From the NCBI GenBank assembly GCA_021813655.1, contig JAKAJU010000089.1, forward strand, positions 1 through 39,664: a DNA stretch of 39,664 nucleotides, written 5' to 3'. Source of the stretch: Chloroflexota bacterium (GTDB lineage: Bacteria > Chloroflexota > Limnocylindria > Limnocylindrales > CSP1-4). The position numbers and the translations under genes are program-made. Below are positions 1-39,664 of this stretch, one piece after another; within the stretch, counting starts at the first letter, position 1; every line of letters begins with the position of its first letter. Under the pieces are notes generated by a model. The model did no database searches. It saw only the letters and a program-made list of their open reading frames with translations, and had not been told where the DNA came from.

Positions 1-363
1 ATCTTGGAGCTCGCGCGCGCCGGCTACTACCGCGCCGTGACGGGCGGGCGGATCGGGATCGGGGCGACGGAGCGCGAGCAGGCGCTCATCCTCGCGGAGG
101 CCCGCCTCGGGTTCCGTGCGCCGGCGTTCTTCGGGGAGATCCTCACGGTGGAGGTGCGGACCGCCTCGATCGGCCGCAGCTCGTTCACGATGGAGTTCCG
201 GCTCACGGCGGACGAGAACCCGTACGGGCACGCGCGGCTCGTTGCCACGGCCTCGACGGTCCAGGTCGGCTTCGACTACGACGCGGGCCGGGTCGAGCCA
301 CTCCGTGGCGACATCGTCGCGGCTCTCGAGGCCTTCGAGGGACGACGGCTCCGCGGCGCCTGA
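1..363 (+). CDS. Hotdog-fold acyl-CoA thioesterase-like protein, 5' end probably outside the window
   Basis: ORF open from the window edge to the stop at 361-363; translation (ARLGFRAPAFFGEILTVEVRTASIGRSSFTMEFRL...ARLVATASTVQVGFDYDAGR) resembles 4-hydroxybenzoyl-CoA thioesterase family proteins. Confidence 0.7.
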   Translation: MLELARAGYYRAVTGGRIGIGATEREQALILAEARLGFRAPAFFGEILTVEVRTASIGRSSFTMEFRLTADENPYGHARLVATASTVQVGFDYDAGRVEPLRGDIVAALEAFEGRRLRGA

Positions 364-365
364 CG

Positions 366-1805
366 ATGACCGACGCGCGCGGGCGCTCCGTGCGCCTCTC
401 GACCGCCCAGCTGGCGATCCTCACCGTCGTGGCGGTCGCGAGCCTGCGGAGCCTCCCCGCGATGGCCACGTACGGCCTGGGCAGCGTCACCCTCTACGTG
501 ATCCCCGCGATCGTCTTCCTCGTCCCCACGGCGCTCGTCTCGGCCGAGCTCGCCACGGGATGGAACGGCGGCGTCTACGTCTGGGTGCGTGAGGGGCTCG
601 GAGACCGGCTCGGGTTCCTCGCCATCTGGCAGCAGTGGGCGCCGAACATCCTGTGGTTCCCCGTCCAGCTGGCGTTCATCGCCGCGAGCCTCGCGTACGT
701 GGTGGCCGATCCCGCGCTCGCCGGGTCGGGCGCGTACACCGCGGCGGTGATCCTCGTCGTCTACTGGTCGGCGACCCTCCTCACGCTCCGGGGCGGGGGC
801 CTCTTCGCCCGAGTCGGATCGATCGGCGGCGTCGTGGGGACGATCATCCCCGGCCTCGTCCTCGTGCTCCTCGGTGCCGCCTGGCTCGGGACCGGCCATC
901 CGAGCGAGGTCCCGCTGCAGCCGCCCGACGTCATCCCGCCGTTCACCGGGTTCGCCGGCCTCGTCCTGGTGGTGAGCAACTTCGTCGCGTATGCGGGGAT
1001 GGAGATGAATGCGGTCCACGCGAACGAGATGGGGGACCCGGGCCGGCAGTTCCCGCGCGCCATCCTCGTCGGCTCGGTCGTGATCGTCGGCATCTTCATC
1101 CTCCCGACGATCGCCGTCGCGATCGCGGTGCCTCCGGCCTCGCTCGGGCTCGCGGATGGCATCCTGGTCGCCTTCCGCACGTTCTTCGACGCCTTCGGGA
1201 TCGGCTGGTTGACGCCCGTCTTCGCGGCGGCGGTCGCCTTCGGCGCGATCGCGTCCGTCGTCACGTGGATCGCCGGACCGTCCAAGGGTCTCCTTGCGGC
1301 GGCGCGGACCGGGCTCCTCCCTCCCGCGCTCCAGCGCACGAACGCCGCCGGCGTCCAGGTGGCAATCCTCGCCGTGCAGGGCGCCGTCGTCACGCTCCTC
1401 GCCCTGCTCTTCGTCGTCGTGCCGGATGTCGACACCGCGTTCTTCACGCTCGTCGACATGACCGCGGCGGCGTACCTCGTCATGTACGTGCTCATGTTCG
1501 CCGCGGCGATCAGGCTCCGCCGGTCGGCGCCTCAGGTCGTCCGATCGTATCGGGTGCCCGCCCTGCCCCTCGTCGCCGGGACCGGCATGGTCGCTTCCGT
1601 CGCGGCGCTCGCGCTGGCGTTCGTGCCGCCCGCCGACCTCACCGGGATCCCACCGCACCTGTACCCGATCGTCATCGGGGGCGTCGTCGTCGGTCTCGCG
1701 GTGCCGGCCCTCATCCTCCCGCGCGTGCGTCGGGCCAGCTGGGACCTGCGACCCGCTGCCGACGTCACAGCGGAGCGCCGGGCGATGCTCGTCCACCGGG
1801 ACTGA
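366..1805 (+). CDS. APC superfamily amino-acid permease, GadC/glutamate-GABA antiporter-like
   Basis: 479 aa, multiple hydrophobic helices; N-terminal LSTAQLAILTVVAVASLRSLPAMATYGLGSVTLY and FLAIWQQWAPNILWFP typical of the GadC-like group. Confidence 0.85.
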   Translation: MTDARGRSVRLSTAQLAILTVVAVASLRSLPAMATYGLGSVTLYVIPAIVFLVPTALVSAELATGWNGGVYVWVREGLGDRLGFLAIWQQWAPNILWFPVQLAFIAASLAYVVADPALAGSGAYTAAVILVVYWSATLLTLRGGGLFARVGSIGGVVGTIIPGLVLVLLGAAWLGTGHPSEVPLQPPDVIPPFTGFAGLVLVVSNFVAYAGMEMNAVHANEMGDPGRQFPRAILVGSVVIVGIFILPTIAVAIAVPPASLGLADGILVAFRTFFDAFGIGWLTPVFAAAVAFGAIASVVTWIAGPSKGLLAAARTGLLPPALQRTNAAGVQVAILAVQGAVVTLLALLFVVVPDVDTAFFTLVDMTAAAYLVMYVLMFAAAIRLRRSAPQVVRSYRVPALPLVAGTGMVASVAALALAFVPPADLTGIPPHLYPIVIGGVVVGLAVPALILPRVRRASWDLRPAADVTAERRAMLVHRD

Positions 1806-1854
1806 TCCGCCCAGCGGCCGCGCCGCGTGACGGGGCGGGTCGCGAGACGATCGG

Positions 1855-3123
1855 TCAGCCCGCGTACCGGCGGAAGACAGCCACAGCGTTCTGTCCGCCG
1901 AAGCCGAAGCCGTTGACCATGGCGGTGTCGACCTTCGCCGGCCGGGCGACGAGCGGCACGTAGTCGAGGTCGCACGCCTCGTCTGGGTTCTCGAGGTTGG
2001 CGGTCGGCGGGATCACCTGGTCGCGGAGCGCGCCGATCGCGGCGAGGACGCTGGCGATGCCGGCCGCGCCCACGAGATGGCCGACCATCGACTTCGGCGA
2101 GCTGATCGCGAGCTTCCGCGCTGCGGGCCCGAACGCCGCCTTGATCGCACGCGTCTCGGTCACGTCGTTGAGCGATGTGGACGTCCCGTGGGCCACCACG
2201 TAGTCGATCTCATCCGGCGCGACGCCCGCGTTGCGCATGGCCATGCTCATCGCGCGGGTGGCGCCGCGCCCGGTCGGCTCCGGCGCGCTGATGTGGAACG
2301 CGTCGGCCGTGAGCCCGCCGCCGAGGATCTCGACGATCGGCGTAGCTCCGCGCGCGAGTGCGTGCGCGAGCGACTCCACGATGACGGCCCCGCCGCCCTC
2401 GCCGAGGACGAACCCGTCGCGGTCGCGGTCGAATGGCCGCGAGGCGTGCGCCGGATCGTCGTTGCGCCTCGACAGGGCACCCATGTTGCCGAGCGCCGCG
2501 AGCGCCATCGGCAGGACCGGCGCCTCCGACCCGCCCGCGATCACGACGTCCACCTCGTCCGTCGCGATGAGGCGCAGGGCGTCATGAAACGCGAGGATCG
2601 AGGTCGCGCACGCTGCGGACTGGGTCATCACCGGCCCGGTGAGGCCGTACTCCATCGACAGCATGCACGCGCCCATCGACGCGGAGAGCGCCGGGATCGC
2701 GAACGGACTGACGAAGCGCGGACCCTTCTGCTCACCGACGTGCGTCCCGTCGATCACCTGCTCGAGACCGCCGCCGCCCGTGTTCATGACGACGGCGCAT
2801 CGGTCGCGCTGCTCCTGCGACATCGCTTCGAAGTCGATCCCTGCGTGGGCGACCGCCTCCTTGCCCGCGGCCATGGCGAAGTGGACGAAGCGGCTCATCC
2901 GGCGCGCCATCTTGGGATCCATCCCGGTCGCCGGGTCGAAGTCGATCACCTCCGCGGCGATCCGGACCTCGTAGTCGGACGCGTCGAAGCTGCGGACGTG
3001 CCGGGTCCCCACCACGCCGCCGACGAGGTTGCGCCAGTAGGTCGGGAAGTCGTTCCCGATCGGCATGACGGCTCCGAGGCCAGTGACGACGGCGCGGCGC
3101 GCGGGATCCTGATTGGGCGGCAC
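1855..3123 (-). CDS. fabF: Beta-ketoacyl-ACP synthase II (FabF-type), copy 1
   Basis: Ketosynthase Cys (SAACATS), His (VAHGTSTSLND) and His (KSMVGHLVGAAG) present; ORF track starts at 3171 but GTG at 3123 (VPPNQDPARRAVVTGLG) fits family length better. Confidence 0.9.
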   Translation of the reverse strand: MPPNQDPARRAVVTGLGAVMPIGNDFPTYWRNLVGGVVGTRHVRSFDASDYEVRIAAEVIDFDPATGMDPKMARRMSRFVHFAMAAGKEAVAHAGIDFEAMSQEQRDRCAVVMNTGGGGLEQVIDGTHVGEQKGPRFVSPFAIPALSASMGACMLSMEYGLTGPVMTQSAACATSILAFHDALRLIATDEVDVVIAGGSEAPVLPMALAALGNMGALSRRNDDPAHASRPFDRDRDGFVLGEGGGAVIVESLAHALARGATPIVEILGGGLTADAFHISAPEPTGRGATRAMSMAMRNAGVAPDEIDYVVAHGTSTSLNDVTETRAIKAAFGPAARKLAISSPKSMVGHLVGAAGIASVLAAIGALRDQVIPPTANLENPDEACDLDYVPLVARPAKVDTAMVNGFGFGGQNAVAVFRRYAG

Positions 3124-3298
3124 GGCGACTCCTCGAATGGGCCGGGCACCCCACCCCCGGACGGCGGTCATCCTACCAGCGTGGAACGGCCGGACAGCGC
3201 TCCGCTCGGCGGTCGCGCCCCTCCCGGGTCCGCGCCCACGCCATTCCCGGGACGCGGTCTCGTCCCTCTCGGGACCGCCGTTGCCCTTGTCGCGCTGG

Positions 3299-3982
3299 CT
3301 ACTTCACGTACGTCCCGGCGCACGGCTTCCCGTCGATCGCGCCGAGGACGATGCGGAAGACTGCGGGGTCGGTGAGCAGCCGCGCGTGTGTCGGGCCGGT
3401 CATCCGGACGTTGCACGCGCCGTCCACGAGGCGCGACGCCGACGTGGGGACGAGCCCGTCCGTCGTGCTGTAGACGCTCGTCCACTTCGTGGGCCCCGGC
3501 GTCTCGTCGCCGGCGTTGAGCGCTGTGAGGAAGTCGGACGTCGGGCAGAGCTGGCCGCCGTTCGAGACGTTCGCGAGACACGCGATCGGCAGTCCTTTCT
3601 GGGGGGTCCCGAGCGAGACGTACACGGTCACGACCCGCCGGCCGCCGTCGTAGCGCACGTACTGGCGGCTCGAGAGGCCGCCCATGCTGTGGCCGACGAT
3701 CGCGACCTTCGTCCAGCCCCGCGCGGCGACGACGTCGCGGATCACCTTCGCGTTCACGACGTTGTCGTTGCCCGGCAGCTTCACGATCACCACCGTGTGG
3801 TTCCGCTCGCGAAGGCGCGCCGCCATCGTGAAGAAGCCCGATGGCGACCCGTTGAACCCGTGGACGAGCACGACGGGCAGTGGCGCGGCGGCCTCGGCCG
3901 GAGGGACCGCCGAGACGGGCGCGATGGCGGCCGCCGTCGCGAGCGCGAGGCCGGCCGCCGCGGCGCGGAGTCCGGTCCTCAT
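3299..3982 (-). CDS. Secreted alpha/beta-hydrolase (lipase/esterase)
   Basis: Signal-peptide-like N-terminus MRTGLRAAAAGLALATAAAIAPVSA, VVLVHGFNGSP oxyanion region, GHSMGG nucleophile elbow; ATG overlaps the TGA of the upstream fabF by 4 nt. Confidence 0.85.
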   Translation of the reverse strand: MRTGLRAAAAGLALATAAAIAPVSAVPPAEAAAPLPVVLVHGFNGSPSGFFTMAARLRERNHTVVIVKLPGNDNVVNAKVIRDVVAARGWTKVAIVGHSMGGLSSRQYVRYDGGRRVVTVYVSLGTPQKGLPIACLANVSNGGQLCPTSDFLTALNAGDETPGPTKWTSVYSTTDGLVPTSASRLVDGACNVRMTGPTHARLLTDPAVFRIVLGAIDGKPCAGTYVK

Positions 3983-5250
3983 GCGCCCACGTAGCGCTTG
4001 AAGATGACGGCGGCGTTGTGACCCCCGAGGCCCACGTTGCACGAGAGTGCATAGCGGACCCGGGTCTCGCGCGAGGCGCCGGTGAGGACGTTGAGCCCCG
4101 TGGCCGCGATCTCCGGGTCGACGACGCGCGTGTTCGTCGTCGCCGGGACCACCTGGTTGTGGATGGAGAGGACCGTGGCCAGCCCCTCGAACGATCCGCA
4201 CCCGCCCATCATGTGGCCGGTCATCGACTTCGTCGCGCTGACGAGGACGTCGGGCGTGTGATCGCCGAAGACGTCCGCGATCGCCTGCGCCTCGCGCAGG
4301 TCGCCCACCGGCGTCGAGGTCCCGTGCGGGTTGATCATGTCGACCTCGTCGGCCGGGACGCCGTACCGATCGAGCGCGATCTGCATCGCTCGGCGGACCC
4401 CGTTGCCGCGCTCGATCGGCTGGATGAGGTCCCAGGCGTCTGCAGTCGAGCCGTAGCCGACCACCTCGGCGTAGACCTTCGCCCCGCGCGCCCGCGCGTG
4501 CTCGAGATCCTCGAGGATGAGCGCGCCGCCGCCCTCGCCGAGCACGAACCCGTTGCGCGTGACGTCGTACGGGCGGCTGGTGGTCTCGAGCCCCTCACCG
4601 GGAAGAGGCGTCCCCATCCCCCGCATGTTCGAGAACCCGATGTACGCGATGTCGCGGATCGGCGTCTCCACGGACCCGGCGATCGCCGCGATGATGTCGC
4701 CGCGCTTGATCGCCTCCGCTGCCTCGCCGATGCAGTTGGTGCCCGTGGAGCAGGCGGTGACGATGCACGTGTTGAGCCCGCGGATCCCGGTCTCGATGGC
4801 GATCTGCCCGGATGCCGTGTCCGGGAGCATGTTCGCGATGAAGAACGGGCTCACCGCCCGGGGGCCCCTCGTGTCGCGGATCTCCACGTTGTCGATGAGG
4901 AGCTCCGGGCCGCCGATGCCGGACCCGAAGATGACCCCGAGGTCGTCGCGGTTCTCGTCGGTGACCTCGAGGCCGCTGTCCGCGAGCGCCTGCTTGGCCG
5001 CCGCGACGCCCATCGGGACGTTGCGCGCGGTGCGCCGGACCGCCTTGAAGTCCATCCAGCCCGTCGGGTCGAAGTCGACCTCGCCGGCGGCCTGGCAGTC
5101 GAGATCCGTCGGGTCCCAGCGGGTGATCCGCCGCAACCCGGATCGGCCGTTGACGAGGTTCTCCCAGACGGTGTCCACGTCCTGGCCGACCGGGCTGATG
5201 ACGCCGAGGCCGGTGACGGCGATCCGTCGTGTGGGGTCGGGCTTGCGCAC
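3979..5250 (-). CDS. fabF: Beta-ketoacyl-ACP synthase II (FabF-type), copy 2
   Basis: RRIAVTGLGVISPVGQDVDTVWENLVNGRSGLRRITRWD; Cys (TACSTGTN), His (NPHGTSTPVGD) and His (KSMTGHMMGGCG) all present; GTG start. Confidence 0.92.
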   Translation of the reverse strand: MRKPDPTRRIAVTGLGVISPVGQDVDTVWENLVNGRSGLRRITRWDPTDLDCQAAGEVDFDPTGWMDFKAVRRTARNVPMGVAAAKQALADSGLEVTDENRDDLGVIFGSGIGGPELLIDNVEIRDTRGPRAVSPFFIANMLPDTASGQIAIETGIRGLNTCIVTACSTGTNCIGEAAEAIKRGDIIAAIAGSVETPIRDIAYIGFSNMRGMGTPLPGEGLETTSRPYDVTRNGFVLGEGGGALILEDLEHARARGAKVYAEVVGYGSTADAWDLIQPIERGNGVRRAMQIALDRYGVPADEVDMINPHGTSTPVGDLREAQAIADVFGDHTPDVLVSATKSMTGHMMGGCGSFEGLATVLSIHNQVVPATTNTRVVDPEIAATGLNVLTGASRETRVRYALSCNVGLGGHNAAVIFKRYVGA

Positions 5251-5286
5251 GTTCGTTGCTCTCCTGTGGGACGCGATGGGCGCGGG

Positions 5287-6240
5287 CTAGAGGGAGACCT
5301 CGGCGAGCCCGCCGGGGCCGGCGGGGTCGTCGAGAGCGATGACGGTCGCATCAGGCGCGATCCGCCGGATCAGTCCGGTGAGAACCTTGCCGGGACCCAC
5401 CTCGATGAACGTGTCCACGCCGTCGGCCCGCATCCGCTCGACGATCGCGACCCAGTCGACGCCGCGCGTGAGGTGCTCGACGAGCTCGGTGCGGGCGCCG
5501 TCGGCCGTCGCGATCGGTGCGGCTTCGGCGTTCGAGAGGAGCGGCGGACGTGGGTCGGCGACAGGGATCGACGCCAGCGCCTCGGCCATCCCGGCCGCGG
5601 CGTCCGCCATGAGCGGCGAGTGGGCGGCCACGGAGACGGGGAGCTCGATCGCGCGCCGGGCGCCGGCCGCCTTCGCCGCGGCGAGCGCGGCCTCGACCGC
5701 CGGGCGCTCGCCGGAGAGCACGACCTGGCCCGGGGAGTTGCGGTTGGCGACGGTCACGATGCCCGTCGTGGCCCCGGCCGCCACCACCTCCGGGAGGCGG
5801 GCGTCGTCCAGGCCGATGAGCGCGGCCATGGCCCCGGGCCGGCCGGCGCCCGACGCCTGCATGAGGTCGCCGCGGATCCGGACGAGACGGACCGCATCGG
5901 CGAGGGTCAGCGACCCGGCCGCGACGAGCGCGGAGTACTGGCCCATCGAGTGGCCGGCCGCGTAGGCCGGCGCGAGCGGCGGGAGCCCCGCCGCCGCGCG
6001 GCGCTCGCGAAGCGCTTCGAGGTAGGCGATCGATGCCGCCACGAGCGCCGGCTGCGCGTTGCGCGTGAGGTCGAGCTGCTCTGGCGGGCCGTCCCACGCG
6101 ATCCGCGAGATCGACTCGCCGAGCGCGGCGTCGGCCTCGGCGAAGGCGGCCGCCGCCGCGGGCGATGCGGCGGCGAGCGCCGCGCCCATGCCGGGCGACT
6201 GCGACCCCTGGCCGGGGAAGACGAATGCGATCGATGCCAT
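5287..6240 (-). CDS. fabD: Malonyl-CoA:ACP transacylase
   Basis: IAFVFPGQGSQSPGMG; GHSMGQYSAL active-site motif; 317 aa. Confidence 0.93.
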   Translation of the reverse strand: MASIAFVFPGQGSQSPGMGAALAAASPAAAAAFAEADAALGESISRIAWDGPPEQLDLTRNAQPALVAASIAYLEALRERRAAAGLPPLAPAYAAGHSMGQYSALVAAGSLTLADAVRLVRIRGDLMQASGAGRPGAMAALIGLDDARLPEVVAAGATTGIVTVANRNSPGQVVLSGERPAVEAALAAAKAAGARRAIELPVSVAAHSPLMADAAAGMAEALASIPVADPRPPLLSNAEAAPIATADGARTELVEHLTRGVDWVAIVERMRADGVDTFIEVGPGKVLTGLIRRIAPDATVIALDDPAGPGGLAEVSL

Positions 6241-6314
6241 GCCTGCTCCGTTGGCTCACGGTCCGAAGGGCCGCGGTCGATGCAGCGTAGTCCCGTCCGC
6301 CTCGACCGTCGCCT

Positions 6315-6338
6315 GACACGTGCATATGTGCACGTATC
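6315..6338. promoter_or_regulatory. Inverted repeat (GACACGTGCatatgtGCACGTATC), candidate operator between fabD and the MarR gene
   Basis: Perfect ACGTGC-N6-GCACGT (6318-6335), extended by matching GA/TC pairs after one mismatch; 27 nt upstream of the MarR ATG. Confidence 0.65.
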
Positions 6339-6362
6339 GGTCGCCTCGGATACGCTCTGCTC

Positions 6363-6968
6363 ATGGCAGCCCACCCCGACCATCCCGACCGCCGCCGGCC
6401 GTCCGCGCGGCGCACGCCCCTCCCGCGCCACCCCGCCGAGGAGCTCTACGGCGAGCTCTCCGGGGCCGTCGAGACCGCCGGTCGCCGCGTGCAGGACCCG
6501 CGCGAGGTCTCCGGCCGGATCGCGATGGGCCGGGCGCTCTGGCGCGAGCTCGTCATCGGGTTCGCCGTCCAGCTCGGCGAGATGCGCCTGGGATTCACGC
6601 AGCTTGCCGCCCTCTACGTCCTGTCCGACGCGGAGACTCTGCGGGTCGCGGAGCTCGCCGAGGCGATCGGGCGGTCGCCGTCGGCGACGAGCCGGCTCGT
6701 CGACGGCCTCGCCCGGCGCTCGCTCGTCGAGCGGACCACCGACTCGACCGACCGGCGCCAGCGGAGCGTGACGCTCACCCGGCGCGGGCGCCTGCTCGTC
6801 GCGGTGGTCGACCGTGCGCGGGCGGCGCAGTTCCTGCGCGTCGTCCGGCCCTTGCCGCCCGCGGAGCGCGCCGTGGTCGCGATGGCGGTCGCAGCTCTCG
6901 CGACCCGCGCCGTCACGCGCCGCGGTAGGCTCATCAAGGCCCCGGAAGGGGGCCCCGGCCCGGCCTGA
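6363..6968 (+). CDS. MarR-family transcriptional regulator
   Basis: Winged-helix segment LYVLSDAETLRVAELAEAIGRSPSATSRLVDGLARRSLVERTTDSTDRRQRSVTLTRRGRLL. Confidence 0.9.
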   Translation: MAAHPDHPDRRRPSARRTPLPRHPAEELYGELSGAVETAGRRVQDPREVSGRIAMGRALWRELVIGFAVQLGEMRLGFTQLAALYVLSDAETLRVAELAEAIGRSPSATSRLVDGLARRSLVERTTDSTDRRQRSVTLTRRGRLLVAVVDRARAAQFLRVVRPLPPAERAVVAMAVAALATRAVTRRGRLIKAPEGGPGPA

Positions 6969-6978
6969 GAGCCGGGCC
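6957..6978 (+). terminator. Stem-loop GGCCCGGC-ctgaga-GCCGGGCC spanning the MarR stop codon
   Basis: 8-bp perfect stem with 6-nt loop; no following T tract, so terminator function is uncertain. Confidence 0.3.
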
Positions 6979-7012
6979 GTCGGATCGCTCGAGCTGGGGG
7001 CGGGGGAGCCGC

Positions 7013-7777
7013 GTGCAGTCCTTCATCGTCGTCGGGCCGCTCGTGCTCGTCCTGGCGCTCGCCCTCGCGATCCTGCTGCCACGGATCGCCGAGCGCTTCG
7101 TCCCCGCCAAATACCGCGAGGCGAACCTCCGCTCGTCGCTGGCCGTCAGCAGCTCGATCACCGCCCCGTTCATGATCTTCCTGGGGTTCATGATCGTCAT
7201 GCTCTGGACCCAGATGAACGCCGCCAGCACGGCGGTCCAGAACGAGGCCGACTCCCTCCGCAACATCGATGCTCTCGTGGACCAGCTCGGTGTCGGGACC
7301 GCCGACCGGGTCCGCGCGGACATCGTCGCGTACGCGACCGCGGCGGTCGACGAGTGGGACGCGCTCGCGGACGGCCACACGACCGCGAGCGCGGAGGGCG
7401 CCTTCCGGGCGGTCCGCGACGAGATCCTCGCGCTCGCCCAGAGCGGCCAGGAGGGCGTGCTCGTGGAGCACGCTGTCTCGCAGGTCCTCGCTGCCCAGAC
7501 CTACCGCTCCGAGCGGATCACGGCAGCGCAGAGCGACCTGCCGCCGGTCCTCTGGATCGTCCTGCTCATCGGGACCGCGCTGTACGTGGCGTACATCGTC
7601 CTGACCGACACGGGTCCGCTGGCGAGCCGCTTCGCGATCACGTTCGTCGCACTCGGCGTCATCGGCGTCTCCCTGCTCCTCGTGTTCATGCTCGACAACC
7701 CCTTCCGAGGCGACATCCGGGTGGGTCCAGCGCCCTTCGAGGCTCTCATCGACGGGTTGACGACGACCGTCCAGTGA
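7013..7777 (+). CDS. DUF4239/bestrophin-like membrane protein
   Basis: N-terminal TM, central AVQNEADSLRNIDALVDQLG helix region, two C-terminal TM segments; pattern matches DUF4239-type proteins. Confidence 0.65.
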   Translation: MQSFIVVGPLVLVLALALAILLPRIAERFVPAKYREANLRSSLAVSSSITAPFMIFLGFMIVMLWTQMNAASTAVQNEADSLRNIDALVDQLGVGTADRVRADIVAYATAAVDEWDALADGHTTASAEGAFRAVRDEILALAQSGQEGVLVEHAVSQVLAAQTYRSERITAAQSDLPPVLWIVLLIGTALYVAYIVLTDTGPLASRFAITFVALGVIGVSLLLVFMLDNPFRGDIRVGPAPFEALIDGLTTTVQ

Positions 7778-7867
7778 CGGCGGACGGGACGGGCGAGCGA
7801 GCCTCGCGGGACGGCATCGCACCCGGGCTCGGAGGCCGGACGGCCGGGCACGCGGCCGCCGGGTCGG

Positions 7868-8215
7868 TCAGCGCAGGAGGGCGACCGACGCGAGGGCGAG
7901 GAAGGTCAGCAGCAGAGAGCCTCCGACGATGATCGCGACGAGCGCGAGCAGGAGGCGGACGTACGGTCGCTCGCGGGCGAGCGTCTCGGCGATCTCGGGG
8001 TCGCTCCCGCCGGGCGGCGGCGGAGCGTCCAGGCCCCGCGGCCGCTGGGAGAGCGGCGGCTGACGGGGGTCGCCCGCCGGGAAGCCCGGGAAGCCTCGTC
8101 CCGGCGATGCGGTCCCCGGCTCGGTCTCGACGGCGGGCGCCGTCGAGGCATCGGGCTCGGGCCCCGACGCTCCATCGTGAACGCCGGCGCCGTCACGCGC
8201 CGCGTCGTCGCCCAC
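7868..8215 (-). CDS. Hypothetical Pro-rich protein with C-terminal transmembrane helix
   Basis: 115 aa; Pro/Gly-rich N-terminus then LLLALVAIIVGGSLLLTFLALASVALL; ends 3 nt upstream of ilvD-side intergenic space. Confidence 0.55.
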   Translation of the reverse strand: MGDDAARDGAGVHDGASGPEPDASTAPAVETEPGTASPGRGFPGFPAGDPRQPPLSQRPRGLDAPPPPGGSDPEIAETLARERPYVRLLLALVAIIVGGSLLLTFLALASVALLR

Positions 8216-8218
8216 GGT

Positions 8219-9964
8219 TCAGTCCTCCGCTCGTCCCAGCGCCGCCGCGAGCCGTGCGCCGGTCGTGACCGCGCCCCGCGACGCCGAGCTCACGAGCGCG
8301 GCGTACTTGGCCATGACGCCGCTGCGATAGCGGGGCGCCGGTGGGGTCCACTCCAGGTGCCGCCGTGCGAGCTCGTCCGCGGAGACCTCGAGGTCCACCA
8401 CATGCCGGTCCACGTCGATGACGATCGTGTCGCCCTCCCGGACGAGGCCGATCGGGCCGCCGAGCGCGGCCTCCGGCGCGACATGCCCGATCATCAGGCC
8501 GTGGGTCCCGCCGGAGAAGCGGCCATCGGTGATGAGCGCGACGGACTCGCCCAGACCCTCGCCGACGAGCGCGGCCGTGACGCTGAGCATCTCCTGCATG
8601 CCGGGTCCGCCGACCGGGCCCTCGTAGCGGATGACGACGACGTCGCCGGACCTGATCCGGTTGGCGCGGACCGCGTCGTAGCAGGCGGTCTCCGAGTCGA
8701 AGACCCGCGCCGGCCCGCGATGGTGGCGCCGCTCGTGGCCCGCGAGCTTCACGACGCAGCCGTCCGGTGCGAGCGAGCCCCGGAGGATCGAGAGCCCGCC
8801 GACCGGCTTGATCGGCGTCTCGATCGGGACGACGACCTTCTGGTCCTCGGCCGCGACCGCGTCCTCGGCGATCCGGGCGATCGTCCGGCCGTCCACCGTC
8901 GGCAGGTCGCCATGGATCAACTCGAGCTTGAGGAGCTCGCGCATGACGAGACCGATCCCGCCGGCCTCGTACATGTCGGCGGCCGTGTACCGGCCGCCGG
9001 GCACCATGTCGGCCACGATCGGCGTCCGGTCGGCGATCGCCCCGAACTCGTCGATGTCGAGTCCGATCCCGTACTCGTGGGCGATCGCGAGCAGGTGGAG
9101 GACGCCGTTCGTGCTCCCGCCCGTCGCCGCGACCGACGCGATCGCGTTCTCGATCGACTTCCGGGTGATGAACCGGCCGGGCCGGACGTCGTCGCGGACC
9201 AGGTCCATGACGATCTCCCCGGTCCGGCGCGCGGCAGCGTCCTTGGCGGGATCCTCGGCCGGGATCCCGTTGAGGCCGGCCGGCGAGATCCCGAGGAACT
9301 CGCAGGCGGTGCTCATCGTGTTCGCCGTGTACTGACCGCCGCACGCGCCCGCGCCGGGGCACGCGACGTTCTCGACCTCGTACAGCTCGTCGAGGGTCAT
9401 CTTCCCGGCCCGGTAGGCGCCGATCGCCTCGAAGACGGTGACGACGGTCGCCTGTCGCTTCCCCTTGTACATCCCCGGGTAGATCGTGCCGTTGTAGAGC
9501 ACCACGCCCGGGACGTCGAGCCGGCCGAGAGCCATGACCGCCGCGGGGATCGTCTTGTCGCACCCCACGAGGCAGACCAGCCCGTCGAGCAGGTGGCCGC
9601 GGACGACGAGCTCGATCGAGTCGGCGATGACCTCGCGGCTGATGAGGCTCGCCTTCATCCCCTCCGAGCCCATCGAGACGCCATCGGAGACCGAGATCGT
9701 GTTGAACTCCATGGGCGTCCCGCCGGCGGCCCGGATCCCCGCCTTCACGTGCTCGGCGAGCCGTCGCTGGTTGTAGTTGCACGGCATCGTCTCGATCCAC
9801 GTCGTCGCCACACCGACCAGCGGCTTCGCGAGGTCGTCGTCGGTGAAGCCGATCGCCTTGAGCATCGCGCGCGCGGCGGCGCGATCGGGACCTTCCGTCA
9901 GGGCGGCGGAGCGCCGCTTCGCCGGGTCGGTGGGCCTGTCGTACGGGTGGCGAGGCTCGGGCAT
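8219..9964 (-). CDS. ilvD: Dihydroxy-acid dehydratase
   Basis: 581 aa; [69 protein letters not shown]. Confidence 0.97.
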
Positions 9965-10021
9965 CGGGCGTCCTTCGGGCGGGTGGGGGAGCGGGCCGAG
10001 TGTACGACGGACGGACCGCCC

Positions 10022-10918
10022 TCATCCCGACCCGGACCGGACTCCTGTCCCGACCGTCCGCCCGACGAACGCCGGACCCGTCGGCCGACCCGCGGGCTCG
10101 TCGGCCGGTTCGCCGAGACCCGCGGCCCACGCAGGCCGGATGCCGGCGTCGCGCAGCGAGCGCAGCACCCGCGCCGGCGTCCCCCAGTCGGCCCACCCGA
10201 CCGGCGGGAGCGGAGAGACGAGGAGCGCGCCGGGAAGGCGCTCGAGGACCTCGCCGGAGAAGTCCGCCGGCCGGCACGCGTGGAACGCCTGCGCGAAGGC
10301 GCCGCCGGGGATCGGGCACGCGGCGAACGATGTCACCACGTCGGCGACGTCCGGAAGCGTCGTCGCGACGAGGCGGACGAGGGTCGCGGCGCGGACCTCG
10401 ATCCACCCGTAGCCCGTCTCCGGGCCGTCGGCGGGTGCCCCGAAGAGCACGGTCTCGCCGGGTCGGACGGCCGCGGCGACTGCAAGCAGGTGGTCCGCGA
10501 AGGTGTCCTCGTCGGCGAGATGGTGGTCGCTCGGGAGGATCGCCACCGTCGCGCCGGGGTCGCGCGCGGCGATCCACAGCGCGCCCCAGAGGATCGCCAC
10601 GGCCGTCCCGCGCTCGGCCGGCTGGAAGAGCCAGTGCGCGTCGGACCAGGTCTCGACCGCATCCGCGAGGTATCCGCCATGCTCGTGGCGGACCATGACG
10701 ACGGTCCGATCCGGCTGGGCGATGCGGCCGGCACGTTCCAGGGTCGTCGTGAGGAGCGAGTGGCCGCCGTCGGGCGCGGCGAACTGCTTCGGGCGCTCGT
10801 CTCCATGGACCGCGCGAACGAGGCCGCGGAGACGGCGCCCGTCGCCGCCGGCGAGGACGAGCGCCCAGAGGCCGGGCTCCGCGTCCCCGTCCTCCTGCCC
10901 CGGGATCCGGCGGGTCAT
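10022..10918 (-). CDS. Mannose-1-phosphate guanylyltransferase-like nucleotidyltransferase
   Basis: WALVLAGGDGRRLRGL...RPKQFAAPDGGHSLLTTTLERA; VAILPSDHHLADEDTF; start chosen at the ATG before MTRRIPGQ. Confidence 0.8.
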   Translation of the reverse strand: MTRRIPGQEDGDAEPGLWALVLAGGDGRRLRGLVRAVHGDERPKQFAAPDGGHSLLTTTLERAGRIAQPDRTVVMVRHEHGGYLADAVETWSDAHWLFQPAERGTAVAILWGALWIAARDPGATVAILPSDHHLADEDTFADHLLAVAAAVRPGETVLFGAPADGPETGYGWIEVRAATLVRLVATTLPDVADVVTSFAACPIPGGAFAQAFHACRPADFSGEVLERLPGALLVSPLPPVGWADWGTPARVLRSLRDAGIRPAWAAGLGEPADEPAGRPTGPAFVGRTVGTGVRSGSG

Positions 10919-11255
10919 CGGGGGGCGCCTCCCGTCCCGGGCTGGCGAGGACCGGCCCGGCATGATCGGGACAGGAATCCGTCGAGGCGCGTGCTCCGGC
11001 GCAGCGGTCGTCGGGCGCCTGCGGATCGCGTGGTGGTCCATCCGGCGATCCCGAGTCCGATCGCGGGGGCGCCCGTCGCGGGCGACGCGGGATCGCATCC
11101 GCCGCGTGCCCGTCGCCCGTCGGTCACCGACCGCACCGCCGACCATCGCACGGCGCGGCGCCGCCAGACAAGGTCCAGACGTCGTCGGGGACGTCGTGGA
11201 CCGGCTCCGCCGTGACGATGCGCGGCAGGCAGGGCGGCCGTCGGGTCGCGCCGGA

Positions 11256-13028
11256 TCAGCTCGCGGGCGCCTCCACCCACCGCGCCACCACGTCGCGGAG
11301 CGTCGCCAGCGGGAGCGCACCCCCGGACAGGACGGCGTCATGGAATCCGCGGACGTCGAACCGGGCGCCCAGCGCGGCGCGGGCCTCGTCCCGGAGTCGG
11401 AGGATCTCCATCTGCCCCGCCTTGTAGGCGAGCGCCTGGCCCGGCCAGACGATGTACCGGTCCACCTCGTTCGCGACGTTGTTCGCGCCCAGCGCCGTGT
11501 GCCCGCGCATGAAGTCGATGGCCGCATCCCGGCTCCAGCCGAGTGCGTGCATCCCGGTGTCCACGACGAGCCGGCACGCACGCCACGCGTCGAACGAGAG
11601 GATCCCGAACCGGTCGAGGCCGCTGGAGTAGAGCCCCATCTCGTCCGCGAGGCGCTCCGCGTAGAGGCCCCATCCCTCGAAGAACGCGGTCGGGCCGAGG
11701 TGCCGGCGGAACTCCGGGATCCCTACGAGCTCCTGCCCGATCGCGATCTGAAGGTGGTGGCCGGGGATCGACTCGTGGAACGCGAGCGCCTCGGCCTCGT
11801 ACCGCGGTCGCGTCTCCGGCGCGGAGGTGTTCACGAAGTACTGGCCCGGGCGCGAGCCGTCGGCGGCCGGCTGCCGGTAGTAGGCGATGGTCGAGTGCTC
11901 CTCCTCGTGGGGGCCCATGACGACGACGTCGCAGCCCGCGCGCGGGAGGATCCCGAAGGCCGACGGGAGTGCCGCGCGTGCGCGGTCAAGGGAGGCCTCG
12001 GCGACCGCGACGATCTCATCGCGGATCGCGAAGTGGAGGGCGGGGTCGTCGCGCAGGCGGGCGAGTGTCTCGTCGAGCCCATGCGTACCGAGCACGCGTG
12101 CGCCGAGGTCCGCGAACTCCGCGTCGATCCGCGCGATCTCCGCGAGTCCGGTGCCGTGGAGATCCTCGGCCGTGAGATCGAGCGACGTGTGGTGGCGGAT
12201 CAGGTCGCGGTAGGCGGCGGACCCGCCGGGGACGTGGATGATCCCCGGCCGGTCGTCCGGCCGGGCCGCCGGCAGGATCTCGTCGGCGAGCACGGCACGG
12301 AGGCGCGCGAAGCCGGGCCGGACGATGGTCGACACGGCGTCGGCCAGGCCAGAACGGAAGGCGTCGAGGTCGGCCGCGGACCAGTCGGGATGCCCGGCGC
12401 GGGCGGGCGCGAGCAGCGCGAGTGACGCGTCAGGCGTCGCGGCCTCGGCGTCGAGCTCGGCGATCGTGCGGGCGACCGGGGTCCGCACCGCGACCCGGCC
12501 CTCGGTGAGCGCGTGACGGAGATTCTCGATCGTCGCGTCCAGGTACGGGCCCATGGCCCGCCACCGGGCGATCATCGCCGCCCCCTGCGCAGGCGTCGTG
12601 ACCGGCTGGTACGCCTCGATGTTCGAGAACTCGATCTGGGGGCCCTCGAGAGGATCGACCGTCCAGTCGTCCAGGCCGGTCCGCAGTCGTGCGAGGTCGC
12701 CGCGGACCGCCTCCCGCAACGCGGACCGCGTCACCCGTCCGGGGATGTCGAGCGTTCGGTCGTCGAGCGCGGATTCCCGCGCGGCGAACGCGTCCAGTCT
12801 CACGAGCCGAGCTGCGCGCGCGGCCGGGCGCGGATCGTCGAGGCGGTCGTCGTACCGGCGATCCCCGATCGATGTCGCGAAGAGCGGCTCGTCGGCGAGG
12901 ACGGAGTCCCAGTACTCGCGCGCGAGGGCGGAAAGGTCGGTCTCGGCGATGTCGGCCTCTGCCGGGTCGGAGGTGGCGGGGGTCGCCGCGACCCGTTGGC
13001 CGGCGGGAGGGCGGTGCTGCTGGGTCAT
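11256..13028 (-). CDS. DUF885 family protein (putative metallopeptidase)
   Basis: HExxxxHH segment AFHESIPGHHLQIAIGQEL, AFFEGWGLYAERLADEMGLY and WPGQALAYKAGQMEILRLR typical of DUF885; 590 aa. Confidence 0.9.
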   Translation of the reverse strand: MTQQHRPPAGQRVAATPATSDPAEADIAETDLSALAREYWDSVLADEPLFATSIGDRRYDDRLDDPRPAARAARLVRLDAFAARESALDDRTLDIPGRVTRSALREAVRGDLARLRTGLDDWTVDPLEGPQIEFSNIEAYQPVTTPAQGAAMIARWRAMGPYLDATIENLRHALTEGRVAVRTPVARTIAELDAEAATPDASLALLAPARAGHPDWSAADLDAFRSGLADAVSTIVRPGFARLRAVLADEILPAARPDDRPGIIHVPGGSAAYRDLIRHHTSLDLTAEDLHGTGLAEIARIDAEFADLGARVLGTHGLDETLARLRDDPALHFAIRDEIVAVAEASLDRARAALPSAFGILPRAGCDVVVMGPHEEEHSTIAYYRQPAADGSRPGQYFVNTSAPETRPRYEAEALAFHESIPGHHLQIAIGQELVGIPEFRRHLGPTAFFEGWGLYAERLADEMGLYSSGLDRFGILSFDAWRACRLVVDTGMHALGWSRDAAIDFMRGHTALGANNVANEVDRYIVWPGQALAYKAGQMEILRLRDEARAALGARFDVRGFHDAVLSGGALPLATLRDVVARWVEAPAS

Positions 13029-13074
13029 CCCGGGATGCTAGCCGTCGCGGCGCGTGCGCGCTGCCGGCCCGCGA

Positions 13075-14259
13075 TCACGTGCAGGGTCCGGTGGCGACGG
13101 CCCCAGACCGGCCGACGGCCGGGATGACTGTCGCGCTCACGGCGTCGACGGCGAGGGCATATCCCACCGATGGGTCCGATCGCGACTCGGCGAACACCAC
13201 CCCGCCGACGGTGCCGTCCGCGAGGACGAGCGGTCCGCCGGAGTCGCCCGGCTGGATCTCGCCCCGGATCTCGACGATCTGGCGGTCCACGGTCCGGTCC
13301 CCGTACAGGTCCCGCCCTGCCGCACGATACGTCGCGGTCACGGCCGCGGGGATGATCGTGAGCCGGCCTCCCTCCGGATGCCCGAGTGCGGCCGCCGGCG
13401 CGCCGCGCTCGGGCATCGCCGCGGCGAAGGCAAGACCCTGCGAGCGGAGTCCGGGGACCCGGAGGAGCGCGACGTCGAGCGTCGGGTCGAAGAGGACGGC
13501 GACGGCGTCCCGGGGCCGGCCCATCCCGGTCGCGTCGGCGGTGACCTGGATGCGCCCCGATCCGGCGATGACATGCGCGTTCGTCACGACGTAGCCCGGC
13601 GCGACCGCGAAGCCGGTGCCCGTGAGGATCCGTCCGCACGCCTCCGACTCGACCCGCATGACACTCGGAGCGACCGGCTCGCCGATCGCTCTCGCCGTGG
13701 CATCCGACGGGAGGCCCACGGGTGCGGCGGGCGCCGGCTCGAGCCCCAGGAAGAGCTCCGGGAGACCGGACTCGCCCACGATCCGCGCCACCTGGCCGGT
13801 GAGCGTCCCCGGCGGCGGGAGGATCCCGCTCAGCGTCCGGATTGCCTGAGACCGCTGCGCTTCCTGGGCGACCGTCGGGACCGGGGCGGCCGCGATGAGA
13901 CCGCCGACGATCCAGATGATCACGATCGCCTGGGCGACTCCGGCGACGCCGCCGAGGATTCCGTCGAGCATCGCGCCGAGGCCACCGACGTAGCGAGCTC
14001 GGATCGACCGGCCGAAGCCGGAACCGATCGCCTCGCACGTGCCCACGACCCCGAGCACGCCCGCGATCGCGAGGAGAGCCCGTGCCGGCTGGTCGACACC
14101 CGCGAGGACCGTCCGCGCCAGGGGAGCGAGCGCGAGGACGAGGACCGCCCCGCCCAGCAGGCCGAGGAGTCCCAGGACCTGCGGCACGGCGCCCGACCGC
14201 ACGCCGAGGACGAGCCCCGTGCAGACGAGGGCGAGCGCGACGACGTCGAGCCAGTTCAC
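13075..14259 (-). CDS. MarP-like protein: CvpA-type membrane domain fused to trypsin-like serine protease
   Basis: Four hydrophobic helices after GTG start (VNWLDVVALALVCTGLVLGVRSGAVPQVLG), then His (TNAHVI), Asp (PTLDVALL) and Ser (PGDSGGPL) of a chymotrypsin-fold protease. Confidence 0.88.
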   Translation of the reverse strand: MNWLDVVALALVCTGLVLGVRSGAVPQVLGLLGLLGGAVLVLALAPLARTVLAGVDQPARALLAIAGVLGVVGTCEAIGSGFGRSIRARYVGGLGAMLDGILGGVAGVAQAIVIIWIVGGLIAAAPVPTVAQEAQRSQAIRTLSGILPPPGTLTGQVARIVGESGLPELFLGLEPAPAAPVGLPSDATARAIGEPVAPSVMRVESEACGRILTGTGFAVAPGYVVTNAHVIAGSGRIQVTADATGMGRPRDAVAVLFDPTLDVALLRVPGLRSQGLAFAAAMPERGAPAAALGHPEGGRLTIIPAAVTATYRAAGRDLYGDRTVDRQIVEIRGEIQPGDSGGPLVLADGTVGGVVFAESRSDPSVGYALAVDAVSATVIPAVGRSGAVATGPCT

Positions 14260-14353
14260 CCGTCGATGGTCGCACGGGCCGGCCGCGAGCGCGCAGGGTG
14301 CAGCCGGTCGCGGCATCATGGCGGGACCACCACCCACCGGAGGACGCGCGCAC

Positions 14354-15028
14354 ATGCCCTGGATCGACCGCCTCACGGTTCTCCGGATGATCCTCGAGGA
14401 CGGGGCCGTGCCCACCTTCGTCGCGCCCGACCCGGAGACCGCGTTCGACGTCGTCGCCGCGTGTCGCGACGGCGGCTCCCGCGTCGTGGAGTTCACGAAT
14501 CGCGGCGACTTCGCCTACGCGACGTTCGTCACGCTCGCGCGGCGGGTGGATGCCGAGGCGCCCGGGGTCGCCCTCGGCGCAGGGACGATCGTCGACGCCC
14601 CGACCGCGGCGCTCTTCATCGCCGCCGGCGCCCGCTTCATCGTCGGCCAGTCGTACGACGAGGGCGTCGCCCGCCTCTGCAACACGCGCCGCGTCGCCTA
14701 CGTCCCGGGCTGCGCGACGGCCACGGAGATCCGCGCGGCGGAGGAGATGGGCTGCGAGATCGTCAAGCTCTTCCCCGCGGCCGCGTACGACGGACCCGCA
14801 TTCATCCGCGGCCTCCATGGGCCGAGCCCGCACAGCCGCGTGATGCCGACGAACGTCGAGGCGACCGAGGAGGCGACGCGCCGGTGGATCGCGGCGGGTG
14901 CCGCGGCCCTCGGCGTGGGCCCGCACCTGCTGCCTCCGGCCCTCATCGTGTCGCGCGACGTCCCGACGATGGCCGCGAAGGTGCGCGAGTACCTCGGGTG
15001 GGTGCGCGCCGCGCGAGAGGCGCGCTGA
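14354..15028 (+). CDS. KDPG/KHG aldolase-like protein
   Basis: AVPTFVAPDPE, RVVEFTNRG, GAGTIVD, FIVGQSYDEGV, CEIVKLFPAAAYDG (Schiff-base Lys); usual PTGGV replaced by PTNV. Confidence 0.85.
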   Translation: MPWIDRLTVLRMILEDGAVPTFVAPDPETAFDVVAACRDGGSRVVEFTNRGDFAYATFVTLARRVDAEAPGVALGAGTIVDAPTAALFIAAGARFIVGQSYDEGVARLCNTRRVAYVPGCATATEIRAAEEMGCEIVKLFPAAAYDGPAFIRGLHGPSPHSRVMPTNVEATEEATRRWIAAGAAALGVGPHLLPPALIVSRDVPTMAAKVREYLGWVRAAREAR

Positions 15029-15040
15029 GGCCGCGGCCGC

Positions 15041-15565
15041 CTACTGGCTGATCGTCGCCTGCCCGGCGGTGACCTGGACGGCGTTCACCGGACCCACGAG
15101 ACCCAGCGACGATGCCTGCGACGCGACGTCCTTCACGGCGCCCACGACCGGGTCCGTCACGGCGGACGGGAGGCCGCCGATCGCGATCGACCCGACCGTC
15201 ACCGAAAGGGGCGAGCTCGCCTCCACCGTGCCCGTCGCGACGCCCTTGACCGACACGGGGCCGGCCGGGTAGGTGAAGGAGAGCTGAACGGTCCCGTCGC
15301 TGCAGAAGTGGACGACGGGATCCTCGATCGCGAGGTCCTTCGCCTGATCCCGGAGCACGGCCGTCGCGTCCGCCTCGGTGAACGTCACGGACGCTGGCGG
15401 CGACTTGGTCGCCCAGGCGTCCCACTTGGCCCGCGCGTCGGCCACCGACCCGACGGCGACGTCGGGCGTGCACGTCGCGGGGGACGGGACCACGGCCAGG
15501 AACGCCACGACGACGACCCCGACGATCACGATCCCGAGCACGAGCGCGATGACCTTCCCGACCAT
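15041..15565 (-). CDS. Hypothetical membrane-anchored exported protein
   Basis: 175 codons; single N-terminal hydrophobic helix MVGKVIALVLGIVIVGVVVVAFLAVV followed by a soluble domain with two Cys. Confidence 0.6.
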   Translation of the reverse strand: MVGKVIALVLGIVIVGVVVVAFLAVVPSPATCTPDVAVGSVADARAKWDAWATKSPPASVTFTEADATAVLRDQAKDLAIEDPVVHFCSDGTVQLSFTYPAGPVSVKGVATGTVEASSPLSVTVGSIAIGGLPSAVTDPVVGAVKDVASQASSLGLVGPVNAVQVTAGQATISQ

Positions 15566-15705
15566 CCGACACCTCCCGGGACGCGTTTGCGGCCGAGTGT
15601 CGCACGCGGCGCTCGACGGGGCGAGAGTCGGATGGCCTCCGGCCGGCTGCGTGTCGGGTCGGCGCGCGCCGGGAGGGTGTCTGCCGGCTCGGCGCGCGGC
15701 GTCGG

Positions 15706-16338
15706 TCAGGCCCCGAGCGCAGTCCCGATCCGTGTGTCGACGCGAGCGGGATGCGCCGCCTCCCAGGCCTCGATCGCGGGCAGGTGGCCGAGCACGTAGC
15801 CGATCTCGTCGGTCCCGGCCAGGAGCATCCGCTTCGCGAAGGGGTCGATGTCGAAGTCGAGCGTCGAGCCGTCGGGGAGCAGGATCCCCTGCTCGGCGAG
15901 GTCCACCGTGAACGCGGCGTCCGGGTCCTCCTCGACGATGGCGAAGAGCCGGGCGTGCATCGCCGGGTCCACGACGATCGGCAGGACGCCGTTCTTGAGG
16001 GCGTTGTTGCGGAAGATGTCGGCGAAGCTCGTCGAGAGGATCGCGCTGATCCCCCAGGCGGCGAGCGCCCAGGGGGCATGCTCGCGCGACGAGCCGGCCC
16101 CGAAGTTGTCGCCCACGAGGAGGATGCGTCGCCCGGCCATCTCGGACCGGTCGATGACGAACCGCGGCTCCTTCAGCGACCCGTCCGCCTCGAAGCGCCA
16201 GTCGTGGAAGAGCGCGTCCGCGAGGCCGGCCTTGTCGGTGACCTTCAGGTAGCGCGCGGGGACCACCTGGTCGGTGTCCACGTGCTCTGCGCGGAGAGGG
16301 ATGACCTTCGAGGTGAACTGGCGGAACGGCTCGGCCAT
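15706..16338 (-). CDS. leuD: 3-isopropylmalate dehydratase small subunit
   Basis: FTSKVIPLRAEHVDTDQVVPARYLK; LLVGDNFGAGSSREHAPWAL. Confidence 0.95.
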   Translation of the reverse strand: MAEPFRQFTSKVIPLRAEHVDTDQVVPARYLKVTDKAGLADALFHDWRFEADGSLKEPRFVIDRSEMAGRRILLVGDNFGAGSSREHAPWALAAWGISAILSTSFADIFRNNALKNGVLPIVVDPAMHARLFAIVEEDPDAAFTVDLAEQGILLPDGSTLDFDIDPFAKRMLLAGTDEIGYVLGHLPAIEAWEAAHPARVDTRIGTALGA

Positions 16339-16341
16339 CGC

Positions 16342-17811
<1,470 letters not shown>

Positions 17812-17905
17812 TCCGGTACGCGGGGAGAGAAGGGTAGCAGAGGGGCGGCCAGACGAACGTCGGGCGCGAGCGGCCGGGGGCGCGCCGGACGCGAGCGGGC
17901 GCGCC

Positions 17906-17940
17906 GGCCGACAGGACCCGCCCCAACGGGCTTGTCGGCC
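17906..17940. repeat. Imperfect inverted repeat GGCCGACA-gga-CCCG-ccccaa-CGGG-ct-TGTCGGCC
   Basis: 8-bp plus 4-bp complementary arms with a small internal loop, in the divergent leuC/Ddn-like intergenic region. Confidence 0.6.
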
Positions 17941-18034
17941 CTACTCGCGAGGGTGGGCGCGGTGGTTCGCTCGCAGCAGGGGCCGCCGACCGGACGGACC
18001 GCTCGCGCACGCCCCCGACCAGCCCCGGGGAACC

Positions 18035-18703
18035 ATGACGACGCAGCCGCCCGCCGATCTCCCGCAGGGCCGCTTCGGCGACCTCCCGTACGGTCCCGCC
18101 CTCACGCGTCTTCTGGAGCCGATGCACGGCGCATTCATCGGGTTCAACCGCTGGTTCGCGGTCCCGATGCTCCGTGCGGGCCTCGGGCCCATGTTCAGCA
18201 CGCCGGTGCTCGGCTCTCTCATGGTCCTGCGCACGACGGGCCGGAAGAGCGGGCTTCCCCGCGACGTCCCGCTCGGCTACGCGCTCCTCGACGGCAGCGT
18301 CTACTGCATCGCGGGCTTCGGCGCCGAGACGCAGTGGTTCCGCAACATCCAGGCGAACCCCGACGTGGACGTCATCCTTCCCATCGGCGCGTACCGGGGC
18401 CGGGCCGAGGAGGTGACCGACCCGGACGAATGGGTCCGCGCGTTCCGGCTCCTCATGACGAACATGGGTCCCATCGGGCGGGCGACCGCCGGCGACGTAC
18501 GCGGAGTCTCGGACGACCGCCTCCGCGAGATGGGCCGCGGGCTGCCGCTCGTCCGCGTCCGCCCCACCGGGATCGGCGCGGGGCCGGCGGACCCGGGCGG
18601 CCTCATGTGGATCCCCGTCCAGGCCGCAGGCGTCGCGCTCACCGCGTGGCTGGGCGTCAAGGCCCTCCGAACGTCCGGCCGGGTCCTCCGCCGCATCTTC
18701 TAG
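18035..18703 (+). CDS. Nitroreductase-family, deazaflavin (F420)-dependent oxidoreductase, Ddn-like
   Basis: LMVLRTTGRKSGLPRDVPLGYALLDGSVYCIAGFGAETQWFRNIQANPDVDVIL matches the Ddn-like split-barrel family; extra C-terminal hydrophobic helix. Confidence 0.85.
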   Translation: MTTQPPADLPQGRFGDLPYGPALTRLLEPMHGAFIGFNRWFAVPMLRAGLGPMFSTPVLGSLMVLRTTGRKSGLPRDVPLGYALLDGSVYCIAGFGAETQWFRNIQANPDVDVILPIGAYRGRAEEVTDPDEWVRAFRLLMTNMGPIGRATAGDVRGVSDDRLREMGRGLPLVRVRPTGIGAGPADPGGLMWIPVQAAGVALTAWLGVKALRTSGRVLRRIF

Positions 18704-18706
18704 CCC

Positions 18707-21352
18707 GTGTTCGTTCGCATCGGCATCCTGGTCACCCGCTTCCGCTGGGTCGTACTCGTCGTCTGGGTCGCGACCGCGGCCGCGTTCGGCGTGCTCGCGC
18801 CGTCGCTCGCCGAGGTCGGGTCGGCCGACGAGGCGACCTTCCTCCCGAAGGAGGCGGAGTCCGTAGCGGGCCGGGCGGTCCTCGCGCGCGCGTTCCCCGA
18901 CGAGGCGGCGCCCGGCTCGGCCACCGTCGTCTTCGCGCGCGAGGGGGGCCTGACGGACGCGGACCGCGCATACATCGAGGCGCTGTCGGCCTGGGCGACG
19001 ACCGACGCCCCGCCTCAGCTCCGGGACGTCGTCCGCAACGTCGTCACGCTCGCCTCCAAGCCTCACCTCAAGGCGATGTTCGAGAGCGCCGACGGGTCGG
19101 TGCAGATCGCGACGGTCAACCTGGAGGTCGCCTCCTTCACGGAAGGGGCCAACAGCGCGGTCGACGCCCTCCGCGCGCACCTCGCGGAGACCGCCCCGTC
19201 GGGGCTCGCGGTCCATGTGACCGGGTCCGCGGGCATCGGCGCCGACTACCTGCGGGCGATCATCGCGGGGACCGACCGGACGACGATCGCGACGATCCTC
19301 CTCGTCGTCCTCGTGCTCCTGATCATCTATCGCGCCCCGCTCGCGGCGCTCGTCCCGCTCATCACGATCGGCGCGGCATTCCTCGTCTCGCGCGGGACGC
19401 TCGGCTTTCTCGCCGCCTCCGGCTGGAAGATCTCCACGCTTCTCGATTCGTTCATCGTCGTCCTCGTCTTCGGTGTGGGGACCGACTACACGATCTTCCT
19501 CATCAGCCGATTCAGAGAGGAGCTGTCGAAGGCGGACCGCCCGACGGCCGCGCGGGCGACGGTCGCCCGCATCGGCGCGGTCATCGCCGCGAGCGCCGCG
19601 ACGGTGATCGTGGGCCTCTCCTCGATGGCCATCGCGAGCTTCGGGATGATCCAGACGATCGGCCCGGCGCTCGCGATCACGATCGCGATCACGCTCGCCG
19701 CCGGGCTCACCCTCACGCCGGCCCTCCTGGTGATCTTCGGACGACCGCTGTTCTGGCCCAGGCACCCCAGGGAGGACGACCACCACGGCGACCGCGGCGC
19801 GTGGGCGCGGATCGCGTCGGTCATCACGCGCAGGCCCGGCGTGGTCACCGCCGTGGTCCTGGCCGGGCTCGCTCTCCCGATCCTCCTCATGCCCGGGGTC
19901 GCCTCGAGCTCGAACACCCTGGAGGAGCTCCCGAAGGACTCCGACGCGCGCGTCGGGTTCCAGCTCTTCGCGTCGAGGATGGACCAGGGCCGGCTCATGC
20001 CGATCACCGTCCTGGTGGACGCACCCGCCTCGGGCGACCTCGCCGCGCCCACGAACCTCGGCGCGCTCGCGTCGCTGACCAAGACGCTCGCGGGCGTCGA
20101 GGGTGTCCAGAGCGTCACGAGCCTCGTGTCCACGGCGGGCGACGGGTCGGCCGACGCGCAGGACGTGCCCTCGGTCATGCTCACGAAGATCGCCTCGGGT
20201 CTCGGGCTGCTCTCGTCGCCGCAGGCTGTCGCCGCTGCCCTGGTGAGCGCGACGGCGGGAGGGGAGCTGACCGGCGGCGGCGCGTGGATCGAGGCGCTCG
20301 GGCGCGAGCACCCTGAGCTCGCCTCGGACCCGACCTACACGGCCCTCCTCGCCGACATGGCGGCGCTCCAGTCGGGATTCGTCGCCGCGGCCGGCGGCGA
20401 CGCGACGGCGGCCCAGCGGGTCGTGGACGCGGCGGCACGGGCCCGGACCGACGCGACGACGCTCGCCGCGGCCTTCGCGGCGACGCCGGCCGAGGACTAC
20501 CTCATCCCGCGCGGGATGCCGGGTGACAGCGGGACCGGGATCGACCGCGTCCTCGCCGCCTACCTCTCCCCGGACGGGACCGTGGCCCGGCTGTACGTGA
20601 TCCCGGCGTCCGACCCGTACTCGGGCGAGGCGATCGACACCGTGCTCGCCGTCAGGAAGGCCGCAGCCACTCACGCGGCGGACTTCGGGACCGGCGCGAC
20701 GATCGTCGTCGGCGGGGCTGCCGCCGACCAGGCGGACATCCAGTCCACGATCCAGAAGGACTACGAGCGGGTCGGGATGCTCACGATCATCGGCGTCCTC
20801 CTCGTCCTCATCGTCCTCCTGCGAGCGCTCATCGCCCCGATCTTCCTCGTCGCGACCGTTCTCCTCTCGTACGGTACGACGCTGCACGTGGCGGGGTTCG
20901 TCTTCCAGGACCTCCTCGGGATGAGCGGCGCCACGTTCTTCCTGCCGCTCCTCGTCTTCGTGCTCCTCGTCGCGCTCGGGGCGGACTACAACATCTTCGT
21001 GACGAGCCGGATCCGGGAGGAGAGCGCGACCCGGCCGATCCGCGAGGGGATCCGGATCGCGTCGGCGCGGACCGGCGCGATCGTCACGTCGGCCGGGGTC
21101 ATCCTCGCCGGCACGTTCGCGGCCCTGATGATCGCTCCGCTCCAGGTGCTCTTCCAGGTGGGAGCGGCCGTGGCGATGGGCGTCCTCCTCGATACGTTCA
21201 TCGTCCGGAGCCTCCTCGTCCCGGCCCTGACCGCGGTCTTCGGAGACTGGAGCTGGTGGCCGTCGGGGCCGAAGGGGTTGCGCGCCGGACGCGGCTCGCC
21301 CCCGCCGGTCGACGATCCGGCCGTTCCCGGCCCGGGAGTCGCGAGCGGCTGA
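18707..21352 (+). CDS. MMPL/RND-family transporter
   Basis: 881 aa with duplicated TM blocks; GVGTDYTIFLISRFREEL and ALGADYNIFVTSRIREE motifs; GTG start 3 nt after the preceding stop. Confidence 0.92.
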   Translation: MFVRIGILVTRFRWVVLVVWVATAAAFGVLAPSLAEVGSADEATFLPKEAESVAGRAVLARAFPDEAAPGSATVVFAREGGLTDADRAYIEALSAWATTDAPPQLRDVVRNVVTLASKPHLKAMFESADGSVQIATVNLEVASFTEGANSAVDALRAHLAETAPSGLAVHVTGSAGIGADYLRAIIAGTDRTTIATILLVVLVLLIIYRAPLAALVPLITIGAAFLVSRGTLGFLAASGWKISTLLDSFIVVLVFGVGTDYTIFLISRFREELSKADRPTAARATVARIGAVIAASAATVIVGLSSMAIASFGMIQTIGPALAITIAITLAAGLTLTPALLVIFGRPLFWPRHPREDDHHGDRGAWARIASVITRRPGVVTAVVLAGLALPILLMPGVASSSNTLEELPKDSDARVGFQLFASRMDQGRLMPITVLVDAPASGDLAAPTNLGALASLTKTLAGVEGVQSVTSLVSTAGDGSADAQDVPSVMLTKIASGLGLLSSPQAVAAALVSATAGGELTGGGAWIEALGREHPELASDPTYTALLADMAALQSGFVAAAGGDATAAQRVVDAAARARTDATTLAAAFAATPAEDYLIPRGMPGDSGTGIDRVLAAYLSPDGTVARLYVIPASDPYSGEAIDTVLAVRKAAATHAADFGTGATIVVGGAAADQADIQSTIQKDYERVGMLTIIGVLLVLIVLLRALIAPIFLVATVLLSYGTTLHVAGFVFQDLLGMSGATFFLPLLVFVLLVALGADYNIFVTSRIREESATRPIREGIRIASARTGAIVTSAGVILAGTFAALMIAPLQVLFQVGAAVAMGVLLDTFIVRSLLVPALTAVFGDWSWWPSGPKGLRAGRGSPPPVDDPAVPGPGVASG

Positions 21353-21398
21353 GACGCCGTCCCGCGGCTGCGCGACGCGTGCCCGTACCATCGTCGCC

Positions 21399-21426
21399 TT
21401 GCACGGGAAGCCTCCCGTGCTATCCT
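21399..21426 (+). promoter_or_regulatory. Candidate promoter (TTGCAC-N16-TATCCT) whose spacer is a perfect inverted repeat GCACGGGA-agcc-TCCCGTGC
   Basis: 8-bp perfect arms (21401-21408/21413-21420) with -10-like TATCCT at 21421-21426, 45 nt before the leader ORF. Confidence 0.45.
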
Positions 21427-21471
21427 TCCCGCACCTTCGGGCCGCGAGCCGGTCCGGACCATGGAGGCACC

Positions 21472-21660
21472 GTGGGACTCTTCAGCGGTCGCGACACCCG
21501 CCGGGTCGCCGTCGTCATCACGACGGACGGCCGGCGCGTGCACGTGCCCGTCGAGGACCGGCGCTCCTTCGACGTATCCATCCTCGGCATCCGCAGCCTT
21601 GCCCTCTTCCTTATCGGGCTCATTCGGAGCCCTCGGCGAGAGTCTGGAGGACCGCGGTAG
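21472..21660 (+). CDS. Candidate ilv operon leader peptide (62 aa)
   Basis: GTG start preceded by GGAGG; ...SILGIRSLALFLIGLIRS... has 9 Ile/Leu in codons 37-51; its 3' end overlaps the antiterminator arm. Confidence 0.6.
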   Translation: MGLFSGRDTRRVAVVITTDGRRVHVPVEDRRSFDVSILGIRSLALFLIGLIRSPRRESGGPR

Positions 21661-21719
21661 CGCTGGGCGCGACCAAGGACGGAGACCTGCAGGACCCTCG
21701 CCGAAGCGGCGGGGGTCTT
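21633..21719 (+). promoter_or_regulatory. Candidate transcription attenuator (mutually exclusive antiterminator/terminator stems)
   Basis: TCGGCGAGAGTC (21633-21644) complements GACCCTCGCCGA (21693-21704) except one A/C mismatch; the same downstream arm is the 5' half of the terminator stem. Confidence 0.65.
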
Positions 21720-21727
21720 CTCATTCC
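21691..21727 (+). terminator. Intrinsic-terminator-like hairpin upstream of ilvB
   Basis: AGGACCCTCGCCG-aag-CGGCGGGGGTCTT stem (with G-U pairs) followed by CTCATT; T tract is weak but it is one of the few AT-richer spots here. Confidence 0.6.
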
Positions 21728-21733
21728 CGGGTC

Positions 21734-21787
21734 GGAGCGGTCGCGCGGCGGCCGGATCGACTGGAAGGAGCGGTCGCGCGGCGGCCG
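21734..21787 (+). repeat. Two copies of a 21-bp direct repeat GGAGCGGTCGCGCGGCGGCCG, 33 bp apart
   Basis: Identical copies at 21734-21754 and 21767-21787, in the ilvB untranslated leader after the terminator. Confidence 0.85.
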
Positions 21788-21839
21788 CGGAGATGCGATC
21801 GAACGGTCGGGGTGACGGCCGGCGATGGAGGACCGAACG

Positions 21840-23687
21840 ATGACGATCACGAAGGGCGCGAGTCCCCGCGGGAGCGTGCACTCGCACGTGCCCGACGCGG
21901 GGACCACGGCCGCGGACGCGATCGAGAAGGCGCGTCGCGACATGCTCCACCAGGGGCGCATCACGAAGCGGACGCGGATCGGCGCGGACGTCGTCTGCGA
22001 GGCGCTCCTCCGGCAGGGCGTGGACGTCCTGTTCGGCTACCCGGGAGGCGTCGTCCTGCCGCTCTACGACGTCCTCGGCGACTACCCCGAGATCCGACAC
22101 ATCCTCGTCCGCCACGAGCAGGGCGCCGCCCATGCGGCCGACGGGTACGCCCGCGCGACGGGCAAGGTGGGCGTGTGCCTCGGGACGTCCGGCCCGGGCG
22201 CCACGAACCTCGTGACGGGCATCGCCACCGCCCAGCTCGACTCGGTCCCCATGGTCGCGATCACCGGCAATGTCCCGGGCGCGCTCATCGGGAAGGACGC
22301 CTTCCAGGAGATCGACATCACCGGCATCACCCTGCCGATGACGAAGCACAACTACCTCGTCCGTACCGCCGACGAGCTTCCGGCGGTCTTCGCCGAGGCG
22401 TTCCACATCGCGCGCAGCGGCCGTCCGGGTCCGGTCCACATCGACATCACGAAGGACGCCCTGCAGGCGGAGACGCGGGCGACGCACCCGGACCACGACG
22501 CCGTCCTCGCGGCCCTCCCCGGCTTCCGTCCGACGCTCGACGGCCATCCGCGGCAGCTCAAGCTCGTGGCGCAGGAGATCGCGCGCGCCAAGCGGCCGCT
22601 CATCCTCGCCGGCCACGGGATCCTCATCGCCGAGGCCTGGGACGAGCTCCGCGAGCTGGCGGAGAAGGCGCAGATCCCCGTGACGTGGACGCTCCTCGGG
22701 ATCGGCGCGATGGACGAGACGCACCCTCTCGCCTACGGCTACATGGGGATGCACGGCTGGAAGCACGTGAACCGGGCGATCCAGTCGGCCGACCTCCTCA
22801 TCGCCCTCGGCATGCGCTTCGACGACCGGGTCACCGGCAACGTGCGAACCTACGCGCCGCACGCCCGGATCGTCCACGTGGACATCGACCCGGCCGAGAT
22901 CGGCAAGAACGTCGCCGTGGACGTCCCCGTCGTCGGCGACGTGAAGCGCGTCCTGGCCGCGCTCCTGCCTCTCGTCGCACCCGTGGACCACGAGACGCGC
23001 GCCGCCTACGCGGAGCAGCTCGCCGAATGGCGCCGCGAGTCCGAGGGAAGCAGCTGGCACGGCTCGGGGATGTGGCGCAACGGGCTCCTGTCCGCCGACT
23101 ACGTCATCGAGCGGATCGGCGCGGCGAACGACCACGACGCGACGATGGTCGCGGACGTCGGCCAGAACCAGATGTGGACGGCCCGGTATGCGGGCTACCG
23201 CAGGCCCCACAGCCACCTCTCGTCGGGGGGTCTCGGGACCATGGGCTACGGGATGCCCGCCGCGATGGGCGCGGCGCTCGGGCGCCCGGACAAGAAGACG
23301 TGGGCCGTCGTCGGCGACGGCGGCTTCCAGATGACGGTCCAGGAGCTCGCGACTCTCGTCCAGGACGACATCCCGGTGAAGATCGCGCTCCTCGACAACC
23401 ACAAGCTCGGGATGATCCGGCAGTGGCAGGAGCTCGTGTACGCGGGCAACTACCACTCGTCCGAGATGGTCGGTCCCGACTACCTCAAGCTCGCGGACGC
23501 CTACGGCATCCCGGCCTGGAAGGCGACGCGACCGGAGGAGGTGGATGCGGCCATCCACGCGGCGAACGCGGTGGATGGCCCGGCCCTCGTGTGGTTCGAG
23601 ATCGCGAGCGAGCAGAATGTCTTCCCGATGATGCCGGCCGGCAAGGGGCTCTCGGACCTCATCGAGGACCTGGAGGATCAGGAATGA
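21840..23687 (+). CDS. ilvB: Acetolactate synthase large subunit
   Basis: LFGYPGGVVLPLYDVL, VRHEQGAAHAADGYARATGKVGVCLGTSGPGATNLVTGIATA, GDGGFQMTVQELATLVQ; ATG at 21840 has GGAGG upstream (ORF also open from ATG 21825). Confidence 0.96.
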   Translation: MTITKGASPRGSVHSHVPDAGTTAADAIEKARRDMLHQGRITKRTRIGADVVCEALLRQGVDVLFGYPGGVVLPLYDVLGDYPEIRHILVRHEQGAAHAADGYARATGKVGVCLGTSGPGATNLVTGIATAQLDSVPMVAITGNVPGALIGKDAFQEIDITGITLPMTKHNYLVRTADELPAVFAEAFHIARSGRPGPVHIDITKDALQAETRATHPDHDAVLAALPGFRPTLDGHPRQLKLVAQEIARAKRPLILAGHGILIAEAWDELRELAEKAQIPVTWTLLGIGAMDETHPLAYGYMGMHGWKHVNRAIQSADLLIALGMRFDDRVTGNVRTYAPHARIVHVDIDPAEIGKNVAVDVPVVGDVKRVLAALLPLVAPVDHETRAAYAEQLAEWRRESEGSSWHGSGMWRNGLLSADYVIERIGAANDHDATMVADVGQNQMWTARYAGYRRPHSHLSSGGLGTMGYGMPAAMGAALGRPDKKTWAVVGDGGFQMTVQELATLVQDDIPVKIALLDNHKLGMIRQWQELVYAGNYHSSEMVGPDYLKLADAYGIPAWKATRPEEVDAAIHAANAVDGPALVWFEIASEQNVFPMMPAGKGLSDLIEDLEDQE

Positions 23688-24253
23688 GCGCCGACACGAC
23701 GGCCGCCCGGCCCGTCCCCGCGCGCGCCCTCCCCGGCTCCGGGGAGGTCCGTCGGCATCTCCTCATCGCGGTCGTCCAGAACCGCACCGGCGTCCTGAAC
23801 CGCGTCGCGAGCCTCATGCGCGCGCGCGACTTCAACATCGAGTCGCTCTCGGTGAGCCACACTGACAGCGACGACGTGAGCCGGATGACGATCTCGATCC
23901 ACGGCGACGAGTTCCATGTCGAGCAGGCGATCAAGCAGCTCTACCGGCTCGTGGACGTCCTCAAGGTCCAGGACGTGACCGACGAGCCGTCGGTGCAGCA
24001 CGAGCTCGCGCTCGTGAAGGTGCGCGCGACGGACCGCAACCGCGGCGAGATCGTCTCGATCGTCGAGATGTACCGCGGCCGCGTCGTGGACCTCGCGACC
24101 GAAGCGATCGTCGTGGAGGTGACCGGCACCGAGTCCGAGGTGGACGCGCTCATCGCGCTCCTCCGGGGGTTCGGCATCAAGGAGCTCGTCCGGACCGGGG
24201 CCGTCGTCATGGCCCGCGGTTCCCAATCGATCGAGGAGGCGACCAAGCGATGA
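23684..24253 (+). CDS. ilvN: Acetolactate synthase small subunit
   Basis: ACT domain [40 protein letters not shown] overlap with ilvB. Confidence 0.95.
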
Positions 24254-25299
24254 CCGCCCGGATGTACTACGACGTCGACGCCGACCCGGGCGCGCTCGCC
24301 GGCCAGAGAGTCGCCATCATCGGGTTCGGGAGCCAGGGCCATGCCCATGCCCTGAACCTCCACGAGTCGGGCGTCGACGTGATCGTTGGCCTCGCCCCGG
24401 CGAGCAAGAGCCGCGCGATCGCCGAGGAGGCGGGCCTGCGGGTCATGGACGTGGCGGATGCCGTCCGCGCCGCCGACGTCATCATGATGGCCGTCCCAGA
24501 CACGTCTCAGAAGGCGCTCTACGACGCGGAGATCGCGCCGAACCTCCGTCCCGGCCAGCTCCTCCTCTTCGCCCACGGCTTCACGATCCGCTTCGGCCAG
24601 ATCGTCCCGCCGGCCAGCGTCGACGTCGGGATGGTCGCACCCAAGGGCCCCGGCCACCTCGTCCGCTCCGTCTACCGCGACGGCGGCGGCGTGCCGGCAC
24701 TCTTCGCGGTCGAGCGCGACGCGAGCGGCACGGCCCGGGCGCGAACGCTCGCGTACGCCCGGGCGCTCGGATGCACCCGCGCGGGCGTCCTGGAGACGAC
24801 GTTCAAGGAGGAGACCGAGACCGACCTCTTCGGGGAGCAGGCCGTCCTCTGTGGCGGGACGGCGGCCCTGGTGAAGGCCGCATTCGAGACCCTCGTCGCG
24901 GCCGGCTATCAGCCCGAGCTCGCGTACTTCGAGACGATGCACGAGCTCAAGCTCATCGTGGACCTCATGTACCGCGGCGGGCTCGACTTCATGCGCTTCA
25001 GCGTGAGCGACACCGCCGAGTTCGGTGACTACGTCTCGGGCCCGCGGATCATCGACGACCGCGTCCGCGCGACGATGAGGCAGGTCCTCACCGAGATCCA
25101 GGACGGGACCTTCGCCGCCCGCTGGATCGAGGAGAACCGCTCCGGTCGTGCCGAGTTCGAGCGGATGCGCGAGGCCGAGAGCGGTCACCAGATCGAGCAG
25201 GTCGGCGCGGAGCTGCGGTCGAAGATGGCATTCCTCGACCCGGTGACCGTGAAGGCTGGCCAGGCACAGGCATCGGCGAAGGGGAGCGCAGGACGATGA
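24250..25299 (+). CDS. ilvC: Ketol-acid reductoisomerase
   Basis: [64 protein letters not shown] overlap with ilvN. Confidence 0.97.
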
Positions 25300-26924
25300 G
25301 CTCACCCACCTACGGCCCCGGCGTACCCGAGGGTCACGTACGGATCTTCGACACGACCCTGCGCGACGGCGAGCAGGCCCCCGGGGCGGGCCTCACCGTC
25401 GCCGAGAAGATCCAGGTCGCGCGGCAGCTCGTCCGGATGAAGGTGGACGTCATCGAGGCCGGCTTCCCGGCGGCGTCGCCCGGCGACTTCGAGGCCGTGC
25501 GGCGGATCGCCGAGGAGACCAAGGGCGTCGCGGTCGCGGCACTCGCCCGATGCAAGGACGGCGATCCCCAGCGCGCGGTCGAGGCGATCGGCGTGGCCGA
25601 GCGGCCGCACCTCCACGTCTTCATCGCCACGAGCGACATCCACCTCAAGCACAAGCTCCGCATCAGCCGCGATCAGGCCCTCGCCGAGGCCGCGCGCTGG
25701 GTCCGGTACGGCCGCGACACGCTCGGCCGCGACGCCGACGTGGAGTTCTCCGCCGAGGACGCCAGCCGGACCGACCCCGACTTCCTGCTCGCCGTCTACG
25801 CGGCGGCCGTCGAGGCCGGCGCCTCCACGCTGAACATCCCCGACACGGTCGGCTACGCGATCCCATCGGAGTTCGGCGGGCTCGTGGCCCGGGTGAAGGA
25901 TCTCGTGAAGGACGAGGCCATCGTCTCGGTCCACTGCCACAACGACCTCGGCCTCGCGACCGCGAACACGCTCGCCGCTGTCCAGGCCGGCGCGCGGCAG
26001 GTGGAGGTCACGGTGAACGGGCTCGGCGAGCGCGCCGGCAATGCCTCCCTCGAGGAGGTCGTCATGGCGCTGCGCACCCGTCCGACGCAGTTCCCGCAGC
26101 TCATCAGCAGCGTCGCAACCGAGCAGATCACGCCCGCGAGCCGCCTCGTGAGCCACCTGACCGGGTTCAGCATCCAGCCGAACAAGGCGGTCGTCGGCGC
26201 GAACGCCTTCGCGCACGAGTCCGGCATCCACCAGGACGGCGTGATCAAGAACCCGCTCACGTACGAGATCATGACCCCGCAGTCGGTGGGCCTGACCGGG
26301 AGCCAGCTGACGATCGGGAAGCTGTCCGGCCGGAAGGGGCTCCAGAAGAAGCTCCGCGACCTGGGCTACCACGTGGAGGGTCCGGAGCTCGACCTCGTCT
26401 ACCGCGAGGCGATCGGGCTCGCCGACCGGAAGAAGGACGTCACCGACGCCGATCTCATCGCGATCGTCGAGCAGCAAGTCGCCGAGGTGCCGGAGACGAT
26501 CGGCCTGGTGGACTGGGAGGTCAGCTCCGCCAAGGGCGGCGAGGCCCGCGGCCACGTGATCCTCTCGGCGGTGGGTGGCGAGCGGCACGGCAGCTCACGC
26601 GGCAACGGCCCGGTGGACGCGCTGTACGGCGCGGTGGACGCGGCCATCGGCCCCGTCCTCGGCTGGCACCCCGTCCTCACGAGCTACGAGATCCGCGCCG
26701 TCTCCGGCGGCGAGGACGCGCAGGGTCAGGTCGTCGTGCGCTGCCGGCGCTCCGTCGACGACGCGGCCCGCGCCGAGACCGTCACGGGCCACGGCCTGTC
26801 CACGAACATCGTGGAGGCGTCGCTCGAGGCGTATCTCATCGCCACGAACAAGCTGCATGCGATGGAGCTGGGCGACACGACATCGGTCATCCCGGCGCCG
26901 TCGGTCGACCAGGAGCTCCCGTGA
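25296..26924 (+). CDS. leuA: 2-isopropylmalate synthase
   Basis: [71 protein letters not shown]-terminal regulatory domain; ATGA overlap with ilvC. Confidence 0.96.
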
Positions 26925-28111
26925 CACCCTCCGCCGTCGCCGAGCCCGCCGCGGAGGACGCCCTCGCGCCATCCGGCGGCGGGCCCGCGCGCTACGAGGT
27001 CGTCGCGATCCCGGGCGACGGTGTGGGCCCGGACGTCCTCGCCGCGGGACGGCGCGTCGTCGACGCGCTCGGCGAGCGTCATGGCTTCTCCGTCGCGTGG
27101 CACGAGATCCTCGTCGGCGGCTGCGCGATCGACGCGTACGGCGTCGCGATCCGGCCGGAGGACCTCGACGCGTGCCGCGCCTCCGATGCGGTCTTCCTCG
27201 GCGCGGTCGGCGGGCCGAAGTGGGACGATCCCAACGCCGCGGTCCGTCCCGAGCAGGCGCTCTTCGCCATGCGCGGCGGGCTCGAGCTCTTCGCGAACCT
27301 CCGGCCCGTCACGGTCCATCCGGCGCTGGCGGTGAGCAGCCCGCTCAAGGCCCACCTCCTCGAGGACGTGGACCTCCTCGTCGTCCGCGAGCTGACCGGC
27401 GGTCTCTACTTCGGCCGACGCACCGAGATGAGCGGCGCCCCGGGGACGCGGCACGCGGTGGACGAGCTCCCGTACTCGGACCTCGAGGTCGAGCGGATCG
27501 TCCGCCTCGCGTTCGAGCTGGCCCGGGCCCGGCGGCGACACGTCACGAGCGTGGACAAGGCGAACGTCCTCGCGACGTCCCGGCTCTGGCGCACCGTGGC
27601 GACCGAGGTCGGAGCGGAGTATCCGGACGTCGCGCTCGACCACCGCCTCGTGGACGCGGCCGCCATGCAGATCGCGCGGCGACCCGGGGACTTCGACGTC
27701 ATCGTCACCGAGAACCTCTTCGGCGACATCCTCTCGGACGAGGCGAGCGTGCTCGCGGGATCGCTCGGGATGCTCCCGTCCGCGTCGGTCGGGAGCCGGG
27801 TCACGGCCCACGGCATCCACGGGATCTACGAGCCGATCCACGGCTCGGCGCCCGACATCGCCGGGAAGGACATCGCGAATCCGATCGGGACGATCCTCTC
27901 CGCGGCGATGATGCTTCGGTGGTCCTTCGGCCGCGTCGACCTCGCCGGGATGATCGAGGATGCCGTCTCCGACGCCCTGTTCGACGGCTTCCGGACGCCC
28001 GACCTCATGCCGATCGACGTCGGCGTCGCGGCCGAGCTCACCCCCGTGGGGACGCGGGGGATGACCGATGCGATCGTGGCCCGCCTCGGCGGGGCGGGGG
28101 AGGCAGCCTGA
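26921..28111 (+). CDS. leuB: 3-isopropylmalate dehydrogenase
   Basis: YEVVAIPGDGVGPDVLAAGRRVVDAL; RELTGGLYFGRR; HGSAPDIAGKDIANPIGTILSAAMML; GTG start overlapping leuA stop (GTGA). Confidence 0.95.
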   Translation: MTPSAVAEPAAEDALAPSGGGPARYEVVAIPGDGVGPDVLAAGRRVVDALGERHGFSVAWHEILVGGCAIDAYGVAIRPEDLDACRASDAVFLGAVGGPKWDDPNAAVRPEQALFAMRGGLELFANLRPVTVHPALAVSSPLKAHLLEDVDLLVVRELTGGLYFGRRTEMSGAPGTRHAVDELPYSDLEVERIVRLAFELARARRRHVTSVDKANVLATSRLWRTVATEVGAEYPDVALDHRLVDAAAMQIARRPGDFDVIVTENLFGDILSDEASVLAGSLGMLPSASVGSRVTAHGIHGIYEPIHGSAPDIAGKDIANPIGTILSAAMMLRWSFGRVDLAGMIEDAVSDALFDGFRTPDLMPIDVGVAAELTPVGTRGMTDAIVARLGGAGEAA

Positions 28112-29754
28112 TGATCGACCGACCCGTCGTCCTCTACGACACGACCCTTCGCGACGGCACCCAGGGCGAGAACATCACGCTCTCGCTCGCCGACAAGCTG
28201 CGCGTCGCCCGGATGCTCGACGAGTACGGCATGCCGTTCATCGAGGGCGGCTGGCCCGGCTCCAACCCGAAGGACATCGAGTTCTTCACGGCCGCCAAGA
28301 CGATCACGTGGGAGCGGGCGAAGCTCGCCGCGTTCGGGTCCACGCGCCACCGGTCGAACCGCCCGGAGGCCGACCCAAACCTCCGCGAGCTCGTCGCCGC
28401 CGAGACGCCGGTCGTGACGATCTTCGGGAAGAGCTGGCTCCTCCACGTCACGAAGGTCCTCGGCGCGACAGCCGCCGAGAACCTCGACATGGTCGCCGAG
28501 TCGGTCGGCTTCGTCGTGAGCCACGGCCGCGAGTGCGTCTACGACGCCGAGCACTACTTCGACGGATACCGCGCGGACCCCGAGTACGCGCTCGCCACCC
28601 TCCGGGCCGCCCGGCAGGCCGGCGCGGGATCGCTCGTCCTCTGCGACACGAACGGCGGGACGCTGACCGACGATCTCGTGCGGATCGTCACCGAGACGCG
28701 CGCGGCGCTGGAGTCCGACCCGGGCGCGCCGGACGTCACCTGGGGGATCCACACGCACAACGACGCCGACCTCGCGGTCGCCAACTCCCTCGCGGCGGTC
28801 AGGGCGGGGGTCCGACACGTCCAGGCGACGATCAACGGGTACGGCGAGCGCTGCGGCAACGCGAACATGGTGAGCGTCCTCGCGAACCTCGCGCTCAAGA
28901 CGCCGCTCGCGCTCCTGCCGGCCGGCGGCGGGGACATGTCCGACCTCACGCACCTGTCACGGTCCGTGGCCGAGATCGCGAACGTGATGCCCGACGACTA
29001 CGCGCCGTACGTCGGGCGATCCGCGTTCGCCCACAAGGGCGGAGTGCACGGAGCGGCCGTGGCGAAGGTCGAGCGGAGCTACCAGCACGTGGATCCGTCG
29101 ACCGTCGGGAACGAGCGGCGCCTCATCGTCTCGGAGCTCGGCGGCAAGGCGAACACGCAGCTGCGCGCCGAGCAGCTCGGCCACCGGCTCGAGGGGGCCG
29201 TGGACGCGAAGACCCTCTCGCGCCTCATCAAGGAGCTCGAGGCGGAGGGCGCCTCGTTCGAGGGGGCGGAGGGCTCGTTCGAGCTGCTCGTCCGGCGCCA
29301 CCAGCCCGACTACGAGGCGCCGTTCCGGATCGTCGACTTCACGGTGCTCGTCGAGCAGCGCGACGGACGCGAGCAGCGGGCCGAGGCGACCGTCAAGGTC
29401 GAGGTCGCCGACGAGGTCCTCCACACGGCCGCCGACGGGAACGGCCCGGTCAACGCGCTCGACGCCGCGCTCCGCAAGGCGCTCGCCGCGTTCTACCCGG
29501 TCATCGACGGCGTCCGGCTCGTGGACTACAAGGTCCGGATCGTGGACGGTCGCTCGGCAACCGCGGCCCGGACGCGCGTGGTCATCGACTCGGCGGACGC
29601 CGATCGGGAGTGGTCCACGATGGGGAGCGACACGAACATCATCGGCGCCTCGGCGGCCGCGCTCGCCGACTCGCTCGAGTATGCGATCTGGAAGTCCGGC
29701 GCCGAGATCAGCCGCCGCGGCGAGCGCCACTTCACGACGGCACGCGAACGATGA
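28111..29754 (+). CDS. cimA: (R)-citramalate synthase
   Basis: LYDTTLRDGTQGENITLSLADKLRVARMLDEYGMPFIEGGWPGSNPKD; WGIHTHNDADLAVANSLAAVRAGVRHVQATINGYGERCGNANM. Confidence 0.92.
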   Translation: MIDRPVVLYDTTLRDGTQGENITLSLADKLRVARMLDEYGMPFIEGGWPGSNPKDIEFFTAAKTITWERAKLAAFGSTRHRSNRPEADPNLRELVAAETPVVTIFGKSWLLHVTKVLGATAAENLDMVAESVGFVVSHGRECVYDAEHYFDGYRADPEYALATLRAARQAGAGSLVLCDTNGGTLTDDLVRIVTETRAALESDPGAPDVTWGIHTHNDADLAVANSLAAVRAGVRHVQATINGYGERCGNANMVSVLANLALKTPLALLPAGGGDMSDLTHLSRSVAEIANVMPDDYAPYVGRSAFAHKGGVHGAAVAKVERSYQHVDPSTVGNERRLIVSELGGKANTQLRAEQLGHRLEGAVDAKTLSRLIKELEAEGASFEGAEGSFELLVRRHQPDYEAPFRIVDFTVLVEQRDGREQRAEATVKVEVADEVLHTAADGNGPVNALDAALRKALAAFYPVIDGVRLVDYKVRIVDGRSATAARTRVVIDSADADREWSTMGSDTNIIGASAAALADSLEYAIWKSGAEISRRGERHFTTARER

Positions 29755-30653
29755 GCGGGGCGGAAGCCCCGCGCGTCGCGTACTCCGGGGAGCCGGGCGC
29801 GTTCGCGGAGGACGCCGTCGTCGCGTTCTTCTTCGGGCCGCGGCCCGTGCCCGTCCCGGGGTTCCGGGAGGTCTTCGACGCCGTCCTGGCCGGTCGCGCC
29901 GGGGCAGACGCGCCCGATGCGGCGCCGATCATCGCCGGCGTCGTGCCGATCGAGAACCTCGTGAATGGGACAGTCCGCGAGAGCTACGACCTCCTTCTCG
30001 AGCACGATGTCGCGATCCGCGGCGAGGTCGTGGTCCCGGTCCAGCTGTGCCTCGCCGCGCTCCCGGGCGAGACGATCGAGACGATCGAGCGGGTCTACTC
30101 CCACATCCAGGCGCTCGGGCAGGCCGACCGCTTCCTCCGCCGACGATCGTGGCAGCTGCTCACCGTGTACAACACGTCGGCGGCCGGCCGGTCGATCGCC
30201 GATCGCGGCGAGCGCGCCGCCGCCGCGGTCCTCTCGCCGCGCGCGGCCGCCCTCGCGGGCCTGCACATCCTTGCGGACGGGATCCAGACCGTGCCGGACA
30301 ACCGGACGAAGTTCGTCGTCATCACCCGCCCGGACGCGGGCCTCTCGTCCGATCTGCTCCGTGTCCCGCCCGCCCGGCAGGCGGCCGCGCGCGGGACGAC
30401 GACCACGCTCGTCCTCGGCGTGCGCAACGAGCCGGGCACGCTCATGGCCTGTCTGGCGGTCCTCGCGGACGAGGGGATCAACATGCACAAGCTCGAGTCG
30501 CGGCCCAGCCTCAAGCGCGCCTGGGAGTACGTCTTCTGGGTGGACGTGGACGGCGACGCGGCGGCCCCGGCGATGGCGCGGGCGCTCGGGCGGCTCGCGG
30601 ACGTCACGTCCTTCCTGCGCGTCCTCGGCTCGTACCCGCGCGCCGACGCCTGA
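29751..30653 (+). CDS. pheA: Prephenate dehydratase with C-terminal ACT domain
   Basis: AYSGEPGAFAEDAV, VVPIENLVNGTVRESYDLL, DNRTKFVVI, ACT region with ESRPS; ATGA overlap with cimA. Confidence 0.92.
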   Translation: MSGAEAPRVAYSGEPGAFAEDAVVAFFFGPRPVPVPGFREVFDAVLAGRAGADAPDAAPIIAGVVPIENLVNGTVRESYDLLLEHDVAIRGEVVVPVQLCLAALPGETIETIERVYSHIQALGQADRFLRRRSWQLLTVYNTSAAGRSIADRGERAAAAVLSPRAAALAGLHILADGIQTVPDNRTKFVVITRPDAGLSSDLLRVPPARQAAARGTTTTLVLGVRNEPGTLMACLAVLADEGINMHKLESRPSLKRAWEYVFWVDVDGDAAAPAMARALGRLADVTSFLRVLGSYPRADA

Positions 30654-31330
30654 TGCCGGCGGGCCTGACGCCGGCGGCGCTCGGCCTCCTTTGCCTCGCG
30701 GCGATCGGGGCCATCGCCGACTGGGCCGTCGTCGCGGCGCGGGAGCGCGGCCGGCCGGCCCTTCCCGCCCGCGCACGCTGGCTGACGAAGCCGCTCCCGC
30801 TCGTCCTGCTCATCGGGGTCGCGCTGGTCCTGGAGCCACGCGACCCGGCGGTCAGGGCGTGGTTCGTCGCCGCGCTCGCCCTCTCCCTCGCCGGGGACGT
30901 GGCGCTCCTCTCCGAGCGTGGGTTCGTCCCCGGTCTCGTCGCGTTCCTCCTCGCGCACGTCGCCTACGCCGTGGGGTTCGTGGTCGGGGGGATCGCTCTC
31001 CCGGCGGTCGCGGCAGGCGTCGCCGGCATGCTCGCGTTCGACCTCGTCGTGGGGCGACGGCTCGTCGGGGCTCTCCGGGCCTCCGGCCGCGGCTCGCTCG
31101 AAGGCCCGGTCGTCGCCTACATCGCGGCGATCTCGGTGATGGTCGCCGCCGCGGTCGGGTCGCTCCTCGCCGCGGCGATCGTCGGCGCGGTCCTCTTCAC
31201 GGCGTCGGACATGCTCCTCGCCGAGGGCAGGTTCGTCCGTCCGGTGCGTCGCGGCGACCTCGCGGTCATGGTCCTCTATCACGCGGGACAGGGCCTGTTG
31301 GTGCTGTCGCTGGCCATCGGCGCTCGATAG
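30653..31330 (+). CDS. YhhN-family (lysoplasmalogenase-like) membrane protein
   Basis: Multiple TM helices with WLTKPLPLVLLIGVAL, LALSLAGDVALL, FTASDMLLA, LYHAGQGLLVLS, typical of YhhN/TMEM86; TGATG overlap with pheA. Confidence 0.82.
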   Translation: MPAGLTPAALGLLCLAAIGAIADWAVVAARERGRPALPARARWLTKPLPLVLLIGVALVLEPRDPAVRAWFVAALALSLAGDVALLSERGFVPGLVAFLLAHVAYAVGFVVGGIALPAVAAGVAGMLAFDLVVGRRLVGALRASGRGSLEGPVVAYIAAISVMVAAAVGSLLAAAIVGAVLFTASDMLLAEGRFVRPVRRGDLAVMVLYHAGQGLLVLSLAIGAR

Positions 31331-31386
31331 ACTCCACGGGTCGGGGCGCGTCCGCGGTCCTGCCCCTGGAGGCGAGGGAGGGTTCG

Positions 31387-34200
31387 ATGACCGCCGCATC
31401 CACGTCGCCCGCGCCCGACGGCGCACAGGGGGTCGCCCCGAGCGGACCCTCAGGTCCGGCCTGGCACACGCTCTCGATCGACGATGCACTCCTGCAGCAG
31501 GGGGTCGTCGCGGGTACCGGCCTGTCGACCGCGGAGGCCGCCAGCCGGCTGACGAAATTCGGGCCGAACAAGTTCGAGGAGGGGAAGCGGGAGCCGCGCT
31601 GGCGGGCGTTCCTCCGTCAGTACGCGGACCCGATGCAGATCGTCCTGCTCGTCGCCGGCATCATCTGCTTCCCGATCGGCGAGTCGCAAACGGGACGCCT
31701 GCTCATCATCCTGACCCTCGTCAACGCGTTCATGGGACTCAACCAGGAGGGGAAGGCCGCCAAGGCCGTCGCCGCACTCGCGGGGATGATGCTCGTCAAG
31801 GCGAAGGTTCTCCGCGATGGCCAGGTCGTGGAGGTCCCCGCGGACCAGATCGTCCCGGGCGACGTCGTGAACGTCGAGGCCGGGGACGTGGTCCCGGCCG
31901 ACGGCCGGATCATCCGGGCCGCGACGCTCGAGATCGACGAATCCGCGCTGACAGGCGAGAGCGTCCCGGCGTCGAAGGGCGTGGACCCGGTCGACAAGGC
32001 GGACACCCCGCTCGGCGACCGCGTGGACATGGCCTACATGAACACGAACGTCACGCGGGGCGCCGGCAGCCTCGTCGTCACGGCCACGGGGATGGCGACG
32101 GAGGTCGGCCACATCTCCGGGCTCCTCCAGGCCGAGAAGACCGAGGCCACGCCGCTGACGCGGCAGCTCAACAAGCTGACGAACCAGATCCTCGTCGTGG
32201 CCGGGCTCGCCCTCGCCGCCTCCATGCTGCTCGGGCTCGCGCGCGGTGAGGCGTGGGACGTGCTGTTCATCACCGCCGTCGCGTTCGCCGTCTCGGCGAT
32301 CCCGACGGGCCTGCCCGCGGTCGTCACGACGATCCTGTCCATGGGGACGCAGACCCTCGCGAAGGCCGGTGCGATCATGAAGCGCCTCCGCTCGGTGGAG
32401 ACGCTCGGATCCACCTCCGCGATCAACTCGGACAAGACGGGGACGCTGACCCTCAACCAGATGACCGCCGTGGAGATGACCATCGGCGGCCGACGCTACG
32501 CGATCAGCGGCACCGGCTACGGGACGACGGGCACGATCACGCGCACGGGCGGCCAGCCCGACGTGCCGCTCGACGAGTTCCTCCTGCCGATGGCCCTCTG
32601 CGCCGACGCGGTCGTGAAGAACGGCGAGCTCATCGGCGACCCCACCGAGGGAGCGCTCGTCGTCCTTGCCGCGAAAGGCGGGATCGACCCCACGCTCACG
32701 CGTCAGGAGTATCCGCGCGTCGCGGAGCTCCCGTTCGACGCCGCGTACAAGCTCATGGCCACGTTCCATCGGATGAAGGACGCGTCCGGCAAGGACGTGA
32801 TCCGATGCTTCGTGAAGGGCGCGCCGGACCAGCTGCTCGCGCGGGCGGCGGACGGTCTGAAGCCCGGCACCGGAGAGTGCATGCCGGTCGGGCAGTTCCG
32901 GCAGATGTTCCTCGACGAGAACCAGCGCCTCGGCGAGAAGGGCCTCCGCGTCATGTCAACGGCGCGGAAGGATTTCGAACCGGCGACCTTCGACCCGAAC
33001 GCCGACCTGCTCCCGCTCGTCGACGGCCTGACGCTCCTCGCGATGGTCGGGATCGTCGACCCGCCGCGCCCGGCCGCGAAGGCGTCGATCGCCACGGCGA
33101 AGGCCGCCGGCATCCAGGTCCGCATGATCACCGGCGACCATGCGGTCACCGCGCAGGCGATCGCCGCCGACCTCGGGATCGAGGGGCGGGCGATCACGGG
33201 GGCAGAGTTCGGCGCGATGGGCGACGAGGAGGCGATGCGCGAGATCGACGGGATCGGCGTCATCGCCCGCGTCACGCCGGAGCACAAGGTCCGTCTCGTC
33301 GACGTGCTGAAGATGAAGGGGCACATCGTCGCGATGACCGGCGACGGCGTGAACGACGCGCCGGCGCTCAAGAAGGCCGACATCGGCATCGCCATGGGGA
33401 TCACGGGGACGGAGGTGAGCAAGGAGGCCGCCGTCATGATCCTCACCGACGACGACTTCGCGACGATCGTCAAGGCCGTCGAGCTCGGACGAGGCCTCTA
33501 CGACAACCTCAAGAAGTACATCCGCGCGCAGATGGCCTGGCTGTTCGGGTTCATCTTCACGTTCCTGGGTTCGGCCATCCTCAACATCGCCGGCGGGATC
33601 CCGTTCTTCCCGCTCCAGACCCTGTGGATCAACTTCACGGTGGACGTCTTCCAGGCGATCGGCCTTGGGTACGGTAAGCCGGCCGAGGGCCTCATGAGGC
33701 GCAAGCCGCGCCCGGCGAACGCCGCGATCCTCCCGATGCGGCTCCTCCTCTGGCTCGCGTTCGCGGGGTTCGTCATGGGCGTCGGGGCGCTCGCGGTCAT
33801 CTCCTGGGCCACCACGGCGTTCCCGTCGGACAACGACGCCGTCGCCCGCACGATGGGCTTCACCACCTTCGCGATCTCGAACCTCGCGTTCTCCTGGGCG
33901 ACGAAGGACGAGACGAAGTCCGTCTTCAGCGCCGAGGTCATGCAGGACCGCGCGTTCGTCGTCGCCTCGCTCCTGTCGATCGCCTCGATCTTCCTCGCCG
34001 TCACCCTCAACGTCTTCCAGAACTTCCTCGACACGACGGCGCTCACATCCGACCAGTGGTTCATCTGCATCGGGGTCGGCCTGCTCGTCCTCGTCGTCTC
34101 CGAGATCCGGAAGCTCGTCTGGAGGGCACCGCTCGACGACGAGCCCGAGACCGTGACCGATGCCCCTGCGGCCGCGGCTCCCGCCACACCCGCCGCCTGA
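31387..34200 (+). CDS. P-type cation-transporting ATPase (P2-like), copy 1
   Basis: DKTGTLT phosphorylation motif (INSDKTGTLTLNQM), TGES, MTGDGVNDAPALKKADIGIAMG; TM4 reads IPTGLP. Confidence 0.95.
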   Translation: MTAASTSPAPDGAQGVAPSGPSGPAWHTLSIDDALLQQGVVAGTGLSTAEAASRLTKFGPNKFEEGKREPRWRAFLRQYADPMQIVLLVAGIICFPIGESQTGRLLIILTLVNAFMGLNQEGKAAKAVAALAGMMLVKAKVLRDGQVVEVPADQIVPGDVVNVEAGDVVPADGRIIRAATLEIDESALTGESVPASKGVDPVDKADTPLGDRVDMAYMNTNVTRGAGSLVVTATGMATEVGHISGLLQAEKTEATPLTRQLNKLTNQILVVAGLALAASMLLGLARGEAWDVLFITAVAFAVSAIPTGLPAVVTTILSMGTQTLAKAGAIMKRLRSVETLGSTSAINSDKTGTLTLNQMTAVEMTIGGRRYAISGTGYGTTGTITRTGGQPDVPLDEFLLPMALCADAVVKNGELIGDPTEGALVVLAAKGGIDPTLTRQEYPRVAELPFDAAYKLMATFHRMKDASGKDVIRCFVKGAPDQLLARAADGLKPGTGECMPVGQFRQMFLDENQRLGEKGLRVMSTARKDFEPATFDPNADLLPLVDGLTLLAMVGIVDPPRPAAKASIATAKAAGIQVRMITGDHAVTAQAIAADLGIEGRAITGAEFGAMGDEEAMREIDGIGVIARVTPEHKVRLVDVLKMKGHIVAMTGDGVNDAPALKKADIGIAMGITGTEVSKEAAVMILTDDDFATIVKAVELGRGLYDNLKKYIRAQMAWLFGFIFTFLGSAILNIAGGIPFFPLQTLWINFTVDVFQAIGLGYGKPAEGLMRRKPRPANAAILPMRLLLWLAFAGFVMGVGALAVISWATTAFPSDNDAVARTMGFTTFAISNLAFSWATKDETKSVFSAEVMQDRAFVVASLLSIASIFLAVTLNVFQNFLDTTALTSDQWFICIGVGLLVLVVSEIRKLVWRAPLDDEPETVTDAPAAAAPATPAA

Positions 34201-34219
34201 GGGCGACCGCGACGGACCA

Positions 34220-34252
34220 GCGGCGGGCCCGGCCCCGGGCCGGGCCCGCCGC
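34220..34252 (+). repeat. Perfect 15-bp-arm inverted repeat with 3-nt loop between the first P-type ATPase and ppk2
   Basis: GCGGCGGGCCCGGCC-ccg-GGCCGGGCCCGCCGC; all-G/C stem, no T tract. Confidence 0.9.
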
Positions 34253-34285
34253 ACCGACGACACGGAACCGGAAGAAGGGACGCAC

Positions 34286-35299
34286 ATGCCGGACGTCGAG
34301 ATCACCCCGAAGCGCATCGCAGGATTCATCGAGCCGTTCCGGGTCGAGCCCGGACGGAAGGTCCGCCTCCCGCGGGACTTCGATCCCGCCGACACGCGAG
34401 AGGTGAGCAAGGCGGACGCGAAGGCGATCCTCCAGGCCGGCGTCGAGAGGCTCGCCGAGTACCAGGACCGGCTCGCGGCCCAGGACACCTACGGCGTCGT
34501 CGTCGTCTTGCAGGCCATGGACGCCGCCGGCAAGGACGGGACGATCAAGCACGTGATGAGCGGGGTGAACCCGCAGGGGGTCTCGGTCAACAGCTTCAAG
34601 GTCCCGTCCGTCGAGGAGCTGGACCACGACTACCTCTGGCGCTACCAGAAGGCGCTGCCGGAGCGCGGTCGGATCGGGATCTTCAACCGGAGCCACTACG
34701 AGGAGGTCCTCGTCGTCCGGGTCCACCCACAGATCCTCGCCGGCCAGAAGCTGCCGGCGAAGATGAAGGGTCGCGGCGTCTGGCAGCGCCGCTATCGCGA
34801 GATCAACGACTGGGAGCGCTACCTCACGGACCAGGGATTCATCTTCGTGAAGATCTTCCTCAACGTGAGCAAGGAAGAGCAGCGCCGCCGGTTCCTCGCC
34901 CGCATCGACATGCCCGAGAAGAACTGGAAGGTCTCGTCCGCCGACGCGAAGGAGCGAGCGTTCTGGGACGACTACCAGAAGGCCTTCTCCGACGTCCTCT
35001 CGAACACGAGCACCGAATGGGCGCCGTGGTGGGTGATCCCCGCCGACGACAAGCCCTTCGCGCGCGTGGCGGCCGCCGCCGTCATCGCCAACGCCCTTAT
35101 CGAGATCGATCCGCGCTACCCGACGGTGAGCCCGGAGCAGCTCGCCGACCTCCAGGCGACGAAGGACGCGCTCGAGGCCGAGGCGCCCGCGGGCGCCGCT
35201 CCCGACCCGATCGAAGCCGAGATCCTGGCGAAGGCGAGCAAGGCCGGGAAGGCCGGCGGCGTGGGGAAGGCGAAGAAGGGCAAAGGGAAGAAGGGCTGA
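34286..35299 (+). CDS. ppk2: Polyphosphate kinase 2 family protein
   Basis: VVVVLQAMDAAGKDGTIKHVMSGVNPQGVSVNSFK (Walker A), IGIFNRSHYEEVLVVRVHP, Lys-rich C-terminal tail. Confidence 0.93.
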   Translation: MPDVEITPKRIAGFIEPFRVEPGRKVRLPRDFDPADTREVSKADAKAILQAGVERLAEYQDRLAAQDTYGVVVVLQAMDAAGKDGTIKHVMSGVNPQGVSVNSFKVPSVEELDHDYLWRYQKALPERGRIGIFNRSHYEEVLVVRVHPQILAGQKLPAKMKGRGVWQRRYREINDWERYLTDQGFIFVKIFLNVSKEEQRRRFLARIDMPEKNWKVSSADAKERAFWDDYQKAFSDVLSNTSTEWAPWWVIPADDKPFARVAAAAVIANALIEIDPRYPTVSPEQLADLQATKDALEAEAPAGAAPDPIEAEILAKASKAGKAGGVGKAKKGKGKKG

Positions 35300-35325
35300 C
35301 CGGCACCTCGAAGGAGGCGAAGGCC

Positions 35326-38124
35326 ATGGCGCAGTCTCCGGGGCCGTCCGGCGCGGCGGGAGGCAGCGCTGCCGAGCCGGACGCCGCGGCAGCGCGGGGG
35401 CCGGCCGCCGCTGCGCCCCCCGGGATCCCCTGGTACGCGCTCTCCGGGGAGGACGTCGAGGCGAAGCTGGGCGTCGATCCCGCGAAGGGCCTCACCGCCG
35501 CCGAGGCCGCCGACCGCGCGAAGAGGCACGGTCCGAACGCGCTCCCGGCCGAGAGGCCGAAGCCCGAGTGGCGCCGCTTCGTCGACGAGTACCGCAGCAG
35601 CCTCCAGATCATCCTCGCCGTCGCCGCGGTCTTCTCGCTCGCCATCGGCGAGATCCAGACGGGGCTCCTGCTCGTCCTCCTGACCTTCGTCAACGCGATC
35701 GTCGGGATGCGCGAGGAGGGGAAGGCCGCGAGCGCCATGAACGCGCTCAGGTCGATGATGAAGGCGGAGGCGCGCGTCCTCCGCGACGGGGAGCAGGCAC
35801 AGATCGACGGCACCAGCCTCGTGCCGGGCGACATCGTCCTCCTCGCCGCGGGTGACCAGGTCCCGGCCGACGGCCGGATCATCGCGGCGGCCACGCTCCA
35901 GATCGACGAGTCCGCTCTCACGGGCGAGAGCGTCCCGGTCGCGAAGGACCCGGGGACGCTGCCCGGGGGCAGGGAGCTCGGGCCCGGCGACCAGTCGAAC
36001 ATTGCCTTCATGAACACGCCGGTGACGCACGGCAGCGGGACGATGATCGTCACGGCCATCGGCGGCGACACGCAGGTCGGGCGGATCGCCCACATGCTGT
36101 CCACGACGAAGGAGGAGGAGACCCCGCTCACCCGCCAGCTCGACCGGATGACGCTGTGGATCGCGGCCGTCGCGGGCGTGACGATGGTCGTCATGTTCGC
36201 CCTCGGGGCGCGGCGGGGCGAGCCGCTCGACACGCTCTTCATCACCGCCGTCGCCCTCGCGATCGCGGCGGTCCCCGAGGCGCTCCCGACGGTCGTCCAG
36301 GTGATCCTCTCGATGGGCGCGGTCGACCTGGCGAAGAGGAACGCGATCGTGAAGAACCTGTCGTCCGTCGAGACGCTGGGCTCCACGTCCGCGATCAACT
36401 CCGACAAGACCGGCACGCTCACGATGAACCAGATGACGGCGGTGGAGGTCGTCGACGCGAGCGACCGCTACACGGTGACCGGGACCGGGTACGACACGCA
36501 CGGCCGCGTCGAGCACGCTGCCGGGACCGCGATCTCGATCGACGACGCGATCCTCCCGTACGTCGTGGCGAACGACGCCAAGCTCGAGAACGGCAAGGTC
36601 GTGGGCGATCCCACGGAGGGCGCGCTCCTCGTCCTCGCCGCGAAGGCCGGCCTGAACGTCGACGACACCCGTGCGCATCTTGCCCGCCTCGCGACCCTGC
36701 CCTTCGACCCCACGTACAAGCTCATGGCGACCTTCAACGCGACGAGGGACGCGGCGGGCAGGGACGTCGTGCGCTGCTTCGTGAAGGGCGCCGCCCCGGC
36801 GGTCATGGACCGTTCCGCGGCCACGCTCTCGGGCGCGACGCCGACGCCGTTCGGCGACGCCCAGAGGAAGCAGGCCGAGGCGAATGTCGAGCGGATGGAG
36901 GGCGAGGGTCTCCGCGTCATGGCGGCGGCGTGGCGCGATCTCGACCCGTCCTCGTTCGACGCGACGGGCGATCTCCTCGCGTACGTGACGGACCTTCAGC
37001 TCGCGAGCCTCGTCGGCATGATCGACCCCGCCCGCGACACCTCCAAGCCGGCCGTGGAGGCCGCGATCAAGGCGCACATCCGTGTCCGGATGGTCACGGG
37101 CGACGACGTCGTCACGGCTGCCGCGATCGCGAGGCAGCTCGGGATCCCCGGGCGGGCGGTCCTGGGCGAGGACTTCGCCAGGCTCTCCGAGGCGGACCGC
37201 CTCGCGCAGGTCGACGACATCGGCGTCGTCGGCCGTGTCGCGCCCCAGCACAAGGTCCTGCTCGTGGACACCCTCCGCAAGAGGGGCGACGTCGTCGCCA
37301 TGACGGGCGATGGTGTCAACGATGCGCCGGCGATCAAGGCGGCGGACATCGGGATCTCGATGGGGACCGGGACGGAGGTCGCGAAGAACGCCGGACGGAT
37401 GATCCTCACGGACGACGACTTCGCGACGATCATCCACGCCGTCGAGCAGGGGCGGAAGCTCTACGACAACCTGACGAAGTACGTTCGCTTCATCCTCATC
37501 ACGCTCGTCGCCTTCGTTCTCACATTCCTCGCCGCGAGCGTCCTCAACATCGCCGCGGGCCAGCCGTTCACGCCGTCCCAGATCCTCTGGATCAACTTCG
37601 TTATCGACACGCCGCTCGGCGTCGCACTCGGGTTCGACGCCGAGTCGCCGGGGATCATGGGCCGGGTGCCTCGTCCGCGGAACGCGTCGATCCTCACGCG
37701 CGGCGTCATCGCCACGGCTGCAGGTGTCGGCATCTTCATGGCGCTCTGGCTGGTGGCGCTCATCGCAGCCGGCGTCGAACGCCACGACCTCGGCGGATCC
37801 TCCGGGCTCGCGACGGGCGCGACGATGGCGCTGACCGCCTTCGCCTACTTCCGGATCGTGTGCGTCTACGAGTCCCGCAGCGAGCTCTCCTCCGCTCTCG
37901 CGCTCGACACGTTCGACAACATGACGCTCAACCTGATCGTGCTCGTCGAGCTGGTGCTCGCGTGGATCGCGACCCAGTTCGACCTCCTCCAGGATCTCCT
38001 CGGGACGACCGGGCTCTCCACCCAGCAGTGGCTGATCGCCCTCGGGTCGGCGATCTCGCTCTTCGTCGCGTGGGAGGTCGCGAAGGCCGTCGTCCGCCGG
38101 ACGGCGGGATCCGCCCGGACCTGA
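35326..38124 (+). CDS. P-type cation-transporting ATPase (P2-like), copy 2
   Basis: INSDKTGTLTMNQM, TGES, MTGDGVNDAPAIKAADIGISMG; TM4 reads VPEALP; AAGGAGG upstream of ATG. Confidence 0.95.
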   Translation: MAQSPGPSGAAGGSAAEPDAAAARGPAAAAPPGIPWYALSGEDVEAKLGVDPAKGLTAAEAADRAKRHGPNALPAERPKPEWRRFVDEYRSSLQIILAVAAVFSLAIGEIQTGLLLVLLTFVNAIVGMREEGKAASAMNALRSMMKAEARVLRDGEQAQIDGTSLVPGDIVLLAAGDQVPADGRIIAAATLQIDESALTGESVPVAKDPGTLPGGRELGPGDQSNIAFMNTPVTHGSGTMIVTAIGGDTQVGRIAHMLSTTKEEETPLTRQLDRMTLWIAAVAGVTMVVMFALGARRGEPLDTLFITAVALAIAAVPEALPTVVQVILSMGAVDLAKRNAIVKNLSSVETLGSTSAINSDKTGTLTMNQMTAVEVVDASDRYTVTGTGYDTHGRVEHAAGTAISIDDAILPYVVANDAKLENGKVVGDPTEGALLVLAAKAGLNVDDTRAHLARLATLPFDPTYKLMATFNATRDAAGRDVVRCFVKGAAPAVMDRSAATLSGATPTPFGDAQRKQAEANVERMEGEGLRVMAAAWRDLDPSSFDATGDLLAYVTDLQLASLVGMIDPARDTSKPAVEAAIKAHIRVRMVTGDDVVTAAAIARQLGIPGRAVLGEDFARLSEADRLAQVDDIGVVGRVAPQHKVLLVDTLRKRGDVVAMTGDGVNDAPAIKAADIGISMGTGTEVAKNAGRMILTDDDFATIIHAVEQGRKLYDNLTKYVRFILITLVAFVLTFLAASVLNIAAGQPFTPSQILWINFVIDTPLGVALGFDAESPGIMGRVPRPRNASILTRGVIATAAGVGIFMALWLVALIAAGVERHDLGGSSGLATGATMALTAFAYFRIVCVYESRSELSSALALDTFDNMTLNLIVLVELVLAWIATQFDLLQDLLGTTGLSTQQWLIALGSAISLFVAWEVAKAVVRRTAGSART

Positions 38125-38266
38125 CGCTCCGCGCACGGACGGAGAGAGCCCAGGGCGGGCGTGATGCCGCGCCGGCTGGGTCTCCTGCGCGCTCCGCCTA
38201 GAATGCGTGGATCGCTTCGGCGGTCACCACGACCGCGGCGGCGATGCACCACCCCAGGAGAGCCTG

Positions 38267-39664
38267 ATGACCACCGCCACGGGCGTCGCACCGCACCCGA
38301 TCTACCTCGCGGGTCGCTGGGTGGACTCGCCGGACCCGCTCGTCGTGGAGCGTACCGGCTACCCGGGCGAGACGGCCGGCTCGACGTTCAACGCGACCCC
38401 CGAGCAGTACGACGAGGCCGTGGATGCTGCCGTGGCGGCGTTCGAGGTCACCCGCCGCATGCCCGCATACGAGCGCGCGCGGATCCTCCACGCGATCAGC
38501 GTCGGCATCCGGAAGCGCCGGGACGAGCTCGGCGCGATCATCGCGGTCGAGGCCGGGAAGCCGATCCGCGACGCGCTCACGGAGGTTGACCGGGCCACGA
38601 TCACCTTCCGCCTCGGGGCCGAGGAGGCCGAGCGCCTCACGGGCGAGGTGATCCCGCTCGACATCGCTCCCGCGTCCCGTGGGCGGGTCGGCGTCGTCCG
38701 CCGCTTCCCCATCGGGCCGATCGCGGGGATCAGCCCCTTCAACTTCCCGCTCAACCTCGCGGCCCACAAGGTCGCGCCCGCGATCGCCAGCGGCAACCCG
38801 ATCGTCCTGAAGCCACCGTCCAAGGACCCGCTCGTCATGCTCACGGTCGCCGAGATCATCGACGCGGCCGGGGCGCCCTCCGGCTCCGTGAGCATCCTGC
38901 CGATGACGCGCGAGCTGGGCGACCGCATGGTCGAGGACGAGCGGTTCGCGTTGCTCTCGTTCACCGGGAGCCCGCTCGTCGGATGGCGGATGAAGGCGCG
39001 CGCCGGCAAGAAGAAGGTCGTCCTCGAGCTCGGCGGGAATGCCGGCGCGATCGTCGACGCGACGGCGGATCTCGACTGGGCGGCCCGTCGCTGCCTCATC
39101 GGGTCGTTCGCCTACGCGGGCCAGGTCTGCATCAGCGTCCAGCGGCTGTACGTCCACGAGGACGTCCGCGACCGCTTCCTCGAGCGCTTCGTCGCGGGTG
39201 CGCGCGCCCTCGTGGTGGGCGACCCGCTGGACGCGCGGACGGACGTGGGGCCGATGGTCGACGCTGCGGCGGTGCTCCGGACCCGGACGTGGATCGACGA
39301 GGCCGTGGGTCGCGGCGCGCATGTCCTCCTCGGGGGCGAGCCGGACGGCGCGTTCTTCCCGCCGACGATCCTCGAGGACGTCCCGCGCGACGCGAAGGTC
39401 TGCACCGAGGAGGCGTTCGCGCCGCTCGTCGTCCTCGAGACGTTTCGCGACTTCCGCGACGCAATCGCGCGCGTCAACGACAGCCGCTTCGGTCTCCAGT
39501 GCGGCGTCTTCACGAACGACCTCTCCCACGCGTGGTACAGCTTCGACGAGCTGCACGTGGGGGGCGTCATCGTGAACGACGTCCCGACGTACCGCGTGGA
39601 CCACATGCCCTACGGCGGCGTGAAGGACTCCGGCCAGGGCCGCGAGGGTCTCCGCTACGCGATC
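38267..39664 (+). CDS. NAD(P)-dependent aldehyde dehydrogenase, 3' end cut by the window
   Basis: My own translation from ATG 38267, open to the window end and absent from the ORF track: GISPFNFPLNLAAHKVAPAIASGNPIVLKP, VLELGGNAGAIVD, AYAGQVCISVQRLYV (catalytic Cys), PYGGVKDSGQGREG. Confidence 0.92.
   Translation, partial: MTTATGVAPHPIYLAGRWVDSPDPLVVERTGYPGETAGSTFNATPEQYDEAVDAAVAAFEVTRRMPAYERARILHAISVGIRKRRDELGAIIAVEAGKPIRDALTEVDRATITFRLGAEEAERLTGEVIPLDIAPASRGRVGVVRRFPIGPIAGISPFNFPLNLAAHKVAPAIASGNPIVLKPPSKDPLVMLTVAEIIDAAGAPSGSVSILPMTRELGDRMVEDERFALLSFTGSPLVGWRMKARAGKKKVVLELGGNAGAIVDATADLDWAARRCLIGSFAYAGQVCISVQRLYVHEDVRDRFLERFVAGARALVVGDPLDARTDVGPMVDAAAVLRTRTWIDEAVGRGAHVLLGGEPDGAFFPPTILEDVPRDAKVCTEEAFAPLVVLETFRDFRDAIARVNDSRFGLQCGVFTNDLSHAWYSFDELHVGGVIVNDVPTYRVDHMPYGGVKDSGQGREGLRYAI

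Follow-up and report, generated by a model that had tools for sequence, protein, structure and literature searches.

The question raised by this locus is how a branched-chain amino acid (BCAA) operon is controlled in a member of the Limnocylindrales (Chloroflexota), and what part is played by the reading frame of 62 codons that stands in front of ilvB. The window, by which we mean the whole stretch of 39,664 nucleotides that was analysed, carries the features described here on its forward strand. Based upon its sequence and those of its relatives, we propose that the region very probably controls the ilvBNC-leuA operon by ribosome-mediated transcription attenuation.

The leader reading frame and its operon

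The leader ORF (21472-21660) begins with GTG (21472-21474), ends with TAG (21658-21660) and is preceded by the Shine-Dalgarno sequence GGAGG (21463-21467); a GGAG-type motif is found at the matching place in most relatives. Codons 37-51 (21580-21624) specify ILGIRSLALFLIGLI, nine of the 15 residues being isoleucine or leucine. The ilvB gene (21825-23687; Pfam TPP_enzyme_N, TPP_enzyme_M and TPP_enzyme_C), encoding the large subunit of acetohydroxyacid synthase (AHAS) and predicted to be the first regulated gene, begins 164 nt downstream of the end of the leader ORF at 21660. Overlapping its stop codon is ilvN (23684-24253), the translation of which reads as an ACT-domain AHAS small subunit and which, by the known features of that family, is taken to be such. 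These are followed by genes for ketol-acid reductoisomerase (ilvC, 24250-25299; Pfam KARI_N and KARI_C) and 2-isopropylmalate synthase (leuA, 25296-26924; Pfam HMGL-like and LeuA_dimer). The order ilvB-ilvN-ilvC-leuA is that of a branched-chain biosynthesis operon. An MMPL-family gene (Pfam) lies upstream of the leader. Between the terminator described below and ilvB, a 33-nt unit occurs twice in tandem (21734-21799; 76% alike). A 930-amino acid open frame (21461-24253), which runs out of frame through the leader and ilvB and ends as ilvN, is probably an artefact of high GC content and not a gene.

A DNA search located the leader region in relatives, with ilvB downstream. A profile search (E < 1e-10) placed the leader ahead of ilvB in 79 members of this uncultured family, of which 107 genomes were covered; these represent 78 distinct loci, and no strong match was obtained outside the family. 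Approximately one quarter of the family genomes had no strong leader match, many of these being incomplete assemblies. A second leader copy elsewhere in the same genome was considered and rejected, as nearly all genomes gave one strong profile match and the arm pattern has no other exact copy. The homologous ORFs, all upstream of ilvB, are 61-77 codons long. When 60 distinct leaders, the set used for all of the pairing, gap and U-tract counts, were aligned as nucleotides, every internal ORF gap was a multiple of three (228/228), compared to only 12 of 235 gaps after the stop. All 78 leaders are followed by the same GC-rich hairpin, which in the 60 distinct ones comes 27-40 nt after the stop. 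The named relatives are nearly all Chloroflexota genomes (one is 'Candidatus Limnocylindrales'). It is from these relatives that we assign the window to the Limnocylindrales. One record labelled Deltaproteobacteria (L126) carries the same leader and is probably misnamed or mis-binned.

By eye and by comparison with relatives, a likely promoter was located at 21399-21426, with a -35 box TTGCAC (21399-21404), a 16-nt spacer and a -10 box TATCCT (21421-21426), from which transcription would start near 21433. A strict consensus promoter scan of the window did not report a leader promoter. At the corresponding place, 33 of the 60 distinct loci possess boxes of the TTGCG/TTGAC and TAGACT/TACACT type separated by 16-18 nt (strict pattern). 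In L066, L067, L081, L105, L023 and L075 about 10 nt separate the end of the -10 box from the start codon of the leader, which would leave a 5' UTR of 3-4 nt; the message would thus be nearly leaderless, and in these six the leader ORF is probably borne on a leaderless message. Other members of the family, unlike this group, have a 5' UTR of at least 32 nt. A perfect 8-bp inverted repeat, GCACGGGA-AGCC-TCCCGTGC (21401-21420), lies between the -35 and -10 boxes; it was not seen in a relative of the same genus (L002), and may represent an operator or else mark where the message of the upstream gene ends.

Exclusive stems and control codons

Two stems would compete downstream of the Ile/Leu run. 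The 5' arm of the antiterminator (region 2, 21630-21644) contains TCGGCGAGAGTC (21633-21644), which pairs at 11 of 12 positions with GACCCTCGCCGA (21693-21704); the CCC preceding it (from 21630) belongs to a weak local hairpin, CCCTC/GAGAG. The downstream sequence (region 3, 21693-21704) is shared, serving both as 3' arm of the antiterminator and as 5' arm of the terminator, in which GACCCTCGCCG (21693-21703) forms 11 pairs with CGGCGGGGGTC (region 4, 21707-21717) around an AAG loop. Region 4 and the weak U-tract TTCTCATT (21718-21725) that follows it together span 21707-21725. Since both stems use the 5' arm of the terminator, they are mutually exclusive. The terminator hairpin is present in the minimum-energy structure predicted by RNAfold. 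The ORF, its GGAGG, the Ile/Leu run, the arm coordinates and the pairings given in the earlier note, among them the terminator-like hairpin with a 3-nt loop, are correct to the base.

Among the 60 sequences, 98.6% of terminator cells are paired, with three pairs changed on both sides, and 94.4% of antiterminator cells are paired, as opposed to 41-60% in slid controls. The antiterminator pair formed by columns 85 and 169 has changed from C-G to U-A in four sequences, including the window and members of another genus. As column 169 lies outside the terminator helix, the antiterminator seems to be under selection of its own. The control region of the leader showed no further conserved RNA structure. 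In the window the tail following the hairpin (TCTTCTCATT) is a poor U-tract, which accounts for the failure of a strict terminator scan to report this hairpin; at least six T residues occur in 8 nt at 43 of the 60 distinct loci, and at least five in 55. The family-wide conservation, the frame-keeping gaps and pairings above those of the slid controls place the ORF, arm and terminator beyond chance.

The control-codon region of the window (codons 35-51, 21574-21624) contains GTA (V35), CTT (L43 and L47) and ATT (I51) in addition to other Ile and Leu codons. Codon statistics were compiled for the part of the leader after a conserved VP motif, without correction for the relatedness of the genomes and with the ilvB genes as background. 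CTT makes up 34.9% of leader Leu codons compared to 2.3% in ilvB (odds ratio 23), ATT 56.2% of Ile codons compared to 1.4% (odds ratio 91), and GTA 48.7% of Val codons compared to 0.4% (odds ratio 229). Codons ending in A or T account for 49.5% of those for Leu, Ile and Val and for 10.6% of those for other residues in the same stretch, so the bias is not one of general AT-richness. At the first control site 41 of 47 Val codons are GTA, and at the last 54 of 57 Ile codons are ATT. Among the Leu, Ile and Val codons, 349 of the 708 that fall at -26 to -5 relative to the arm are rare ones, compared to 41 of the 500 that lie further upstream. The control codons are specifically the rare CTT, ATT and GTA, with valine included beside isoleucine and leucine. 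An early Val run (codons 12-16) was rejected as main sensor; it uses common Val codons and is situated too far upstream, ahead of the positions from which a stalled ribosome is predicted to bring about antitermination.

The effect of ribosome position was modelled by folding only the RNA ahead of the ribosome, with the transcript ended after region 3 and an assumed footprint of 13 nt from the start of the A-site codon. The mean probability of the antiterminator was approximately 0.74-0.85 with the A site at codons -23 to -6, 0.59 at -5, 0.08 at -4 and about 0 beyond, and it dropped to 0.2-0.35 further upstream. By this profile, the rare codons nearly coincide with the A-site positions from which a stalled ribosome would prevent termination, with a modest correlation at the level of single positions (Spearman 0.41). 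When the whole transcript was folded at equilibrium, the terminator prevailed for most positions of the ribosome, so that discrimination is confined to the truncated, co-transcriptional comparison. In the window, free RNA that ends after region 3 already favours the antiterminator (0.88), suggesting that basal read-through may be high there.

From what was computed, namely the homology, the conserved frame, the bias of the codons together with its register, the covarying stems that exclude each other and the operon context, we infer translation of the leader, stalling, termination and a response to amino acids, in agreement with the ilv leader-peptide attenuation first suggested for this site. 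The ribosome translating the leader would trail the RNA polymerase. A shortage of charged Val-, Leu- or Ile-tRNA would make it stall at one of the rare codons (GTA, CTT or ATT) that lie 5-26 codons upstream of the arm at 21633, leaving the arm free to pair with 21693-21704 once this has been made; the terminator would be blocked and transcription would proceed into ilvB. With charged tRNAs the ribosome would move beyond codon -4 and cover the arm while region 3 emerges, such that formation of the terminator (21693-21717) would end transcription. With weak codons chosen, the response should be sensitive. The earlier idea that stalling in the Ile/Leu run would free the arm is supported by the folding and the rare Ile and Leu codons, and needs amendment in that Val (GTA) is also a control codon.

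It had also been proposed that the arm would be hidden by a ribosome that has reached the stop codon. From the start of the arm to the stop is 24 nt in the window, and the proposal fits its genus; in relatives this distance reaches 39 nt, at which a ribosome at the stop would be mostly past the arm, so masking from the stop would be confined to short leaders and is not general. Probably the arm is covered during passage of the ribosome, or a 1:2 pairing acts in its stead. A candidate protector is the local hairpin CTCCC-GGC-GGGAG, found in most relatives, in which 91% of cells are paired with one double change and no clear support from covariation; it is poorly formed in the window. Pairing of the arm with the conserved CGC-TCG-CT (RSL) codons as region 1 was rejected, being 79.5% paired without convincing covariation. 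Synonymous shuffling of the control region made the pairing with the arm stronger, not weaker.

The N-terminal extension and other readings

Codons 2-27 (GLFSGRDTRRVAVVITTDGRRVHVPV, 21475-21552) form an N-terminal extension conserved at the protein level, written in ordinary codons and predicted to fold as a beta-hairpin (residues 12-16 and 22-26). Its core has a pN/pS of 0.53, as opposed to 0.98 in the linker that follows; GAC and GAT, and GGC and GGT, exchange freely at its near-invariant D and G residues, and its Leu and Val codon use is unbiased. It lies outside the predicted stalling window. No relative of the extension was found in Pfam or PDB. AlphaFold2 modelling of the leader peptide gave strands at 12-16 and 22-26 and a helix at 37-51 (mean pLDDT 61.8, in the 70s locally; pTM 0.29). 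Within the extension a possible RNA hairpin, GCCGTC/GACGGC (21508-21531), was observed; it is conserved, with compatible changes in some relatives, and a single association test gave p = 0.026, uncorrected for relatedness.

A sister family with genomes of about 1 Mb carries the CTTATT-arm-terminator module in every ilvB upstream region that is long enough, as CTTATTCGG in one and as CTTATTCAG in all others. Where its leader ORF could be read through, it has 37-40 codons and no N-terminal extension. A more distant relative within the class (L178) has a short BCAA-rich ORF and a terminator. As the sister family keeps the 3' module without it, the extension is specific to the family of the window, having been gained there or lost in the sister. 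The leader is unusually long, as the earlier note had remarked, and the comparison suggests that this length is not incidental and is due to the N-terminal extension, which is conserved separately. This raises the testable question of what an attenuator gains by retaining a front half that resembles a protein. Most likely, the extension influences when the ribosome or nascent chain arrives at the sensor, or how either behaves up to that point.

Three other readings of the region deserve attention. The ORF might be the gene of a small functional protein with its own ordinary terminator, ilvB being regulated separately; in favour of this are the conservation of the N-terminal 27 residues as protein, the beta-hairpin predicted with moderate local confidence, and the terminator after the stop. 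We nevertheless regard this as very improbable, given that the ORF contains an antiterminator arm with which its rare cognate codons are in register, that the arm covaries with a base outside the terminator helix, that the position before ilvB is constant, and that the sister family keeps the 3' module without the N-terminal part, none of which would be anticipated for an ordinary gene. Control of the terminator by a metabolite- or tRNA-binding RNA (riboswitch or T-box) without translation is scarcely credible in view of the conserved coding frame, the codon-specific bias, the lack of conserved extra RNA structure in the control region and the lack of an Rfam match in the window, even though a terminator/antiterminator switch exists and a T-box is present at another Chloroflexota locus (L207).

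The remaining reading is nested within attenuation: the leader might have a second role, with the nascent chain serving as sensor or arresting element, or with the peptide acting in trans once released. This is conceivable, if unlikely. The N-terminal part is under separate purifying selection and is family-specific, and the predicted hairpin would, given the known length of the ribosomal tunnel, be near its exit with the ribosome on the control codons; the structural prediction is weak, however, no known domain is homologous, and spacing or pausing would also explain the extra length, though not its sequence conservation. That the extension itself is a second, protein-level element, a nascent beta-hairpin that leaves the tunnel (or binds a partner) with the ribosome on the control codons and so adjusts stalling, or whose product acts in trans, is decidedly doubtful. 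If true, one leader would combine the sensing of tRNA charge with that of the nascent chain.

Relation to known leaders

Leader-peptide attenuation is thus the reading that we prefer. The run of cognate codons, the terminator and the exclusive antiterminator of such an attenuator were found, beside a conserved, putatively translated ORF and a candidate protector pairing, and the locus appears to be a variant of classical BCAA leader-peptide attenuation. Rfam covariance models for amino-acid leaders, ilvB motifs and T-boxes gave no match at gathering score in the window, and at a relaxed threshold only chance matches in the leader. In the literature searched, outside of which lay most subscription papers, no Chloroflexota ilvB leader attenuator is described; within that scope, the suggestion that it is undescribed in this lineage stands. 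Control of ilvB across the Chloroflexota looks patchy, with BCAA-rich ORFs and, in L207, a T-box. Unrelated, very BCAA-rich short ORFs were seen upstream of ilvB at L190, L203 and L214 (e.g. MFVPLVLLNLVLVVLLSLLVIIIGKEPARVGKAASTGW in L190).

The leader of Corynebacterium ilvBNC (ilvB-II motif; PMC10272879, PMC11857589) likewise has an Ile/Leu/Val-rich uORF before ilvB and an exclusive antiterminator and terminator, but its uORF is usually 15-17 codons long (10-24 overall), as opposed to 61-77 with a conserved N-terminal extension here. The ilvB-OMG and Leptospira ilvB motifs (PMC10272879) are also ilvB-linked RNA motifs with BCAA-rich uORFs, although their peptides are threonine-rich too and there is no Rfam-level match for the present leader. 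Leaders in Mycobacterium and Streptomyces (PMC1262725) resemble it in having short ORFs with Ile/Val/Leu runs and terminators before ilvB; in that survey, however, the terminator overlaps the runs of codons and no mode of regulation was settled upon, and codon substitutions in S. coelicolor were without effect.

With the enterobacterial ilvGMEDA, ilvBN and leu attenuators (PMC1183508) this leader would share the selection of a stem by stalling on cognate codons and, as in leu, rare leader codons. It differs in phylum, without Rfam-level relation, in using GTA, CTT and ATT together and confined to the predicted stalling window, and in that the arm lies within the ORF, its start being followed by the stop at a variable distance of 24-39 nt. 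A survey in 2013 suggested a gamma-proteobacterial origin for those amino-acid attenuator motifs that Rfam contained at the time (PMC3766115); the present locus would extend well-formed BCAA leader-peptide attenuation to the Limnocylindrales, by way of metagenome-assembled genomes. What appears novel is the identity of the rare codons with their confinement to the stalling window, and the conserved N-terminal extension, the principle being classical. With 60 sequences at codon resolution, rare cognate codons lying where stalling would free the antiterminator provide a natural test of the theory of codon choice in attenuation (PMC1183508).
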